DNA of 64,000 nucleotides from Neolewinella litorea (GTDB taxonomy: Bacteria; Bacteroidota; Bacteroidia; Chitinophagales; Saprospiraceae), in NCBI RefSeq assembly GCF_004803465.1, contig NZ_SRSF01000006.1, forward strand, positions 62,001 through 126,000, given 5' to 3'. A program made the position numbers and the translations under genes. Shown here one piece after another: positions 1 through 64,000 of this stretch. Every line of letters starts with the position of its first letter. Position 1 is the first letter of the stretch. Under the pieces are notes generated by a model. The model was not told where the DNA came from, searched no databases, and worked only from the letters and a program-made list of their open reading frames with translations.

Positions 1-446
1 TCGCAGGGGTTGATGACCGTCATGCCGGGCAGCATGCGCATCATGCCGATGTCTTCCAGGATCTGGTGGGTGGCTCCGTCCTCGCCCAGGGTAAGGCCGG
101 CGTGGCTGGCGCAGATCTTGACGTTCTTGTCGCTGTAGGCGATCGACTGGCGGATCTGGTCGTAGACGCGGCCCGTGCTGAAGTTGGCAAAGGTGGTCGT
201 GACGGGAATCTTACCCGCGGTGGCCAGACCGGCGGCGACGCCCATCATGTTGGCTTCCGAGATGCCGCACTGGATGAAGCGATCGGGGTAGGCATTGATG
301 AAATCTTCCGACTTCATGGAGCCGCGCAGGTCGGCGGTCAGCATTACAACGTTGTCGTGCTGGTCGCCGGCGGCCTTAAGTCCGGCGCCGAAGCCGTCGC
401 GGGTGGCTTTCTTGCCGGTGGATTGTAATTTATCGAGGGATAGCAT
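1..446 (-). CDS. Transketolase, C-terminal subunit (partial, cut by window start)
   Basis: This is the pyrimidine-binding half of a split transketolase. Together with the N-terminal half encoded just upstream (546-1400) it should move two-carbon units between sugar phosphates in the non-oxidative pentose phosphate pathway. About 148 codons are visible from the ATG at 444-446; the rest lies outside the window. The segment around residues 57-70 ([11 protein letters not shown]) carries the Glu that activates thiamine diphosphate in the family. A second conserved stretch, [15 protein letters not shown] (114-128), is typical of this domain. The gap to the upstream half is 99 bp, so the two are probably one operon. 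Split transketolases are common in bacteria and archaea, so the split is not a defect. Confidence 0.93.
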
Positions 447-545
447 GCGCTAGGATATTCTTGGGTGATGATTGAAAAGCGAGCCGGAAACGAAGCGCCG
501 GCCTGGGGACTATGTGCCTAAAGAACTAAAAGCCTAAAGACCTAC

Positions 546-1400
546 TCATATTCCTTCAGCGGGAAAGTCGCCCAGCGTCTCCTCCAACTGGTTGAGGGCG
601 GTTTCGGCCTGTTCCTTGCTCGGAGCCTTGCCGTGCCAGTGGTGGGAGCCCATCATGAAGTCGACGCCCATGCCCATTTCGGTTTCCATGACGATGCAGG
701 TGGGTTGTCCGTTGCGCTTGGTCTGGACCTTCTTCAGGGTGGTAACCACTTCCTCCATGTCGTTGCCGTTCATGTGAAGCACGTCCCAGCCGAAGGCCTT
801 GTACTTGGCTTCGAAGGAACCCATGTACATCACTTCCTTGGTGGGGCCGTCGATCTGCTGGCCGTTGTCGTCAATGATTAGGACCAGGTTGTCCAGTTGC
901 TTATCGGGGGCGAAGAGCGCCGCTTCCCAGATTTGCCCTTCCTGGTGCTCACCGTCCCCGGTCAGTACGAATACGGTACGGTCGTCGCCGTTCATCTTTT
1001 TGGAAAGAGCCATGCCGCAGGCTACGCTGACGCCCTGTCCGAGGGAACCGGATGCGACGCGTACGCCGGGCAGACCTTCGTGGGTGGTGGGGTGCCCCTG
1101 CAGGCGGCTGTCGATGGCGCGGAAGGTCTTGAGCTCTTCCACCGGGAAGTAGCCGGCACGGGCAAGGACGCTGTACCAGACCGGAGAGATATGGCCGTTG
1201 GAAAGGAAGAAAACATCTTCGCCTTCCGCCTCCATATTGAAGGACGGGTCGTGCTTCATCACCTCGAAGTAGAGGGCTACCAGCAGATCGGCATTGCCGA
1301 GGGCACCGCCGGGGTGGCCGCTCTGGCAGAGGAATACCTCCCGGATAATGTCGCGCCGGACCTGGGAAGCGATTTTCTTTAGTTCTTGGATGTCTGCCAT
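546..1400 (-). CDS. Transketolase, N-terminal subunit
   Basis: A 284-aa protein forming the diphosphate-binding half of a split transketolase, a cytosolic enzyme of the pentose phosphate pathway. SGHPGG (27-32) is the conserved N-terminal substrate and cofactor loop. GDG (148-150) followed by about 30 residues and then DDN (177-179) is the thiamine-diphosphate and metal binding motif. Length matches other stand-alone N subunits (about 280 aa). It is the first gene of a minus-strand pair with the C subunit. The ATG at 1398-1400 opens directly into the conserved N-terminal helix, so this start is likely. Confidence 0.95.
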   Translation of the reverse strand: MADIQELKKIASQVRRDIIREVFLCQSGHPGGALGNADLLVALYFEVMKHDPSFNMEAEGEDVFFLSNGHISPVWYSVLARAGYFPVEELKTFRAIDSRLQGHPTTHEGLPGVRVASGSLGQGVSVACGMALSKKMNGDDRTVFVLTGDGEHQEGQIWEAALFAPDKQLDNLVLIIDDNGQQIDGPTKEVMYMGSFEAKYKAFGWDVLHMNGNDMEEVVTTLKKVQTKRNGQPTCIVMETEMGMGVDFMMGSHHWHGKAPSKEQAETALNQLEETLGDFPAEGI

Positions 1401-1546
1401 GTATGGAGTATGGTTTATGTAAAATGCCGGTTACGGCAAGGAGTCGCGAATTTAGGTATTCCAAAAGGATGAGGCCCCCTTTTGTTCCCTGCACGGCGTT
1501 ACGAATCGGCCCCGCAGGTACGACGGCTAAGGCTCGTCCCCCCAAA

Positions 1547-1729
1547 GCGGCCCTGAAAGGGACGCCCCCTTACCAGCGAAGTTAATTCCGAGGGCACCGA
1601 GGAATGGGCTTCGCGGACATAACGTCAGTTTCCCTCAGCAGCCCGCCCAAGCGGCCCTGAAAGGGACGCCTCCGACTTAGCGAAGTCAATTCCGAGGGCA
1701 CCGAGGAATGGGCTTCGCGGACATAACGT
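1547..1729. repeat. Two-copy direct repeat of about 79 bp
   Basis: The 390-bp gap between the divergent transketolase and 1791 genes holds two near-identical copies, 1547-1625 and 1651-1729, separated by 25 bp. Both start with GCGGCCCTGAAAGGGACGCC, which contains a CCC-TGAAA-GGG hairpin, and end with GGGCTTCGCGGACATAACGT. They differ mainly in a short segment near position 25. There is no open reading frame with coding character. It resembles the other hairpin-bearing intergenic repeats in this window, but the unit is not shared with them. Confidence 0.85.
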
Positions 1730-1790
1730 GCCCCGAGCCCCCCAAACCCCACCCCGCCCCCCGGCGTTCGCATCACCGTAACCCTCACCC

Positions 1791-2933
1791 ATGCAAAACG
1801 GCCGACTGCTCGCCGAACTCAGGAAACACTATGCGGCGCACCTGTCCGACTACCTGCAGTGGGCGGCCGAACAGGAGTATCCCCTGGCGGAAGCGCGCCT
1901 CAATTACCGCCGGGCCCTGATCGCCTGGTACGAGGCCAGCAAGCGGTCCGACGACCCTTATACAGGTGACGTATTCACCTACCTTACGACCATCGCCGAG
2001 CGGTACTTCACGGGGCAGAGCGTCCGGACGGGCGAGTTTCCGCTGGGGGAGAGTCCACTCGATTACCTCCCCAAGACCATCAAACTCGATGAGCCGGGCC
2101 GGGAACTACTGAAGCTACTGAACGAGCGAAGCGACTGCCGGGAATTGCTCCTGCTGGCCGATTACCACGAACTGGAGCCCCACGTCATCGCCCGCGTCCT
2201 GGACCGCGAGGACGAAGCCGAAGAAGTAGCCGCCGATATCGCGTCCTGCCGCCGGGCCCTGGAGACGGACTTCTCCGGCGGAACCCTGCTGTACACTCCG
2301 GTAATCACCGTGGCCGGACGACAGGACCTGATGGAAACACTCGGTCGCGAGCCGGCACCAGCGGAGGAGGTTACAGCACCCGCGCCGCCGCCGCCCCAGG
2401 CCGTAAAATTATCTCCCCGCCAGCGCTGGAAACTGAACGCCCCCACGCCCGGAATCGTGCTGGCCGGCCTCCTGACGGGCATCCTGCTGTGGCTGGCTTA
2501 CGATACGTTCTACGCGCAGGCGAGTCCGGAAGGGCTCTATGCCACCTACTTTACTCCCTACCCGAACCACTTTGCCACCACGCCACCCACCACGGCCGAA
2601 GAGCGCGACCTGAACCAGATCCTCACCTACTACGACCGCGGCGACTACCGCACGGCCTACGAAGAATTGCTGCCCACGGCCGATGCCTACCCCGCCGCAC
2701 CCCTTTACCTGGGCGTAAGTGCCCTGGCACTGGATGATCCCGCCCGCGCCCGACAGTGGCTGGCCCGTCTGCCGGTCGACAGCCCCTTCCACGACGCCGC
2801 CCGGTGGTACGATGCCCTGGCGGTGTTGGCCCTCGGCAATCGCCCCCAAGCCCGGACCCAGCTGAAACGGATCGCGGACGATCCTTCCCACCCCTACCGG
2901 CAGCGGGCGGTGGAGTTGCTGGGCGAATTGTAA
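1791..2933 (+). CDS. Unassigned membrane protein: cytoplasmic sigma-like region, one TM helix, TPR-like C-terminus
   Basis: A 380-aa protein of unknown function. Residues 1-160 are helical and acidic; the part around 101-155 (leucine-rich helix, then a DREDEAEEV stretch) recalls the helix-turn-helix region of sigma factors, but I would not assign it. Residues 185-205 form a Pro/Ala-rich linker. A single hydrophobic helix (220-237) should cross the inner membrane. The C-terminal part (about 265-380) has Ala/Leu-rich repeats such as YLGVSALALDDPARARQWL that look like TPR units facing the periplasm. The layout resembles Bacteroidota single-pass proteins encoded near regulators. The ATG at 1791 directly follows the repeat region. 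Confidence 0.8.
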   Translation: MQNGRLLAELRKHYAAHLSDYLQWAAEQEYPLAEARLNYRRALIAWYEASKRSDDPYTGDVFTYLTTIAERYFTGQSVRTGEFPLGESPLDYLPKTIKLDEPGRELLKLLNERSDCRELLLLADYHELEPHVIARVLDREDEAEEVAADIASCRRALETDFSGGTLLYTPVITVAGRQDLMETLGREPAPAEEVTAPAPPPPQAVKLSPRQRWKLNAPTPGIVLAGLLTGILLWLAYDTFYAQASPEGLYATYFTPYPNHFATTPPTTAEERDLNQILTYYDRGDYRTAYEELLPTADAYPAAPLYLGVSALALDDPARARQWLARLPVDSPFHDAARWYDALAVLALGNRPQARTQLKRIADDPSHPYRQRAVELLGEL

Positions 2934-3025
2934 ATTCCATCCGGAGGCTGCTCCCGGAATCGGAGGGTCGCGCCGCCACATTTCCGTCCTGCCGGTGCTT
3001 TTGCCACCGGCCAAAAGTCCACCCT

Positions 3026-3799
3026 ATGACCTTCAATGAACTGGAACGCCGCGTCCACCTGCTTACCCGCCTGACTACTCTGTTGTTTCTGTTGCTCGCG
3101 GGGGTTCTGCTCATTGCGGCGGGGCCCGTCAAGACCGTTTATTTCGGAGAGTTAGCGGCCCGGGTGGTGGAAGCCGACACCCTGCGGGCGGATGTGGTAG
3201 TCACCGGCCGGCTGGATGTGGTGGAGCCCGACGGCAGCCTGGCCCTGCTGGCGGCCAATTCCGTCCAGATGCCGGGGGTGGTGATCGGTGGCGATACGGT
3301 CACTACCCGGGGCGGCTCGGCCGGACTTATCTTCTTCTATAAAGGCCACGAAGTTGGCGGACTGATCTACCGCCTCGACGATCACCGGGAGGAACCGTAC
3401 GCCTTGGGCCACCTATCCCTGGACCAGTACCGGCACGACCAGGTGGCCCTGATGCAATACGAGGGGTACGGGGAGCGGCAGCGCGCCGGCTTCTACGTGA
3501 ACGACCGGTCGACGGACTTTGACCTCTACGACTACAAAGCCCTGCTCGATTCCACGGCGCTGCTGCCGGAGCAGGAGCGGCAGGCCGTCCTGCAGGGCTT
3601 TAAGGCCCGGGCCGACGCGGGAGAATTCGGCGGCCGCCGGGTTGCCCTGGAAAGCAACCGGCGCATGGCGGCCCTGCGCCTGAGCGACTGGAAAAGCCAG
3701 GAACGCCTCCGGGCGGTGGTGGATTCGGCGGGCGCGGCGCGGATCGAATTCCTGGATGCGGAAGGGAAGGTCATCCGCGTAATATCGGCGACGGAGTAG
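3026..3799 (+). CDS. Unassigned membrane-anchored protein
   Basis: A 257-aa protein with no family I recognise. The reading frame is open further upstream, but the ATG at 3026 gives a convincing start: a short charged N-terminus followed by one hydrophobic helix (about 14-32). The following Val/Gly-rich segment (45-110) reads like extended beta strands with repeated short ADVVVTGRLDVV-type units. The remainder is charged and soluble, presumably periplasmic. It sits 92 bp after the preceding gene and 68 bp before hisS, all on the same strand. Confidence 0.75.
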   Translation: MTFNELERRVHLLTRLTTLLFLLLAGVLLIAAGPVKTVYFGELAARVVEADTLRADVVVTGRLDVVEPDGSLALLAANSVQMPGVVIGGDTVTTRGGSAGLIFFYKGHEVGGLIYRLDDHREEPYALGHLSLDQYRHDQVALMQYEGYGERQRAGFYVNDRSTDFDLYDYKALLDSTALLPEQERQAVLQGFKARADAGEFGGRRVALESNRRMAALRLSDWKSQERLRAVVDSAGAARIEFLDAEGKVIRVISATE

Positions 3800-3854
3800 G
3801 GCGCTGAAAGGATCGTCCGCCAGCCTGCACGCCGCCCCGTAATCCGTACTTCCC

Positions 3855-3862
3855 TACCTTCG
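3855..3862 (+). promoter_or_regulatory. Putative -7 box of hisS, almost touching the start codon
   Basis: TACCTTCG fits the Bacteroidota TAnnTTTG -7 consensus with one change and ends 5 nt before the ATG. Boxes at the same distance precede the GT39 and GT2 genes (13250 and 14924), which argues against chance. Confidence 0.45.
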
Positions 3863-3867
3863 CGCCC

Positions 3868-5211
3868 ATGAAACCGTCCATCCCCAAAGGCACCCGGGAT
3901 TTCCTGCCCCACGAAGTGCGCCGGCGCAATTACATCTTCGACGTGATCCGTCAGCATTTCCACCGCTACGGCTACCAGCCCATCGAAACGCCGGTGATGG
4001 AAAACCTCTCCACCCTCACCGGGAAGTACGGCGAAGAGGGCGACCGCCTGCTCTTCAAGGTGCTCAACAACGGCGATTTCCTGCGCAAGGCCGACACCGG
4101 CGACCTGGCCGCCCAGGACAGCGACGCCGTGCTGCCGCAGATCTCCAAGCGCGGACTGCGTTACGACCTCACCGTGCCTTTCGCGCGCTACGTGGTTATG
4201 CATCAGAACGACCTGGCCTTCCCCTTCAAGCGCTACGCCATCGCCCCGGTGTGGCGCGCCGACCGGCCGCAGAAGGGACGCTACAACGAGTTCTACCAGT
4301 GCGATGCCGACGTGGTGGGCTCCGATTCGCTCCTCTACGAGGCCGAACTCACCCAGCTGCTCGACGAGGTCTTCGCCGCCCTGGGCCTGAAGGCCGTCAT
4401 CCGCCTCAACAACCGCAAGATTCTGGCCGGCCTGGCCGAGATCGCCGGACACGCCGACCGCATGATGGACATCACGATCGCCATCGATAAACTCGACAAG
4501 ATCGGGGAAGCGGGCGTGGAAAAGGAGCTCCTGGAACGGGGCGTGGACGCGGGTGCCGTACAAGTAATCAAGCAATTCCTCGGGGTTACCAGCCTGGAGA
4601 AGGTAGCCCCCCTGCTGCAGGAAAGCGAGATCGGCCGGCGTGGCATCGCCGAACTCCAAGAGGTATTCGACCGGGTGGGCAGCCTCACCAGCCGAGTGGA
4701 ATTCGACGTCACCCTCGCCCGCGGACTCAACTACTACACCGGCTGCATCTACGAAGTGGCCGTGGACACCGACGCGCACCCCACCATCAAGATGGGCAGC
4801 ATTGCCGGGGGCGGCCGCTACGCCGACCTGACGGGCATCTTCGGCGGCCGCGACCTGCCGGGCGTGGGCATCAGCTTCGGTGCCGAGCGCATCTACGACG
4901 TACTGGAAGAGCTCGACCTCTTCCCCGCCGACGCCAGCGAAGATCTGCAATACCTGCTCGTTTGCCTCGATGACGAAAGCCTTGCCCACGGCTTTGATGT
5001 ACTGCGCCTGCTCCGCCAATCTGGGCAAAACGCCGACCTCTATCCCGAAGCCGGCAAACTGGGCAAAATGCTCAAGTACGCCGACCAGCGCAATGCACCA
5101 CGGGTCATCATCATCGGCAGCCGCGAAGCGCAAACCGGACAATACTCCGTCAAGCATATGAAGACCGGGGAGCAGGAGACTGCCTCATTGCACGAGCTTC
5201 TTGGCAGGTAG
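3868..5211 (+). CDS. hisS: Histidyl-tRNA synthetase
   Basis: A 447-aa class II aminoacyl-tRNA synthetase that charges tRNA-His in the cytosol. The N-terminus KGTRDFLP is the family's opening motif. Motif 2 lies around 113-140 (FKRYAIAPVWRADRPQKGRY). LARGLNYYTG (about 282-291) is the histidine-specific signature, and GGGRYADLTGIFGG (314-327) is motif 3 territory. The C-terminal ~100 residues fit the anticodon-binding domain. Length is normal. A TACCTTCG box ends 5 nt before the ATG, close enough that the transcript may carry almost no leader. Confidence 0.97.
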   Translation: MKPSIPKGTRDFLPHEVRRRNYIFDVIRQHFHRYGYQPIETPVMENLSTLTGKYGEEGDRLLFKVLNNGDFLRKADTGDLAAQDSDAVLPQISKRGLRYDLTVPFARYVVMHQNDLAFPFKRYAIAPVWRADRPQKGRYNEFYQCDADVVGSDSLLYEAELTQLLDEVFAALGLKAVIRLNNRKILAGLAEIAGHADRMMDITIAIDKLDKIGEAGVEKELLERGVDAGAVQVIKQFLGVTSLEKVAPLLQESEIGRRGIAELQEVFDRVGSLTSRVEFDVTLARGLNYYTGCIYEVAVDTDAHPTIKMGSIAGGGRYADLTGIFGGRDLPGVGISFGAERIYDVLEELDLFPADASEDLQYLLVCLDDESLAHGFDVLRLLRQSGQNADLYPEAGKLGKMLKYADQRNAPRVIIIGSREAQTGQYSVKHMKTGEQETASLHELLGR

Positions 5212-5218
5212 GGGATTT

Positions 5219-5460
5219 TCCCACGTGGCGTGTGGGCGGTCTGGTGCCTCCACCCTTTGGGTGGAGTAATGATTAGACGGATCGGTTTAGGTGGTATCCC
5301 ACGCGGCGCGTGGGCTGTTCGGCTTGTTACGCGGCGCGTGGGTTACGCGGCGCATGGGTTGTCCGGCTGTTCATGTAGCGCGTGGGTGGCCCGGAGCCTC
5401 CACCCGCCGGGTGGAGCAGTGGTTAGGTGGATCGGTTCAGGTGTTTTCCCATAGGGCGTG
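5219..5460. repeat. Palindromic intergenic repeats
   Basis: The 350-bp gap between hisS and the protease gene is built of GC-rich palindromes. CTCCACCC-nnn-GGGTGGAG occurs at 5248-5266 and 5398-5416, 150 bp apart, each followed by a shared GGATCGGTTnAGGTG stretch. CCCACGC-GGC-GCGTGGG and variants lie at about 5223-5237 and 5298-5314, with partial copies up to 5390. Loops differ while arms are kept, which suggests selection or copying of hairpins. No coding region is evident. Confidence 0.75.
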
Positions 5461-5495
5461 CGTGCCGTCATGTCGGTGACCCGCTACCGAAAAAC

Positions 5496-5533
5496 ACAAG
5501 ACCCCCGGTGCATTCCCTAAGGAGCACCGGGGG
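5496..5533 (-). terminator. Rho-independent terminator of the protease gene
   Basis: A perfect 10-bp stem (5502-5511 with 5524-5533, CCCCCGGTGC and its complement) with a 12-nt loop. On the minus strand it is followed by a T-rich tail (CTTGTGTTTTT), placing it 30 bp behind the stop of the protease gene at 5564. Confidence 0.8.
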
Positions 5534-5563
5534 CCTTATACTTTCGATTAGGAGGGCTGTTGC

Positions 5564-7699
5564 CTAGCGGTCGGCCACTCCCTTCTTTCCTTCGAGGCGG
5601 ATCATGTCCTCGACGATGTTGACGGCTTCGCGGATGTAGACGTCCTTGCTGACGCTCTGCTTGAAGTCGTCGTTGCGGGCCGTTTTGCTCTCGTCGGCCA
5701 GAATAGGCTCCAGGTCCACTTGGAGGTTGAGCACGCCGGGGTTCACCACGTCGTCGAAGAGGTCGTCGTACATCTCCGCTTCGGTGCGGGCGGCGCGTTG
5801 CATTTCCTCGAACTCCGTCAGGCTAAGGGGGTAGGTATTGCGGTCGCGTTGCCGCTTGACCCGGCGGGCGTTTTCTTCGATGCGATTAAAGGTGGAGCTG
5901 GCACTCACGCGGCGTTCGCTGCGGGCTTTGAGCGAGTCCATATTCCGGATGCGGTAGATGTCCTGGCTGTAGTCAGCCGGATCGATCTCCGACCAGGCCA
6001 GGGGGAAGATCTGCTCCTTCTCGCCGGTTTCGAGCAGCGAGCGGCTGTCGGGCAGGACGATATCGGGAGTCACCCCGCGCAGCTGGGTGGAGCCGCCGTT
6101 AATGCGATAGAATTTCTGCATCGTCAGCTTGACGGTACCGAGGGGCTTCACGTCGTTGTGGCCGGCGATGGTGCGGTCCATGTCGATGAAGCGCTGTACC
6201 GTACCCTTGCCGAAGGTGGAGTTGCTGCCTACGATCACGGCCCGACCGTAGTCCTGCAGCGCGGCGGCCAGGATCTCACTGGCGGAGGCGGAGTACTGGT
6301 TAACGAGCACCACCAGGGGGCCGTCGTACTGGACGCGGCGGTCTTTGTCTTTCAGGATTTCCTTGTCCATGCCGCGGCCGGCTACCTGTACCACGGGGCC
6401 TTCGGGGATGAAGAAGCCGGTCATATCCACCACGTCGCGCAGCGATCCACCGCCGTTGTTACGCAGGTCAAGGATGATGCCATCGACGTCCTGATCCTTC
6501 AGTTTTTCCAGTTCGGCCTCGACGTCCTTGGCGCTGAAGCGACCGTCGGCGTTCTCGAAGTCGGCGTAGAAGCTGGGCAGGGATATGTAGCCGATCTTTT
6601 CGTTGCCCTCCTCGTCGTCGATGATGAGCGACTTGGCGTAGGTCTCGTCGATGATGATCACGTCGCGCTCGATGGAGATGTCCTGGATCACGCCGTCCGG
6701 CTTGCGTACTTTCAGGTGTACGGTGGTTCCTTTCTTGCCGCGGATCTTGTCGACCACGTCTTCCAGGGGCATGCCCTTGATGTCGACCAGTTCCTGGCCG
6801 TCCTGCCGCACGCCCATGATGACGTCGTCTTCCTTGAGTTCCTTGCCCTTCCAGGCCGGTCCGCCCACCACGATGGAGGTGACCTTGGTGTATTCATCGT
6901 CGGTTTGTAGCGTGGCGCCAATGCCTTCCAGGCGGCCGCTGAAGCGGATGTCGAAGGACTCTTTGTCCTTGGGCCGGAAGTAGCTGGTATGCGGGTCGAA
7001 TACGGCCGTCATGGCGTTGAGGTACTGGCCCTCCTTGATGCTCGGCTTCATTTCCCGCATCCGCTTGAACCAGTCGTGGTAGCGTTCGAGGATCTTGCCG
7101 CGGTATTCCGTTTCGAGGCTGTCGAGGCTGGGGAACTCCTGGCCGGTGGTGTCGCGTTCGATTTCTTCGCGCTTTTCGACGATCTGGTTGATCACGTCGC
7201 GCTTCATGTAGTCGTGCCAGTACTGCTTCAGTTCGGCGTCGCTGGCGGCCCAGGGGGAGGTTTCGTCGCGGTCGGTGAAGGTGCCTTCGGCATCGAGGTC
7301 AAAGGGTTCGGCGAGAATCTCCTCGTACCACGCCTGGGTCTTGTCGAGGGCGGCCATCCAGCGTTCCTGTACCAGGTTGTAAAAGGTGAACTCCCCGGCC
7401 TTGCTCTGATCGTCGATTTCCGTGCGGTACTTGGAGAAGGCGGCAATGTCATCCTGGGTAAAGAACAGGCGAGCGCCGTCGACGTCGTTCAGGTACTGGT
7501 CAAAGACCCGCTCGGAAAATTTGTCGTTGATGTCGACCGGCTGGTAGTGATAATTCTCCAGGTTGGCGAGCATGGTGCGCAGGATCACGGAGGGCGCATC
7601 ACCGGGGGGCACCTGGATCTGATGCGTCGGCAGGGTAGCCGCGATCAGGGCAAATACCAGCAGGAGGGCGGAGAAGAGCAGGTGGGCTCTCGTTTTCAT
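5564..7699 (-). CDS. prc: Tail-specific (C-terminal processing) protease, S41 family
   Basis: A 711-aa periplasmic protease of the Prc/Tsp type that degrades proteins from their C-termini. The start is set at the ATG ending at 7699, which gives a signal peptide (residues 1-24, MKTRAHLLFSALLLVF); the frame is open upstream but non-coding in character. A large N-terminal helical domain precedes a PDZ domain (about 235-330). The S41 catalytic core includes QYSASASEILAA (nucleophile Ser near 470) and FGKGTVQ (general-base Lys near 497). The C-terminal ~140 residues correspond to the extension found in long Prc proteins. Length (about 700 aa) matches E. coli Prc. Confidence 0.95.
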   Translation of the reverse strand: MKTRAHLLFSALLLVFALIAATLPTHQIQVPPGDAPSVILRTMLANLENYHYQPVDINDKFSERVFDQYLNDVDGARLFFTQDDIAAFSKYRTEIDDQSKAGEFTFYNLVQERWMAALDKTQAWYEEILAEPFDLDAEGTFTDRDETSPWAASDAELKQYWHDYMKRDVINQIVEKREEIERDTTGQEFPSLDSLETEYRGKILERYHDWFKRMREMKPSIKEGQYLNAMTAVFDPHTSYFRPKDKESFDIRFSGRLEGIGATLQTDDEYTKVTSIVVGGPAWKGKELKEDDVIMGVRQDGQELVDIKGMPLEDVVDKIRGKKGTTVHLKVRKPDGVIQDISIERDVIIIDETYAKSLIIDDEEGNEKIGYISLPSFYADFENADGRFSAKDVEAELEKLKDQDVDGIILDLRNNGGGSLRDVVDMTGFFIPEGPVVQVAGRGMDKEILKDKDRRVQYDGPLVVLVNQYSASASEILAAALQDYGRAVIVGSNSTFGKGTVQRFIDMDRTIAGHNDVKPLGTVKLTMQKFYRINGGSTQLRGVTPDIVLPDSRSLLETGEKEQIFPLAWSEIDPADYSQDIYRIRNMDSLKARSERRVSASSTFNRIEENARRVKRQRDRNTYPLSLTEFEEMQRAARTEAEMYDDLFDDVVNPGVLNLQVDLEPILADESKTARNDDFKQSVSKDVYIREAVNIVEDMIRLEGKKGVADR

Positions 7700-7840
7700 A
7701 GATTTTCTTTTAACAACTCCGCCAGTGGACCCTGAATTGTTGGGTTTGTACGGAGTGATACGTACTAAATGTTCTGCGGCTGCCAGTAGTTTAGTCGGGG
7801 GTAGCACACGGGGTGGTTTAACACCGAATTAATTATCAAT

Positions 7841-7848
7841 TACTTTTG
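7841..7848 (+). promoter_or_regulatory. -7 box of the TonB receptor operon
   Basis: TACTTTTG is a perfect TAnnTTTG match 35 nt before the ATG at 7884, in the 184-bp divergent gap shared with the protease gene. Confidence 0.55.
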
Positions 7849-7883
7849 GCGAGCCGAAGCGGTGCCCGAATGCCAAATTGCGA

Positions 7884-10586
7884 ATGAAAGTCCACGTTCA
7901 CCTTCTGTTTTTCCTTTCAATCCTGTCTTTGTCGCTTTCCGCTCAGGAGGAGGCGGGCTCGATCCGGCTCGAAGACCCGGCCATCGGGCGCGCCCAGGCC
8001 CTCCGGGAACTGGACCGCACCACCCCCATGCGTGTCTTCTGGCAGGAGGAACAGCTTAAGGACGAGCGCATTTCCCTTTCGTTGCAGAACGCCACCCCCC
8101 GGGAAGCCCTCGAAGCCATTCTGGCGGGCACCGGACTGTCGTTCATCGCCTACCGCGACGTTTACGTCATCGGTCCCGCTCAGACCATAGGTACGGAATT
8201 TGACGCCGCCTACTACGCCGCCGTGGCCCAGCAACTGGACGCCGATCCGGAAGGGGCCGACGACCGCGGACCGGAGTCCATCGGAAGCTTTGAGTCGCTG
8301 GGCGCCAGTGGCACGGCCACCGTGTCGGGCACGGTGACCGACGACGGGGAGCCCATCATCGGCGCCACCCTGCGCGTGGAAGGCACCGACCTCGCCACCA
8401 CTACCGACGCGAACGGAAACTATACCCTGCGTGTAGAGCCGGGGCAGTACCGCCTCCAGATCGCCTACATCGGCTACGGCCGCCAAGAGCGCGAGATCCG
8501 GGTGTTGGGCGACGGAAACTACGACATCGCCCTGCGGCAGGCGGCCACCGACCTCCAACAGGTTACGGTCACCGAACAAGCAGCGGACGCCAACGTAGGC
8601 CGCGTACAGGCCGGCGTGCAACGGCTCGACCTGGCCCAGCTCGAACGCCTGCCCACCTTCATGGGGGAGACCGACGTAGTGAAGGCCCTGCTGCTCAACC
8701 CGGGCGTAAGCACCATCGGGGAAGGGGCCACCGGCTTCAACGTCCGCGGCGGGGAGATCGACCAAAACCTGCTGCTGCAGGACTACGGCATCCTGCTCAA
8801 CAGCAGTCACGCCCTGGGCTTCTTTTCCACCTATAACGCCGACCTGCTCAAGAGTGTCGACCTCTACAAGGCGAACATGCCCGCCCGCTTTGGTGGGCGA
8901 CTGGCCTCGGTGCTCGACGTACAGCAACGCGACGGCAACTTCGACCACCTGCGGGTGAAGGCGGGCATCGGCCCCGTCACAGGCCGCGTGATGCTCGAGG
9001 GGCCGATCGTGAAGGACCGCAGCAGCTTCATCGCCGGGGTGCGGAGCAGCTACACCGGCTGGGTGCTGCGGCTGGCCAATCAGGAGAACGTGAAAAACTC
9101 TTCGGCCTTCTTCGTCGACGGCAACCTGCGCCTTACGCAGCGCATCGGCACCGTTGGTACGCTCTCGCTGTCGGGCTACGGCTCCGAGGACCAGTTCACC
9201 TACAACGACGCCTTCGGCTTCCGCTACCGCACCCTGCTCGGGCAGGGCGAGTACAACCACATCTTCAGCGACCGGCTCTACGGTAAGGTTGGACTGGCGT
9301 ACAGCGACTACCAGAGCCGACAGACCGACCTGGGTGCCACCACCGGAGAGGTGCTGGACAACGGAGTAGCGTACCTCATCCTCAAGCCCCAGCTCACCTT
9401 CGAGGTATCCAACGACCTGCAATTCTCCGGCGGACTGGAGATCGATCACTACCGCGTCAATCCGGGAGAGCGGCAGCCCGAGGGCAGTGAATCCCTGGTC
9501 ACGCCGCGTGCACTGCCCCAGGAAGAAGGGGTAGAGTTGAGCCTCTTCGGCGAGGCCGACTACCGCTTCTCCGACCGCTTCAGCGTCAAGGCCGGACTGC
9601 GCTATACCAATTACCGTTTCCTGGGCGGCCGCACGGTCACCGAGTACGCCGACGGCATCCCCGCCCTGGGCAACGAAACCGGAACCCGGGAATACGGTCC
9701 CGGCGAAACCGTAGCGGCCTACAACAGCCTGCAACCCCGCCTGAGCGCCCGCTACCGGGTAGGCCGCACCGGCTCCATCCGGACCGGCTACGCCCGCACG
9801 GCGCAGTACCTCAACCAGATTTATCTCAGCGCCTCGCCGACGCCCAGCTCCCAGTTCCAGCTGAGCACGGGCTACATCCCGCCCTTCCTTTCGCACAACG
9901 TCTCGCTGGGCTACTTCCTCAACCTGGACAACAACAATGTGGAGCTCGGCGCGGAACTCTACGCCCGCCTCATCGATCAGTTGTGGGACTACCGCGATTT
10001 CGCCGACGTGATCGTCAACCCCCAGCTGGAAACGGAGATCCGGGTAGGGGAGGGGCGCGCCTACGGCCTCGAGCTGAGCGGCAAGAAGAAGGTCGGTGAG
10101 ATCAACGGGCTGGTGAGCTACACCCTCTCCCGCACCGAGCGGCGGGTGCCCGGCATCAACGCCGGGGAGTACTACTCCTCCAACTTTGACAAGCCGCACA
10201 ACTTTGTCATGACCTTTAACTGGAACCCCAACCAGCGCAATACGCTCACCGCCAACTTCACCTACGGCACGGGCCGGCCCATCACCGCTCCGGTGGGGAA
10301 CTACCGCGTGGACAACGGACTGCTGGTGCCGGTCTACACCTCCCGCAACAGCCTGCGCATCCCCGACTACCACCGCCTCGACCTGGCCTATACCCTGGGC
10401 AAGAGCTACAACAAGAAACAGACCGTGCAGACGAGCTGGACGGTCTCCCTCTACAACGTGTACGCCCGCAAGAATGCCTTCTCGGTGTACTACACCCAGT
10501 CGGCCGACCAGACCAACGTAGCCAACCGGCTGGCCGTGCTCGGCACCGTATTCCCCGCCATCACCCTGAATATCGAAACCCGATGA
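7884..10586 (+). CDS. TonB-dependent receptor with STN-like and carboxypeptidase-regulatory-like N-terminal domains
   Basis: A 900-aa outer-membrane transporter. The ATG at 7884 gives a clean signal peptide (1-19). Residues about 30-100 resemble a secretin/TonB short N-terminal domain, a module used in signalling receptors. A carboxypeptidase-D regulatory-like beta domain follows (about 148-225, opening with SGTVTDDGEPIIGATLRVEG). The plug includes GATGFNVRGGEIDQNL (about 285-300), a Bacteroidota hallmark, and the rest is a beta barrel rich in Tyr/Arg strands. The stop overlaps the next gene's start by ATGA, so the DUF4249 lipoprotein is translationally coupled. The substrate is unknown; no sigma/anti-sigma pair lies next to it. 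Confidence 0.93.
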   Translation: MKVHVHLLFFLSILSLSLSAQEEAGSIRLEDPAIGRAQALRELDRTTPMRVFWQEEQLKDERISLSLQNATPREALEAILAGTGLSFIAYRDVYVIGPAQTIGTEFDAAYYAAVAQQLDADPEGADDRGPESIGSFESLGASGTATVSGTVTDDGEPIIGATLRVEGTDLATTTDANGNYTLRVEPGQYRLQIAYIGYGRQEREIRVLGDGNYDIALRQAATDLQQVTVTEQAADANVGRVQAGVQRLDLAQLERLPTFMGETDVVKALLLNPGVSTIGEGATGFNVRGGEIDQNLLLQDYGILLNSSHALGFFSTYNADLLKSVDLYKANMPARFGGRLASVLDVQQRDGNFDHLRVKAGIGPVTGRVMLEGPIVKDRSSFIAGVRSSYTGWVLRLANQENVKNSSAFFVDGNLRLTQRIGTVGTLSLSGYGSEDQFTYNDAFGFRYRTLLGQGEYNHIFSDRLYGKVGLAYSDYQSRQTDLGATTGEVLDNGVAYLILKPQLTFEVSNDLQFSGGLEIDHYRVNPGERQPEGSESLVTPRALPQEEGVELSLFGEADYRFSDRFSVKAGLRYTNYRFLGGRTVTEYADGIPALGNETGTREYGPGETVAAYNSLQPRLSARYRVGRTGSIRTGYARTAQYLNQIYLSASPTPSSQFQLSTGYIPPFLSHNVSLGYFLNLDNNNVELGAELYARLIDQLWDYRDFADVIVNPQLETEIRVGEGRAYGLELSGKKKVGEINGLVSYTLSRTERRVPGINAGEYYSSNFDKPHNFVMTFNWNPNQRNTLTANFTYGTGRPITAPVGNYRVDNGLLVPVYTSRNSLRIPDYHRLDLAYTLGKSYNKKQTVQTSWTVSLYNVYARKNAFSVYYTQSADQTNVANRLAVLGTVFPAITLNIETR

Positions 10587-11695
10587 GCCCAGCACCTTGT
10601 ACCGCCGGGTACTGCACCCGCGTCCCCGCCCTCCTGATGCTCGCCCTGTTGCTGCTGGGTTGCGTGGATGAAATCGATCTGGGACAAGCGGATAGCCTGC
10701 CCGAGGGGATCGTCGTGCGCGGCAGACTCGCCGTGGAACCCGACGGTGCCGTAGCGGAGGTCAACCTGGAGCGCCTGTTCCAGTTCTCCTCCAACCTACC
10801 CAACCAGGTCGTATCGGCCCGCGTAACCCTGGAGAATACCGAGGGGCAATCGCTGATCCTGCCCTACCGCGCCGGGGCCTACCGCCTCGATATCGGCCTC
10901 GACAACCCGGAAATGACCATCCGGCCCGGCATCGGGTACCGGCTGACCATCCTGACCCAGGAGGAAGAAGCCTACCAGTCGGAGTTTGACGTCCTGCAAC
11001 CGCCGCTGCCGATTGAATCCGTGGGCCGCTCCTTCGTGGACCTGCAGACCACCTCCCCCGCCGGTACGCCCGTGACCGTTCCGGGTATCGCCTACACCGT
11101 GAGCGCGCCCGTACGCTACCCGGACGGCACGCCCGCGCGGCTGCGCTACCAACTGGAGGTCGACTACGCGCTGACCGACGAGCCGGTGCAGTTCCCCTTC
11201 ACCAACAACGACCCCAAGACCTGCTACATCCGCCAGAACCTGGCCGGCAACCGCCTGTACCTGCTCGACGGCCGCGACGCGGCTTCCGACCGAGTGACCG
11301 ATTATCCGCTGGCCACCGTACGGGTCAACCACCTCTACGCCGAAGGGAACTACACCACGGTCTACCAGGAGGCCCTCAGTCGGGGCGCCTTTTCCTACTT
11401 TAGCCAGATCGCGAGCATCGCCGACCAGGACGCAAGCATCTTCGGGAGTCCGCCCGGTCCGGTAGCCGGCAACGTAACCGACCTGAACGGCCTGACCCCC
11501 AACGTCTTCGGCTACTTTTACGCGACCAACCGCACCCTGGACCGCATTGCCGTGACCCCCGAAGAGGCCGGTAACCCCTCCTTCTTCTGCCCGCTTCCGC
11601 CCCCCGAACGGCCCAACGCCCCGCCGACTACCTGCGACGACTGCCTGCGCCTCGATGGATCCTCCCTCACCCCGCCGCCCTTCTGGACCTTCTAA
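10583..11695 (+). CDS. DUF4249 family lipoprotein
   Basis: A 370-aa secreted lipoprotein with a lipobox LLGC (24-27). The sequence after the Cys (VDEIDLGQ) and the beta-rich body fit DUF4249, a family almost always encoded directly behind a TonB receptor of this type in Bacteroidota. The role is unknown; an outer-surface partner of the receptor is the usual inference. It overlaps the receptor gene by 4 bp and is 12 bp ahead of the next gene. The C-terminus holds two Cys pairs (TTCDDC region) that might form disulfides. Confidence 0.88.
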   Translation: MSPAPCTAGYCTRVPALLMLALLLLGCVDEIDLGQADSLPEGIVVRGRLAVEPDGAVAEVNLERLFQFSSNLPNQVVSARVTLENTEGQSLILPYRAGAYRLDIGLDNPEMTIRPGIGYRLTILTQEEEAYQSEFDVLQPPLPIESVGRSFVDLQTTSPAGTPVTVPGIAYTVSAPVRYPDGTPARLRYQLEVDYALTDEPVQFPFTNNDPKTCYIRQNLAGNRLYLLDGRDAASDRVTDYPLATVRVNHLYAEGNYTTVYQEALSRGAFSYFSQIASIADQDASIFGSPPGPVAGNVTDLNGLTPNVFGYFYATNRTLDRIAVTPEEAGNPSFFCPLPPPERPNAPPTTCDDCLRLDGSSLTPPPFWTF

Positions 11696-11707
11696 CCGAC
11701 CCGCCCG

Positions 11708-13246
11708 ATGCGATCGCTGACCCTCCTATTCTTCCTTCTTTGCCTGCTTCCGCTGGCGGCGCAGCCGGGCACCACCACCCTGCACCTCGACCGCCCCTAC
11801 CACGCGGCGGGGGAAGTGAGCTGGTTCCGCGCCTACCTGCCGCAGCCGGCCCCCGCCTCGGTGCGCGCCGAGATCTACGGCCCCGACGGGCAGCGGCTGG
11901 ACTATTTCTTCCTCGGGACCACCGACGGCGCGGCCGACGGGTACTACCGCTGGGGGTACGATCTGCCGACGGGGTACTACCGCATTGTACTGACGGCCCT
12001 TTCCGCCGACGGACAAGACGTGCACCTGGGCACCTTTCGCCACGCCGTCTACAGCGTAGGCGATCGTGGAACCACCCCTACGGAAACGGTGGCTGCGGCC
12101 TCTCCGCTCGGCGCAACCAACCTAAGCGTGCGGGTGGAGGACGGAACCTTGCGCCTCTCCGACGCTCCGGCAGGGACCTACAGCCTGTCGGTATTCAATG
12201 CCTCGGTGGTGGGCGACCGCGCGGGGGAAACGGTAGCGGCGGAGCCGGTCCGTCCGGCCGCTGCCTACCAGGATACGCTCTTTTACCGGGGGCAGGTGAC
12301 GGCCGCGGATGGCGGTGAAGCGGTGGCGGTCAACCTGTTGCCGGTATTCGACGGCACTACCTTCGCGACCTACTTCAGCAAGTCGGACCCACAGGGGCGC
12401 TTTCTGCTTACCGTCCCAGCCTTCGAAGGCCAGAAGACCGTACAGGCCCGCGACATCAGCGGCTCGACGGCCCTGGTGGCCCGCCTGGGGCAGCCCCGGC
12501 TGGAGTCACTGGCGGAACGTCCGCCCCTGACCGAAGCCGTGGTGGCGTACCTCGAGCTCAGCTACCGCCGCCGCAAGATCTTCCAGCTCTACCGCACGGT
12601 GGAGACCCCCCTCGAGGCCGAGCCCGTGCGGGAGCAGCGGCGCCCCCTGGTGCCGAGCAAGGCGTACAACGTGCAGGACTACAAGGCCTTCCCCGACCTG
12701 TACACCTTCTTCCGGGAAGTGGCGGGCGAACTTCGTTACCGAGAGCGCCGGGGCAGCTATACGGCCCGGCTGTACAACGCACCCACCCAGCGCTTCTTCC
12801 TGGAGGCTCCGCTGTTCATTGTGGACGGACGCCTCACGCGCGACGCCGACTACGTAGCCCGCCTCGATCCGGCGGAGGTGGACCGCCTCACCTTCTACTA
12901 CGGCAACCGCGAACTGCGGGAGCAGTTTCCCGCTCTAGGCAACCAGGGTGTAGTGCAGATCGACCGCCTGCGCCCGGCCGACGACCTGCCCGCCGCCGAC
13001 GCCGCCAACCTGCTTACCCTAAATGGCCGGCAACCCGCCCTGGGCTTCCGTCCGCTCCCCGCCGCCCTGCCCCGCATCTCCCCCCTGCTGCTTTGGCAAA
13101 CCGGAACCACGGAGGGCGGCGCGGTCTCCCTGCCCCTCCCCGGCACCGACGATTCCGGCAGCTACCGGGTGGTGGTCCTGCTGCGCGATGCCACGGGCCG
13201 CCAGTGGCTGGGTACCACCACCTTCACGCTGGACGCGAGCCGGTAG
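11708..13246 (+). CDS. Secreted MG2-like protein of a TonB receptor operon
   Basis: A 512-aa protein with a signal peptide (1-18). The opening beta domain (TTLHLDRPYHAAGEVSWFRA) resembles the macroglobulin MG2 domain found in Bacteroidota proteins encoded with TonB receptors. Near 350-420 the text LFIVDGRLTRDADYVARLDP resembles the plug-associated segment of such proteins. No catalytic motif is visible. It follows the DUF4249 gene by 12 bp and likely belongs to the same operon. It may help assemble or gate the receptor; this is inference from context. Confidence 0.75.
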   Translation: MRSLTLLFFLLCLLPLAAQPGTTTLHLDRPYHAAGEVSWFRAYLPQPAPASVRAEIYGPDGQRLDYFFLGTTDGAADGYYRWGYDLPTGYYRIVLTALSADGQDVHLGTFRHAVYSVGDRGTTPTETVAAASPLGATNLSVRVEDGTLRLSDAPAGTYSLSVFNASVVGDRAGETVAAEPVRPAAAYQDTLFYRGQVTAADGGEAVAVNLLPVFDGTTFATYFSKSDPQGRFLLTVPAFEGQKTVQARDISGSTALVARLGQPRLESLAERPPLTEAVVAYLELSYRRRKIFQLYRTVETPLEAEPVREQRRPLVPSKAYNVQDYKAFPDLYTFFREVAGELRYRERRGSYTARLYNAPTQRFFLEAPLFIVDGRLTRDADYVARLDPAEVDRLTFYYGNRELREQFPALGNQGVVQIDRLRPADDLPAADAANLLTLNGRQPALGFRPLPAALPRISPLLLWQTGTTEGGAVSLPLPGTDDSGSYRVVVLLRDATGRQWLGTTTFTLDASR

Positions 13247-13249
13247 CCG

Positions 13250-13257
13250 TATCTTCG
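13250..13257 (+). promoter_or_regulatory. Putative -7 box of the GT39 gene
   Basis: TATCTTCG ends exactly 5 nt before the GTG start at 13263, the same geometry as hisS. Confidence 0.4.
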
Positions 13258-13262
13258 CCCCG

Positions 13263-14903
13263 GTGCGGAAGTGGTACTACATAGGGGCGATCGTCCTGCT
13301 CTTTCCGGCCCTGCTCATCCACCTCGGACTGGCCGTTTTTATCGACGACGAAGCCATCCGCGCGCTGGTCGCCCAGGAAATGCTCTGGTCGGAAAACTTC
13401 ATCGCGCCCACCCTCCACGCCGACGCGTACCTCAACAAGCCGCCCCTGTGGAACTGGATACTGGCGCTGAGCTTCTCCCTCCACGGCGCGGCCGGTGAGT
13501 GGGCGGCCCGCTTGCCAACAGTGGTCAGCCTGTTGGGTTTTGGACTCACTACCTACGCCTTCAGTCGCCGCTACTTCGGCAACTACCTGGCTTTCGTGCA
13601 CGCCCTGACCGTCGTTACCTGCGGGCGTATGCTCTTTTGGGACAGCATGCTCGCCCTCATCGACGTTTGCTTCAGCTGGGTCGTCTACACCCAGATCATG
13701 CTGCTGTATCACTTCGGCCGGCGGGGGCAGTGGTGGCAGGCTTTCGGGTGGACCTACCTGCTCACCGCCGTGGCCTTTATGCTGAAGGGGCTGCCGGCCA
13801 TCGTCTTTCAGGGCATTACGGTCTTTGCCATTCTGGGTTGGCAGCGGGCGTGGATCCAGCTGGTGCGGCCGGCCCACCTGGTTAGCGGGCTGGGTTGCCT
13901 GCTGTTGCTCGGGCTGTACTACTCCGCCTACGCTCAATACGTGGACCTGGGCGTGGTAGCCGAGCGGCTTCTCTCAGAAAGCGGCAAGCGGACGGCGGTG
14001 GCCCACGGCCCCTGGGAGACGGTGCGCCACCTGCTGGCTTTCCCCTTCGAGATGAGCTACCATTTCCTGCCGTGGACGCTGCTCCTGGTCTATCTGCTGC
14101 GGCGGGGCAGCTGGGCGCTGGTGCGGAAGAACGACTACGCGGCCTTCTGCTTGCTGGCCTTTGCGGTTCACCTGCCGGTGTACTGGCTTTCGCCCAATGT
14201 CTACCCCCGCTACCTGCTCATGCTCTTTCCCCTGCTGTTCGCCAGTTTGCTGTGGCTGCACCGTTTGCATTCGGTGGACCGCAGCCGGTCGTACCAGCTT
14301 TTACGGTACCTGTTGCTGGGGGTCATGTCCCTCGTGGCGGCGGCCCTGCCCTTTGCACCCCTGGTGCCGGCCGTTTCCGTGGGGGTGACTTACCCCTGGG
14401 TCAAGAGCGTTGCGGTGGGCGCGGTCGCGGGTGCCGTAGCGGTGGCGGGCTGGCGCGACCGGAAGAATTTCCTGCTTCTGTTGTGCTGTTTCCTGTTGGT
14501 GCTGCGGGTGGGCTTCGACCTCTTCGTCCTGCCGGTGCGCGCCGCCGGCGATGAGCGCGGGTTGGCGGTGCGGGCCTCGGCCCGACACGTCGCGGCCGGC
14601 CACGAAGACGGTGAGCTCGCCATATACGGATACACGCTGATCGAGCCGGCCACGGGCTGGTACCTCACCGAGGCGCGGGGAGCGGTGGTGCCCCGGCACT
14701 TTGATTCCTTCCCTTCCGGTACGGCATACGTTGCCAGTCCGCTGCAGTACCCGGGTTTGCGCATTGCGGCTACGGATTCCCTGTACCTGCGCCACCTGCA
14801 ATTGAAGTATCCGGTAGGTCCCCTCGTGCCACCGGTACCCCCGGTGCCGGACGAACCGGATCTGCGCGACGGGATGGGCTCCGGTATTCCCCTGCGCCGG
14901 TAG
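13263..14903 (+). CDS. Glycosyltransferase family 39 (ArnT/PMT-like) membrane protein
   Basis: A 546-aa polytopic inner-membrane protein, about 11-12 hydrophobic helices. The frame is open upstream inside the preceding gene, so I set the start at GTG 13263, 16 bp after that gene's stop; it opens directly into the first helix. The first periplasmic loop has IDDEAI followed by LNKPPLWNW, the acidic and KPP motifs of GT39 enzymes that use polyprenyl-phosphate sugars. ArnT relatives modify lipid A, others glycosylate proteins; the acceptor here is unknown. The next gene is a GT2 of the type that makes polyprenyl-phosphate sugars, so the two may supply donor and transferase. Confidence 0.85.
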   Translation: MRKWYYIGAIVLLFPALLIHLGLAVFIDDEAIRALVAQEMLWSENFIAPTLHADAYLNKPPLWNWILALSFSLHGAAGEWAARLPTVVSLLGFGLTTYAFSRRYFGNYLAFVHALTVVTCGRMLFWDSMLALIDVCFSWVVYTQIMLLYHFGRRGQWWQAFGWTYLLTAVAFMLKGLPAIVFQGITVFAILGWQRAWIQLVRPAHLVSGLGCLLLLGLYYSAYAQYVDLGVVAERLLSESGKRTAVAHGPWETVRHLLAFPFEMSYHFLPWTLLLVYLLRRGSWALVRKNDYAAFCLLAFAVHLPVYWLSPNVYPRYLLMLFPLLFASLLWLHRLHSVDRSRSYQLLRYLLLGVMSLVAAALPFAPLVPAVSVGVTYPWVKSVAVGAVAGAVAVAGWRDRKNFLLLLCCFLLVLRVGFDLFVLPVRAAGDERGLAVRASARHVAAGHEDGELAIYGYTLIEPATGWYLTEARGAVVPRHFDSFPSGTAYVASPLQYPGLRIAATDSLYLRHLQLKYPVGPLVPPVPPVPDEPDLRDGMGSGIPLRR

Positions 14904-14923
14904 CGGCCGGCTGCCGGAAGTCG

Positions 14924-14931
14924 TACCTTGC
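14924..14931 (+). promoter_or_regulatory. Putative -7 box of the GT2 gene
   Basis: TACCTTGC ends exactly 5 nt before the ATG at 14937. It is the third instance of this spacing in the window. Confidence 0.4.
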
Positions 14932-14936
14932 ACCCC

Positions 14937-15938
14937 ATGCTACCCACCGTGCAGCTATCCGTCGTAGTCACCATTCTGAATGAACTGGAGAATATCCAGC
15001 CGCTGATCGACCGCATCCACGCGGCCCTGCCGGGCATCGATTACGAGATCGTGTACGTCGACGACGGCAGCACCGACGGTTCGGTGGCCCTGCTCAAAAG
15101 CATCCGCGACCCCCGCCTGGTGGTGGTGGAGTTGCGCAAGAACTACGGCCAGAGCCTTGCCCTGATGGCCGGTATCGACGTGGCCCGCGGGGCTTACATC
15201 GCCACCCTCGACGGCGACCTGCAGAACGACCCCTCGGACATTCCGGCCATGCTGCGGCTGGTGGAGGATGGCGAGTGGGACCTGGTGGTCGGGGAGCGCG
15301 TCAACCGGCAGGACGGCCGGGTCACGCGGAAGCTGCCCAGCCAGGTTGCCAACTGGATCATCCGCCACCTGAGCGGGGTGCACCTGCGCGACTACGGCTG
15401 CGCCCTCAAGGTCTTCCGGGCCGACATTGCCAAGGACCTCGGTATCTACGGAGAGTTGCACCGCTTCATCTCCGTGCTGGCCAGTCTGGAGGGTGCCCGC
15501 ATCACCCAGGTGCCGGTAAAGCACCACGCCCGGCAGTTCGGACAGAGCAAGTACGGGCTTGGGCGCACCTTCAAGGTGGTCAGCGACCTGCTCCTGATGG
15601 TCTTCCTGAAGCGCTACCTCCAGAAGCCCATGCACCTCTTTGCACAGGCGGGGCTGGCACTTTTCGCCTTGGGCGCCCTGATTAACGTTTACCTGCTGGT
15701 GTTGAAAATCATGGGCCAGGACATCTGGGGTAAGCCCCTGCTCATCCTGGGAGCCATGCTGGTGTTGGCCGGTATTCAATTGGTTACGGTGGGTATTATG
15801 GTGGAGGTGCTGATGCGGACCTACTACGAAAGCCAGAATAAACGGCCATATAAAATACGGGAAATCAAGCGGTTAGAGGATGACGAGGCGGTGGCCCAGC
15901 CCCTGGCGCCCGAGCCCCTGCGCCGTACGGCCGACTAG
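14937..15938 (+). CDS. Glycosyltransferase family 2, polyprenyl-phosphate sugar synthase type
   Basis: A 333-aa inner-membrane-associated enzyme. VDDGSTDGS and LDGDLQNDP (DxD-like) are the GT-A nucleotide-sugar and metal sites; the middle has the DYGCALKVFR and GQSKYGLGRT stretches typical of the GtrB/DPM1-like subgroup. Two C-terminal TM helices (about 235-257 and 268-290) anchor it. Such enzymes transfer a hexose or related sugar from a nucleotide donor to undecaprenyl phosphate. The ATG at 14937 is preferred over an upstream TTG. It probably works with the GT39 gene 33 bp upstream. Its stop overlaps the converging small lipoprotein gene by 4 bp. Confidence 0.88.
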   Translation: MLPTVQLSVVVTILNELENIQPLIDRIHAALPGIDYEIVYVDDGSTDGSVALLKSIRDPRLVVVELRKNYGQSLALMAGIDVARGAYIATLDGDLQNDPSDIPAMLRLVEDGEWDLVVGERVNRQDGRVTRKLPSQVANWIIRHLSGVHLRDYGCALKVFRADIAKDLGIYGELHRFISVLASLEGARITQVPVKHHARQFGQSKYGLGRTFKVVSDLLLMVFLKRYLQKPMHLFAQAGLALFALGALINVYLLVLKIMGQDIWGKPLLILGAMLVLAGIQLVTVGIMVEVLMRTYYESQNKRPYKIREIKRLEDDEAVAQPLAPEPLRRTAD

Positions 15939-16108
15939 CGCATCCGGTGGCCGAAGAGGTCGCGGTTGCTACCGCGTTTCGGGCGTTTGTCCGGTTTTAC
16001 CGTTTTGTCGATGCCCGCGCAGCCCGATTTTCGGCTACAGGAAGGGGAAAAAAGGAGCGCGAAGCCTAGTAAAATAAGGAAAGTGGGATAAACACAGCGC
16101 TTTTTCAT
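15935..16108 (-). CDS. Small lipoprotein (57 aa)
   Basis: A short gene read from ATG 16106-16108 to TAG 15935-15937. The product starts MKKRCVYPTFLILLGFALL and reaches a lipobox-like SPSC (Cys 24), so it should be an exported lipoprotein of about 34 mature residues. The mature part is very basic and ends in KPDKRPKRGSNRDLFGHRMR-type sequence (Arg/Lys/Gly-rich, final RMR). Similar tiny Cys-anchored proteins with basic tails occur in Bacteroidota, but I cannot name a family. A TACGTTAG box at 16169-16176 (minus) is a candidate promoter. Coding evidence is the signal peptide and good codon use; conservation was not tested. Confidence 0.65.
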   Translation of the reverse strand: MKKRCVYPTFLILLGFALLFSPSCSRKSGCAGIDKTVKPDKRPKRGSNRDLFGHRMR

Positions 16109-16168
16109 ACGTTTGTACGGCTACTAGGGAGCTTTGGGTCCGGCGTTACGCGCCCGTCGATGAAGTAC

Positions 16169-16176
16169 CTAACGTA
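16169..16176 (-). promoter_or_regulatory. Candidate -7 box of the small lipoprotein gene
   Basis: TACGTTAG on the minus strand, about 60 bp before the ATG. The same 13-bp string AGTACCTAACGTA (plus strand) recurs at 34759-34771 in front of matB, which suggests a shared promoter element. Confidence 0.35.
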
Positions 16177-16233
16177 ACCATTTTCAGACGGTAAATCCAA
16201 ATCACCGTTTTTAACTATCCAAATTCCTATCAA

Positions 16234-16506
16234 ATGAACAAAGGAGAACTTGTATCGGCCATTGCCGATAAATCCGGCCTCACCAAGGACCAAGCAGAAA
16301 GCGCACTGAGCGCCACCCTCGCCAGCATTGAAGACGCGCTTAAGAGCGAAGACAGTGTGAGCCTGGTAGGCTTTGGTACCTTCTCGGTGAACAACCGGCC
16401 CGCCCGTGAGGGACGCAACCCTCGCACCAATGAGACCATCCAGATCGCGGCCAAGAACGTAGTGAAGTTCAAGCCCGGCAAGAAACTCAGCGAGTCGGTC
16501 AACTAA
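16234..16506 (+). CDS. hup: HU family DNA-binding protein
   Basis: A 90-aa histone-like protein that bends and compacts DNA. The start MNKGELVSAIADKSGL, the GFGTF turn (46-50) and the basic arm NRPAREGRNPRTNE with the intercalating-Pro region are all present. Length is exactly typical. It is monocistronic: a strong terminator follows at 16541 and the upstream gene is on the other strand. Confidence 0.97.
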   Translation: MNKGELVSAIADKSGLTKDQAESALSATLASIEDALKSEDSVSLVGFGTFSVNNRPAREGRNPRTNETIQIAAKNVVKFKPGKKLSESVN

Positions 16507-16540
16507 TTATCCTCTCCCGAGGAACCGATTCCCATCTACG

Positions 16541-16573
16541 ACGACCCGACCGGCCCCCGCCGGCCGGGTCGTT
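16541..16573 (+). terminator. Rho-independent terminator behind hup
   Basis: A 14-bp stem with one mismatch (16541-16554 with 16559-16572), 4-nt loop, followed by TTCTGTTT. It lies 35 bp behind the HU stop. Confidence 0.8.
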
Positions 16574-16597
16574 CTGTTTACCCCCCAACCAAAAACC

Positions 16598-17287
16598 ATG
16601 TCAACCTACCTCATCGTCGGCGGCAGCTCGGGCATCGGCCGCGCCCTCGTCGACCAACTCCTCCAGCAGGGCCACACCGTCCACGTATGGGCGCGCGAAG
16701 CGCGCGACCTGCCCGCAGATGTCCACTTCACCTCCGTCGACGTGACCGCCGACACTGACCTGTCCGCCGCGGTGCCCGACCAGCTCCAGGGTCTCGTCTA
16801 CTGCCCCGGCAGCATCGACCTGCGGTCGTTCCGCAGCCTCAAGCCCGACGCCTTCCGCGGCGCGTTCGAGGTGAACGTAGTGGGCGCGGTGCGTTGCCTG
16901 CAAGCCGCTGAGCGGGCGCTCAAGCGCAGCGAGCGCCCCGCCTCCGTGGTGCTTTTCTCCACCGTAGCCGTACAGCGTGGCATGCCCTTCCACGCCGCCG
17001 TGGCCGCCGCCAAGGGTGGGGTGGAAGGACTCACCCGCAGCCTGGCCGCCGAATACGCCCCGAACATCCGGGTGAACGCCATCGCCCCATCCCTAACCGA
17101 CACGCCCCTGGCCGACCGGCTGCTGGCCACCGAAGACAAGCGGGCCTCCGCCGCCAAGCGCCACCCCCTCGACCGGGTAGGCAGCCCGGCCGAAGTGGCC
17201 GCCATGGCCGCCTTCCTGCTGGAACCGAAGGCGGCATTCGTCACCGGACAGGTGATCGGTATGGACGGCGGGCTGTCTGCCATCTAG
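16598..17287 (+). CDS. Short-chain dehydrogenase/reductase-like protein lacking the catalytic Tyr
   Basis: A 229-aa Rossmann-fold protein. GGSSGIGR (8-15) is the NAD(P) glycine motif and NVVG (around 93-96) the NNAG-like site; the C-terminal GQVIGMDGGLS is the usual SDR ending. The active-site YxxxK is not intact: the segment reads FHAAVAAAKGG, so Val replaces Tyr four residues before the Lys. The Ser of the triad appears kept in LFSTVAV. It could be a non-redox SDR, an enzyme using a different acid, or a binding protein. The substrate is unknown. It ends 4 bp inside the converging UDG-family gene. Confidence 0.85.
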   Translation: MSTYLIVGGSSGIGRALVDQLLQQGHTVHVWAREARDLPADVHFTSVDVTADTDLSAAVPDQLQGLVYCPGSIDLRSFRSLKPDAFRGAFEVNVVGAVRCLQAAERALKRSERPASVVLFSTVAVQRGMPFHAAVAAAKGGVEGLTRSLAAEYAPNIRVNAIAPSLTDTPLADRLLATEDKRASAAKRHPLDRVGSPAEVAAMAAFLLEPKAAFVTGQVIGMDGGLSAI

Positions 17288-17889
17288 GCACCCGCCCTGA
17301 TCGCGGCCACGCGCTCGCGCAGGTCGTGTACGTTGACCTCCTCGAACCAGGGGTTGCGTCGGAGGTAAATGCCGTTGCGCGGACTGGGGTGCGGAATTGG
17401 GAAGTACTCCGGGAGGTAGTCGGCGTAGTGGCGTACCGTTTCCGTGAGGTTCTTCCGGCGGCGATCCCCGAGGTAGTGCGCCTGGGCGTAGGCGCCGATC
17501 AGCAACTTGAGCTCCAGCTTCGGCATCAGGCGCAGGAGGGCATCCTGCCACAGCGGTGCGCACTCCGGGCGGGGCGGAAGGTCACCCCCCTTCCCCTTGC
17601 CGGGGTAGCAGAAGCCGATCGGAAGCACGGCGAAGGTGGTCGTATTGTAAAATTCCGCCTCCGATACGCCGAGCCAGTCGCGCAGTCGGCGGCCGCTGGC
17701 GTCATCGTAGGCTACGCTGGATTCGTGGGCCAGCCGGCCCGGGGCCTGACTGATGAGGGCTATCCGGGCTTCGGGGTGAATGCGGAAGATGGGATTTGGA
17801 CCCAGCGGCAGTACCGGCGCGCATACCGTACACGCCCGCGCCCGGTCGAGCAGGGGGTGGGGGTAGGTGGGCTGAAAGCGCTCGGCCAC
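17284..17889 (-). CDS. Uracil-DNA glycosylase family protein
   Basis: A 201-aa protein of the UDG superfamily. SQAPGRLAHES (47-57) is the water-activating/phosphate loop region and HPSPRN (167-172) the minor-groove loop; both are recognisable. LPLGPNPIF near 27-35 and FYPGKGKGGDLPP-like text are typical of a subgroup often annotated simply as UDG family. Whether it removes uracil is unproven, as this subgroup is poorly characterised. The start is GTG 17887-17889, only 5 bp after the stop of the DUF3078 gene, so the pair is one operon. Confidence 0.82.
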   Translation of the reverse strand: MAERFQPTYPHPLLDRARACTVCAPVLPLGPNPIFRIHPEARIALISQAPGRLAHESSVAYDDASGRRLRDWLGVSEAEFYNTTTFAVLPIGFCYPGKGKGGDLPPRPECAPLWQDALLRLMPKLELKLLIGAYAQAHYLGDRRRKNLTETVRHYADYLPEYFPIPHPSPRNGIYLRRNPWFEEVNVHDLRERVAAIRAGA

Positions 17890-17894
17890 GGCGG

Positions 17895-18908
17895 CTAGAA
17901 GGTACGGGCGTAGGTGATCAGGAGCTGCTCCGTGAAGCTGATCCGCTTGCCGAGCCCGGCGGTTCCGTTCGGGGCGGAGTAATCGGTGATGCGTACCCGG
18001 ATGTCGTCGTCGTAGAACAGGTTAGCGAAGAGGGTGAACTGCAGGTGCTCCGTCAAGGCGAAGGAAAAGCTGTTCTGCCAGTCCACGTCGACGTTTTGCG
18101 GGTTGCGCAGGTAGTTGGTGTAGAGCCCCAGCTTGGAGGTGAAGGTAATGCGGTCGTCTTCCAGGAAGCTGTCGGCGTAGCCCAGTTGGGCCAGGGCACC
18201 GATCTGCGCGTCGACCTGCTTGAATTCGGGGTAGATGCCTAGGTCGTTGGCCTCGCCGCTGACGGGGTTACCGTGTACCCCCCGGCTGGCGATGCTGTCG
18301 TTGGCCACGATGATAAACTTGGAGCTGACCGGCGAGAAGAAGATCGAGATATTCTCGTTGGGCTGGTAATCAATACCCACCGAAAGGGTGGCCGTGGCGG
18401 GGGCCAGGAATTTGGACAAGGGGCTGCGGCCGCTGTCGAGGAAGTCCGTGACGAAATTGCCGGAGTAGATGTCCGGAAACTGGTAGGTGGGAAAGAACTG
18501 GCTCAGGAAGGTACCGTTAACGGAATAAAAAAGCTTGCCGTCTTCCTTGATGCGGTAGCCATACTTGCTGCCGAGGCGGAGTTCGTCGACCGTCTTTTGG
18601 AAGGGGATGCGGCTGCTCAGTCCCTGCGAAATGACGCCCGCGCCCAGTCGCTGCAGCCCGAACTGCCAGAGCAGGGTGTTGTCCCAGTCGAGCCGGCCCA
18701 TGCGGTACTTAGCGAAGCTGTTCACGGCGCTGCCGAATCCGAGGCGGTTCTGACCGGCCCCCTGCTTGGGGTTGATCTGCAGGAGCTGGGTGATGTCCAG
18801 TCCGATGCCCGCGCCGATGCGCCAGCCGTCCGGTATGGGTTCTTTCTCCTGGGCGGCGAGGGCGCAGGTGCAAAACAGGAACAGGAGCAGCAGTAGGGGT
18901 GGCTTCAT
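17895..18908 (-). CDS. DUF3078 family outer-membrane protein
   Basis: A 337-aa protein with a signal peptide (1-18). The mature part begins with DGWRIGAGIGLDITQLLQIN and contains repeated amphipathic strands with aromatic ends, as in DUF3078 proteins that probably form a small outer-membrane beta barrel in Bacteroidota. It ends in the aromatic residue expected for a barrel (RTF). Function is unknown. It is the first gene of a two-gene operon with the UDG-family protein. Confidence 0.85.
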   Translation of the reverse strand: MKPPLLLLLFLFCTCALAAQEKEPIPDGWRIGAGIGLDITQLLQINPKQGAGQNRLGFGSAVNSFAKYRMGRLDWDNTLLWQFGLQRLGAGVISQGLSSRIPFQKTVDELRLGSKYGYRIKEDGKLFYSVNGTFLSQFFPTYQFPDIYSGNFVTDFLDSGRSPLSKFLAPATATLSVGIDYQPNENISIFFSPVSSKFIIVANDSIASRGVHGNPVSGEANDLGIYPEFKQVDAQIGALAQLGYADSFLEDDRITFTSKLGLYTNYLRNPQNVDVDWQNSFSFALTEHLQFTLFANLFYDDDIRVRITDYSAPNGTAGLGKRISFTEQLLITYARTF

Positions 18909-18988
18909 GGTAGCGTTACTTGGGGGCCGTCCGCGACGGCAGGTTCCCGAACGGTCAGCGCTGCAATGATAAGGATTCCCCGACCGGC

Positions 18989-19840
18989 CTACGGGTTTTG
19001 GTGGGGCGGCAGCCGGGGGCCCCCTACCTCGCGGCGGCTGTGCATCTCGAAGCCTTCCGTGCTGAGTTTACTGAAGGGGATAGTGTACTCCGATTCCTCG
19101 GTACGCAGTGTGATGCTGACGTTGTTGAGCTGAATTACCTCACCGCGTTTGCCGTCAATGCTCACCTCGTCGCCAACGCGTAGTTGGTTGCGATTGTAGA
19201 AGCTGGCCAGGATGTTGCTCATGATGTGCCGCGAAGCCATGCCGTACCCGATGGCAAAGGCACCCGCGATCCCCGCCAGAATGATGCTGATGTTGGTCTC
19301 CATGAACTCCGTCTGCAGCTGCGCCTGCCGCAGTGCGATCAGAATGATGTTGAGCAGGATGAAGTAGAAGACGGCGTTGCCGATGAGGTTGTCGGAGGGG
19401 ATGGCCAGGGAACGACAGGCGGAGACCACCATGCGCTTCACGAAGTCGGCAAGGAATATGCCGCCGATCAGGATGAGGAAGGCGACGATGGCGTTGGGCA
19501 GGTAGGCCACCAGATTAGCCATGAGGGCCGACAGCATATCCATGCCCAGGGCGTGCACGGCCGCCATCGTGAAGACGATCAGGATGAAGTAGTACACGAA
19601 AGCCGCCAGGATGCGGCTGGGCGCCACGCGCACCGTGAAGTGGCGGAAAAAATCGATGGTCATGAGCCGGTCGGTAAGCCGGTCCAGACCCGTAGCCGAT
19701 ACCAGGCGCCGCACCAGTTGGTAGAGGACCTTGGCCAGGATATAACCGACCAGAAAGATGAAGGCTGCCTTGAGCAGGGTGGGAATAAGGGCAAGCAATT
19801 CGTAGGCCTGGAGGCGCAAGACGTTAAGGGCTGAATTCAT
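18989..19840 (-). CDS. Small-conductance mechanosensitive channel family protein
   Basis: A ~283-aa inner-membrane protein (286 aa if a GTG three codons upstream, at 19849, is used). The first ~185 residues hold about five hydrophobic helices of the conserved TM-helix repeat kind (FLVGYILAKVLYQLVRRL and relatives). The MscS pore-like helix (GIAGAFAIGYGMASRHIMSN) is followed by a short beta domain (RVGDEVSIDGKRGEV). It ends early, without the full cytoplasmic cage of E. coli MscS. It is last in a minus-strand operon after the ECF sigma and 92-aa genes. Confidence 0.87.
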   Translation of the reverse strand: MNSALNVLRLQAYELLALIPTLLKAAFIFLVGYILAKVLYQLVRRLVSATGLDRLTDRLMTIDFFRHFTVRVAPSRILAAFVYYFILIVFTMAAVHALGMDMLSALMANLVAYLPNAIVAFLILIGGIFLADFVKRMVVSACRSLAIPSDNLIGNAVFYFILLNIILIALRQAQLQTEFMETNISIILAGIAGAFAIGYGMASRHIMSNILASFYNRNQLRVGDEVSIDGKRGEVIQLNNVSITLRTEESEYTIPFSKLSTEGFEMHSRREVGGPRLPPHQNP

Positions 19841-19849
19841 AATACTCAC

Positions 19850-20128
19850 TTAGCGGACGATCTCCTGCGGGGGGCGCGCGGGGGGCTCCCCGAACGGATC
19901 GTCGTCTTCCGATTCCGAAAAGGTACGGTAGGATTCCTCAGCTTGCATGGAGTGGCCGCCGCTGAGCACGCTCACGGTATCGGCCATGACGGGTCCGAAG
20001 AGCTCCACGATGCTGGCGATGAACTCGGCCGTGCGCAATTCCCGTTCCACGCGTTTGCGTATTCCCGTGCGCCGCTCGCCCGTGAAGGCGGCCAGGTCCT
20101 GATCCCGGAGTGCAAGAAAGCTGTTCAT
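19850..20128 (-). CDS. Unassigned 92-aa protein coupled to an ECF sigma gene
   Basis: A small soluble protein with no family I recognise. The first ~65 residues are helical and mixed-charge (ERRTGIRKRVERELRTAEF), the tail is acidic and Pro-rich (SEDDDPFGEPPARPP). It has no TM helix or HTH. It starts 4 bp after the ECF sigma stop and its TAA lies next to the channel gene, so the three are one operon. A role in modulating the sigma factor is possible from position only. Confidence 0.75.
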   Translation of the reverse strand: MNSFLALRDQDLAAFTGERRTGIRKRVERELRTAEFIASIVELFGPVMADTVSVLSGGHSMQAEESYRTFSESEDDDPFGEPPARPPQEIVR

Positions 20129-20132
20129 GGCG

Positions 20133-20723
20133 TTAGGCTACGGAGGTGAATTGTTTGTCGTGGATGCGTTTTGCTTTTTCCTTGATGCGCTTGAGCTGCA
20201 TCTTTACGGCGGATTCATTTTTACCGAGCAGCTCGGCGATGGCGCGGATCTTTACCCCGTCCTTATATTTCATCAGCAACAGGGTGCGCTCCGCCTCCGT
20301 GAGTTGGCCGAGTACGTAGCGCAGTTCATTGACCTGCATGCTCATCAGTGCCTCGTCGGGAACTTCCTCGGCGGTATCCGGTGGATTTTCCATCTCGGTG
20401 GCGAAGAGTTCGCGGCTGCGCTTGCTTTTGCGGATCTTGTCGATGCACAGGTTGTAGGTGATCGAATAGATCCAGGTGGAAAACTTGGCCTCCCCCTCGA
20501 ACTGGCCGAGACTCAGAAAAATCTTGGTAAAGATTTCCTGGGTGGCATCCTCCGCTTCGCTGGGTTTATGCAGCATGGTCATCGCCTTGCTGTACACCTT
20601 GCCGGCGTAGCGATCGTAAAGTATCTGGAAGCAGGTAGCGTGCTGGTGAGCCCGGTAGGCCCGCACGATATCCATGTCTTCCATCGTCGTATCGCATCCG
20701 TAGCTGGGTGCTCCGCTGGGCAT
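20133..20723 (-). CDS. ECF-type RNA polymerase sigma factor
   Basis: A 196-aa sigma-70 family protein. Region 2 is clear: DATQEIFTKIF with FSTWIYSITYNLCIDKIRK (about residues 58-100). Region 4 with the recognition HTH spans about 138-188 (LTEAERTLLLMKYKDG, then IAELLGKNESAVKMQLKR). The start may be the first Met or Met14. No FecR-type anti-sigma follows; the neighbours are a 92-aa protein and an MscS channel. A TAGTTTG box lies just upstream of the first ATG on the minus strand. Confidence 0.92.
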   Translation of the reverse strand: MPSGAPSYGCDTTMEDMDIVRAYRAHQHATCFQILYDRYAGKVYSKAMTMLHKPSEAEDATQEIFTKIFLSLGQFEGEAKFSTWIYSITYNLCIDKIRKSKRSRELFATEMENPPDTAEEVPDEALMSMQVNELRYVLGQLTEAERTLLLMKYKDGVKIRAIAELLGKNESAVKMQLKRIKEKAKRIHDKQFTSVA

Positions 20724-20825
20724 TGAGTGGCAAACTACAGGACAACCGTTCTTTTGCGGTTGCCCTAGGTGAGACGGTAAATTACTGTAAGCGTCACAAA
20801 CGGAGAAAAATTGCCGGGCGCGCGG

Positions 20826-21713
20826 CTATTCCTCCACCCGGCGGGTGGCCGTACTCACGGCGGCGATGTTGAAAAGACCCAGCACGGGCCCCTCCGTTTC
20901 GAGGTTGAAGACGTTGCCGGGGGCATTGGCTACCGGGATCTGGAAGATGCCGTTGCTGCCGTTCTGCAGCTGATCGCGCGCCACGCCCAGAAAGAAGTAG
21001 GCGGCCTGCGACACCGACCACAGTTCCACCCGCAGCTCGTCGCCCGGCTGCAGGGGGAGGAAGGCTCCGGAGTCGTCGCGCGGATTGATGCTCTGCCGGA
21101 TAGGCGAGATAAAGACGAGCCCGTCCGTACGGCTGCCCGCGTCGAAGGTGCCGTCGTAGATGAGGTTCAGTTCGAAGGGCCGCAGGAGCAGGGTGTCGTT
21201 GTAGTAGGTGCGGGTGAGGTAGACGTCGCCCGTGCCCGGAAAGTCCCGCGCGTACAATTCAGCGTAGAGGCCCGCTTCCTGGCCGAGCTGCTCTTCCTGA
21301 AAGTTGACCACGAGCGAATCGATGTCCGGCACGCGCTTGATGGTCGCCTGGGACCCGTAGGATTCGGTGCCGCGCTGGATGCCGAGCACGAACTCGGCGT
21401 CTACCGCACCCAGGCTGTCCCCGGGGCTGGGCGTCCAGAGGTACCGCCCGGAATCCTGGTGTACGAAGTTGAAGCAGCGGTTGTCGGGCGCGGTGCGGCA
21501 CACGATCACCTCGGCGTCGGTGACCCCGGTGGGCCGGCGGTTATCGTAGTAGTCCTGGCTCAGCGACAGTCGGATCTCCTGGGGGGCGGACTGGTTGGTG
21601 AGCCAGGCATCCACCACGATTTCCGGGGTTTGGAAGTCAGTTTCCAGCTCGATCACGTCGGTACAGCCGAAGCAGAACATTGCCAGTAGCAGGAGGGTGG
21701 CCGGGCGCATCAT
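20826..21713 (-). CDS. DUF4249 family lipoprotein (second copy)
   Basis: A 295-aa lipoprotein with lipobox CFGC (14-17) and the DUF4249-type opening DVIELETDFQTPEIVVDAWL. The body is beta-rich. It overlaps the upstream TonB receptor by 4 bp (ATGA), the same coupling as at 10583, so the two receptor/DUF4249 units are organised alike though on opposite strands. It probably acts with that receptor at the cell surface. Confidence 0.88.
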   Translation of the reverse strand: MMRPATLLLLAMFCFGCTDVIELETDFQTPEIVVDAWLTNQSAPQEIRLSLSQDYYDNRRPTGVTDAEVIVCRTAPDNRCFNFVHQDSGRYLWTPSPGDSLGAVDAEFVLGIQRGTESYGSQATIKRVPDIDSLVVNFQEEQLGQEAGLYAELYARDFPGTGDVYLTRTYYNDTLLLRPFELNLIYDGTFDAGSRTDGLVFISPIRQSINPRDDSGAFLPLQPGDELRVELWSVSQAAYFFLGVARDQLQNGSNGIFQIPVANAPGNVFNLETEGPVLGLFNIAAVSTATRRVEE

Positions 21714-24088
21714 TGGAAGGTGAAGTTGTAGGATACGGAAGGGATGATGCTGCCGACCACGGAGAGCTTGATGGCCTCGGTGTCAACGGCACCGCCAGCG
21801 GGGGCGCGCCCGTCGACCTGGTTGCCGTACACGGTGAAGGGGTTGCGGCGGGCGTAGGCGTTGTAGACGCCGAAGATCCACTGCCCCCGCCACCGGCGGT
21901 CACTCTTGTCCTTCGACGGGTCGAGCGTCAGGCTGAAGTCGAGTCGGTGGTAATCCGGGATGCGGAAGTTGTTGCGCAGGCTGCCGCTGTTGTGCGGGAT
22001 GAAGTACCCGAGCTGGTAGTAACCGCTGTTGGCCAGGGTGGTGGGGGTACCCGTGTTGTAGACGAAGTTGGAGCTCAGGGTAACCCGGTCGCTCAGCTCG
22101 TAGAAGGCGCTCAGGTTAAGGTTGTGCGTCTGGTCGAAGCGGTTGGGGTACCACTCATCGTTGTTGATGCCCTTCACGAGGCGCTCGGTGCGCGCCAGGG
22201 TGTAGCTGAGCCAGCCGGAGAGCCGTCCTTCCGTCCGCTTGAGCTGGAACTCCAATCCGTAGGCCCGCCCCCGGCCGGTGAGCACCTGCCCCTCCACGAG
22301 CTCGTTGAGGATGAGATCGGCCCCGTCGATGTAATCGATGAGGTCGTAAAGTTTCTTGTAGTAGGTCTCCAGGCTGAGCTCATAGCGATTCTCGGAGATG
22401 TTGCGGAAGTACCCCACGGCGTACTGGTCGGCGCGCTGGGGATCGATGTTGTTCGTGCTGGGCGTCCAGATGTCGAGGGGGATGGAGGCGGTGGTGTTGC
22501 TCAGCAGGTGGATGTACTGTACCGTGCGCTGGTAGCTGGCCTTCACCGAGCTGGTGGCGTCCAGCGAGTACTGCACCGCGGCGCGCGGCTCCAGGTAGGT
22601 CCAGTCCTTGATGATCTCGTTGCGTTCCGCCCGCCCGATCCCGGTGAGGGGGCGGGGGAGGCCCCGGCGCGGGGGTTCGCCGAAGGCATAGACGTTGCGG
22701 TCCCCGAGGTAGGCGAAGTGGCTCAGGCGCAGCCCGTAGTTCAGTTTGAGGCGGTCGAAGAGGTTGAGCTCGTTCTCGACGTAGGCGCTCGACTCCAGAG
22801 CCAGCTGCCGGCTCAGGCTGATGTCGATCTCCTCGCCCGCACTGACGGCCAGCGCGTTGGCGGGCTCGAAACGGTAGTGGATGGCCTGCCCGCCGAAGCG
22901 GAGTACGTTGTCGGGCATCAGGTAATAGGTGAATTCCGGTTTCAGGCTCAGGTTAACGATGCTCGCGTCCCAGTTGAAGGCGTCCCGTTCGGGCTCGTCG
23001 CCCAAGATGATGGCGTAGTCGTAGTCGCTGTAATAGAGCGTCAGGTTGGAGAATACCTTGTCCGAAAACAGGTGGTTCCACCGCAGGGTCCCCGTCACGT
23101 TGCCCCAGCTGAAACCCTGGTCGCCGCCCGGACTGAAGATGTCCCGCCCGCGGTAGCCCGAGAGGAATACCTGGTCCTTGTCGCTGAAGCGGTAGTTGGT
23201 TTTCAGGGTAAGGTCGTAGAAATTCAGGCGGGTGTCGGCCAGGTCGTCGTTGAGGAAGGGCGCGGCCAGTACGTCGATGTAACTGCGGCGTCCGGCCAAC
23301 AGGAAGGAAGATTTGTCCTTCACCAGCGGGGCCTCCACGCTCAGTCGGCTGAAGATGGTGCCGATGCCGCCCTGCACCTCCAGTTGCTGGTTGTTGCCCT
23401 CCTTCATGCGCACGTCGAGGATCGACGACAGCCGGCCGCCGTAGCGCGCCGGAATGCCGCCCTTGTACAGCTTTACACCCTTGACCGCGTCGGGGTTGAA
23501 TACCGAAAAGAAGCCGAAAAGGTGGCTGCTGTTGAAGACCGGTGCCTCGTCCAGAATCACCAGGTTTTGGTCGATGCTGCCGCCGCGTACGTTGAAGCCG
23601 GCCGCCCCCTCACCCACGCTGGTCACGCCGGGCAGCAACTGGATGCTGCGCAGCACGTCGACCTCACCCAGCAGACTGGGCAGTTTTTCGATGGTGCCCA
23701 TGTCGAGGCGCTCGACGCTCATTTGTACCGTGCTGATGTTCTCGTCTTCCTCGGTGGCCGTCACGATCACTTCCTCCAGTACGCTTCCCGCCTCCCCGAG
23801 GGCAAAGTCGCGCATCGTGTTACCCAGGAGGTCAAGGGTGACCCGCTGGTCTGCGAAGCCAAGGTAGGTGACCACCAGGGTGTAGGTGCCCGGGGCCACG
23901 GTGAGGGAGTAGAATCCGTAATCGTTGGTCACCGTACCCTTCCCCGTCCCCTCCAGGTAAACGGTGGCACCGATCAGGCTCTCCCCGTTGGCGGCGTCGC
24001 GTACGTAGCCCCGCACGGTTACGTTGTCCTGGGCCTTGAGGGGGAGTAGCGTTGCGAGCGTCAGAATGGCGGTGAGCAGGTACTTCAT
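21710..24088 (-). CDS. TonB-dependent receptor with carboxypeptidase-regulatory-like domain
   Basis: A 792-aa outer-membrane receptor. Signal peptide 1-19, then a carboxypeptidase-regulatory-like domain (about 23-100, opening VRGYVRDAANGESLIGATVY). The plug contains GAAGFNVRGGSIDQNLVILD, close to the motif in the first receptor (7884), so the two are paralogues, but this one lacks the STN-like module. The remaining ~560 residues form the barrel. The substrate is unknown. It is transcribed with the DUF4249 gene. Confidence 0.94.
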   Translation of the reverse strand: MKYLLTAILTLATLLPLKAQDNVTVRGYVRDAANGESLIGATVYLEGTGKGTVTNDYGFYSLTVAPGTYTLVVTYLGFADQRVTLDLLGNTMRDFALGEAGSVLEEVIVTATEEDENISTVQMSVERLDMGTIEKLPSLLGEVDVLRSIQLLPGVTSVGEGAAGFNVRGGSIDQNLVILDEAPVFNSSHLFGFFSVFNPDAVKGVKLYKGGIPARYGGRLSSILDVRMKEGNNQQLEVQGGIGTIFSRLSVEAPLVKDKSSFLLAGRRSYIDVLAAPFLNDDLADTRLNFYDLTLKTNYRFSDKDQVFLSGYRGRDIFSPGGDQGFSWGNVTGTLRWNHLFSDKVFSNLTLYYSDYDYAIILGDEPERDAFNWDASIVNLSLKPEFTYYLMPDNVLRFGGQAIHYRFEPANALAVSAGEEIDISLSRQLALESSAYVENELNLFDRLKLNYGLRLSHFAYLGDRNVYAFGEPPRRGLPRPLTGIGRAERNEIIKDWTYLEPRAAVQYSLDATSSVKASYQRTVQYIHLLSNTTASIPLDIWTPSTNNIDPQRADQYAVGYFRNISENRYELSLETYYKKLYDLIDYIDGADLILNELVEGQVLTGRGRAYGLEFQLKRTEGRLSGWLSYTLARTERLVKGINNDEWYPNRFDQTHNLNLSAFYELSDRVTLSSNFVYNTGTPTTLANSGYYQLGYFIPHNSGSLRNNFRIPDYHRLDFSLTLDPSKDKSDRRWRGQWIFGVYNAYARRNPFTVYGNQVDGRAPAGGAVDTEAIKLSVVGSIIPSVSYNFTFQ

Positions 24089-24178
24089 AGCTGCAGGCTA
24101 AACGACGAATAGTGCGAAGGGTTACGCCCCGACGCACTATTCTGATCAACGGCCGTCGCCTTTCGACGGATCGGTGAC

Positions 24179-24553
24179 TTATTTCGGCTGATCGCTCGTG
24201 TCCGCCTCCCCCACGCGCCGGAAGTGGCCCGCTTCGGTAATGGTCTTTTCCTGTCCGGTATCGGGGTCGGGGTAGCTGCGCTCGTGTACTTCCACGCTGA
24301 GTTGCCGGCCGACGAGTTTCTCGGTATCCAGGGTTTCGCCTTCGAGGTCTACGGCCCGCATCAGCTCGGCCAGAATGGGTTGGCTGGGCTCGCTGTCGTA
24401 GAAGCGCTGCTCCACGAATCCCTCGTCGGTCTCCATACGGGCGGCGAAGAAGGGAATACCCTTGTACTCACTTTTTCCCTCGGAAATTTCGGTGATGGTC
24501 ACTACGTGGCGGCCGTTCTGTAGCCGCGGTTTTTCTTTTACTTCAACTTTCAT
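24179..24553 (-). CDS. Unassigned 124-aa protein, weakly DUF669-like
   Basis: A soluble protein with basic N-terminus (MKVEVKEKPRL) and an OB-like pattern of short strands. The layout resembles DUF669 proteins, which are single-strand-binding-like and often phage-derived, but the match is by eye and weak. No other phage genes are nearby. It stands alone between the TonB receptor and the divergent rhamnosidase gene. Confidence 0.7.
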   Translation of the reverse strand: MKVEVKEKPRLQNGRHVVTITEISEGKSEYKGIPFFAARMETDEGFVEQRFYDSEPSQPILAELMRAVDLEGETLDTEKLVGRQLSVEVHERSYPDPDTGQEKTITEAGHFRRVGEADTSDQPK

Positions 24554-24712
24554 GGTGGTCGATTTCCCTTTAAATGCGTATTTAAAACAATTTGTTCGTT
24601 ATTTTCGCGATTGTTTTTCCGCGGAGTCATCGGCCGTTCGGGATACCCGGACACCACCCGATACCCATTGGTCGGGGATGCCGTATCATTCACGGTTCAT
24701 TCTTCCTTCCCC

Positions 24713-27700
24713 ATGATGCTCCATCCCGCATTTCATCTTCCGCGGTTCCGTTCCGTTACCACCCTTTCCATCCTGCTCCTTGCCTCGCTGTTTGGCTCCG
24801 TGAATACGCTGGCGGCGCAGGAGATCACGGGTCTGGAGGTGGAATATTCGTCCACCCCCCTGGGCATCGACGTGCAAACGCCCCGCTTCAGCTGGCAACT
24901 GGAACAGGGGGCGGCGGCGCGCGGGTGGCAACAAACTGCCTATCAAATCCAGGTTTCGGGGCCCGGAGATACGCTTATCTGGGACAGCGGGCGAATCACG
25001 AGCGGAGAAGCCCTGGGCATCCCCTACGATGGCCCCGCCCTGCAACCCACTACGCGCTACGACTGGGCGGTAACGGTCTATGACCAACGAGGGGAAGCCC
25101 GTCGCGCGCAATCCTGGTTCGAAACCGGCCTGCTGGATACCCGCGAATCCGCCTGGCGCGGCGCGCAATGGATCGGCGGCGGTGCGGAAGACCTGATCCT
25201 GCAGAGCCACTACCTCTCGGTTTTCCGCCTGGCGTACACTGTACAACTCGATCGCGACAGCGAAAGTACGCGTGCCTCTTTCGTGTACGGCGCCAACGAT
25301 GTCCGCCTGCTGGACCCCCACAAGAACCTGTACGGCGTGGCGAGTCCCCGCGACAGCAGCTACGTGCGCCTGGAGCTCGACATAGCCGGTCCGCAGGCCA
25401 CCATTAGACTTTACCGCGTGGGCTATACCCGGGAGGACGGGGCCGGCCGGCCGCTCTTCACGCTGCCGGTACCCGATTCGGTCATTGCGGCCGACGGGCG
25501 GTACGACCCCCACCGGATAGAGTTCACCAGCGTTTTCGGCAATACCCGCATCCTGATCAACGGTACGGAGATCGGGGCTGACCACCCGGATTATTACCAG
25601 GGCGGGTGGGGGCGCGGCGGCCTGATCGTCAATCCGCACGGGGCCAGCGACGTCATCGGTTATCCCATGGTGGCCGACGTAGGGTTTGCCGTCCCCGCCG
25701 GCCAGCAGGCCACCTTTTCGGAGGTCGCGATCCGGAATTTCCGCGCCCCGGCCAACGTGCTCTGGGCGGAGGACACCGGCGGGGACTACCGGGGCATCTT
25801 CGCCGGGGTGCTGGAGGCCGACGAACGGGGCTACCACCTGCGCGGCGGGGCCGACGGTACGTTCGTGGTTGCCGATCCCAGTCACCACGCCGCGCCGATG
25901 CTGCGCACCACTTTCGAAGCCAAGCCCAGAGTGGACCAGGCCCGCCTCTACGTCACCGCCCGCGGGGTGTACGAAGTTTTCCTGAACGGCGAGCGGGTAG
26001 GGGAGGACTACTTCAACCCCGGCCTCACCCAGTACGACCGTACGCACATGTATCAGACCTACGACGTGACCGACCGCGTGGAGGCCGGCGCCACCAACGC
26101 CATTGGCGCCTGGCTCGGCGAAGGCTGGTGGAGCGGCAACTACACCTTCACCGGACTGAACTGGAACTACTTCGGCGACCGGCAGTCGCTGCTCGCCCTG
26201 CTGGTGATCGATTACGCCGACGGCAGCACGCAGACCATCACCACGGATGAGAACTGGCGCCTATACACCGATGGCCCCCTACGCTACGGCAGCTTCTTCC
26301 AGGGCGAAGTTTTCGACGCCCGCCGCGAGGACGCCATTGCGGGCTGGACCACCGCCGGCTACGACGACTCCGCCTGGTCACCGGCCCGTACCGTTCCGCT
26401 GGAAGGCACGGCGTTCCAGGGTGAGAACAACGGCACGCCGGTCGACTACTCGGAAATGAAACTGATCGGGCAGATCGGCGATAATGCCCGCGTGGTGCAG
26501 GAACTGACGGCCCAGTCCGTGGAGGAGATCCGGCCTGGCGTGTACGTCTACGACATGGGCACCAATATGGTGGGCGTGCCGCGCATCGACCTCGGCGACC
26601 AGGAAGCCGGCCGCGATATCTGGGTACGCTACGCCGAAGTGCGCTACCCCGACCTGCCCGCCTACGGCGACAAGGTGGGCATGATCATGGTCGAAAACCT
26701 GCGTGCGGCCCTTACCCACGACCACTACATCACCAAAGCGGGCCCCAACGTGCTCCAGCCGCGCTTCACCTTTCACGGCTACCGCTACCTGGAGATCACC
26801 GGCGTGGACGTGCCCCCGCCGCCGGATGCGGTGAAGGGACTGGTCATCAGCTCCGTTCATGAGGTCACCGCCGACTACCAGACGTCCAACGCCAAGGTCA
26901 ACCAGCTCTTCGACAATATCGTCCGCTCGCAGTACGGCAACTTCCTGAGCATACCCACGGATTGCCCGCAGCGCAACGAGCGCATGGGCTGGTCGGGCGA
27001 CATCAGCGTCTTCAGCCGCACGGCTACCTACTTCAGCGACGCCGACCAGTTCTTCCGCCGCCACCTGATGGCCATGCGCGACATTCAGTACGCCAGCGGC
27101 AAATTCCCCGACGTGGCCCCCGCCTTCGACGGTTTCGGCGGTATCCTGTGGGGCAGCGCGGGCGTGACCATCCCCTGGGAGATGTGGCAGCAGTACGGCG
27201 ATACGGCGGTGCTGCGCGAACACTACCCGGCGATGCGGTCCTACCTGGAATTCCTGGAGGGGAACATCGATTCCGCCACGAACGTCATGGCGGGCAGCCA
27301 ACTGGGCGACTGGCTCAGTCCGGAAGGGAAGCAGAACGATAATACCCTGCTCTGGGAAGCCTACTACATCTTCGACCTGCGAATCATGGCGGAGGTAGCC
27401 CGGGTGCTCGGGCACGACGCAGCGGCCGCCGATTACGCCGAGCGGGTGAAACAGCGCCGCCAACATTTCCTGCGCACTTACCTGGAGCCGGGCACCTATC
27501 GCACCGTCCGCTCGGGCTACGTAAGTAACAGTTGGGGCGCACCGCCCGCCGACCGGCAGGGCAAGCTGCTGAACGGCAAGCCGAACTACGTCGATACCCA
27601 GGTTTCCTACGCCCTGCCCCTGGCGCTGGGCGCGGTGGAGGGGGCCACGGCCGACAGCCTCGCCGCCCGGCTGGCCGAAGCCGTGGCGCGGCGGAACGAG

Positions 27701-28327
27701 GACGACGGGGGCGTGGCACGGCCACCCTACTCGCTCATGACCGGCTTCATCGGTACCGCCTGGGTGAGCAAAGCCCTGTCCGACCACGGCTACACCGATG
27801 TGGCCTACCGCCTGCTGCAGCAGGAAGATTACCCCAGTTGGCTCTATCCCGTAACGCAGGGGGCCACCAGCATTTGGGAACGGCTCAATTCATACACCAT
27901 CGAGGACGGCTTCGGCGACAACAACAGCATGAACAGCTTCAACCACTACTCCTTTGGCGCGGTCGGACAGTGGATGATCGCGCACTCGCTCGGCATTCAG
28001 CGCGGTGCCCCCGGCTTCAAGTCCTTCAACCTGCGCCCCGAACCCGACCCCACCGGTCAAATGACCGAAGCCTCCGGCCACTACGACTCTCCCTACGGCC
28101 GCATCTCCGCGGCCTGGGAAACGGACGGCGACCGCCTCACCTACCGCGTCACGGTGCCCGCCAATACCACGGCCAGCCTGGCGTTGCCCACCTCCGATCC
28201 CGCTTCCGTGCGCGAGAGTGGGGAGGAAGTGTCCGCCCGACCGGGGATCAAACCTTCCGGATTCGCCGCCGGCCGCGCGAATTTTGACCTGGCTTCGGGG
28301 ACTTACACCTTTACGGCCTTGCGATGA
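24713..28327 (+). CDS. Alpha-L-rhamnosidase, GH78
   Basis: A 1204-aa secreted glycosidase that should remove terminal alpha-L-rhamnose from polysaccharides or glycosides. The start at ATG 24713 gives a long signal peptide ending in LAAQ. N-terminal beta domains (about 40-700) precede the (alpha/alpha)6 catalytic barrel. The GH78 signature PTDCPQRNERMGWSGD (about 746-761) carries acidic catalytic residues. TSIWERLNSY (about 1054-1063) holds another conserved Glu, followed by NSMNSFNHYSFGAVGQW. A C-terminal beta domain closes the protein. It lies alone, not inside a SusC/D-type locus. The HpaI-type aldolase at 62093 may belong to rhamnose or related sugar-acid breakdown, but it is far away. Confidence 0.94.
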   Translation: MMLHPAFHLPRFRSVTTLSILLLASLFGSVNTLAAQEITGLEVEYSSTPLGIDVQTPRFSWQLEQGAAARGWQQTAYQIQVSGPGDTLIWDSGRITSGEALGIPYDGPALQPTTRYDWAVTVYDQRGEARRAQSWFETGLLDTRESAWRGAQWIGGGAEDLILQSHYLSVFRLAYTVQLDRDSESTRASFVYGANDVRLLDPHKNLYGVASPRDSSYVRLELDIAGPQATIRLYRVGYTREDGAGRPLFTLPVPDSVIAADGRYDPHRIEFTSVFGNTRILINGTEIGADHPDYYQGGWGRGGLIVNPHGASDVIGYPMVADVGFAVPAGQQATFSEVAIRNFRAPANVLWAEDTGGDYRGIFAGVLEADERGYHLRGGADGTFVVADPSHHAAPMLRTTFEAKPRVDQARLYVTARGVYEVFLNGERVGEDYFNPGLTQYDRTHMYQTYDVTDRVEAGATNAIGAWLGEGWWSGNYTFTGLNWNYFGDRQSLLALLVIDYADGSTQTITTDENWRLYTDGPLRYGSFFQGEVFDARREDAIAGWTTAGYDDSAWSPARTVPLEGTAFQGENNGTPVDYSEMKLIGQIGDNARVVQELTAQSVEEIRPGVYVYDMGTNMVGVPRIDLGDQEAGRDIWVRYAEVRYPDLPAYGDKVGMIMVENLRAALTHDHYITKAGPNVLQPRFTFHGYRYLEITGVDVPPPPDAVKGLVISSVHEVTADYQTSNAKVNQLFDNIVRSQYGNFLSIPTDCPQRNERMGWSGDISVFSRTATYFSDADQFFRRHLMAMRDIQYASGKFPDVAPAFDGFGGILWGSAGVTIPWEMWQQYGDTAVLREHYPAMRSYLEFLEGNIDSATNVMAGSQLGDWLSPEGKQNDNTLLWEAYYIFDLRIMAEVARVLGHDAAAADYAERVKQRRQHFLRTYLEPGTYRTVRSGYVSNSWGAPPADRQGKLLNGKPNYVDTQVSYALPLALGAVEGATADSLAARLAEAVARRNEDDGGVARPPYSLMTGFIGTAWVSKALSDHGYTDVAYRLLQQEDYPSWLYPVTQGATSIWERLNSYTIEDGFGDNNSMNSFNHYSFGAVGQWMIAHSLGIQRGAPGFKSFNLRPEPDPTGQMTEASGHYDSPYGRISAAWETDGDRLTYRVTVPANTTASLALPTSDPASVRESGEEVSARPGIKPSGFAAGRANFDLASGTYTFTALR

Positions 28328-28334
28328 TCACGAC

Positions 28335-29663
28335 CTACCGCTGCCGCAGCCATTCCACGAACAGCCGCACGCCGAAGCCAGTGGCCTGACGATCCTTGGC
28401 GAAAGGCCCCTGCGTAAGGGCCACCCCGGCAATGTCGAAGTGGATGTAGCGTTCGTGGCCGTGGGTGAAATTCTCCAGAAATTTGAAGGCGTCGGTGGCG
28501 CCGTGTAGCGGCGTGCCGCTGAAGTTCTTGACGTCAGCTACGTCGCTTTCCAGTCCCTTTGCGAAATCGTCCCACGGCGGCAACGGCCACACGCGCTCTC
28601 CGGAGGCGTCGCCGGCGCGCCGGAATTGCTCCACCAGTTCCTCGTTCTTGCTCAGGGTGGCGGCGCAGACGTAGCCGAAGGTGCGCACCGCACTGCCCGT
28701 CAGGGTTGCCACGTCGATCAGGGTGGTCGGGGCGTAGTGCTTGACGGCGTAGGATAGTCCGTCGGCCATGACCAGGCGGCCCTCCGCGTCGGTGTCGATG
28801 ATTTCGATGGTCTTGCCGGCGTGGCTTTCGATCACGTCGCTGGGCTTGATGCTCAGGGCGTCCACGCTGTTGTCGGTGGCGGGTACGATGCCGACCACGT
28901 TGACCGGAAGCTTCAGGCGGGCCGCCGCCTCGACCGCCCCGAAGGTGGCTGCCGCCCCGCCCATGTCGCTCTTCATCAGGTGCAGGTTCTGGCTGCCCTT
29001 GATGCTCACGCCGCCGGTATCGAAGGTGATGCCCTTGCCGATGATGGCGGTGACGTCCTCCTGGTCGGGCGCGCCGCGGTATTCAGAAACAATGAGCACG
29101 GCGGGGTCTTCGCTGCCGCGGTTCACGGCCAGGAGGCCGTGCAGCCCTTCGTCCAGGCAGGCTTTCTTGTCCAGCACCTTCACCTCGTAGCCGTGGGATT
29201 TGCCGCTGTCGACGGCCCAGGCGGCCAGGTCCTGCGCCCGCTTCTTGTTGGCGGGGGCGTCCACAAGGGCGCGGACGCGGTTCTGGACGCTGGCCAGTAT
29301 GAGTTCCCGCTCGGCGGCGGCGGAGGGTGGGGTCAGCGAAAAGTCTCCCGCGGAGAGGGGGTGGGCTTTGTGCCCTTCCTTACGTGCGCCGGCGGAGTAG
29401 CTGCCCATGCGCAGTCCGCCCAGAAAGGCCGCGGCCAGGTCGGCGTCGATGCCGGCGGCCTCCACTTCCACGGTCGACTCCAGGTGCTTGGCTTCCTGGT
29501 GGCTCAGGAGGTGTCCCAGTTTTCGCGCGGACGCGGGTGCCGCGTTTTCCGGCAAACGGGCAATGATGCGGGGGGGCGAGAGGGTGCGCAGGTAGGAGTC
29601 GGGCGGTACGGCGCCGGTAAAGTCGTCCGCGCCGGTAGCGGAGAGTAGCGTAATCTTGGTCAT
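28335..29663 (-). CDS. Leucyl aminopeptidase family protein, M17
   Basis: A 442-aa cytosolic metallo-exopeptidase. KGITFDTGGVSIK (about 209-221) supplies metal ligands and the active-site Lys, and DTDAEGRLVMAD (about 287-298) is the M17 signature with its Asp/Glu ligands and Arg. Length is slightly short of E. coli PepA (about 500), from a reduced N-terminal domain. It is divergent from bshA; the 117-bp gap must hold both promoters. It converges with the rhamnosidase gene (7 bp apart). Confidence 0.94.
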   Translation of the reverse strand: MTKITLLSATGADDFTGAVPPDSYLRTLSPPRIIARLPENAAPASARKLGHLLSHQEAKHLESTVEVEAAGIDADLAAAFLGGLRMGSYSAGARKEGHKAHPLSAGDFSLTPPSAAAERELILASVQNRVRALVDAPANKKRAQDLAAWAVDSGKSHGYEVKVLDKKACLDEGLHGLLAVNRGSEDPAVLIVSEYRGAPDQEDVTAIIGKGITFDTGGVSIKGSQNLHLMKSDMGGAAATFGAVEAAARLKLPVNVVGIVPATDNSVDALSIKPSDVIESHAGKTIEIIDTDAEGRLVMADGLSYAVKHYAPTTLIDVATLTGSAVRTFGYVCAATLSKNEELVEQFRRAGDASGERVWPLPPWDDFAKGLESDVADVKNFSGTPLHGATDAFKFLENFTHGHERYIHFDIAGVALTQGPFAKDRQATGFGVRLFVEWLRQR

Positions 29664-29780
29664 AGTGCAGTAAGGTCACCGGGGAAGGGGAGGTTCACCT
29701 ACGCCGGGGCAGCAAACTATTTGAACGCATATTGCATTTGGAATAGACCCTTGCACCCGCGTTCCCGCAAAAAGACCTTT

Positions 29781-30944
29781 ATGAAGATCGGCGTCGTTTG
29801 TTATCCCACCTACGGAGGTAGTGGCGTCCTGGCCACTGAACTCGGCCTGGGGCTGGCGCGTCGCGGACACGAAATCCACTTCATCACCTACCGCCGTCCG
29901 GCACGCCTGGGGTTCTTCCACGAGAACGTCTTTTACCACGAGGTGGACAGCGGGGCGGATTACCCCCTGTTCGAATTCGCGCCCTACGAAACCTCTCTGG
30001 CCTCCAAACTGGTCGACGTGGTCGAGAACTACGGACTTGATCTGCTGCACGTCCACTACGCCGTGCCCCACGCGGCAGTGGCCTACATGGCCCGCAAGAT
30101 CCTGATCAGCCGCGGCCGCTACGTGCCCTTCGTGACGACCCTGCACGGCACCGACATTACGCTGGTCGGGTCCAATCCCGCATTCGCCCCCACCATCACC
30201 TTCGCGATCAACAAATCGGACGGGGTGACCGCGGTATCCGACGCCCTGAAGAAAGCTACCCTCGACAATTTCGAGATCTGCCGGCCTATCCAGGTGATCT
30301 ATAACTTCATCGACTTCGAGCGCTTCAAGCGGAACAACAAGGACCACTTCAAGCAGGCCATCGCCCCCCAGGGTGAGCGCATCCTTATCCACGTCTCCAA
30401 CTTCCGGCCCGTCAAGCGGGTCGACGACGTGATCTACATCTTCAAGATCATCAACGACCAGACGCCGAGCAAGCTGCTGCTCATCGGAGACGGACCGGAG
30501 CGCAACAAGTGCGAGGACCTGAGCCGACGCCTGGGCCTCACCAAAGACATCCGCTTCCTCGGCAAGCAGGACGCGGTTGAGGAACTGCTGGCGGTAGCCG
30601 ACGTATTTCTCCTGCCCTCCGCCAGCGAGAGCTTCGGTCTGGCCGCCCTGGAAGCCATGGCCTGTGAAGTGCCCGTGGTGTCGAGCAACGTAGGCGGCAT
30701 CCCGGAGGTGAATATCGACGGGGTCACCGGCTTCACCTCCGGCGTGGGCATGGTCGACAAAATGGCCGAGGACGTCATGAAGATCTTCGAGAGCGACGAA
30801 ACCCTGCAGCGGTTCCGCGCCGCCGCCCTGAAGCAGGCCGAACGCTTCGACATCGACCGGATGATCCCCCAGTACGAAGCCTACTACGAGAAAGTGCTGC
30901 GCGCCAGCCGCTCCCGGCCGGAGGAACCCGTAATGGACTGCTAG
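29781..30944 (+). CDS. bshA: N-acetyl-alpha-D-glucosaminyl L-malate synthase
   Basis: A 387-aa GT4 glycosyltransferase that makes GlcNAc-malate, the first step of bacillithiol synthesis. The ATG at 29781 opens with MKIGVVCYPTYGGSGVLATE, the hallmark of BshA. HVHYAVPHA, TTLHGTDITLVG and the C-terminal ESFGLAALEAMACEVPVV (nucleotide-sugar site with the E-x7-E pattern) are all typical. Length is normal. Other bsh genes are not in the window. The next gene starts 10 bp downstream. Confidence 0.95.
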   Translation: MKIGVVCYPTYGGSGVLATELGLGLARRGHEIHFITYRRPARLGFFHENVFYHEVDSGADYPLFEFAPYETSLASKLVDVVENYGLDLLHVHYAVPHAAVAYMARKILISRGRYVPFVTTLHGTDITLVGSNPAFAPTITFAINKSDGVTAVSDALKKATLDNFEICRPIQVIYNFIDFERFKRNNKDHFKQAIAPQGERILIHVSNFRPVKRVDDVIYIFKIINDQTPSKLLLIGDGPERNKCEDLSRRLGLTKDIRFLGKQDAVEELLAVADVFLLPSASESFGLAALEAMACEVPVVSSNVGGIPEVNIDGVTGFTSGVGMVDKMAEDVMKIFESDETLQRFRAAALKQAERFDIDRMIPQYEAYYEKVLRASRSRPEEPVMDC

Positions 30945-30954
30945 CGTACCCGGC

Positions 30955-32034
30955 ATGCACGAAATCGCCCAACACTTCCGTCTGGACGGGACCATCGCGA
31001 GCATCGAAGCCTTCGGCGGCGGCCACATCAACGATACCTTTCGCATCCGCAACGGAATGCCCGGCGGCCCTGACTACCTGCTGCAGCGCATCAATCACCG
31101 GGTCTTTCCCGACGTGAAAGGGCTCATGGAGAATATCGTCCTGGTCACCGATCACCTGCGCGGACGGATCGCCCAGGCCCCGCCGCCGGCCAACGAGCAG
31201 ACCACCCTGACCGTCGTACGCACCCGGACGGGTGACCCCTATCACCGAACGCCGGACGGCAATTACTGGCGGGTCTTTTTGTTCTTGGATACTTTGCACG
31301 CGTACGACCTGGTAGCCACGCCCGCACAAGCCTACGAAGGGGCCCGCTCCTACGGCTACTTCCTGCGATTCCTGGACGATTTTCCGGCGGCGCGGCTGAC
31401 TGAGGTGATCCCCGGATTTCACGACCTGGCCCGGCGACTGCGGGCCTTTGAGGCGGCGCGTGCGCAGCCGGTAAACGGTCGCGAGCGCGCCTGTCCGGAG
31501 GCCATCCGGCAGGTGGTCAAAATGGCAGACGACCTGCTCGTCATCAACCGGCTCCACAAGGAGGGTCAGATCCGTCAGCGCGTCACCCACAACGACACCA
31601 AGTTCAACAACGTGCTGCTCACCCCCGACGATCGGGGCAAGTGCGTGATCGACCTCGATACCGTCATGCCGGGCATCGTCCACTTCGACTTCGGCGACGC
31701 CGTCCGCTCCGGCATCGGAACGGCCAATGAAGATGAGGCCGACCTCAGCAAGGTGACCGTGGACATGGACAAATTCCGGGCATTCACCGCCGGCTACCTG
31801 GAAGTCACCCGCGACGTCCTCTCGCCTCTAGAGCTCAGGCACCTCGGACTGTCAGGGGCCTACATGACCTTCATCATGGGGGTGCGCTTCCTAACCGATT
31901 ACCTCTCCGGCGACGTCTACTACAAGATCACCAGTCCCGACCACAACCTGCGGCGGGCCCGCAATCAGCTGCGCTTGACGCGTGAGTTCCTGGATCGCCT
32001 TCCGGAGCTGGACGAAGTCGTGCGTACCTCCTGA
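30955..32034 (+). CDS. APH/choline-kinase fold phosphotransferase, NahK-like
   Basis: A 359-aa kinase-fold protein. THNDTKFNNVLL (about 210-221) is the catalytic loop (HxDxxxxN) and VIDLDTV (about 231-237) the metal-binding motif of the aminoglycoside phosphotransferase superfamily. The opening FGGGHINDTF is the ATP-loop equivalent and is close to N-acetylhexosamine 1-kinases. The likely substrate is a sugar or amino sugar. It follows bshA by 10 bp, suggesting one operon, but it is not a known bacillithiol enzyme. Confidence 0.82.
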   Translation: MHEIAQHFRLDGTIASIEAFGGGHINDTFRIRNGMPGGPDYLLQRINHRVFPDVKGLMENIVLVTDHLRGRIAQAPPPANEQTTLTVVRTRTGDPYHRTPDGNYWRVFLFLDTLHAYDLVATPAQAYEGARSYGYFLRFLDDFPAARLTEVIPGFHDLARRLRAFEAARAQPVNGRERACPEAIRQVVKMADDLLVINRLHKEGQIRQRVTHNDTKFNNVLLTPDDRGKCVIDLDTVMPGIVHFDFGDAVRSGIGTANEDEADLSKVTVDMDKFRAFTAGYLEVTRDVLSPLELRHLGLSGAYMTFIMGVRFLTDYLSGDVYYKITSPDHNLRRARNQLRLTREFLDRLPELDEVVRTS

Positions 32035-32042
32035 ATCCCCGC

Positions 32043-32795
32043 CTACCAGCCGCTCAGCCAGAGCAGGGCCAGGTAGAGAACCGACGGGCAGAGCAGGCAA
32101 CCCAGTCCGGTGTAGAAAGTGGCCGTCAGCGCGCCATAGGGCACCAGTTTAGGATCCGTAGCCGCCAGGCCGGCCGCCACGCCGCTGGTCGTGCCCAGCA
32201 GTCCGCCGAAAACGAGGGCCGAATGCGGATTGTCCAGTCCCACCCGCCGCGCAATCAGCGGCGTAAGTACCGTGGTGGCAATGGTCTTGACCACTCCCGT
32301 AGCAATGCTTATGGCCATCACTTCCGAGCTTGCTCCCAGTGCCGTACCCGTGACGGGCCCGACGATGTAGGTGCAGGCCCCGGCACCGATCGTGGCCAGG
32401 CTCACCGGGTCGTGGTAGCCCAAGCCCCACGCGATGGTCACGCCCAGCACGAAGGAAAGCAGTACGCCCGTCAGCAGCGCCACCGCGCCAGCGGGGCCGG
32501 CGTGGCGGATCTTGTCGAGATCGGCCCCCATGGCGGTGGCCACTACGGCGAAGTCGCGCAGCATGGAACCCCCGAGCAGGGCCATACCCGCGAAGAGGGG
32601 AAAATCGGCGATCCCCTTATTGCCCCCCAGGAACGCCAGGCCGAGCCCGATGAGAATGGCCAGCGCCACCCCGGGGATGAGCCCGCGAAAGAGGTGGCGT
32701 GTCAGCCAGAAAGAGACCAGCATGATGACCCCCACGAAAAGGAAGGCGAACAGCAGTCCATTGTTAATTAATACTTCAGTGATGAGCTCCGTCAT
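32043..32795 (-). CDS. madM: Malonate transporter subunit MadM
   Basis: A 250-aa polytopic inner-membrane protein, the larger subunit of the two-part malonate:sodium symporter known from Malonomonas. The N-terminus MTELITEVLINNGLLFAF and Gly-rich helices (GAGACTYIVGPVTGTALGA) are typical of MadM. The start is ATG 32793-32795, which overlaps the MadL stop (ATGA), so its synthesis is coupled. It is the last gene of matB-madL-madM and converges with the kinase-like gene. Confidence 0.88.
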   Translation of the reverse strand: MTELITEVLINNGLLFAFLFVGVIMLVSFWLTRHLFRGLIPGVALAILIGLGLAFLGGNKGIADFPLFAGMALLGGSMLRDFAVVATAMGADLDKIRHAGPAGAVALLTGVLLSFVLGVTIAWGLGYHDPVSLATIGAGACTYIVGPVTGTALGASSEVMAISIATGVVKTIATTVLTPLIARRVGLDNPHSALVFGGLLGTTSGVAAGLAATDPKLVPYGALTATFYTGLGCLLCPSVLYLALLWLSGW

Positions 32796-33172
32796 GGTCC
32801 CGGCGGTTGGGGTGCGGGCGGGCGGCCGATTCGCGACAAGAGGGGGACGAGCGACAGTCCGGCGACGGTCACCGCGACCCCGGCGATGAGGGCCAGCCAA
32901 CCGCCGGAAAGGGCCGCCGTGGCGTTCTGTACCGCGGCCATCGCCACGATGATCGGGATGTACATCGAGCTCCAGAACAGGATGCCCGCGGTGGTGGGCC
33001 CGTCCAGCCACCCCCGGCGTTTTAGCCAGGCGTTCAGGAAGATGAGCAGCAGCATGGCGAAGCCCACCCCGCCCACGTCGCCGTTGATGCCGATAGCCGC
33101 TCCGAGCAGGGTGCCCGTTACCTTGCCCGCCAGGAAGCAGAAAGCCAGCAGCGCCACGCCATAGATGGTCAT
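32792..33172 (-). CDS. madL: Malonate transporter subunit MadL
   Basis: A 126-aa membrane protein with four hydrophobic helices, the small subunit of the malonate transporter. MTIYGVALLAFCFLAG followed by GVNGDVGGVG-type sequence (here GINGDVGGVGFAMLLLI) is the family's fingerprint. The frame is open upstream inside matB, but ATG 33170-33172 overlaps the matB stop as ATGA, the same coupling as with madM. The short C-terminal tail is Pro-rich. Confidence 0.88.
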   Translation of the reverse strand: MTIYGVALLAFCFLAGKVTGTLLGAAIGINGDVGGVGFAMLLLIFLNAWLKRRGWLDGPTTAGILFWSSMYIPIIVAMAAVQNATAALSGGWLALIAGVAVTVAGLSLVPLLSRIGRPPAPQPPGP

Positions 33173-34677
33173 GCGAAGAGCTGCTTGAGTTCCTGCTTGG
33201 TCACCTTGCCCATCACGTTGCGCGGCAGCTCGTCCTGGAAGAGATAGCGCCGCGGAACCTTGTAGCCCGGCAGGCGCTCCCTCAGCCAGTCGTTGAGTTC
33301 CTGCAGGTCGAGCTGTCGCCCTTCTACGATCAGACTGGCCCCGATGATCTCCCCCCATTCTTCGTCGGGTATGCCCACTACGGCGCATTCCCCGATGGCC
33401 GGGTGCTGACGCAGTACCTCCTCAATCTCAAGGGCCGAGATCTTGTAGCCGCCGGACTTGATGATGTCCACGGAGTTGCGGCCGAGGATGCGGTAGGCAC
33501 CGTCTTCCCACGCGGCAATGTCGCCCGTGCGGAACCAGCCGTCGGGAGAGAAGGCCTCCGCGGTAGCGGCCGGGCGGTTCCAGTATTCCAGGAAGACGTT
33601 CTCTCCCTTCACCTGGATCTCGCCGGGTTCGCCCTCGGGCACTTCCTGCTCGTTCTCGTCGACCAGCCGGACGGTCACGCCCCGCAGCGGCTGCCCGATG
33701 AAGCCCGGCCGGCGGGCCCCGTTGTAGGGGTTGCTGATGGCCATGCCCATTTCGGTCATGCCGTAGCGCTCGAGCAGGGTGTGGCCGCTGATCTCCCGCC
33801 AGGTCTCCAGTACCGACACCGGCAGGGCGGCGGAGCCAGAAACCATCAGCCGGAACGCCCGAAGCTTGCGCGACAGCTCGCGCTGATCCTCCACGGGCAG
33901 CTGCCGGTAATGTGTGATAAGCTTGAAGTAGATCGTCGGGACCGCCATAAAGACATTTATCCGCCCCGTGCCAAATCGTTCGAATACCTCCCCCGCGTCG
34001 AACTGCGGCATGAACTCACAGCAGGCCCCGCTCCAGAGGGCGCAGCACAGCACGTTGACGATGCCGTGGACGTGGTGCAGGGGCAGGATGTTCAGGATGC
34101 GGTCGTCTTCCGACCACTCCCAGGCCTCAACCAGGGTCCGGATCGAGGCCTCCAGGTTGGCGTGGGTGGTCACCACCCCCTTGGGCCGACCGGTCGTACC
34201 GCTGGTGTACAGAATCATAGCGCGGCGATCGCGGGTCACCTCCGGCAGTTCCTGGGCGCCCCCCGCCAAATCGTCGATCGCCACGAAGTCTGTGTCGATG
34301 GGCCCGAATAGCGGTTCCAGCCGTTCCCGGAACTCCGGACCGTAGACGACGGAACGGGCCGTAGTGTCTTCGATGACGTACTGCAGGGAGGGCAGGGGGT
34401 GCTTTACGCACAGTGGGACGGCGATGCCCCCGGCCCGCCAGATGCCCCACTGGACGGCGACGTAGTCGAAACCCGGAGACACCAGAAATGCCACCCGCGC
34501 TTCCCGCAGGTCCTCCTCGTCGCCCAGGAGCGCGCGGGCAATGGCTTCGGACCGGCTCAGCAGTTCAGCGTAGGTAAAGTCGGTGGCCCCGTCGCTGATG
34601 GCTGTTCGGTCGCGGAAGGAATCGGCACGCTGGATAAGTGGAAGCACGGCGGAGAGCGGTTGGTGTAGTCCTGACAA
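33169..34677 (-). CDS. matB: Malonyl-CoA synthetase (acyl-CoA ligase), MatB type
   Basis: An acyl-adenylate-forming enzyme of about 500 aa. YTSGTTGRPKGVV is the phosphate loop; ERYGMTEMGM and the later GWFRTGDIA and GGYKISALEIEE motifs complete the ANL-family set, and the C-terminal Lys lies in MGKVTKQEL. Family resemblance and coupling to madL/madM point to malonate as substrate, giving malonyl-CoA for lipid synthesis or catabolism. The start is uncertain: no ATG exists in the plausible region. I use TTG 34675-34677 (502 aa); a GTG at 34641 is the alternative. The open frame continues upstream past the candidate promoter but looks non-coding. Confidence 0.88.
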   Translation of the reverse strand: MSGLHQPLSAVLPLIQRADSFRDRTAISDGATDFTYAELLSRSEAIARALLGDEEDLREARVAFLVSPGFDYVAVQWGIWRAGGIAVPLCVKHPLPSLQYVIEDTTARSVVYGPEFRERLEPLFGPIDTDFVAIDDLAGGAQELPEVTRDRRAMILYTSGTTGRPKGVVTTHANLEASIRTLVEAWEWSEDDRILNILPLHHVHGIVNVLCCALWSGACCEFMPQFDAGEVFERFGTGRINVFMAVPTIYFKLITHYRQLPVEDQRELSRKLRAFRLMVSGSAALPVSVLETWREISGHTLLERYGMTEMGMAISNPYNGARRPGFIGQPLRGVTVRLVDENEQEVPEGEPGEIQVKGENVFLEYWNRPAATAEAFSPDGWFRTGDIAAWEDGAYRILGRNSVDIIKSGGYKISALEIEEVLRQHPAIGECAVVGIPDEEWGEIIGASLIVEGRQLDLQELNDWLRERLPGYKVPRRYLFQDELPRNVMGKVTKQELKQLFA

Positions 34678-34763
34678 TGTACACTGCCGGCCGCAATACC
34701 GCTCCCGCGGGCAAAAACACCGTGGCGAATCGACCCTTTTGCCCGCTGGGGGGTAGTTAGTAC

Positions 34764-34771
34764 CTAACGTA
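34764..34771 (-). promoter_or_regulatory. Candidate -7 box of the matB-madLM operon
   Basis: TACGTTAG on the minus strand in the gap between matB and the divergent FUSC gene, giving a leader of about 80 nt to the TTG start. A 13-bp string around it recurs at 16163-16176. Confidence 0.35.
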
Positions 34772-34785
34772 CTCAATTACCCCCG

Positions 34786-36963
34786 ATGGGAGTGGACCGA
34801 ATTGCCCTGGTGGCCCGGCGGCGCATTATCCGACTGCTGAAGGACTATGCCTTCTCCCGTGGGGTGCTCATGGTGCTGGCCATCCTGTCGGTGCTGGTGC
34901 TGAGTACCGCGGTGGCCGACCTGCCGACCGGCGTGAGCTGCGCGGTGGGTGTATTTCTGGTCTCGATCTGCGACCTGCCGGGCAACAAGCTCGATCACCT
35001 GAAAAATATGGTGTACGGGCTGCTCCTGGCCGTCGTGAACATCGTACTGATCCAGCTGGCCCATACCGCGGGCGAACTCCACGTGCTTGCGCTTCCGTTG
35101 CTGGTCTTCGTCACCGCCTACCTTTCCGTGTTCGGGAAGCGGGCGGGGCTGGTCTCGTTCAGCGGGTTGCTGGCGCTGGTACTGGCCTACGCCTTTCCCA
35201 AAGCGGGGTGGGACATCGTGCTCAGTGCCCTGTACATCGGTCTGGGCGGATTGTGGTTCATCCTGCTGAACGTGATCGTGCATCCCTTCCGCTACAAGCG
35301 CTACCGTCTCGGATTGCTGAACGATTGCATCCAGCTGACCGCCGACTACCTCGAACTGAAGAGCCGGCAGGTCGTCGCCCAGGATCCGGACCATCTCTGG
35401 CCGGAAGTCATCCGTACCCACAACCGCATCAACGAGATCCGCAAGGTGCTGACCGATTACTTCCTGGGACAGTCGCCCAAACAGGACACCCTCGGCGAGC
35501 AATCCCGGGAAGGCGTACTCTACCTGGAGCTCGTCGACCTGGTAGAACTCGGGGCTGCGGTGCCCGTGCGTCCCGAAGCCCGCCAACCGGACACCTCCAA
35601 CACAACAGCCGAGCTGGCCGGTATACTGGAACAAGTAGCCACCAGCCTGCGGCGCGTTGCGTTCAAATCGCGCAACTTCGTCTCCGCCCACCCCGATACC
35701 CTGGCCCAGCGGCTGGCTTCCCTGGGGGAGCGCCGAGCGGAAGGCCCCGCACCGGACGAGCGGGGTGAGCACTACCTCTACATCCTCTACGACAACCTCG
35801 AAAAGCAGATCGGCAAGTTGCGGACCATCGAACGGCTGGCCGATACCCGTGGGCTGGTCAGCCACGCCATCTTTTCCCGGGAGGCCAAGTCGCGCCTGAG
35901 GCCGCCGGCCGACACCGACTGGTCGGTGTTGCGGGAAAACTTTTCGATGGATTCGGCTGCCTTCCGGCACAGCCTGCGCCTGTCACTCGTGGTACTGCTG
36001 GGCTACCTGATCGGCCGCTACTTTTCCCTGCAAAACGCCTACTGGATCATTCTTACCGTGGTCGTGATCATGCGCCCCACCTACGTGCAGAGCAAGGACC
36101 GCAGCGTAGAGCGCACCCTCGGCACCCTCGCCGGAGCCGTAGTAGCGGCCGGGGTGGTCTGGCTCACCGACAGCCACCTGGTATACGCCGTGATCGGGGC
36201 GGCGGCCATGCCATTCGTGTTCACCTACCTCGACCGCGATTACCGCATCTCCGCCTTCTTCGTTACCCTCAATCTGGTGTTCACCTACGCCCTCCTGCAC
36301 CCGGATGCCTACACGGTTATCGCCTACCGGGTGGTCGATACCGTGATTGGCGCGGCGCTCTCGTTTGTTGCCAGCCGACTACTCTGGCCGGCCTGGGAAA
36401 GCCGGTCGATCCCCAAACTGATGGTCCGGGCCCTGGACGGCATCGGCAATTACCTGCGGCAAGAATCCAACCTCTACCTGAACCGGGAAGACGACAGCCT
36501 GGCCTACCGCATCGCCCGGCGGCACGCCTTTGTATACCTGGGCGAGCTCGACGACAGCTACGCACGGGCCCTGCGGGAACCCGTCCGCAAGCGGGCAGCT
36601 ACCGAAAGCCTTTCGCGCATCGTGACGTGCAATCATCAAATCCTATCCTCCATCGCTTACCTGGGCACCTATCTCCAGCACCATCCGGTGAGTGTATCCC
36701 ACGAGCACTTCTCAGCCCTCATCAATGACCTTACCCACCGACTGGAAGCGTGCCGCGACCTGCTGGAGACGGGGCACACCAGACCACTTCCCCCGCGCAC
36801 GGAAACGGACGGGGCCCTGGCCTACTTCACCGGACCGGCGGAATCGGAAGGTCAGCAGCGGGAAAAACGGTTGTTCTTGCGGGAATACCGCTACTTGCGG
36901 GGGTTGATCGACGGGCTGCAACGGGAATTGCCGGGGCGGCTGGCCCTTGCGCGCGGCGTCTAG
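34786..36963 (+). CDS. FUSC family inner-membrane protein
   Basis: A 725-aa protein with two blocks of hydrophobic helices (about 25-170 and 395-530), each followed by a soluble helical region. This is the YccS/YhfK-like FUSC layout. The second block contains LVVLLGYLIGRYFSLQNAYWI and MRPTYVQSKDRSVERTLGT, the conserved FUSC core. Such proteins are thought to export aromatic acids or other small molecules; the substrate here is unknown. It is divergent from matB and converges with the DsrE-family gene (4-bp overlap). Confidence 0.9.
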   Translation: MGVDRIALVARRRIIRLLKDYAFSRGVLMVLAILSVLVLSTAVADLPTGVSCAVGVFLVSICDLPGNKLDHLKNMVYGLLLAVVNIVLIQLAHTAGELHVLALPLLVFVTAYLSVFGKRAGLVSFSGLLALVLAYAFPKAGWDIVLSALYIGLGGLWFILLNVIVHPFRYKRYRLGLLNDCIQLTADYLELKSRQVVAQDPDHLWPEVIRTHNRINEIRKVLTDYFLGQSPKQDTLGEQSREGVLYLELVDLVELGAAVPVRPEARQPDTSNTTAELAGILEQVATSLRRVAFKSRNFVSAHPDTLAQRLASLGERRAEGPAPDERGEHYLYILYDNLEKQIGKLRTIERLADTRGLVSHAIFSREAKSRLRPPADTDWSVLRENFSMDSAAFRHSLRLSLVVLLGYLIGRYFSLQNAYWIILTVVVIMRPTYVQSKDRSVERTLGTLAGAVVAAGVVWLTDSHLVYAVIGAAAMPFVFTYLDRDYRISAFFVTLNLVFTYALLHPDAYTVIAYRVVDTVIGAALSFVASRLLWPAWESRSIPKLMVRALDGIGNYLRQESNLYLNREDDSLAYRIARRHAFVYLGELDDSYARALREPVRKRAATESLSRIVTCNHQILSSIAYLGTYLQHHPVSVSHEHFSALINDLTHRLEACRDLLETGHTRPLPPRTETDGALAYFTGPAESEGQQREKRLFLREYRYLRGLIDGLQRELPGRLALARGV

Positions 36964-37484
36964 AAGCGCAGCAGACCGTACCCCATCATCTCGTACATGG
37001 CCACCGTGGTGAGCATGGAAGTAGCAATTTCTACTTCCGGTACGACGGCCTCCACCGGTACGTCGCGGCCGCGCAGCGACTGGCCGCAAACCGTCAGTTT
37101 TACGCCCGCCTGTTTCAGCGATTCAATGAGAGGCAGGTTGGGGTTATCCACCCCGAAGCGCTCGCGGTAGTGGTAGTCGTCCATCACCCCCACGGTAGCC
37201 CCGCCGTGGATGGCCAGCACCACGAAAACCTGATCGGCCGGTACGCCGCCTACCGCAAAGAGGTTGAGCATGCGGGCCACGTTATGCAGTCCCTGCCCTA
37301 CGCTGTCGGGCGTTTCCGCTCCGGTCACGACGTCGATGATCATTCGGTATTCCAGGTCGGGATCGGGTCGCACGGTGGCCTCCGGGATCTCGTAGATGCC
37401 GCCGAAGGGAACTACGGGCGTGACTTTTCCCTGGGCGGCAATGAGCGCGGGTGCCAGGGTCAACAGAAAGAGCAAGGTGCGCAT
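36960..37484 (-). CDS. Secreted DsrE family protein
   Basis: A 174-aa protein whose ATG at 37482-37484 gives a signal peptide (MRTLLFLLTLAPALIAAQ). The body fits DsrE-like proteins: VFVVLAIHGGATVGV and LKQAGVKLTVCGQSL, with a single Cys at the position used by sulfur carriers. It is periplasmic by its signal, unlike cytosolic DsrE. A TACCTTCG box at 37531-37538 (minus) is a good promoter candidate with a leader of about 40 nt. Confidence 0.85.
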   Translation of the reverse strand: MRTLLFLLTLAPALIAAQGKVTPVVPFGGIYEIPEATVRPDPDLEYRMIIDVVTGAETPDSVGQGLHNVARMLNLFAVGGVPADQVFVVLAIHGGATVGVMDDYHYRERFGVDNPNLPLIESLKQAGVKLTVCGQSLRGRDVPVEAVVPEVEIATSMLTTVAMYEMMGYGLLRF

Positions 37485-37530
37485 GATAGTGGATTTAGGG
37501 TGCGTCGGTCGCTGGTCGGCTACGGTGTAG

Positions 37531-37538
37531 CGAAGGTA
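37531..37538 (-). promoter_or_regulatory. Putative -7 box of the DsrE-family gene
   Basis: TACCTTCG on the minus strand, 46 nt before the ATG at 37484. It is the same box form as at hisS. Confidence 0.45.
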
Positions 37539-37607
37539 AGGGCCGGCCCGCACGGCGCCAACCACGGCTTCCGGCACCCGCGGCCGCGCCCCCAGGTAAA
37601 CGATGGA

Positions 37608-38321
37608 TCAGAGGCGGGAAAGCACCTGGTCGCGGTACTTGTCGCTGATAGGTACGGCGTCGTCGTCGATGTAGACGGTCCGGTGTTCGTAGCGCGTGAC
37701 GTGCTGAAGGTTCACGGCGTGGCTGCGGTGGGTCTGTACGATGCTGAAGTGGTTGATCTCGGACACCAGGTCGCTCAGGGAACGGCGCAGGACAAGCGGC
37801 TTCTGGTCCACGAGGCTCACCTGCACGTAGACGTGATCGGCGCGCAGGTGGCGGATCGCCGAGAGGGGCAGGATGTGGGTAGCCTGACCGGTCTTCACGG
37901 CCACCGTTTCTTCCTGCTGCTGCGACTGGTGGTTGTGCAGGGCCACGTCGATGGTGGTGAGCAGGCTGTTGATCTGGACGGGCTTGCTGAGGTAGCCGGC
38001 GGGAAAGGTTTCGCGGGCCAGGGCCAGGTGCTGTTCGTCGACCTGGGAAGTAAGGTAGACGAAGGGGATCTGCTCTTTCTGGGCCCGGAGGAAGTGGGCG
38101 AAATCGATGCCGGATTCCGGTCCGCTCAGCCGAATGTCGAGCAGGGCCAGGTCGGGGGGGGATTTATGGTAGAGTTCGACGGCTTCGTCGTAGGAAATGG
38201 CTTCTCCGGTAACGATGTAATTCTGTTCCCGGAGTTGGTCGGCGATGGTGTCGGAAATGATGAATTCATCCTCGACAATGAGTATGCGGCGACCGGAGGC
38301 GGAAGGGGGCGTCTGCTGCAT
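37608..38321 (-). CDS. LytTR-family response regulator
   Basis: A 237-aa two-component regulator. The receiver domain (about 11-127) has the acidic pocket VEDE (16-19), phospho-acceptor Asp62 in LALLDIRL, Thr91 and Lys113 in YLSKP. The LytTR DNA-binding domain follows (about 140-235; ADHVYVQVSL, THRSHAVNLQHV, PISDKYRDQVL). LytTR proteins bind pairs of direct repeats one or two helical turns apart. It lies 41 bp behind its kinase gene and the two form an operon. Six paired 10-bp sites at 21-bp spacing lie immediately upstream of the operon, between 40570 and 42751, and are the natural candidate targets. Confidence 0.95.
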   Translation of the reverse strand: MQQTPPSASGRRILIVEDEFIISDTIADQLREQNYIVTGEAISYDEAVELYHKSPPDLALLDIRLSGPESGIDFAHFLRAQKEQIPFVYLTSQVDEQHLALARETFPAGYLSKPVQINSLLTTIDVALHNHQSQQQEETVAVKTGQATHILPLSAIRHLRADHVYVQVSLVDQKPLVLRRSLSDLVSEINHFSIVQTHRSHAVNLQHVTRYEHRTVYIDDDAVPISDKYRDQVLSRL

Positions 38322-38362
38322 CTAAAAGGAACTCTTGCCCTTCGGGGGGCGGTTTGAACGGG

Positions 38363-40219
38363 TTAGGCGGTAATCGGTGCCTCCAAGGTAGTAATTCTGT
38401 CTTTTCCCGTGGGCTGACCAAGGTGTTCGTTCTTGCGCCGGAACCAGATGCGGGTGGTGGCGCCATTCTCGTTGGAGACCTCGACCCGGCCCCGCAATTG
38501 CCGGCTCATTCCCCGGATCAGGTAACTACCGAGTCCGCTGTCCCGACCATCCAGGGCGGCGGGGTCAAATCCGGGGCCGTTATCGTGGTACGTGAGCAGG
38601 AGTTCGTCGTCGTTTTCGGTGAGCGTAACGCTGATGCGCAATTGCTGGCCGGGAACTACGGCGTACTTGAAGCTGTTGGTGAGCAGTTCGTTGAACATGG
38701 TGCCCAGTGGGATGGCCGTTTCGAGGTTGAACCAGAAATCGCCGACGTCGAGGTCGAAATGGGAGGCGTGGGGCAGTTCCGACAGCATTTCAAAGTGGTG
38801 ACAGATCTTGGTAGCGTAGGTGCGGAAGTTGATCTCACCTACCCGACCTTGCTGGTAGAGGATCTCGTGGACGGCGGCCATACTGTATACCCTTCCCGCC
38901 ATGGCGTCCAGTTGGGCCCGCGCGGCGGGGTCGTTGAGCTTTTTCATCTGCATCTGCAGGAGGCTGATGATGATCTGGAGGTTGTTCTTCACCCGGTGGT
39001 GTACCTCGCCCTGCAGTAGCTTTTGCTGGGCCAGCGATTCGGAAAGCTGATCGTTTTTAAGTTGGGTGATCATTTGCTGCTCCAGGGCGTCGCGCGATCG
39101 CCGGACGCGGCTGGTGACGAGATAGGCCAGGAAGAGGATCACGATCACCAATACGAAGATGAGCAGGAGGCGGGCGATCCGTGAGCGTTCGTAGGCCAGC
39201 AGTTTGCTCTGCTCGGCGATGAGGAGACTTTTCTTTTCGCTGTTGTAGCGGTCCTCGATCGCGACGGCATTCTGCTGGTTCATCCGGTCGACGTGGTCGA
39301 GTTCGGCGTCGTGGGCCAGCTGCAGGTAGTGCCAGGCGGAATCCATCTGACCCATCGATTTCAGGATGGTGGCGCGGTAGTCGTAGACCCGATTCAGGTA
39401 GGTACTATCCGTTTCGATCACCTTGGCGGCGTAGATCAGCGAAGAGTCGTTGGCCTCCAGGGCTTCCGCCATGTTCCCGCTCTCGATCTTGAGGCCGGTC
39501 AGCACCAGTGTCATGGCGAAGTAGTCGCCCATGCTGCCGGTGTTGTAATAGTAGTCGGTTGCTTCCTGGAGGTGCTCCTCGCTGGCCTGGAGGTCCTTTT
39601 CGCGGTAGTAGAAGCTCAGGTTGAAATGTGCCAGGGCTATTTGGTGGGCATTGTTTTGCTCTTTGGCGCTCGTCAGGGCTTCCGAAGCATGGTCGTACAC
39701 TTTTTCCGTTTCGCCGAAGTAGCGGTGGTAACCGGCCATGCGGTTGTGCAGGATGGGGACGAGCGTCCGCAGTCCATGCTGACGGATAATCGCATCCGCC
39801 TGCTGCAACAGGGAGAGGCACTCCTGGGGTTGCTGCTGATGCTGGTGGATGAAGGCCAGCCAGATATAGGCTTCCGCCAGAATGGAATGCCGCTGGGACT
39901 GTTGGGCATCGTCGATGAGGCGCAGCAGTTTCTGGGTGGCTTCGCCGAAGCGCCGGGCCCGGAGGAGGGCGTTGCAGTGCTTCAGGCGAATGAGCAGGCG
40001 GAAATTGTCGACCCACGGTTCGGTGTCCTCACACGCCAGGGAAGCGTTAAGTTGGTTCAGCACGGTTATTGCGCTGTCGTTCTTACTTGCCGTGATCAGG
40101 TCCTCAGCGGTGAAGAGCTGGCGCCACATGTTCTCGCTCTGTCCGTGCACCAGAGCGCACGGGAGCAGCAGAATGTACAGCAGCAGGATTTTGGTTGGGT
40201 TCACGCTAGGTATTTTCAT
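38363..40219 (-). CDS. Sensor histidine kinase with periplasmic TPR domain, HisKA_2 type
   Basis: A 618-aa membrane kinase. Signal peptide 1-26; a helical TPR-type sensor region (about 60-330) faces the periplasm; one TM helix (about 347-370, RLLLIFVLVIVILFLAYLV). The phospho-acceptor box is EVHHRVKNNLQ (about 409-419), the HisKA_2 form, and the ATPase domain has FNELLTNSFKYA (N box) and DNGPGFD plus GLGSYLI (G boxes). It phosphorylates the LytTR regulator encoded 41 bp downstream. The TPR sensor suggests a protein or peptide ligand. A TACCTTTA box at 40279-40286 and a site pair with a weaker box at 40524 lie upstream. Confidence 0.95.
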   Translation of the reverse strand: MKIPSVNPTKILLLYILLLPCALVHGQSENMWRQLFTAEDLITASKNDSAITVLNQLNASLACEDTEPWVDNFRLLIRLKHCNALLRARRFGEATQKLLRLIDDAQQSQRHSILAEAYIWLAFIHQHQQQPQECLSLLQQADAIIRQHGLRTLVPILHNRMAGYHRYFGETEKVYDHASEALTSAKEQNNAHQIALAHFNLSFYYREKDLQASEEHLQEATDYYYNTGSMGDYFAMTLVLTGLKIESGNMAEALEANDSSLIYAAKVIETDSTYLNRVYDYRATILKSMGQMDSAWHYLQLAHDAELDHVDRMNQQNAVAIEDRYNSEKKSLLIAEQSKLLAYERSRIARLLLIFVLVIVILFLAYLVTSRVRRSRDALEQQMITQLKNDQLSESLAQQKLLQGEVHHRVKNNLQIIISLLQMQMKKLNDPAARAQLDAMAGRVYSMAAVHEILYQQGRVGEINFRTYATKICHHFEMLSELPHASHFDLDVGDFWFNLETAIPLGTMFNELLTNSFKYAVVPGQQLRISVTLTENDDELLLTYHDNGPGFDPAALDGRDSGLGSYLIRGMSRQLRGRVEVSNENGATTRIWFRRKNEHLGQPTGKDRITTLEAPITA

Positions 40220-40278
40220 GAGGGGGGTCAGTAAACCCAGACTGGTCCTGACCGCAACCCACCAAATACTTGGACGGA

Positions 40279-40286
40279 TAAAGGTA
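40279..40286 (-). promoter_or_regulatory. Proximal -7 box of the kinase/regulator operon
   Basis: TACCTTTA on the minus strand about 60 bp before the kinase ATG at 40219. It would give a leader of about 50 nt, independent of the farther site-pair promoter at 40524. Confidence 0.35.
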
Positions 40287-40523
40287 CGGCCAACAACTTA
40301 TTAGGTAGTCTTCCGAATCGATCGCTCGCCGTCTCGCCGTCAGCTTTTCCTACCGTGACCGGAGAGGGTAAAGGCGCGCGGTAGGGAAAGGTCGTTCGGG
40401 TCAATGGGTCAAATCTGAAAGACAGTTTGATAATGCAACTAAAAGGCTTTCCTGAATGATCAGGGAAACGGCAAGGAATGGCGGCATAGCCAAATATTAC
40501 CGGTATGACCAATTAGTGTAAGT

Positions 40524-40600
40524 GTAAATTACTCCTCTCAAGCCCGTCACTACCATCATAGGGGAGGCATGTTCTGAATAGGGAACTGCCTGTTCTGAAT
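40524..40600 (-). promoter_or_regulatory. Paired operator and weak -7 box, site 7 (in front of the kinase operon)
   Basis: ATTCAGAACA (minus) at 40591-40600 and 40570-40579, 21 bp apart. A box TAATTTAC (a weaker TAnnTTTG) lies at 40524-40531, 38 bp on, the same geometry as the RNA units. A transcript from here would run toward the kinase gene at 40219 with a leader of about 300 nt, or end at a weak hairpin near 40440-40462. Confidence 0.6.
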
Positions 40601-40663
40601 CCGGCAGTTTACCGGTTAGGATCACCGGTGAGGGTTGGCGCGGGCGGCTCAGGGAATGCCTTT

Positions 40664-40700
40664 AAAAGGATCCGCCCGGGCCACCAATGTGGTCCGGGCG
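40664..40700 (-). terminator. Terminator of RNA unit 6
   Basis: Stem CGCCCGGxCC (40673-40682 with 40691-40700) followed on the minus strand by GATCCTTTTAAAGG. The T-run is short, so this is the weakest terminator of the array. Confidence 0.5.
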
Positions 40701-40875
40701 AACAAAAATTCCAAATCCAATTCGTTTCTGGGACATTGATTTTCAGCATCTGTGGGTGAAAATCGTGAGTCCGTAGTGTCTCTGTACGCTCTGCTTATAA
40801 ACTAGTTTCGGGATTAAAAACTCGCTCTCTCTCTGTCAATTACCGCAGTTTGCAGTAACGCTCTTTTCTTATGAT
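40664..40875 (-). ncRNA. Putative small RNA 6 of the array (about 212 nt)
   Basis: Bounded by the TATGTTTG box at 40880-40887 and a hairpin-T-run at 40664-40700. It carries an ACAGAGACAC element and a purine-rich GACAGAGAGAGAG stretch, and the motif TTTTTAATCCCGAAA that units 4 and 5 share in the form TnATnATCCCnAA. The start and end are inferred from the box and the hairpin. No convincing open frame. Confidence 0.6.
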
Positions 40876-40879
40876 GATA

Positions 40880-40957
40880 CAAACATATTTCACCCGGGCC
40901 GCTCCCGCGTACTATCCGAAGCTGGATGTTCTGAACCCGGGGCAGGGTGTTCTGAAT
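40880..40957 (-). promoter_or_regulatory. Paired operator and -7 box, RNA unit 6
   Basis: Sites at 40948-40957 (ATTCAGAACA) and 40927-40936 (GTTCAGAACA), 21 bp apart; -7 box TATGTTTG at 40880-40887, 39 bp downstream of the near site. Confidence 0.7.
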
Positions 40958-41091
40958 CCGGTGGAATACCCAACGCGGGCCGGTGGGGGGGCGGAGGTTT
41001 GCGTGTTTTTTCACCGGCACAGGTAGTGGCGGCTCGTACCCGACGTGCCCGAAGTATGCTGGATACTGTACTGCCCCACCAGGGTTCGGGC

Positions 41092-41132
41092 CAAAAAGAA
41101 ACCGCCCTGACCGTGCGAGGATCAGGGCGGTT
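41092..41132 (-). terminator. Terminator of RNA unit 5
   Basis: Perfect 11-bp stem AACCGCCCTGA (41099-41109 with 41122-41132), 12-nt loop, then TTCTTTTTGG on the minus strand. Confidence 0.8.
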
Positions 41133-41314
41133 AAATAACTCTAACTGTTTAGTAATTCGGGATCATAAACTCTTGTTGCGGTCCTACAAGATCTTGCGGT
41201 ACAATAGGTAAGCAAGAATGTGCGTGTCTCTCAAATACGCTCGCAACACGATAAAAAACTGGTCTCTCTTTATAAGACTACGTCTCTCTTTGAAGGCTGT
41301 GTCTCTCTTTGTAT
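41092..41314 (-). ncRNA. Putative small RNA 5 of the array (about 223 nt)
   Basis: Bounded by the TACGTTTG box at 41319-41326 and a strong terminator at 41092-41132. Its first 90 nt hold four copies of GAGAGAC (plus-strand complements at 41301, 41282, 41262 and 41226; steps 19, 20 and 36 nt). The farthest copy reads TTTGAGAGACACG and is complementary to unit 2 over 11 nt. The 3' part shares TnATnATCCCnAA and TAGAGTTATTnAA with unit 4. No plausible protein. Confidence 0.65.
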
Positions 41315-41318
41315 GAAA

Positions 41319-41396
41319 CAAACGTAGGTACATTGATTTCAAAGTGGCGAAAATTGTAGGTCCCTTGTTCTGAATCCGGGCCAGATTGTTCTGAAT
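41319..41396 (-). promoter_or_regulatory. Paired operator and -7 box, RNA unit 5
   Basis: Two perfect ATTCAGAACA sites at 41387-41396 and 41366-41375, 21 bp apart; perfect -7 box TACGTTTG at 41319-41326, 39 bp downstream. The box lies in a conserved block ATGTACCTACGTTTGTTTCA shared with unit 4. Confidence 0.8.
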
Positions 41397-41562
41397 TTTA
41401 GTAAAAGTTCGAACATCGCCCGATTTTAGCCGTACAACAGGGTTTCCTCTTCTTCAAGAACCGTTCGACTTTACGAAGTCGCATCTGGAAATTTCGGCCC
41501 GGAATGGCCAGCTCAACCGGGCGGGGGCACAGATTCAGAAAACGTCGATGAGCGAGGTCCAC

Positions 41563-41600
41563 CAAAAAGATCGCCCGGGCCATGTGATGGCCCGGGCGAT
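41563..41600 (-). terminator. Terminator of RNA unit 4
   Basis: Perfect 14-bp stem (ATCGCCCGGGCCAT, 41570-41583 with 41587-41600) with a 3-nt loop, then CTTTTTGG on the minus strand. Confidence 0.82.
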
Positions 41601-41746
41601 TCAATAACTCTAAATGCGAATCATTTTGGGATTATAACCTTGTGTCGTCGATCTGTGAAATTGTAGCGTTCTGGTCTCAAACAAGTAATGCGGGTGCTGC
41701 GGACTGCTGTACACAGCTAAGGGATCATCACTCCCTTGTTCGTTAT
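41563..41746 (-). ncRNA. Putative small RNA 4 of the array (about 184 nt)
   Basis: Bounded by the TACGTTTG box at 41751-41758 and a perfect terminator at 41563-41600. Shares the 5' block and the 3' elements TnATnATCCCnAA and TAGAGTTATTnAA with unit 5, so these two are close paralogues, but it has only a GAGAC remnant of the GAGAGAC motif. A 61-codon frame crosses the promoter box and has no start codon inside the transcript, so it is unlikely to be translated. Confidence 0.62.
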
Positions 41747-41750
41747 GAAA

Positions 41751-41828
41751 CAAACGTAGGTACATCGGTTCGAGAATCACGAAGGACGGGAGCATCTTGT
41801 TCTGAATCCACCAGGTTGTGTTCTGAAC
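41751..41828 (-). promoter_or_regulatory. Paired operator and -7 box, RNA unit 4
   Basis: Sites at 41819-41828 (GTTCAGAACA) and 41798-41807 (ATTCAGAACA), 21 bp apart; -7 box TACGTTTG at 41751-41758, 39 bp downstream. Confidence 0.75.
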
Positions 41829-41933
41829 TGAGCTGTGTGGTGGAAATTACATTAGGACGAGGTGAGAAGCGGCGGCGGCATCCGGGAAGCCGGGGACGCA
41901 GCCGCCAGAAGGTGTTTTCGGGCAGGCAGGGGG

Positions 41934-41974
41934 CAAAAAAGAACCGCCCGAATCAAATTAATGATCGGGCGGTT
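41934..41974 (-). terminator. Terminator of RNA unit 3
   Basis: Stem AACCGCCCGA (41942-41951 with 41965-41974), then TTCTTTTTTGCCC on the minus strand. Confidence 0.8.
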
Positions 41975-42086
41975 GTTGACTTGTCCAAATTGATGTCTCA
42001 GGAGATCATCAATTGGCTTGAGTACAAATGAAATTGTGCGTAATAAAAAGTGTCAAATCAAAATAGTGTCTCTCTAATCGTTGTCT
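41934..42086 (-). ncRNA. Putative small RNA 3 of the array (about 153 nt)
   Basis: Bounded by the TAGGTTTG box at 42091-42098 and a terminator at 41934-41974. Near its 5' end it has TTAGAGAGACACTA, complementary to unit 2 over 10 nt (GAGAGACACT). The body is AT-rich compared with the surrounding genome. No open frame of note. Confidence 0.62.
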
Positions 42087-42090
42087 GGGA

Positions 42091-42167
42091 CAAACCTAAG
42101 TCCGTTTTTGCCAATTCGGCGACTTTGGACATTTTTTGTGCTGAGTGGTGCCCTGGGTGTTCTGAAT
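42091..42167 (-). promoter_or_regulatory. Paired operator and -7 box, RNA unit 3
   Basis: Sites at 42158-42167 (ATTCAGAACA) and 42137-42146 (ACTCAGCACA, two changes), 21 bp apart; -7 box TAGGTTTG at 42091-42098, 38 bp downstream. Spacing is kept although the near site has drifted. Confidence 0.7.
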
Positions 42168-42334
42168 GACTGAACCGTAGCGGGAAAAAATGGGTTTCGG
42201 GCTCCTTTTTCTAAGGAGAAAGACCGGAAGCCAACGGCGGAACGGGGGGCGGGCATTTGACCGGGGGCGGAACCCAGAGGAATTTGACCGCACCGGTGCA
42301 TGCGTCGGGCGGATCTTTTCTGTCCGACTGGGGC

Positions 42335-42369
42335 AAAAATAGGGGGGTGCCGACCAGGTCGGCACCCCC
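42335..42369 (-). terminator. Terminator of RNA unit 2
   Basis: Stem of about 11-12 bp (GGGGGTGCCGACC with its complement, 42343-42369) with a tight loop, followed by CTATTTTTGCCC on the minus strand. Confidence 0.78.
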
Positions 42370-42419
42370 GTAAACACTGTTTTTAACACATTGAATTGAG
42401 AGACACTTAATCTTTCCGG
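42335..42419 (-). ncRNA. Putative small RNA 2 of the array (about 85 nt), possible antisense/sponge
   Basis: Bounded by a TACATTCG box at 42424-42431 and a strong terminator at 42335-42369. It is the only unit without the paired sites. About 10 nt from its 5' end it carries AAGTGTCTCTCAA, the complement of the GAGAGACAC element in units 3 and 5 (10-11 contiguous base pairs). Base pairing with those RNAs is inference. Confidence 0.55.
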
Positions 42420-42423
42420 GCGA

Positions 42424-42431
42424 CGAATGTA
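42424..42431 (-). promoter_or_regulatory. -7 box of RNA unit 2, no operator pair
   Basis: TACATTCG on the minus strand, 18 bp behind the T-run of unit 1's terminator. No ATTCAGAACA site precedes it, so unit 2 should be expressed independently of the factor that reads the site pairs. Confidence 0.45.
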
Positions 42432-42449
42432 CGTCTTCGGAGTGGCTGG

Positions 42450-42489
42450 AAAAAAATCGACCGAACCAATTTCACTTGGTCCGGTCGAT
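42450..42489 (-). terminator. Terminator of RNA unit 1
   Basis: A 14-bp stem with one mismatch (42456-42469 with 42476-42489), 6-nt loop, then a run of six to seven T on the minus strand. Confidence 0.82.
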
Positions 42490-42670
42490 CTGAAATTTAT
42501 CCAACCTGTATATTTTGGGGCAACGGTGCGAGAAATCCCCCGAACACGGGTACCGGGGCCGGCCGGTTGCAGAGGAGATGATCACCATTCACGCATGGCC
42601 GGGTGGCGGGAACGTGCTGTGCCGTAAATAAGACGACAGGGTCGGTGGGTATGCTTTTGTTGCTTGTGAT
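42450..42670 (-). ncRNA. Putative small RNA 1 of the array (about 221 nt)
   Basis: Bounded by the TACGTTTG box at 42675-42682 and a terminator at 42450-42489. The 5' end (TATCATCA) matches that of unit 6. The body is GC-richer than in units 3-5 and lacks GAGAGAC. A frame runs through it from upstream of the promoter but has no suitable start inside. Confidence 0.58.
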
Positions 42671-42674
42671 GATA

Positions 42675-42751
42675 CAAACGTAGGTACATCTATTGAGAAA
42701 GTCGCTAATTTGAAAACGGATGTTCTGAATTGGGAGTGGGGTGTTCTGAAT
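42675..42751 (-). promoter_or_regulatory. Paired operator and -7 box, RNA unit 1
   Basis: Two perfect ATTCAGAACA sites at 42742-42751 and 42721-42730, 21 bp apart; perfect -7 box TACGTTTG at 42675-42682, 38 bp downstream. Confidence 0.8.
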
Positions 42752-43030
42752 CAGGAAATACGCATATGCGTGTTCAACCACTAACCTCCGCGCTGGATCG
42801 GAAGACGGCACCTGCGGGCGCGGCTGAAAAAATGTCATGCTATAACCAGTTGAAGCTGACAAAATTACCGACGTGAGTTTTGGGTGCGCAGTTTGCCTAT
42901 CTTAATAGGACGCAAGCGGCGAACCGGTGTATAGCGTATTTCGGTTTCAGCTGCGACGTGCAAGGACAGATAAACCCATCGGTTGGTAGCCAGCCAAATG
43001 CCCCGTCAACCGACAGATAAAACAACGATT

Positions 43031-45664
43031 ATGAACTTCAACAACTTCACCATCAAAAGTCAGGAGGTGCTGCAGCGGGCGAGTGAGATCGCGGTAGGCA
43101 ATCAGCAGCAGTCCATTGAGCCGGGGCACATCCTGAAGGCCATCTTTGAAGTGGACGAAAGCGTAACGCCATTCCTCTTCAAGAAACTGGCCGTTAACTA
43201 TCAGGCGATCAAATCCGCCATCGACAGCATCGTGAGCGGCGTACCCAAAGTCACCGGCGCGCAGCAGGTGCTCAGCCGTGCGGGCGTGGAACTGGCCCAG
43301 CAGGCCAACGTAGTGGCGCGCGATATGAAAGACGAGTATGTGTCCATCGAGCACCTGCTCCTGGCCGCCCTGAAGATCAACGACCCGGCCGGACAGGTAC
43401 TTAAGGACGCCGGCATCCGCACCAAGGAACTCAAACTGGCCATCGAGGAGCTCCGCGGTGGCAAGCGGGTGACCTCCAACAGCGCGGAAAACGCCTATAA
43501 TTCTCTTGAGAAATACGCCATCAACCTGAACGAGCGGGCCCGCGACGGCAAACTTGATCCGGTCATCGGCCGCGACGAGGAGATTCGCCGCGTGCTGCAC
43601 ATCCTGGCCCGCCGCAGTAAGAACAACCCGATACTGATCGGTGAACCCGGCGTGGGTAAGACCGCCATCGTGGAAGGCCTGGCACACCGGATCGTCAACG
43701 GCGACGTGCCGGAAGATCTGCGGGAAAAGGATATCTACAGCCTGGACATGGGTGCCCTGATCGCCGGGGCTAAGTACCAGGGCGAATTCGAGGAGCGCCT
43801 CAAGGGTGTGATCAACGAAGTGACCCAGGCCGAGGGACAGATCTTCCTCTTCATTGACGAAATTCACACCCTGGTGGGGGCCGGAAAGGGACAGGGCGCC
43901 ATGGACGCCGCCAACATCCTCAAGCCCGCCCTGGCCCGCGGCGAACTGCGCGCCATCGGAGCCACCACGCTGGCCGAGTACCAGAAATACTTCGAGACGG
44001 ACAAGGCCCTCGAGCGACGCTTCCAGCAGGTAACGGTCGATGAGCCCAATGAGGAGGACGCCATCTCGATCCTCCGTGGCCTCAAGGAGCGCTACGAAAC
44101 GCACCACAAGATCAACATTCTCGACGAGGCCGTAGTGGCCGCCGTTCAGCTTTCCGAGCGCTACATCACCGACCGCTTCCTGCCCGATAAGGCCATCGAC
44201 CTGATCGATGAGGCCGCCGCCCGGCTGCGCCTGGAAATGAACTCCATGCCCGAGGAACTCGATGAGCTCGAGCGCCGCATCCGGCAGTTGGAGATCGAAC
44301 GGGAGGCCGTCAAGCGCGAAAACGACGCCGCGAAGATCGACCGCATCAAGCAAGACCTCGCCAACCTCGAAGAGCGCCGCAACGAACTGCGCGCCCAGTG
44401 GGAAACGGAACGCGAGGTGGTACTGGGCATCCAGCAGGCCAAACAGCGCATCGACGAACTGAAGAACGAAGCCATGCGCCTCGAGCGATCCGGCGAATAC
44501 TCCAAGGTGGCCGAGATCCGCTACGGACAAATCCCGCAGGTTGAAGCCGAACTGAAAACCTACACCGGCCGCCTGAGTGAAATGCAGACGAAGGCCAAAA
44601 TGCTGGTGAAGGAAGAGGTCGACAGCGAGGACATCGCCGAGATCGTGGCCCGCTGGACGGGCATCCCCGTCACCCGCATGCTGCAGAGCGAGCGGGAAAA
44701 ACTGCTGCACCTCGAGGAAGAGCTGCACCGGCGGGTGATCGGTCAGGACGAGGCCGTGGAGGCCGTCGCTGATTCCATCAGGCTTAACCGGACCGGACTG
44801 AGCAATCAGGACCGGCCCATCGGCTCCTTCCTCTTCCTGGGTACCACCGGGGTGGGTAAGACGGAGCTGGCCAAAGCCCTGGCCGAATACCTCTTCAACG
44901 ATGCCGACATGATGACCCGCATCGATATGAGCGAGTACCAGGAACGCCACGCCGTTAGCCGGCTGGTGGGTGCCCCTCCGGGCTACGTAGGCTACGACGA
45001 AGGAGGCCAGCTGACCGAAGCCGTACGCCGCAAGCCCTACAGCGTGGTACTGCTAGACGAAATCGAAAAGGCCCACCCGGACGTGTTCAACATTCTGCTG
45101 CAGGTGCTCGACGACGGCCGGTTGACCGACAATAAAGGACGGGTAGCCAACTTCAAGAATACGATCATCGTCATGACGTCCAATATCGGCTCCGACATCA
45201 TCCGCGAGAAATTCTCGCAGATCAACCCCTCCAACGAGGAAGATATCATCAAGGAGACCAAGGAAACCCTGTTCAACGTCCTGAAGCAAACGGTACGACC
45301 CGAGTTCCTCAACCGCATCGACGACGTGGTCATGTTCCGTCCCCTGGGCCGCGGCGACATCCGGCAGATCGTCGAGCTGCAGCTCGATCAGGTCATGCAG
45401 CAATTGGCCGCCCAGGACATTCACCTCTCGGTGGCCCCCGAGGCCATGGATTGGCTGGCCGCCGAAGGCTATAATCCGGAATTCGGTGCCCGCCCGCTGA
45501 AGCGCGTGATCAAGAAGCGCGTACTCCGGCAGTTGTCCAAGCAGATGCTACAGGGCGACATCCAACCGGGCAGCCAGGTCGTGCTGGACGTCTTCGGCGA
45601 CGTCGTGGTCTTCCGGCAGGCGCGGGCCGGTGAGCGGCAGGCCGAAGAGTCTCCGCTGGTGTAA
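43031..45664 (+). CDS. clpB: ATP-dependent disaggregase ClpB
   Basis: An 877-aa Hsp100 chaperone that rescues aggregated proteins with DnaK. The ATG at 43031 opens with [17 protein letters not shown], the Clp N-terminal domain. First AAA+ domain: Walker A GEPGVGKT (about 204-211) and Walker [11 protein letters not shown]. The coiled-coil middle domain spans about 400-530. Second AAA+ domain: GTTGVGKT (about 602-609), [13 protein letters not shown], and Arg fingers near the C-terminus. Length is normal. It is transcribed away from the RNA array, with 280 bp between the first operator pair and its ATG. Confidence 0.97.
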
Positions 45665-45670
45665 GGTGGT

Positions 45671-45722
45671 GCCGCCGCCCCCTTTCCTGACTCCACGGGT
45701 GGGGTATCGGAGGGGCGGCGGC
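45671..45722 (+). terminator. Possible terminator hairpin of clpB
   Basis: An 11-bp perfect GC stem (GCCGCCGCCCC and complement, 45671-45681 with 45712-45722) with a 30-nt loop, 6 bp behind the clpB stop. It lacks a T-run, so it may be a 3' stabilising hairpin. Confidence 0.4.
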
Positions 45723-45854
45723 CCGTCTGATCCAAACGCCGTTAAAGACTGTTAAGAAGGCAACGGCGCACCAACCATATTTGCGGTAATACCGTCTTAT
45801 TGCCGTGGTTTCTCCCACTAAATCCCGAGTGCAACAAATAAACAGCAACGTCAA

Positions 45855-47366
45855 ATGAAAAAGTTTCTCTTAATCGTATTCGTCGCCGTACTGGGTGGGC
45901 TCATCGCCCTGGGCGGTGCGAACTACCTGGGGTGGGGCGATACACGATACGTGGAGGTCGCCAATACTCCGACCAGTTTAACCTCCTTTGCCACCGCCCC
46001 CGGTACGCGGGTGGTGCCGGCCCCGACCGACGGTTTCGTCATCGCCGCCGAACGTTCCCTGCCGGCCGTCGTGCACATCAAGGCCAGCAAGCCCGCCGGG
46101 CGTGGTGGCCAGATCCCTTTTGGTATCGATCCCGATCAGCTCCCCGATGCCTTCCGCGACCTGTTCGGTAATCCCGGCCGCGGCGGCAACGATCAGGAGA
46201 TGCCCCTGCAGCAGGGCAGTGGTTCCGGCGTGATCATCAGCAGCGACGGCTACATCGTCTCCAACAACCACGTGGTCGAGGACGCGGAAACCCTGGAAGT
46301 GGTACTCAACGACGAACGCACCTACACCGCCAAGGTGATCGGCACGGACCCCACTACCGACATTGCCCTCCTGAAAATTGAAGAGACCGGTCTGCCCACC
46401 GTGCAGTTCGCCAACAGCGACGATGTGCGGGTAGGGGAGTGGGTGGTAGCCGTAGGTAATCCCTTCAGCCTCACCAGCACCGTAACCGCGGGTATCGTTT
46501 CGGCCAAGGGCCGCAGCATCGATATCGTGCGGCGCAGCGGTGGCGACCTTGCCATTGAATCCTTCATCCAGACCGACGCGGTCGTCAACCCCGGCAACAG
46601 CGGCGGTGCCCTGGTAAACCAGAACGGTGACCTCATCGGCATCAATACGGCCATCAGCAGTCCTACCGGTGTTTTCGCCGGCTACAGCTTTGCCGTTCCC
46701 AGTGCCATCGTCAAGAAGGTAGCCGAGGACCTGCGGGAGTTCGGCGTAGTGCAGCGTGGCCTGCTGGGTGCCCAGATCCGTCAGTTGAATACGGCCTACG
46801 CCCGTGAACTCGACATTGACCGCAACAACGGCGTCTACGTATTCGAGGTAATGGAAGGCAGTGCCGCCGAAGAAGCCGGTATCCAGAGCGGCGACGTCAT
46901 TGTGGCCGTCGACGGCGTACGCACCCTCCGCAACAGCACCTTGCTGGAGCAACTGGGCCGCCACCGCCCCGGCGATCAGGTGACCATCACCGCCGAACGC
47001 GACGGTAAGGAGCGCGACTTCACCGTCGTGCTGAAGAATTCCGAGGGTACCACCGGCATCGTCCGGCCGAGCGAAAAGCCGGAGGCCGTAGCTTCCCTCG
47101 GTGCCAAGTTCGAAGACCTTTCCGAGGACGACGTCCGCCAGCTGCGTCTCCAGGGCGGAGTTGCCGTAACCGAGCTCGGCAACGGGCTGCTCTCCGAGCA
47201 GACGCGTGTCCGGCCCGGCTTTATCCTTACCCGCGTCAACGGGCGCCAGGTTGAGGACGTACAGCAACTGCAGCGTCTGCTCGAAAGCAGCAAAGGCGCG
47301 GTGACCCTGGAGGGTGTCTATCCCGACAACCCCGAACGGACCTACAAGTACGCCATCGTGAAATAG
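45855..47366 (+). CDS. htrA: Do/HtrA family periplasmic serine protease
   Basis: A 503-aa periplasmic quality-control protease and chaperone. N-terminal hydrophobic anchor or signal (about 4-22). Catalytic triad visible as His139 (SNNHVVED), Asp169 (TDIALLK) and Ser249 (NPGNSGGAL). Two PDZ domains follow (about 285-390 and 405-500). It stands 190 bp behind clpB; both are stress proteins, but clpB's hairpin lies between and they may be separate units. A strong terminator follows at 47403. Confidence 0.96.
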   Translation: MKKFLLIVFVAVLGGLIALGGANYLGWGDTRYVEVANTPTSLTSFATAPGTRVVPAPTDGFVIAAERSLPAVVHIKASKPAGRGGQIPFGIDPDQLPDAFRDLFGNPGRGGNDQEMPLQQGSGSGVIISSDGYIVSNNHVVEDAETLEVVLNDERTYTAKVIGTDPTTDIALLKIEETGLPTVQFANSDDVRVGEWVVAVGNPFSLTSTVTAGIVSAKGRSIDIVRRSGGDLAIESFIQTDAVVNPGNSGGALVNQNGDLIGINTAISSPTGVFAGYSFAVPSAIVKKVAEDLREFGVVQRGLLGAQIRQLNTAYARELDIDRNNGVYVFEVMEGSAAEEAGIQSGDVIVAVDGVRTLRNSTLLEQLGRHRPGDQVTITAERDGKERDFTVVLKNSEGTTGIVRPSEKPEAVASLGAKFEDLSEDDVRQLRLQGGVAVTELGNGLLSEQTRVRPGFILTRVNGRQVEDVQQLQRLLESSKGAVTLEGVYPDNPERTYKYAIVK

Positions 47367-47402
47367 CGGTAGGTGTAGTATCCGACCAAACAAGCTTACT
47401 AC

Positions 47403-47444
47403 GCGGGCGGTCCCTCTTCACAAAGGGGCCGCCCGCTTTGTTCT
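47403..47444 (+). terminator. Rho-independent terminator behind htrA
   Basis: A 13-bp stem with one G-T pair (47403-47415 with 47424-47436), 8-nt loop, then TTTGTTCT. Confidence 0.78.
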
Positions 47445-47450
47445 AAGGGT

Positions 47451-47888
47451 GTGAAACTCCCGCTTCTGATCCTGTTCCTGTTGTTTTTCGGGACCGCCAC
47501 CACCCCGCCGGGCGGTGGGGAGCGGGCTACCCTCGTGCTGCAGATCGACAACATCCGCAGTGACCAGGGTTCGCTTTGGGTGGGCATTTACGAATCTGAG
47601 AACGACTTTCTGGACCGCCACCGGGCTCGCCTGGTACAGCAGCCCGTGCGCGCGGCCGGATCGGCCCGACTGGCAATCGATGAATTGAGGGTGGGCAAGG
47701 CTTACGCCATCGCCGTGTTCCACGACGTGAACGACAACGGCGAACTGGACACCAATTTCCTGGGGCTGCCCGCCGAGCCCTACGCGCTGAGCCGCCCCCT
47801 GCAAAGCTGGTTCCGCAAGCCGCGCTTCGAAGAGATGAGCTTCGTTTTCCGGCCGGAAGTGGGTCTGCCGCCACTGGAACTGCGCTAA
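47451..47888 (+). CDS. DUF2141 family secreted protein
   Basis: A 145-aa protein with a signal peptide; the start is GTG 47451. The motif VFHDVNDNGELDTNFLGLP (about 88-106) is diagnostic for DUF2141, a small beta-sandwich family with a Ca-binding-like DxNxNGxxD loop. The role is unknown. It lies only 7 bp behind the htrA terminator and 71 bp before the ligase fusion. Confidence 0.88.
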   Translation: MKLPLLILFLLFFGTATTPPGGGERATLVLQIDNIRSDQGSLWVGIYESENDFLDRHRARLVQQPVRAAGSARLAIDELRVGKAYAIAVFHDVNDNGELDTNFLGLPAEPYALSRPLQSWFRKPRFEEMSFVFRPEVGLPPLELR

Positions 47889-47907
47889 ACAAGTCGTGGT
47901 AAGCCCT

Positions 47908-47915
47908 TAACTTCG
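47908..47915 (+). promoter_or_regulatory. Putative -7 box of the ligase-fusion gene
   Basis: TAACTTCG, 44 nt before the ATG at 47960. Confidence 0.35.
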
Positions 47916-47959
47916 CGGCCCAATAAGACCGGCCCCCGGGTGGTCTTTTAAACCAGCGT

Positions 47960-50900
47960 ATGAGTATTAAAGTAGGCATATTCTTCGGCGGCCCCTCCCG
48001 GGAACGCGAAATCTCCTTTGCCGGAGGGCGTACGGTATACGATAACCTGGACAAGTCGCTCTTCGAGCCGGTGCCGATCTTCGTCGACAGCTTCCGGCGC
48101 TGGTACCTCCTCGACTGGCAATACCTCTACCGCGGCAGCATCCGCGACTTTTTTCCGCCCGTATCCCTCGCCCCCGAAAGTCGGCACGCTTTCCAGGTCT
48201 ACCAGGAAAGCCTGGGCCCGCAGGACGAACTGGCCCTCGAGGAAATGGGTACCCACATCGGGCGCCGCATCCGGCGGGAAGAACTGCCCGAACTGATCGA
48301 CATCGCTTTTCTGGCCCTCCACGGGGAGTACGGCGAGGACGGGCAACTCCAGCGCGAACTGGAATACGCCGGCGTCCCCTACACCGGCAGTGGCGTGGAA
48401 GCCAGCGAGATCGGGATGGACAAGGCCCTGCAAAAGGAGCTCATGTCCCGCGCCGGCTATCCCTCACCCCCCATCCTGGTCATCGAGCAGGACGCCCTGA
48501 CCGACGGCGCGATCGAAGACCTCTTCCACCGGTCGCTGGAGCGCATCGGCTGGCCCATGGTGGTGCGCCCGGCCCGGCAGGGCAGCAGTATCGGAGTTTC
48601 CATCCTGCACGAAGAGGAGGGGCTCGCCGGTTTCGAGCGGGCGGTCAACGCGGCCTTCTTCCGCGAAGCACTGCTGCTGGCGGACTACGCCAACCGTTCG
48701 CCCGCCGACCGCATCGAGTACGTGCGCCGGGTAAGTGACCTGCGCGACGGCATCGCCTTCCCCATGGACGCCCAGCGGGGCGACCACCGGCTGACACTCT
48801 ATACCCCCGACGACCTTTTCGATTACCTGGAAAAGGCCGCCGACGATGGCGGTCACCCATTGGTCGTGCTGGAAGGCCACCAAAGCGAGGAGCGCGTCAT
48901 CATCGAGGGCTTCATCAACGGCAAGGAATTCAGCACCATCGTGCTGCGCAAGCCCGACGGTGGGGTAGTGGCCCTGCCGCCCACCGAGATCGTGAAGTTC
49001 GAGGGTGAATTGTTCGACTACCGCAGCAAGTACCTTCCCGGGCGCAGCCGCAAGGTGACGCCCATCGACCTGCCTTCGGAGGCCATTCAGCGGATACGGC
49101 GGGAGACCGAGCGGCTGTTCAGCGAACTGGGCTTCGCGGTGTATGCCCGCATCGATGGCTTCTACACACCGGAGGGCACCATCTACCTCAACGATCCGAA
49201 TACGACCAGCGGCATGATGCCCTCGTCGTTCTTCTTCCACCAGGCCGCCGAGATCGGCCTGAGTCCCTCGCAGTTCCTGACCTACATCATCCGCACGAGC
49301 CTGCAGGAGCGCGACCACGATGAGCTCATGGCCCAGCTGGACACCGAATTAGACGATCTGGCGGCGAGCGCGGGTGCCCGGGAACGGGTGGCCGTACTGC
49401 TGGGCGGCACCAGCTTCGAGCGCCACATCAGCGTCGAGAGCGGGCGCAACGTATTCGAAAAGCTCAGCTCGAGCGACCGGTTCCGGCCCCTGCCTCTCAT
49501 GCTGACGGCTCCGCTGAACGACGACCAGCGCGGGCAGGACTTCGTACTCTACCAACTGCCGGTCAACCTCCTGCTCAAGGACAACGCCGACGACATCCGC
49601 GACAAGCTCACGAAACCCGCGGAGCACCCCGTCATCGACGAGATACGCCGAAGCTGCCGCGCCATAACGGCCCGTTACGCCGACCCCGACGTCGTTTTCA
49701 CCCCCCGCCACGTAGCCCTGGACCAACTGCCCGAGTTAGTCGATCTGGTATTCATTGCGCTGCACGGCCGGCCCGGAGAGGACGGACAGGTACAACGACA
49801 ACTCGAGCGTTTGGGCCTGCCGTACAACGGTTCCGGACCCGATAGCTCGGCGGTCACCATTGACAAGTTTGAAACCCTGCAGGTTCTGAAACAGGGCGGC
49901 CTGCCCGTCACCGAACAGTGGCTCGGCCGACGCGAAGATTTTCTGCTGAACGCCCGCGCCTTTTACGATCGTGTGGAGGACCGTTTTGCCTATCCCCTGA
50001 TCGCCAAGCCCGTCGACGACGGCTGCAGCTCAGCCGTACTGCTGCTGCGCAACCGCGAGCAACTGGAAGCCTACTGCGAACTTACCTTCCGCCCCGGATC
50101 GGGGAAGGAAAAGCAGGCCCGCCGGACCCTGAAGGTCGGCGAGAAAGAAGAATGGCCGCTGGGCAAGTCCACCATCCTTTTCGAAGCGGCCATCACGGCT
50201 GCTGGTGCCACCAAGTTCCTGGAAATCACCGGGGGGATGCTCACGCACTACGACGCCGACGGGCGGATTACGTACGAGGTCTTCGAGCCCAGTGAGGCCC
50301 TGGCCGGAGGAGAGATCCTGAGCCTGGAAGAGAAGTTCCTCGCCGGCGAAGGACAAAACCTTACCCCAGCCCGCCTGGCCACCCGGGAGTACGGATACGA
50401 CTACGTGGCCGACCAGGTCAAGGCCGACCTGGAGCGCGCTGCCCGACTGCTCGGCGTGACCGGCTACTGCCGCATCGACGCCTTCGTGCGCGTGTACCCC
50501 GACGGGCGCGCCGAAACCGTAGTGATCGAGGTCAACAGCCTACCCGGCATTACCCCGGCTACCGCCATCTTTCACCAGGCGGCCATCGCCGGTTACCAGC
50601 CCTATCAGTTCATCGCCGCCATCCTCGACTTCGCACGGGAACGTACACGGCGCGGTGCTACGGCGCCTCCGGTAGTGCAACCTGCGGCCACGGCTTACGG
50701 GACCGAGCCGGCACCCGCGGTGACCGCCCACAGGGACAATTCTCCCGAACGCTCTTCAATTATCGGTCCCTTGGTAAAGAATGTCATTGCCGCCCTGCTC
50801 TTCCTGGGCCTGCTCTTCCTGTTGTTGCGCACCGGCCTTAATTGGTACACCAACCACGGCGAAAGCATGGCGATACCGACCTTTGAAGGGATGCTGATCG

Positions 50901-51526
50901 ATGAGGCCCGCGCGCTTGCTGACGCCAACGACCTAAAGATCGACGTGACGGTCGGCGCCTTCGACCCCGCCCAGCCCGCCGGACTGGTAGTGCAGCAACA
51001 GCCCCGCGTAGGCAGCCGGGTGAAGAACAACCGGACGGTCTACCTGACCATTCTCAGCGATGAAGCCCCCGACGTGGTACTTCCAAGCCTGGTAGGCAAC
51101 TACGACTACAACCAGTACGTGCGGCTGCTCAAGGTGAAAAACCTCAAGTACCGGGTACGCGAGCGCAAGTTTGACGCCCGGCAGGAGGACGGCACCATCC
51201 TGTACCTCTACTACGACGGCAAAAAGATCACCGACGAGGACCTGCGCGAGGGCGTCAAGGTGCCCATGGGCAGCACGCTGGACTTCGTGATCACCGAACG
51301 CCGGGGCGACGACGTGGTCCTGGCCGACTATCGCTGTCAGACCTTCGGGACGGCAGAATTTGCCATCACGGGCAGCCAGCTGGTCATCGGCCGGGTGATG
51401 GGGGAGGTGGCCAACCGCAACGACGCCTGGATCGTGCGCACCGACCCGGGGGCCGGCGCCACGCTGGAGACCGGCGCGAAAGTCGACGTTTACCTCAGCG
51501 ACGAACGGCCGGACGATTGCGAGTAA
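47960..51526 (+). CDS. Tandem D-alanine--D-alanine ligase domains fused to a TM helix and PASTA repeats
   Basis: An 1188-aa protein with two complete Ddl-type ATP-grasp units (about 1-455 and 472-895), one TM helix (about 935-960) and three PASTA-like units (about 970-1038, 1039-1110, 1112-1183). Each ligase unit has the family's opening (GGPSREREIS; GGTSFERHIS), LHGxxGEDGxxQ and a PYxGSG loop. The second has a canonical ending (IEVNSLPGI) and AKP for ATP. The first has VRP and NDPNTTSGM, so the ATP Lys is Arg and the metal Glu is Asp; it may be weakened, regulatory, or specific for another peptide. PASTA domains bind peptidoglycan and beta-lactams in kinases and PBPs. Stand-alone Ddl is about 310-360 aa, so the fusion is exceptional. 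No frameshift is needed. Confidence 0.9.
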   Translation: MSIKVGIFFGGPSREREISFAGGRTVYDNLDKSLFEPVPIFVDSFRRWYLLDWQYLYRGSIRDFFPPVSLAPESRHAFQVYQESLGPQDELALEEMGTHIGRRIRREELPELIDIAFLALHGEYGEDGQLQRELEYAGVPYTGSGVEASEIGMDKALQKELMSRAGYPSPPILVIEQDALTDGAIEDLFHRSLERIGWPMVVRPARQGSSIGVSILHEEEGLAGFERAVNAAFFREALLLADYANRSPADRIEYVRRVSDLRDGIAFPMDAQRGDHRLTLYTPDDLFDYLEKAADDGGHPLVVLEGHQSEERVIIEGFINGKEFSTIVLRKPDGGVVALPPTEIVKFEGELFDYRSKYLPGRSRKVTPIDLPSEAIQRIRRETERLFSELGFAVYARIDGFYTPEGTIYLNDPNTTSGMMPSSFFFHQAAEIGLSPSQFLTYIIRTSLQERDHDELMAQLDTELDDLAASAGARERVAVLLGGTSFERHISVESGRNVFEKLSSSDRFRPLPLMLTAPLNDDQRGQDFVLYQLPVNLLLKDNADDIRDKLTKPAEHPVIDEIRRSCRAITARYADPDVVFTPRHVALDQLPELVDLVFIALHGRPGEDGQVQRQLERLGLPYNGSGPDSSAVTIDKFETLQVLKQGGLPVTEQWLGRREDFLLNARAFYDRVEDRFAYPLIAKPVDDGCSSAVLLLRNREQLEAYCELTFRPGSGKEKQARRTLKVGEKEEWPLGKSTILFEAAITAAGATKFLEITGGMLTHYDADGRITYEVFEPSEALAGGEILSLEEKFLAGEGQNLTPARLATREYGYDYVADQVKADLERAARLLGVTGYCRIDAFVRVYPDGRAETVVIEVNSLPGITPATAIFHQAAIAGYQPYQFIAAILDFARERTRRGATAPPVVQPAATAYGTEPAPAVTAHRDNSPERSSIIGPLVKNVIAALLFLGLLFLLLRTGLNWYTNHGESMAIPTFEGMLIDEARALADANDLKIDVTVGAFDPAQPAGLVVQQQPRVGSRVKNNRTVYLTILSDEAPDVVLPSLVGNYDYNQYVRLLKVKNLKYRVRERKFDARQEDGTILYLYYDGKKITDEDLREGVKVPMGSTLDFVITERRGDDVVLADYRCQTFGTAEFAITGSQLVIGRVMGEVANRNDAWIVRTDPGAGATLETGAKVDVYLSDERPDDCE

Positions 51527-51599
51527 GTCGGGAACGGGCCGAAGCGGCGCAGGACCAAATGCCCGCCCCATACGTTGGGGTAGTGGCCAACGAAAGAAC

Positions 51600-54077
51600 A
51601 TGAAGCTGTACCTACTGCCCCTCCTTTTGCTCCTGCTGGCCCCCCTCGGCGCCCAGCACATCGTACCCCTCATGGAGCATGCCCAGCTCTTTGACGGCCG
51701 TACGCAGACACTGCCGGCCGGGCTGGCCGTGTGCGGCGAAGTGGATTTGCCCGGCGTGGAGCGGATCGTCGCGGGAGGCAACAACAGCGTAAAAATCGAC
51801 CTCGATACCGCGGGCCTGGGCAGCGACCTCACGGACTACCGCTGCATCGGCTGTGAAACGCTGGACTTCGGCACCGTGGTCCTGCGCTCGGACACCGTGA
51901 TCTATACGGCTTTCCCCGGGACGGTGCAGGGGCTGGATACAATAGGCCTGACCGTCTGCTCACCCCGGGGCGTATGCGCCGACACTACCGAGTTGGTCTT
52001 TCTGGTGCAACGCGCGTCGCGCCAGGTGGAACTGGGCAATGTGCTGCTGCAGCCGGAATCGGTCATTGATCTGACCGTACCGACCGACAGCCTGCTGCCC
52101 GGTGGCGCCTTTTGCCGCACCATCACGGGTTGTGCCGACGATTATCCGGGGCGCGGCCAACGCTTTGCCTTTCGCACCACCATGGAGGAGGGCAACGACT
52201 TCAGGTACGAAGCCGGCCGCTTTGGCGGAACGGATGCCGTGTGCGTGACGCTCTGCAACGAGCTGGGCCTCTGCGACACCTACCGCGCCACTTTTACCGT
52301 AGACCGACCGGCGGTGGAGTTGCCCTTCTTTGATGATTTCAGCTACGAGGGATTCCGGCCGGCAACTTCGCTATGGCAGGATGAGGACGTGCTCGTCAAC
52401 CGCAGCTACGGCGTAAATCCGCCCTCCCTGGGGGTGGCCACCTTCGACGCGATCGACTTCGACGGACGGCCTTACCCCAGTACGGGAAACGGGCGGCGGG
52501 GGGTGCCGCGTGACTACCTTACTTCCGTGCCCCTGCGTATGTCCGGTAAGACGGGCAGCGTACTGTCGTTCTACCTGCAACCGCGGGGACTGGGTAACCG
52601 CCCCGAGGTACAGGACAGTTTCCTGGTGCAATTCTTAACCGCCACGGGAGAGTGGGAAACCGTATTCTCACGGGAGGGGCTGCTCAGCACCACTTCCAAT
52701 ACCCGGGAGACCGCCTTTCGCGGGGAGCTGGTGCCCGTACCGCAGGAATACCTTTACGACGGCTTCCAGTTCCGCTTCGTAAACCTCAGTACCGAGCAGG
52801 GGGCGGTGGACAACTGGAACCTTGACTACGTAAAGCTCAGCAATCAGTCTACCTCTTTGGTCACCCAGGACCTGGCCCTGAGCGAAGCGCCCTTCCGCCT
52901 GGTGGCCCCGTATACGAGTTTGCCCGTCAGGCACCTGCAGGCCGCGGGGCAAACCCTGCTTGTTGATTCCATCTTCCTGAAACTCTGGAACCACCGGGCG
53001 GACGTCACCCCCGTAACCCGCTCCTCGTACGAGGTAAGAAACCTGGGGCAGCCTTCTTTTATATCCGGGGCGGGTCTTTTCCCTTCCAGTTACTTTGGCC
53101 AGGACAACGGCATCGCTCCGCTGAGCCTCGAGATACGGTCGGCTACCTTTGACCAGCTGCCGACCTACAACGGGATCCGCAGTTTCCTGTTCGGGCTGGA
53201 TCCTGAGGGCGATTACCGGATCGCCACTACCTATTCCCTCACCGTGGCTACTGAGGACCCCGGCTTCTCTCCCCTGATCGCGGCCAACAATGAGGCCACC
53301 CAGATTACGGTCCTGGATGATTACTTCGCCTACGACGACGGCAGCGCGGAAGTGGCCATCGAGGGGCAGGCGGGCAACGTGATCGTACAGCGGTATACGG
53401 CCTTCGTGCCCGATCAGCTGGTGGGTATTCGTTTGCGGTTGCCGCGCGGACTGGGGTCGGTCGACGACCAGCGGCTGAACCTGGTGGTGTACGGTGCGGG
53501 TGAGGAGGGTACGCCGGGCGAATTGTTGTACTCGGCCAGTGAGCCCGTGCTCTACGCCGAGGACTTCTACACCGATTCCTTACAGGCCTTCACCAGCTAC
53601 GCCCTGCGGGAGCCCCTGGATCTGCCGGCGGGCGACTTCTACGTGGGCTGGCGGCAGGACCCGGCCAACCGGTCGCTGCCGGTAGGCTTTGACCGCAACA
53701 ACCCGGTATCCGGTGTGCAATACTTCGACGCCGGCAGCGGCTGGGAAGCCTTGAACGGCTCCACCGGCGGAGCCATCATGATCCGCCCACTCCTGTCGGG
53801 GGCCGAGGTTATGCCCACCGCAACGGACGATTTGCCGGGGTCGGCACCCGCCGTGCAGGTTTATCCCAACCCAACGGAGGGCGCGGTCACGCTGCGGCTC
53901 GATCCGTCGTACTCGATAACTGACTTGCGCTTTCGGCTGCTGGATGCCGCGGGCCGTACGGTAATTGACGGCGTGGGCACCGATCGCCTGGACCTCAGCC
54001 GCTTACCCCGGGGGTTGTATTTGCTGGAATATTGGGTAGGGGACCGGGTCGGGCGTCATAAAATTGTCAGGCAATAA
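51600..54077 (+). CDS. Secreted protein with type IX secretion C-terminal sorting domain
   Basis: An 825-aa protein with a signal peptide (1-19). The last ~75 residues begin VQVYPNPTEGAVTLRL and end with GLYLLEYWVGDRVGRHKIVRQ, the T9SS type A sorting domain, so it should be exported across the outer membrane and attached to the surface or released. The body is beta-rich with Cys-containing repeats in the first 240 residues (YRCIGCETL, CGxV types). A lectin or jelly-roll-like region spans about 240-420. No catalytic motif is clear. A TACGTTGG box at 51571 may be its promoter. Confidence 0.85.
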   Translation: MKLYLLPLLLLLLAPLGAQHIVPLMEHAQLFDGRTQTLPAGLAVCGEVDLPGVERIVAGGNNSVKIDLDTAGLGSDLTDYRCIGCETLDFGTVVLRSDTVIYTAFPGTVQGLDTIGLTVCSPRGVCADTTELVFLVQRASRQVELGNVLLQPESVIDLTVPTDSLLPGGAFCRTITGCADDYPGRGQRFAFRTTMEEGNDFRYEAGRFGGTDAVCVTLCNELGLCDTYRATFTVDRPAVELPFFDDFSYEGFRPATSLWQDEDVLVNRSYGVNPPSLGVATFDAIDFDGRPYPSTGNGRRGVPRDYLTSVPLRMSGKTGSVLSFYLQPRGLGNRPEVQDSFLVQFLTATGEWETVFSREGLLSTTSNTRETAFRGELVPVPQEYLYDGFQFRFVNLSTEQGAVDNWNLDYVKLSNQSTSLVTQDLALSEAPFRLVAPYTSLPVRHLQAAGQTLLVDSIFLKLWNHRADVTPVTRSSYEVRNLGQPSFISGAGLFPSSYFGQDNGIAPLSLEIRSATFDQLPTYNGIRSFLFGLDPEGDYRIATTYSLTVATEDPGFSPLIAANNEATQITVLDDYFAYDDGSAEVAIEGQAGNVIVQRYTAFVPDQLVGIRLRLPRGLGSVDDQRLNLVVYGAGEEGTPGELLYSASEPVLYAEDFYTDSLQAFTSYALREPLDLPAGDFYVGWRQDPANRSLPVGFDRNNPVSGVQYFDAGSGWEALNGSTGGAIMIRPLLSGAEVMPTATDDLPGSAPAVQVYPNPTEGAVTLRLDPSYSITDLRFRLLDAAGRTVIDGVGTDRLDLSRLPRGLYLLEYWVGDRVGRHKIVRQ

Positions 54078-54125
54078 TCTATTTGCCCTTTTTCTTGTTG
54101 AGCCTCATTAAATGGTTTATCATAT

Positions 54126-54419
54126 ATGGAAGCAACCGTAGACGAACTCAAAAAACGGGAACAGGAAGGCAAAGACGATTACGTTTTGCTGGATGTTCGG
54201 GAAGATTACGAACGGGCGGAATTCAACGTAGGCGGCATTCACGTTCCCCTGGGACAGTTGAGTATGTCGATGGACAAACTGACCCCCTACCGCGATCAGG
54301 AGATCATTGTCTACTGTCGCAGCGGCAAGCGGTCGGCCATGGCGCAGGAATTGCTGCGGCAGTCCGGCTTCAAGAATGTCCGCAACCTTGAGGGGGGAAT
54401 GCTGGCCTACCAGGGCTAG
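54126..54419 (+). CDS. Rhodanese-like domain protein
   Basis: A 97-aa single-domain rhodanese, cytosolic. LLDVREDYE (21-29) and the active-site loop IVYCRSGKRS with Cys64 are intact, so it can carry a persulfide. Its usual roles are thiosulfate sulfurtransfer or sulfur trafficking; the partner is unknown. It converges with the SPOR gene, 5 bp apart. Confidence 0.92.
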   Translation: MEATVDELKKREQEGKDDYVLLDVREDYERAEFNVGGIHVPLGQLSMSMDKLTPYRDQEIIVYCRSGKRSAMAQELLRQSGFKNVRNLEGGMLAYQG

Positions 54420-54424
54420 TTAAC

Positions 54425-54940
54425 TCACCTTTGTCGATAAACGTCGGCTTCAAATCCGGCCGAGCGAACGCGCCCGGCCAGTTCCGCGGCCTCGGTATAG
54501 CTGTTTGAGCGATCCACCAGCGCCACGGCATAGGTGCCGCGATCGAAAATTTTGAGTTCGGTCTCCGCAAAACCGGCCTGCACCAGGTCGCGCACGCGGG
54601 TCCGGGCGTTGATCACCTGCCGGAAGGTACCGGCGATCACCAGGTACCGGCCTTCGGCGTCTCCCGCCGAGGAGGCAATGGAGCTGTCGGCGGCGGTTGC
54701 CGGGACAAGGTCCCGGAATTGTTGCTCCCTCGAAGAGCCCGCATCGGCAGTAAGTGGCTGGTCGTCACGGCTTGCCGATGAATCAATCGGGAAGGATTTT
54801 GGCAGTTCCGTGTAATTCACGTTATCTTCGAACTCGGTTTGGCCATCCGAAGGTGCCGTTACAACTTGTGAGATCAGCAGCGCCAGTGCCACCAGGCACA
54901 GCACGAGAATCACGAAAACAATGGTGGAAGAGTTCTTCAT
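54425..54940 (-). CDS. SPOR domain-containing membrane protein
   Basis: A 171-aa protein with one N-terminal TM helix (8-27), a polar linker and a C-terminal SPOR-type domain (about 96-170, starting GRYLVIAGTFRQVINARTRV). SPOR domains bind denuded peptidoglycan at division sites, so a role in cell division or envelope remodelling is plausible. Confidence 0.85.
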   Translation of the reverse strand: MKNSSTIVFVILVLCLVALALLISQVVTAPSDGQTEFEDNVNYTELPKSFPIDSSASRDDQPLTADAGSSREQQFRDLVPATAADSSIASSAGDAEGRYLVIAGTFRQVINARTRVRDLVQAGFAETELKIFDRGTYAVALVDRSNSYTEAAELAGRVRSAGFEADVYRQR

Positions 54941-55098
54941 TGGCCGGTTTGTAGGTGCATTAAGCTCTAGAACCCTAAGTTACAAAGCGCGGTATCGGTT
55001 TACTGACGACCGATAAATAAGGCAACCGCCAGCGCGCCGCCCCGCCGGGGCACAAGAATTTTGTCAAGTGTTTGCTTTTTGGAAAGACCGTTTTTTCA

Positions 55099-55127
55099 GG
55101 GAGCACCGTCAGGTGCTCCCTTTTTTT
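55099..55127 (+). terminator. Strong intrinsic terminator upstream of fni with no gene in front
   Basis: A perfect 9-bp stem (GGGAGCACC with GGTGCTCCC), 4-nt loop GTCA, then seven T. On the plus strand the nearest upstream stop is that of the rhodanese gene at 54419, 680 bp away and behind a converging gene. It ends 37 nt before the fni ATG, so it could end a small RNA from 54950-55098 or attenuate fni. Confidence 0.8.
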
Positions 55128-55164
55128 GCGTAAACCATTCTTTTTCGCCGGCGTTGCCACAGAT

Positions 55165-56223
55165 ATGTCCGATAGCCCATCCTTCTCTTTCCCCCCGCCC
55201 GTCGCCGGTGATCCTACGGCACCGGGACGCAAAGAGGACCACATCGAACTGGCCTTCAAATCGCAGGCCGAGCGCGGTAACCTGGACCAACGATTCGACT
55301 ACGAACCCCTGCTGGCGGCCCACCCCGCACCCGGTAGCCTGACGCCCATCGATTGGGGCGGAAAATCCCTGCGTGCCCCCCTTTGGGTGAGCAGCATGAC
55401 TGGGGGTACCGAGAAGGCCCTCATCATCAATCACAACCTGGCGCGGGCCGCCGGCGAGTTCGGCATCGGTATGGGGCTGGGCTCCTGCCGTAGCCTGCTC
55501 TACGAGGACGACCGTTTTCAGGACTTCAACGTGCGGCCCCTGGCGGGTCCGGAGGTGCCCATTTTTGCCAATCTGGGCGCGGCGCAGTTGCAAAGCTTGC
55601 TGGAACGGGGCGAGGCGGATCTGGTTACCCAACTAATAGACGCACTCGATCTCGACGGTCTCATCGTACACGTCAACCCCCTGCAGGAATGGCTGCAACC
55701 GGAAGGTGACCGCTTCACGGTGGCCCCCCTGGAAACCATCCGCGAACTGCTGCGGGCATTGCCCAACCTGCCGGTGATCGTCAAGGAGGTAGGGCAGGGG
55801 ATGGGCCCCGCCAGTCTGCGCGCCCTGCTGGAGCTGCCCCTGCTGGCCCTCGACACGGCGGCTAACGGCGGGACCAACTTCAGCAAACTGGAGCTCTTTC
55901 GGTCCGACGCGCTGGCCCGCAGTGCCTACGGCGGCCTTACCCAGGTGGGGCATTCCGCCGAGGAGATGGTTCGGCAGGTAAATCGGATCGTGGAAGAATC
56001 CCCCCGGGAGATCCGTTGTTCCCACCTCATCGTAAGCGGCGGAGTGCAGGACTTTCTCGACGGCTACTACCTGACGGAGCTCTCGCGACTGCCGGCGATC
56101 TACGGGCAGGCGTCAGCCTTTCTGCGACACGCCCGCGAGGATTACCTGAGTCTGCAGCGGTACGTAGCCACCCAGCTGCGCGGTTTAGAGTTGGCCAAGG
56201 CCTATCTTCGCCCCCGGCCTTAA
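55165..56223 (+). CDS. fni: Type 2 isopentenyl-diphosphate delta-isomerase
   Basis: A 352-aa FMN- and NADPH-dependent enzyme interconverting IPP and DMAPP. RKEDHIELAF is the family opening (substrate Arg-Lys and His), PLWVSSMTGGTE (about 70-81) the FMN region, and later GGTNFSKLE and VSGGVQ segments are typical. The frame is open upstream through the terminator hairpin, but ATG 55165 fits the family N-terminus. The next gene is HMG-CoA reductase, so isoprenoid precursors come from the mevalonate route here. Confidence 0.94.
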   Translation: MSDSPSFSFPPPVAGDPTAPGRKEDHIELAFKSQAERGNLDQRFDYEPLLAAHPAPGSLTPIDWGGKSLRAPLWVSSMTGGTEKALIINHNLARAAGEFGIGMGLGSCRSLLYEDDRFQDFNVRPLAGPEVPIFANLGAAQLQSLLERGEADLVTQLIDALDLDGLIVHVNPLQEWLQPEGDRFTVAPLETIRELLRALPNLPVIVKEVGQGMGPASLRALLELPLLALDTAANGGTNFSKLELFRSDALARSAYGGLTQVGHSAEEMVRQVNRIVEESPREIRCSHLIVSGGVQDFLDGYYLTELSRLPAIYGQASAFLRHAREDYLSLQRYVATQLRGLELAKAYLRPRP

Positions 56224-56241
56224 ATCTTAGACCCTCCCCCT

Positions 56242-57585
56242 GTGGCCGAGCAAGTAAGCGACCCTCACCGCATCAGCGGATTCAGTAAATTCGACAAGGC
56301 ACAGCGCCGACAGTGGCTTTTGGAGCACTTTCTGCCCGAACACGGGGAGGATGATTTCGCCTTCTTCGAGGCCGGCAGTTCCGATCTGCAGGATGTGCTG
56401 GACAACTTCAGTGAGAACACGGTCGCCAACTTCCCCCTCCCCTTTGGCGTGGCGCCCAACTTCATCGTTAATGGTCGGACGTACGCCGTACCCATGGTCA
56501 TCGAGGAAAGCAGCGTAGTGGCCGCGGCCAGCAGCGCCGCTAAGTACTGGTCGACCCGCGGGGGGTTCCACGCCGAAGTGCTGGCTTCCGAAAAACTTGG
56601 CCAGCTCCATTTCCGGTGGAGCGGTACGCCAGAGCGGCGTGCTTCCCTCTTTCGGGAGTTGGAGGACCGGCTCCGGGAAGCTACCGCTGAACTCACCGCG
56701 CGCATGGAGAAACGGGGCGGCGGGGTACGCGGGATGCAGTGGAAGCACCTTCCCGAGGTGGACCGGCAGTGTTACCAATTGCTGGTGAGTTTCGGTACCG
56801 GCGACAGTATGGGGGCCAACTTCATCAACACCGTCCTGGAGACCTATGCCGCCGAACTCGAGCGGTGGGCGGGGGAGAGTGAGTCGCTGTACGACGATGA
56901 GCGGGAGCTGGAAATCATCATGGCCATCCTCAGTAACCATACGCCTAACTGCGCCGTCCGTGCCTGGGTGAGCTGTCCTATTGAGGAGATGAACATTCCC
57001 GGGTCGGGGGTAGACGCCGCCGACTTTGTACGCCGCTTCGAACTGGCCGTAGCCATTGCCCGCGAGGACCCCTACCGGGCCGTTACCCACAACAAGGGAA
57101 TCATGAACGGGGTAGACGCCGTGGTGCTGGCGACGGGCAACGACTTCCGGGCCGTGGAGGCTGCCGCGCACGCCTTCGCCGCTTCGGGGGGGCGCTACGC
57201 TTCGCTAAGCCGTTGCCGGGTGGCCGATGACGTATTCCAATTCGAGCTTACCCTCCCCCTAGCCTTGGGTACGGTGGGCGGTCTAACCCGCTTGCACCCG
57301 CTGGCCGATCTGTCCCTGAAGCTTCTGGAGCGACCCAACGCCGAAGAACTGATGTGCATCGCCGCCGCCACCGGTCTGGCCCAAAACTTCGCCGCCCTGC
57401 GCAGTCTGGTGACCACCGGCATCCAGCAGGGTCACATGAAGATGCACCTGCAGAACATCCTGTCCAGCCTCCAGGCTAGCCCCCCCGAGCGCCGCCAAAC
57501 GGTCAACTTCTTTGAAGGACGCACCGTCAGCCACCACGGCGTACGCCAGTATCTGGATAAGCTTCGGGAGGGGAAACTTAAGTAG
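56242..57585 (+). CDS. mvaA: HMG-CoA reductase, class II
   Basis: A 447-aa enzyme making mevalonate from HMG-CoA (class II, the bacterial form). The start is GTG 56242. SENTVANFPLPFGVAPNF (57-74) holds the catalytic Glu, GDSMGANF (about 187-194) the Asp, THNKGIMNG (about 281-289) the Lys, and QGHMKMHL (about 395-402) the His. All four residues are present. Length is typical (about 430). It lies 18 bp behind fni in one operon. Class II enzymes are often labelled degradative, but here the setting is biosynthetic. Confidence 0.94.
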   Translation: MAEQVSDPHRISGFSKFDKAQRRQWLLEHFLPEHGEDDFAFFEAGSSDLQDVLDNFSENTVANFPLPFGVAPNFIVNGRTYAVPMVIEESSVVAAASSAAKYWSTRGGFHAEVLASEKLGQLHFRWSGTPERRASLFRELEDRLREATAELTARMEKRGGGVRGMQWKHLPEVDRQCYQLLVSFGTGDSMGANFINTVLETYAAELERWAGESESLYDDERELEIIMAILSNHTPNCAVRAWVSCPIEEMNIPGSGVDAADFVRRFELAVAIAREDPYRAVTHNKGIMNGVDAVVLATGNDFRAVEAAAHAFAASGGRYASLSRCRVADDVFQFELTLPLALGTVGGLTRLHPLADLSLKLLERPNAEELMCIAAATGLAQNFAALRSLVTTGIQQGHMKMHLQNILSSLQASPPERRQTVNFFEGRTVSHHGVRQYLDKLREGKLK

Positions 57586-57589
57586 GTTT

Positions 57590-58300
57590 GGCGGTTCCCA
57601 ACATCTTGTCGGAGTTGTTGAGTGGTGATGATAATTGTTGTGGTTGCGCGACCAGAGGTCACGAGCCGTGCGGTTCCCGACATCCTGTCGGGTCATTGAG
57701 GGGTCGGCGGATGGTTGGGGTCTACGCGACCGGAGGTCACGAACCGTGAAGCGCGACCGGAGGTCACGAGCCGTCCGGTTCCCGACATCCTGTCGGGTTG
57801 TTGAGTGGGGGGCGGAGGGTTGGGGTTTACGCGACCGGAGGTCACGAACCGTGCCGCGCGACCGGAGGTCACGAGCCGTGCGGTTCCCGACATCCTGTCG
57901 GGTCATTGAGGGGTCGGCGGATGGTTGGGGTTTACGCGACCGGAGGTCACGAACCGTGCCGCGCGACCGGAGGTCACGAGCCGTGCGGTTCCCGACATCC
58001 TGTCGGGTTGTTGAGTGGGGGGCGGATGGTTGGGGTTTACGCGACCAGAAGTCACGAACCGTGCCGCGCGACCGGAGGTCACGAGCCGTGCGGTTCCCGA
58101 CATCCTGTCGGGTTGTTGAGTGGGGGGCGGAGGGTTGGGGTTTACGCGACCAGAGGTCACGAACCGTGCCGCGCGACCGGAGGTCACGAGCCGTGCGGTT
58201 CCCGATATCCTGTCGGGTCATTGAGGGGTCGGCGGATGGTTGGGGTTTACGCGACCAGAAGTCACAAACCGAGCTGCACGACCGGAGGTCATGCGGCCGA
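57590..58300. repeat. REP-like array 1, 105-bp period
   Basis: Six copies of the hairpin core CCCGACATCCTGTCGGG begin at 57676, 57781, 57886, 57991, 58096 and 58201, exactly 105 bp apart, with a degenerate copy at 57598. Between them lie GACC-GGA-GGTC mini-hairpins inside GCGACCGGAGGTCACGAnCCG units. Apparent open frames through the array are artefacts of the repeat. It abuts the 3' end of the RAYT gene. Confidence 0.9.
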
Positions 58301-58936
58301 AGCCTCCCACTCACACCTCCTGAATAGCAAATCATAGTCAGGGTGTAGGTAGGTATGCGGCCAATCTTCCCAGTGTTTCACTAGTCCGGCCTTAACAGGA
58401 TTGTTTAGCAGGTACCACATCACAGTAGAAAACTTACCCGTCCTAACATCCCGATCGAAATAGCTGGTGGCCCAGAACGGCTGCCCTCTAATCCCGAGAA
58501 TACGGTTAGCGCGCAGGGCCGTGAAATTCTTATGCGCTTTTATAATCGAGCCGGTGTCTACTTCTGCTTCGGAGGAACTCCGGGCCAGTACGTGAACGTG
58601 GTTACTCATTACACAAATCGCAAACAACATAACACCTCTGTGTTCCGCTAACCATTTCCAGGAGTCGAGAACCAGCTTGGCTATGGCTGGATTTGCCAGG
58701 TGGTAGGGGCCATTTGATTTGTGGTGGAGCGCTTCCTCAAGTAGCTGTTCTGCTAGTATTCTTGGACCTGGTTCATTGAAGGGTGTTTGTGCCTCGCCGT
58801 ATGCCTCCTGGTATTTCCAATACTTCTCTCTCATTTCTGTCAAGACCTTCTGAGGGATGCTGCCACTTAATCTGTACACGATATGCATCGGTATGTGGCG
58901 CAAGGGACGATGCGGTAATTTGCCGAACTCGCTCAT
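58289..58936 (-). CDS. REP-associated tyrosine transposase (RAYT, IS200/IS605 Y1 family)
   Basis: A 215-aa HUH-type single-strand transposase. The HUH motif is SNHVHVLA (111-118; His113, His115) and the likely nucleophile is Tyr159 in ATSYFDRDVR. The C-terminal GLVKHWEDWPHTYLHPDY is typical of the Bacteroidota RAYT group. It lies between two large arrays of hairpin repeats, the expected substrates of such enzymes. It appears intact and about 1.5 times the length of IS200 transposases, as usual for RAYTs. The upstream 130 bp is strikingly AT-rich. Confidence 0.93.
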   Translation of the reverse strand: MSEFGKLPHRPLRHIPMHIVYRLSGSIPQKVLTEMREKYWKYQEAYGEAQTPFNEPGPRILAEQLLEEALHHKSNGPYHLANPAIAKLVLDSWKWLAEHRGVMLFAICVMSNHVHVLARSSSEAEVDTGSIIKAHKNFTALRANRILGIRGQPFWATSYFDRDVRTGKFSTVMWYLLNNPVKAGLVKHWEDWPHTYLHPDYDLLFRRCEWEASAA

Positions 58937-59070
58937 AGCGTAGAATTAAGAGTGAATGATTGCTTTAGACAAAACAAATATTATTTTTTATGAATAAAAA
59001 ATCAAATTGTTTTAAAATAAATTGTCTAGCAGATTGATGGGGTAGTGAATAGTAGAGATATTTCTTAGGT

Positions 59071-60130
59071 GCACGACCGGAGGTCGCGAGCCGGGTGGTT
59101 CCCGACATCTTGTCGGGGGTTTTGAAGGGAGAGAGGATGATTAGTGGTGGCGCAATCGAAGGTCACGAACCGGGCGGTTCCCGACATCCTGTCGGGGTAT
59201 TCATTGGGGAAGTATTTTCTGTGGTAGCGCGACTAGAAGTCATGAAACGAGCTACGCGACCGGAGGTCACGAACCGGATGGTTCCCGACATCTTGTCGGG
59301 GTGTTGAGGGTAATGGTGATATTTGGTGGCATCGCGACTGGAAGTCACGAGCCGGGCATCGCGACCAGAGGTCACGAACCGCGCCGCGACCAGAGGTCAC
59401 GAACCGGGCGGTTCCCGACATCCTGTCGGGTTGGTATGGGTAATGGTGGTATTTGGTGGCATCGCGACTGGAAGTCACGAGCCGGGCATGGCGACCAGAG
59501 GTCACGAACCGCGCCGCGACCAGAGGTCACGAACCGGATGGTTCCCGACATCTTGTCGGGTTGTTAAGGATAATGGTGATATTTGGTGGCATCGCGACTG
59601 GAAGTCACGAGCCGGGCATCGCGACCGGAGGTCACGAGCCGAGCTACGCGACCGGAGGTCACGAACCGAGCTACGCGACCGGAGGTCACGAACCGGGCGG
59701 TTCCCGACATCCTGTCGGGTTGGTAAGGGTAATGGTGGTATTTGGTGGCATCGCGACTGGAAGTCACGAGCCGGGCATCGCGACCGGAGGTCACGAGCCG
59801 AGCTACGCGACCAGAGGTCACGAACCGAGCTACGCGACCGGAGGTCACGAGCCGAGCTACGCGACCGAAGGTCACGAGCCGGGCGGTTCCCGACATCTTG
59901 TCGGGTTGGTAAGGGTAATGGTGGTATTTGGTGGCATCGCGACTGGAAGTCACGAGCCGGGCATCGCGACCGGAGGTCACGAGCCGAGCTACGCGACCGG
60001 AGGTCACGAACCGGGCGGTTCCCGACATCCTGTCGGGTTGGTAAGGGTAATGGTGATAATTGGTGGCATCGCGATTAAGTCACGAACCGCGCCGCGACCA
60101 GAGGTCACGAGCCGGAGGTCGCGAGCCGTG
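59071..60130. repeat. REP-like array 2, modular spacing
   Basis: Eight copies of CCCGACATCnTGTCGGG begin at 59101, 59180, 59284, 59414, 59544, 59703, 59889 and 60021. Spacings (79, 104, 130, 130, 159, 186, 132) differ by about 27 bp, the length of one GCGACCGGAGGTCACGAnCCG unit, so the array grows by adding these sub-units. The sub-unit stem occurs as GACC/GGTC and as GACT/AGTC. It ends 70 bp before the hydrolase gene at 60200. Confidence 0.9.
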
Positions 60131-60199
60131 AGAGCAAGTACGGTTATTGGGTTAAGAAGGGAATGTATATTACCAACCCCTTAACCGAACAACACAGCC

Positions 60200-62089
60200 A
60201 TGCGCAACCACCTTTTACTGCTTCTTTTGGTACTGCTTTGCACTTGCGTCCGCGCCCAGAACTCGGATGCGTACCGAGAACTGGCCAAAATCGCTGAGAT
60301 CGAACAGAAGATCATGGTGCCCATGCGCGACGGCAAGCGACTGGCCACCGATGTGTACCGGCCTAAGAACGTCGAAAAGGCGCCCATCATCTTCGTGCGT
60401 ACCCCCTACCAGTTCAACGGCTGGGTGGACGGTGAAGAGCAGGAGCGCAACTACGAGCGGGCCTATGAGGCCGTCAGCCGCGGCTACGCCTACGTGGTAC
60501 AGAATGAGCGCGGCCGCTACTTCAGCGAGGGCGACTGGGACATCCTCGGCGTACCGCTAACCGACGGCTACGACGCCATCGAGTGGATGAGCACGCAGCC
60601 CTGGAGCAACGGCAACGTGGGACTGTACGGCTGCAGCTCCACCGCCGAATGGCAAATGGCCGTGGCCAGCCTCGGACACCCCGCCCTTAAGGCCATGGTA
60701 CCGATGGGTTACGGGGCAGGCGTGGGCCGGGTAGGGGAATTTATGGAGCAGGGCAACTGGTACCGCGGCGGGGCCCAGCAGATGCTCTTCACCAGCTGGC
60801 TTTACCACGTGCAGCACGACCCCAACGGCCCCAAACTGGCGGAGGGACTGCCCCGCGAAGACATCCTGCGCCTGCAGCGCTTCTACGACATGGAGCCGGA
60901 GTACCCCGAGATCTCCTCGATGGAGATGCTGAGCACCCTGCCGGTCGACTCCATCATCGCGGGCAATTACGGCCCGGAAGGCATCTACGAGGACATGATT
61001 AAGCGCAAGCCCAACGATCCGGCCTGGTACGAGGGCGGCCTCTACCACGATGACATGCCCTTCGACGTGCCCACCTTCTGGTTCACGAGCTGGTACGACG
61101 TATCGATCAGTCCAAACCTGGCGCTCTTCAACCACGTACGCAAGAACGCGGAATCGCAGGAGGCCCGCGATAACCAGTACCTCTGGATCGCCCCTACGCT
61201 GCACTGCGCCTACACCCGCGCCACGGAGAATACCATCGTAGGCGAGCGCAGCGTCGGCGATGCCCGCTATGACTACGACGGCCTGATCTACGGCTTCTTC
61301 GACAAGTGGCTGAAGGAGGAGGAACCCGGCCAGCTGATCGATACCCTGCACCGTGTGACCTATTACACGATGGGCAGCAACAAATGGCAGACGACTTCCG
61401 CCTGGCCGCCCCCCTCGGTCGAAACGGTGGACTACTACCTCGGCAGCAACGGTAATGCCAACACCATGTACGGCGACGGCAAGCTGGTCAAGCAAGCCCC
61501 CCAACAGGATAAGCCCGACAGCTTCCTCTACGATCCTATGAACCCGGTGTACAGCTACGGCGGCAACGTCTGCTGCACCGGCGACGCCGTTGAGGGTGGC
61601 TCCATGGACCAACGCCGGATGGAAACCCGTAATGACGTACTCGTCTATACCTCCGAACCATTTCCCGAGGATACCGAAGTGACCGGCTCAATTGAAAGCA
61701 CCCTATACCTCAGCAGCGACGTGAAGGATACCGATTTGACCCTCAAGCTGATCGTCGTAGACGAGGACGGTGCCGCCTACAATCTTGACGAAACCATCCA
61801 GCGCGTCCGCTATCGCGAGGGATACGATAAGGAAGTATTCATGGAGAAGGGGAAGGTCTACAAAGTCGACCTCACCCGGATGAGTACCAGTAACCTTTTC
61901 AAGAAAGGACAACGGCTGCGCATCGAGGTAAGCAGCTCCAACTTCCCCCGCTTCGAGCGGAATATGAACACCGGCGGCAACAACTACGACGAGAAGGAGG
62001 GGGTAGTGGCCCACAACGTCATCCACCACTCGGCCGAGTACCCCAGCGTGGTGCGCGTGCCGGTGGTGCGCACTTCCACAACGCGCTAG
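60200..62089 (+). CDS. CocE/NonD (Xaa-Pro dipeptidyl-peptidase-like, S15) hydrolase
   Basis: A 629-aa secreted alpha/beta hydrolase with a signal peptide (1-19). [18 protein letters not shown] (about 38-55) opens the S15/CocE fold. The nucleophile elbow is [12 protein letters not shown] (Ser near 147), a variant of the usual GxSYxG. The catalytic His lies near the [11 protein letters not shown] segment. A C-terminal jelly-roll (about 410-620) completes the family layout. Substrates are acyl esters or Pro-peptides; I cannot choose. It is followed at once by the aldolase gene. Confidence 0.9.
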
Positions 62090-62092
62090 GCC

Positions 62093-62839
62093 TTGCAACT
62101 GCACCAACTACTCACCCGAACCAGCTCCCTGGGCAATGTCTTCATGACCCTCCCGGCTCCCTTTCTGGCGGAGCGCATGGGCAGCAGTGGCGTGGAAAGC
62201 ATTACCCTGGACCTGCAACACGGTTCCATAGAAGGGGATGCTGTCCTCGGATTGGTCCAGGCCATCCGTGCGGGTGGTGCCATCCCGCTCGCCCGACTGG
62301 CCTGGAACCGGCCGGAACTGATCATGAAGGCGCTTGATTACGGTATTGAGGGATTGATATGTCCGATGGTAGATACCGCCGAGGAAGCCCGGGCCTTTGT
62401 GCGCGCGGCGAAGTATCCGCCCCTTGGCAACCGTTCCTTCGGCCCCTTTCGGGCGGCGATGCTCCTTGAGGGCAACTACTTTGCCGCCGCGAATGAGCAA
62501 ACCCTGTGTTTCGTCATGATTGAAACGGCGGGTGCCGTGGACGAACTGGATGCTATCGCGGCCACCCCGGGGCTGGATGGGCTGTATATCGGTCCCTGGG
62601 ACCTGAGCGTGAGCCTCGGCCGTCCCCGGCAGGGCGATTTTTCCGACCCGGAGCTGCTGGCTGTCTTTGACCGGGTACAAGACGTGGCCAGGGAGAAGGG
62701 GTTGTTTACCGGCATATTCACAACCCGCCCCAAGGATGCCGCCGCGATGGCGGCGCGCGGCTTTGATCTTGTCACCTGGGGAACCGAGGAATTGATGTTC
62801 CAGCGGGGACTGGGCAAATGGCTGAGTCAGGGGGAATAG
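62093..62839 (+). CDS. HpcH/HpaI family aldolase
   Basis: A 248-aa class II (metal-dependent) aldolase of the 2-keto-3-deoxy-sugar-acid or 4-hydroxy-2-oxoheptanedioate type. LDLQHG (about 40-45) carries the catalytic His, ARLAWN the substrate Arg, IETAGAV the metal Glu and GPWDLSVSLG the metal Asp. The start is TTG 62093, 3 bp behind the hydrolase stop. Its product is pyruvate plus an aldehyde; the physiological substrate is open, with rhamnonate-type compounds one option. Confidence 0.9.
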   Translation: MQLHQLLTRTSSLGNVFMTLPAPFLAERMGSSGVESITLDLQHGSIEGDAVLGLVQAIRAGGAIPLARLAWNRPELIMKALDYGIEGLICPMVDTAEEARAFVRAAKYPPLGNRSFGPFRAAMLLEGNYFAAANEQTLCFVMIETAGAVDELDAIAATPGLDGLYIGPWDLSVSLGRPRQGDFSDPELLAVFDRVQDVAREKGLFTGIFTTRPKDAAAMAARGFDLVTWGTEELMFQRGLGKWLSQGE

Positions 62840-62846
62840 GTGGGCA

Positions 62847-63491
62847 TCACTTCGCGCTTTCGCGCTGATCGATGAAGGCCTGCATCCGTTCGCGATCGTT
62901 CTCCAGCATATCGATACTGTTGACGAGGAAGTAGCGCACGGAGGCAATGGAGTTAACGAAGCTGCGGTCGGTATACACCTCCAGTTCCTGTGGTTCCTGG
63001 CCTACGATATCGAGGTGAGCCTTGATGTGGCTGAAGAAACCGTTGTCGTAATTCTCGACCATCAATTCGTTGTACACCTCGGCGATCTTGTAGAACTCGT
63101 ACAGGGAGATCAGGTCCGATTTCACCTTGAAATCGTTCATATAGCGAATGTCGCCGGTCTGCAGGAAGGTATTGTAGGCGGTCGTTTTGGTGAAGGGCAG
63201 CGACATATTCATGGCCTGCATGACCACCGGATTGATCTCGGCGGGGTCACTGCCCGAGCGGATGAGCCGGATCAGTGAATCGAGGAACACCTGCTGCTTG
63301 CGCTGACCTTCGATCGTTTCGCTGTGGCTGTTGAGGTTGAATTGGGTCTCCTTCACGATCTCCGCCAGGTGGGCGTCGACCAACCGTTGTTCCCGTCGCT
63401 CACTCGCACAGCGCTCCAGATTAAAGGCCAGAAGAATACTGAAGACAATGAGGACGAAGTTCACCAGGTGATTCTGCCAGTCGATTTTCAT
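62847..63491 (-). CDS. Unassigned single-pass membrane protein
   Basis: A 214-aa protein. The ATG at 63489-63491 gives MKIDWQNHLVNFVLIVFSILLAF, one TM helix (about 9-24), then an all-helical, highly charged soluble region. This layout (short WxNHxVE-like N-terminus plus helical domain) recalls DUF6090-type proteins of Bacteroidota, but I would not insist. The frame is open further upstream into the repeat region without coding character. It converges with the aldolase gene, 7 bp apart. Confidence 0.78.
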   Translation of the reverse strand: MKIDWQNHLVNFVLIVFSILLAFNLERCASERREQRLVDAHLAEIVKETQFNLNSHSETIEGQRKQQVFLDSLIRLIRSGSDPAEINPVVMQAMNMSLPFTKTTAYNTFLQTGDIRYMNDFKVKSDLISLYEFYKIAEVYNELMVENYDNGFFSHIKAHLDIVGQEPQELEVYTDRSFVNSIASVRYFLVNSIDMLENDRERMQAFIDQRESAK

Positions 63492-63548
63492 GGCAAGGAA
63501 GATACATCGGGGCGCATAAAATTCGCTCCGGATGGAGGCCGAGCCCAT

Positions 63549-64000
63549 AAAACGGCCCCGGAGGGGAGGCCTACTAACAAGCAAGGTCCCTATGCAGCGG
63601 GGGCCTTACGGTAGACGAATCCCCTCAACATATCCCCCCACTTACAAAACCGGCCCCGGAGGGACGTCTCGAATGAGCAAGGTCACTGCGGACCGGGGGC
63701 GTACGATTACACATTCCCCGACAACCGCCCCCCCACTTAGAAAACCGGCTTCGGAGGGGACATCGTCCAACGAACAAGGTAGGTATGCAGTGGGGGTCTT
63801 ACGATAAACGAATACCCTTAACAATTTACCCCCATCTACAAAACCGGCCCCGGAGGGGACATCGTCCTACAAGCAATGTCCGAATGCAGCGGGCCTTACG
63901 ATCAACGAATCCTTCAACAACTGCCTCCCACTTACAAAACCGGTCCCGGGAGGACATCGTCCGACAAGCATGGTCAATAATCAGCGGGGCCTTGCGATCA
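63549..64000. repeat. Tandem repeat of about 97 bp, continuing past the window end
   Basis: Units begin at 63549, 63646, 63741, 63840 and 63936 (periods 97, 95, 99, 96). Each starts AAAACnGGCCCCGGAGGGG, holding a CCCC-GGA-GGGG mini-hairpin whose GGA loop equals that of the REP-like arrays. Later positions share AGCAAGGT, GCAGnGGGG-CCTTACG and CCCCCACTTAC. Units have diverged by point changes and small gaps. No coding region. Confidence 0.85.

Follow-up and report, generated by a model that had tools for sequence, protein, structure and literature searches.

The question raised by this locus is what is made, and under whose control, from a row of short genes beside a histidine kinase–response regulator pair in the 64,000-nucleotide stretch of Neolewinella litorea DNA analysed here (the window). 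The row, which like all features of the window described below lies on the minus strand, probably makes small RNAs. Scanning this strand revealed six TTCAGAACA-N12-TTCAGAACA pairs at three or fewer mismatches, with 0.00 expected from 100 shuffles, and these six, all in the array region, stand among eight such pairs genome-wide. Five precede short units, namely those at 42721–42751 (unit 1, no mismatch), 42137–42167 (unit 2, two mismatches), 41798–41828 (unit 3, one mismatch, outside the 9-mers), 41366–41396 (unit 4, no mismatch) and 40927–40957 (unit 5, one mismatch, outside the 9-mers); the sixth is located at 40570–40600. Downstream of each pair, a −7 box was found at 38–39 nt, as the initial annotation had described, with an exact TAnnTTTG starting 69 or 70 nt from the start of five of the six pairs and TAATTTAC (40531–40524, matching at 4/6 positions) taking its place after the pair at 40570–40600.

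Known LytTR sites consist of two repeats of 9–11 nt with 11–13 nt between them, according to the available text of PMC4847170; the repeats found here measure 9–10 nt with 11–12 nt between, and they form paired direct repeats at a fixed distance upstream of a promoter, which is the site rule given in that part of the source. The paired repeats are thus typical of the LytTR class, and the operators are well supported as predicted sites. To extend the box analysis to other loci, operators were compiled without L065, L090 and the overlapping registers in L062, L071, L072, L076, L095 and L099. A box match of at least five of six positions at offset 69–70 was present for 20 of 29 array-set operators (five of the 29 being kinase promoters) and for 15 of 34 other operators, the latter a hand-picked, non-random choice from the fetched loci, while no other offset gave matches for more than three operators. 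In relatives, the same operators were also seen in front of secreted-protein genes.

The proposed regulator of all six pairs is encoded next to the array. A 618-aa histidine kinase (38363–40219) with a TPR region, HisKA_2 and HATPase_c is followed by a 237-aa response regulator (37608–38321), whose receiver (PF00072) and LytTR (PF04397) domains both scored above the cut-off. The initial annotation made no mention of these neighbours, and the single transcription factor it had postulated can now be named as a LytTR response regulator, a candidate for binding to these repeats. At least one operator pair at four or fewer mismatches was found at 13 of 15 related regulator loci, fetched loci of which some were chosen for having a pair; none was detected at this threshold at L070 and L077. 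The pair at 40570–40600 is the kinase operon's own promoter and serves no small-RNA gene; a terminator was looked for there and none was found. The idea of a multi-copy RNA family under one factor fits the set as a whole, with the exception of this sixth pair.

After the remaining five pairs, a hairpin and T-run follow, with T-runs ending at about 42450, 41935, 41564, 41093 and 40664, so that the units in the window appear as five stand-alone genes, each with its own predicted promoter and terminator. Unit 1 (42450–42682) has the box TACGTTTG at 42682–42675 and a putative RNA at about 42669–42450 without GAGAGA. In unit 2 (41935–42098; box TAGGTTTG), the putative RNA at about 42085–41935 contains one GAGAGAC, and in unit 3 (41564–41758; box TACGTTTG) that at about 41746–41564 contains GTTATAATCCC and no GAGAGA. 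Unit 4 (41093–41326; box TACGTTTG) would give an RNA at about 41314–41093 with four GAGAGAC copies and GTTTATGATCCC, and unit 5 (40664–40887; box TATGTTTG) one at about 40875–40664 with GAGAGAGAG and TTTTTAATCCC. The putative RNAs are about 150–222 nt long. The GC content of the array (0.50; RNA bodies 0.38–0.52) is below that of the flanking genes (0.59 and 0.61), in agreement with the AT-richness reported initially.

Terminators were recognised by rule in 5/5 window units and in 23 of 24 units over all genomes, compared with 3.9 of 24 (maximum 9) in shuffles, which bears out the terminators first noticed by inspection; at a stricter energy limit, the values were 21/24 and 0.2. A cruder consensus scan of 40200–43000 yielded five terminator-like sites versus 3.4 ± 2.2 in shuffles and, being within the shuffle range, cannot tell the window terminators from chance. 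Taken together, the predicted RNA-gene anatomy of operators, boxes and terminators is well supported.

An array adjoins the orthologous kinase–regulator operon in three further genomes of the genus (regulator identity 88%, 57% and 58%), comprising five pairs in G134, five in G006 and seven in G122. The search of relatives proposed in the initial annotation thus returned the same pair layout at the same distance to −7 boxes. Additional units away from the array were found in G006, G122 and G137. Across four genomes, operator, box, terminator and motif stay together and the RNA bodies diverge; the array itself was seen in no more than four of the 21 genomes of the genus, and these four are related to one another. 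Exact copies of the 14-mer CGTTGTGAGAGACG numbered eight in G006 and eleven in G122, all within operator-driven units, and none occurred in the other 19 genus genomes. Inspection by eye places the motif copies of G006 and G122 inside a CGU...ACG repeat with the potential to fold into a short hairpin. The idea that each GAGAGA is displayed by a hairpin was considered and found not to be general, the unpaired share of the motif ranging from 0 to 0.88 in whole-unit folds.

The motif shared by the units is GAGAGA, found in 19 of 24 non-kinase units (shuffle mean 3.5, maximum 9) and extended to GAGAGAC in 15 of them (shuffle mean 1.1, maximum 4). Within the window, two of five units carry exact GAGAGAC and one more carries GAGAGA (3/5 in all); units 1 and 3 have neither, which implies that part of the array must act in another way. 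Eight of the 24 units also share a second element, T[AG]ATCCC, for which shuffles averaged 0.4. Genome-wide, and leaving aside G006 and G122, the seed is only slightly more frequent than its reversed control, with TGAGAGACR and control counts, array copies included, of 13 and 6 in G000, 11 and 7 in G134, and 13 and 10 in G137. Sense copies were also seen at the start codon of protein genes (L211, L217) and farther upstream (L205, L186), a position unexplained by simple pairing.

The same seed, as UGAGAGACG, stands at the head of a putative short RNA that is ultraconserved and present in 19 of the 21 genomes of the genus. The pattern AUGAGAGACGCUGUGGAC... of this core RNA was recovered in 18 of the 21, with G134 in addition having a 2-nt insertion, and in 0 of 377 genomes of other genera. 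Of the 15 consensus pairs in its fold, three show two-sided changes, and these three belong to the terminator stem. Apart from two tRNAs in L061, the array and core loci gave no Rfam family at gathering score; a lone weak match to ncS54 (20.4 bits, cut-off 43) was disregarded. A reading of the core RNA as a ten-codon frame (ATG...TAA) was judged unlikely, because the insertion of G134 breaks the frame and because 3 of 14 aligned sequences have another stop, or none, at that place. On the side of a coding reading, an A-to-C change of L239, noted by eye, breaks a stem pair yet would be synonymous.

The complement of the seed was found in the leaders of surface-protein genes. Upstream of the CHU_C gene, [CT]GTCTCTCA is present in 9/9 close orthologues despite differing flanks, and in eight of them 17–28 nt separate it from the codon that aligns with codon 1 of the query; for G137, where the alignment begins at residue 47, the distance is unsure. 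The site was absent from four remoter homologues with N-terminal alignment and from all nine tandem copies adjoining the close orthologues. In the PorP/SprF leader, it lies 25, 25 and 31 nt before the ATG in G000, G134 and G006, with the family assigned by Pfam for the G000 protein alone. The predicted duplex of the core RNA with the CHU_C leader beat all but 16 of 300 shuffles in 6/9 cases, those of G130 and G125 being computed with the G000 core sequence.

A further complementary copy is located in the array itself, in a short element at 42343–42405 that starts with TGTCTCTCA (42405–42397), continues into a hairpin and T-run (stem 42369–42343) and is without operator. The existence of this short unit lacking sites, recorded initially, is thereby upheld; because it carries the complement of the shared motif, it may be a target or antagonist of the RNAs rather than the sibling it had been taken for. 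Sense GTCTCTCA, and likewise GUCUCUCA, occurs once at each of five kinase–regulator loci (chance 0.0025–0.0145 each for the former), and in G006, G122 and G137 the element lies within the kinase leader. Its duplexes with 8 of 24 units beat all but 10 of 200 shuffles, and for the strongest (L066_5664, L071_6379 and L071_6021) 0 of 200 shuffles did as well. The pairing energies were modest for both the unit–element and the core–CHU_C duplexes.

We consider it probable, with some reserve, that the array encodes a battery of base-pairing sRNAs, driven by a LytTR two-component system, which would control type IX surface proteins together with the core sRNA. Besides the operon that encodes it, the system would control five short RNA genes in tandem that serve it alone. 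We infer that the activated regulator would bind both direct repeats and recruit RNA polymerase at the −7 box 38–39 nt downstream, each RNA gene then giving a terminator-ended RNA of about 150–220 nt. Many array RNAs would display one or several GAGAGAC copies, the seed that opens the genus-wide core sRNA, and this seed may pair with GUCUCUCA near the start codons of the CHU_C adhesin-like and PorP/SprF mRNAs and, in three relatives, also with the kinase's own leader. Pairing would change translation of the targets, most likely downward. More tentatively, and with greater doubt than hope, a closed RNA circuit may be envisaged, in which LytTR-run multi-seed sRNAs boost the core-sRNA seed and switch the display of type IX surface proteins (CHU_C substrate, PorP/SprF partner-type), the loop being closed by the kinase-leader target or a stand-alone antagonist RNA, with neither Hfq nor CsrA needed.

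It is rather unlikely that the array RNAs are instead sponges or decoys, whose GAGAGAC would trap an RNA bearing GUCUCUCA, such as the element at 42405, or an RNA-binding protein. The several motif copies per RNA, the possible hairpins around those of G006 and G122, the complementary, hairpin-bearing element at each of five loci and the strength of the best unit–element duplexes would suit such a role; however, array RNAs and core RNA carry the seed in one and the same orientation, and complementary sites precede mRNA start codons, as with a pairing sRNA. Moreover, CsrA and Hfq were each found in 0 of 20 relatives (including G000 and G122, with G134 and G006 outside this set), and the element may be a mere target, since it sits in the kinase leaders of G006, G122 and G137. 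We regard it as quite improbable that the array and its RNAs are real and GAGAGAC, rather than being a pairing seed, serves stability, processing or protein binding, with leader matches that are coincidental or act at the DNA level. The motif is indeed missing from 5 of 24 units, pairing energies are modest, sense copies occur at some protein-gene starts and T[AG]ATCCC has no assigned role, but the orientation is mostly reciprocal, sense in RNA genes and antisense shortly before start codons, and the CHU_C site is kept in the close orthologues and not in their adjoining tandem copies. A degenerated or duplicated cluster of LytTR promoters with chance hairpins is very improbable, for although the operators before secreted-protein genes mean that promoters could be left-overs and the crude terminator scan was not above chance, rule-based terminators far exceed shuffles and operator, box, terminator and motif are jointly kept in four genomes with divergent bodies.

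The preferred reading, a LytTR-driven set of base-pairing sRNAs, was compared with known systems. In Qrr of Vibrio and the csRNAs of Streptococcus, a single response regulator, of the NtrC and OmpR type, respectively, governs a number of sibling sRNAs, and Qrr needs Hfq; the array differs in regulator class and in that Hfq was not found in the 20 relatives. Sponge RNAs of the CsrB/RsmZ kind have a short motif repeated along the RNA, and CsrB traps CsrA; the motif here is not GGA, and, with neither protein found in the same 20 relatives, a CsrA or Hfq system was rejected. The response regulator of VirSR is of the LytTR class. In Clostridium perfringens, VirSR/VR-RNA likewise has two direct repeats at a fixed promoter distance and a regulatory RNA as target, whereas toxin genes in several locations are among its targets and the accessible part of PMC2838878 describes no tandem array of RNA genes. 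AgrA of Staphylococcus aureus, also a LytTR regulator, uses upstream repeats to drive both P2, the promoter of its own operon, and P3, from which an effector RNA is made; there, as far as the consulted portion of PMC4227749 goes, it is one RNA, RNAIII, with haemolysins as named targets, and here a row of short RNAs. Multi-copy sRNA families have a precedent in Bacteroidota: FopS of Bacteroides comprises 14 sibling sRNAs whose common seed binds near SusC mRNA start codons (PMC11697453, available text). FopS shares with the array the phylum, sibling sRNAs with a common seed, outer-membrane or, here, predicted surface targets and a related single sRNA (GibS); in contrast, the text seen of that source gives FopS canonical promoters, at which an unknown regulator may take part, while each unit here has a LytTR-type operator, the array is in tandem beside a kinase, many RNAs have several seed copies and the seed is another one. 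Among the matches listed for literature on small RNAs in connection with LytTR, Lewinella or T9SS and on sibling and sponge sRNAs, drawn mostly from papers outside subscription, a comparable LytTR sRNA array was absent.

With a named candidate regulator, its operators, putative RNA genes, a seed and particular target candidates all in view, every link becomes testable at this locus, which also brings to light a putative core sRNA, ultraconserved in the genus and without an Rfam match. In Bacteroidota, most work on regulation by small RNAs has concerned Bacteroides. The present findings hint that type IX surface proteins may be under small-RNA control, and suggest that one signal would reset the cell surface via a burst of RNA.

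The TTCAGAACA-like sites formed six pairs on the minus strand of the window, from 42751 to 40570, all spaced 21 bp start to start as the initial annotation had described, with 0 expected by chance. The annotation also placed every pair upstream of a −7 box. This held in full for five pairs, where an exact TAnnTTTG box, conforming with the flavobacterial sigma-A consensus as given in an excerpt of PMC9723704, follows 69–70 nt after the pair start, and the T-run of a terminator ends 233–304 nt past it; the sixth pair (40570–40600) has a weaker box and lacks a terminator, the kinase being the next gene on the minus strand. Counting the units (operator pair, box and putative RNA) of all genomes other than those ahead of the histidine kinase (HK), a terminator was present in 23 of 24 versus 3.9 in shuffled sequences, and under a stricter limit in 21 of 24 versus 0.2. 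A search of the window's whole genome (G000) revealed only two more pairs beyond the six, both weaker, with three mismatches each.

Directly downstream of the array lie the histidine kinase (TPR, HisKA_2 and HATPase_c domains) and a response regulator (RR) with receiver and LytTR domains. The geometry of the paired sites is that of LytTR regulators, which, according to a passage of PMC4847170, bind two repeats of 9–11 nt with 11–13 nt between them. Judged by sequence, the six pairs are putative operators of the adjoining RR, and RR binding at 40570 would confer autoregulation on the HK-RR operon. At least one such pair was found at 13 of 15 fetched related RR loci, some of them picked because of having a pair, and none at L070 and L077. 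An operator-to-box offset of 69–70 was seen for 20 of 29 operators in the array set and 15 of 34 elsewhere, with spacing being alike. A second HK-LytTR operon of the same genome, without an array (L064; G000:C1, operator at locus position 6346, minus strand), is preceded by one of the two weaker pairs (three mismatches), followed at an equal spacing by a TACATTTG box, its RR being 54% identical. In the rest of the family, the operator is frequently followed by genes with secreted-like protein starts (signal peptides judged by eye), and a type IX sorting domain (Por_Secre_tail) ends three of nine such proteins tested. Across the family, the loci L082–L100 have the same paired operator ahead of proteins that look secreted or are type IX-sorted, and may form a LytTR surface-protein regulon.

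A search of 21 genus genomes, allowing up to three mismatches, revealed three or more same-strand pairs inside 4 kb only in G000, G134, G006 and G122. G134 has five pairs, an RR 88% identical and the clpB neighbour of the window; G006 has five (RR 57% identical) and G122 seven (58%), and the fetched stretch of neither contained a clpB match. Two extra units lie elsewhere in each of G006 and G122, and G137 has one pair ahead of the HK and one unit elsewhere. Operators, boxes and terminators are kept while the RNA bodies diverge between genomes. Shared motifs were detected in the non-HK units, namely GAGAGA in 19/24 (shuffle mean 3.5), the seed GAGAGAC in 15/24 (1.1) and T[AG]ATCCC in 8/24 (0.4). 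In the window the seed is uneven, GAGAGAC occurring once in unit 2 and four times in unit 4; unit 5 carries GAGAGAGAG, and units 1 and 3 lack both GAGAGA and GAGAGAC. Seed copies in G006 and G122 form the 14-mer CGTTGTGAGAGACG, found exactly only inside operator-driven units. T[AG]ATCCC lies at 41638, 41170 and 40820 (minus strand) of the window, and also in an intergenic TGAGAGACGTTATGATCCC stretch of G122 (L195, 1676).

Genome-wide, G006 has 18 copies of TGAGAGACG and G122 has 22, where the reversed control gave 5 and 4; with R as the last base, the excess was weaker in G000 (13 vs 6), G134 (11 vs 7) and G137 (13 vs 10). Beyond units and HK-leader elements, G006 and G122 hold 19 such places, 12 of them intergenic by our own reading, and eight of these 12 make up four conserved G006–G122 pairs. 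One of the four is a predicted short RNA gene consisting of a TAGGTTTA box, AUGAGAGACGCUGUGGACARCACAGUCGUAUAAY and a terminator. Searching by pattern recovered this core RNA from 18 of the 21 genus genomes, and G134 carries it with an insertion; outside the genus it was found in 0 of 377 genomes. Ultraconserved in the genus, with seed UGAGAGACG and no Rfam match, the gene lies at G000:C12:16027–16058 on the minus strand (L237; 13 further copies aligned). Two-sided changes occur at three pairs of its terminator stem; in the consensus the 5′ AUGAGAG is unpaired and the next ACG is paired in the first stem. No operator pair (up to three mismatches) was found at the core RNA in G000 or at the listed genus-search places. 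A second, TGAGAGAC-bearing intergenic set (L203 1752 and 2215, L216 1536, L224 1519, L185 1774, L193 1390), in several stretches with a downstream CCCCAC...GTGGGG hairpin and in some beside a macro-domain-like gene, is perhaps another sRNA family. One TGAGAGACG match sits in a spacer of a CRISPR-like array of 45 repeat copies at 64–68-nt spacing (L207, G000:C5:3400–6400).

The seed complement, GTCTCTCA, occurs once in sense orientation at each of five HK-RR loci, with a GC-rich hairpin within about 80 nt. In G006, G122 and G137 this element is part of the kinase leader; in the window (42405, minus strand) and G134 it lies inside the array, just past the terminator of a unit. The T-run that follows is five long in the window and G137, and three or four long at the remaining loci. 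The chance per locus is 0.0025–0.0145, values left unmultiplied because the motif was chosen post hoc and the loci are related. The element may be either a target for kinase feedback or a small antagonist RNA.

Upstream of a 957-aa CHU_C type IX domain protein, [CT]GTCTCTCA was found in 9/9 close orthologues (L244–L252). In eight of them it precedes, by 17–28 nt, the codon that aligns with the first codon of the query; the distance in G137 is unsure. The site was found at 0/9 tandem copies beside the close orthologues and in none of four remoter homologues (L253–L256); eight further loci (L257–L264) gave no N-terminal alignment and were uninformative. Since the four site-bearing genomes of the nine without a multi-unit array (G127, G130, G120, G125) all have the core RNA, the presence of the site follows that of the core RNA. 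A PorP/SprF gene, identified via Pfam for the G000 protein and via matching N-termini for the other two, likewise has the complement ahead of its ATG, at 25 nt in G000 and G134 and at 31 nt in G006. These candidate targets, which sit at different loci, would make joint functional sense because type B CTD proteins are thought, in a passage of PMC9143113 on other Bacteroidota, to be anchored by PorP-like proteins. Sense seed copies at some protein-gene starts (L211, L217, L205, L186) do not fit the pairing view.

In our best reading, RR activation would fire the putative array, whose predicted RNAs would add to the seed of the core RNA to alter, probably lower, the translation of type IX surface proteins, with control running without Hfq or CsrA; against this mechanism stand modest duplex energies, units without a seed and the weak genome-wide motif excess outside G006 and G122. 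The response regulator of VR-RNA belongs to the LytTR class. Multi-copy sRNAs occur in Bacteroidota (FopS; excerpt of PMC11697453), and in Firmicutes a LytTR-class regulator drives RNAIII (excerpt of PMC4227749) and a response regulator drives VR-RNA (excerpt of PMC2838878). What is new is the tandem array beside its kinase, in which each putative RNA gene has a LytTR-type operator and many of the RNAs carry more than one seed; no such array was found among the literature matches listed. Neither Hfq nor CsrA was detected in 20 relatives (0/20 each), G134 and G006 being outside the 20.
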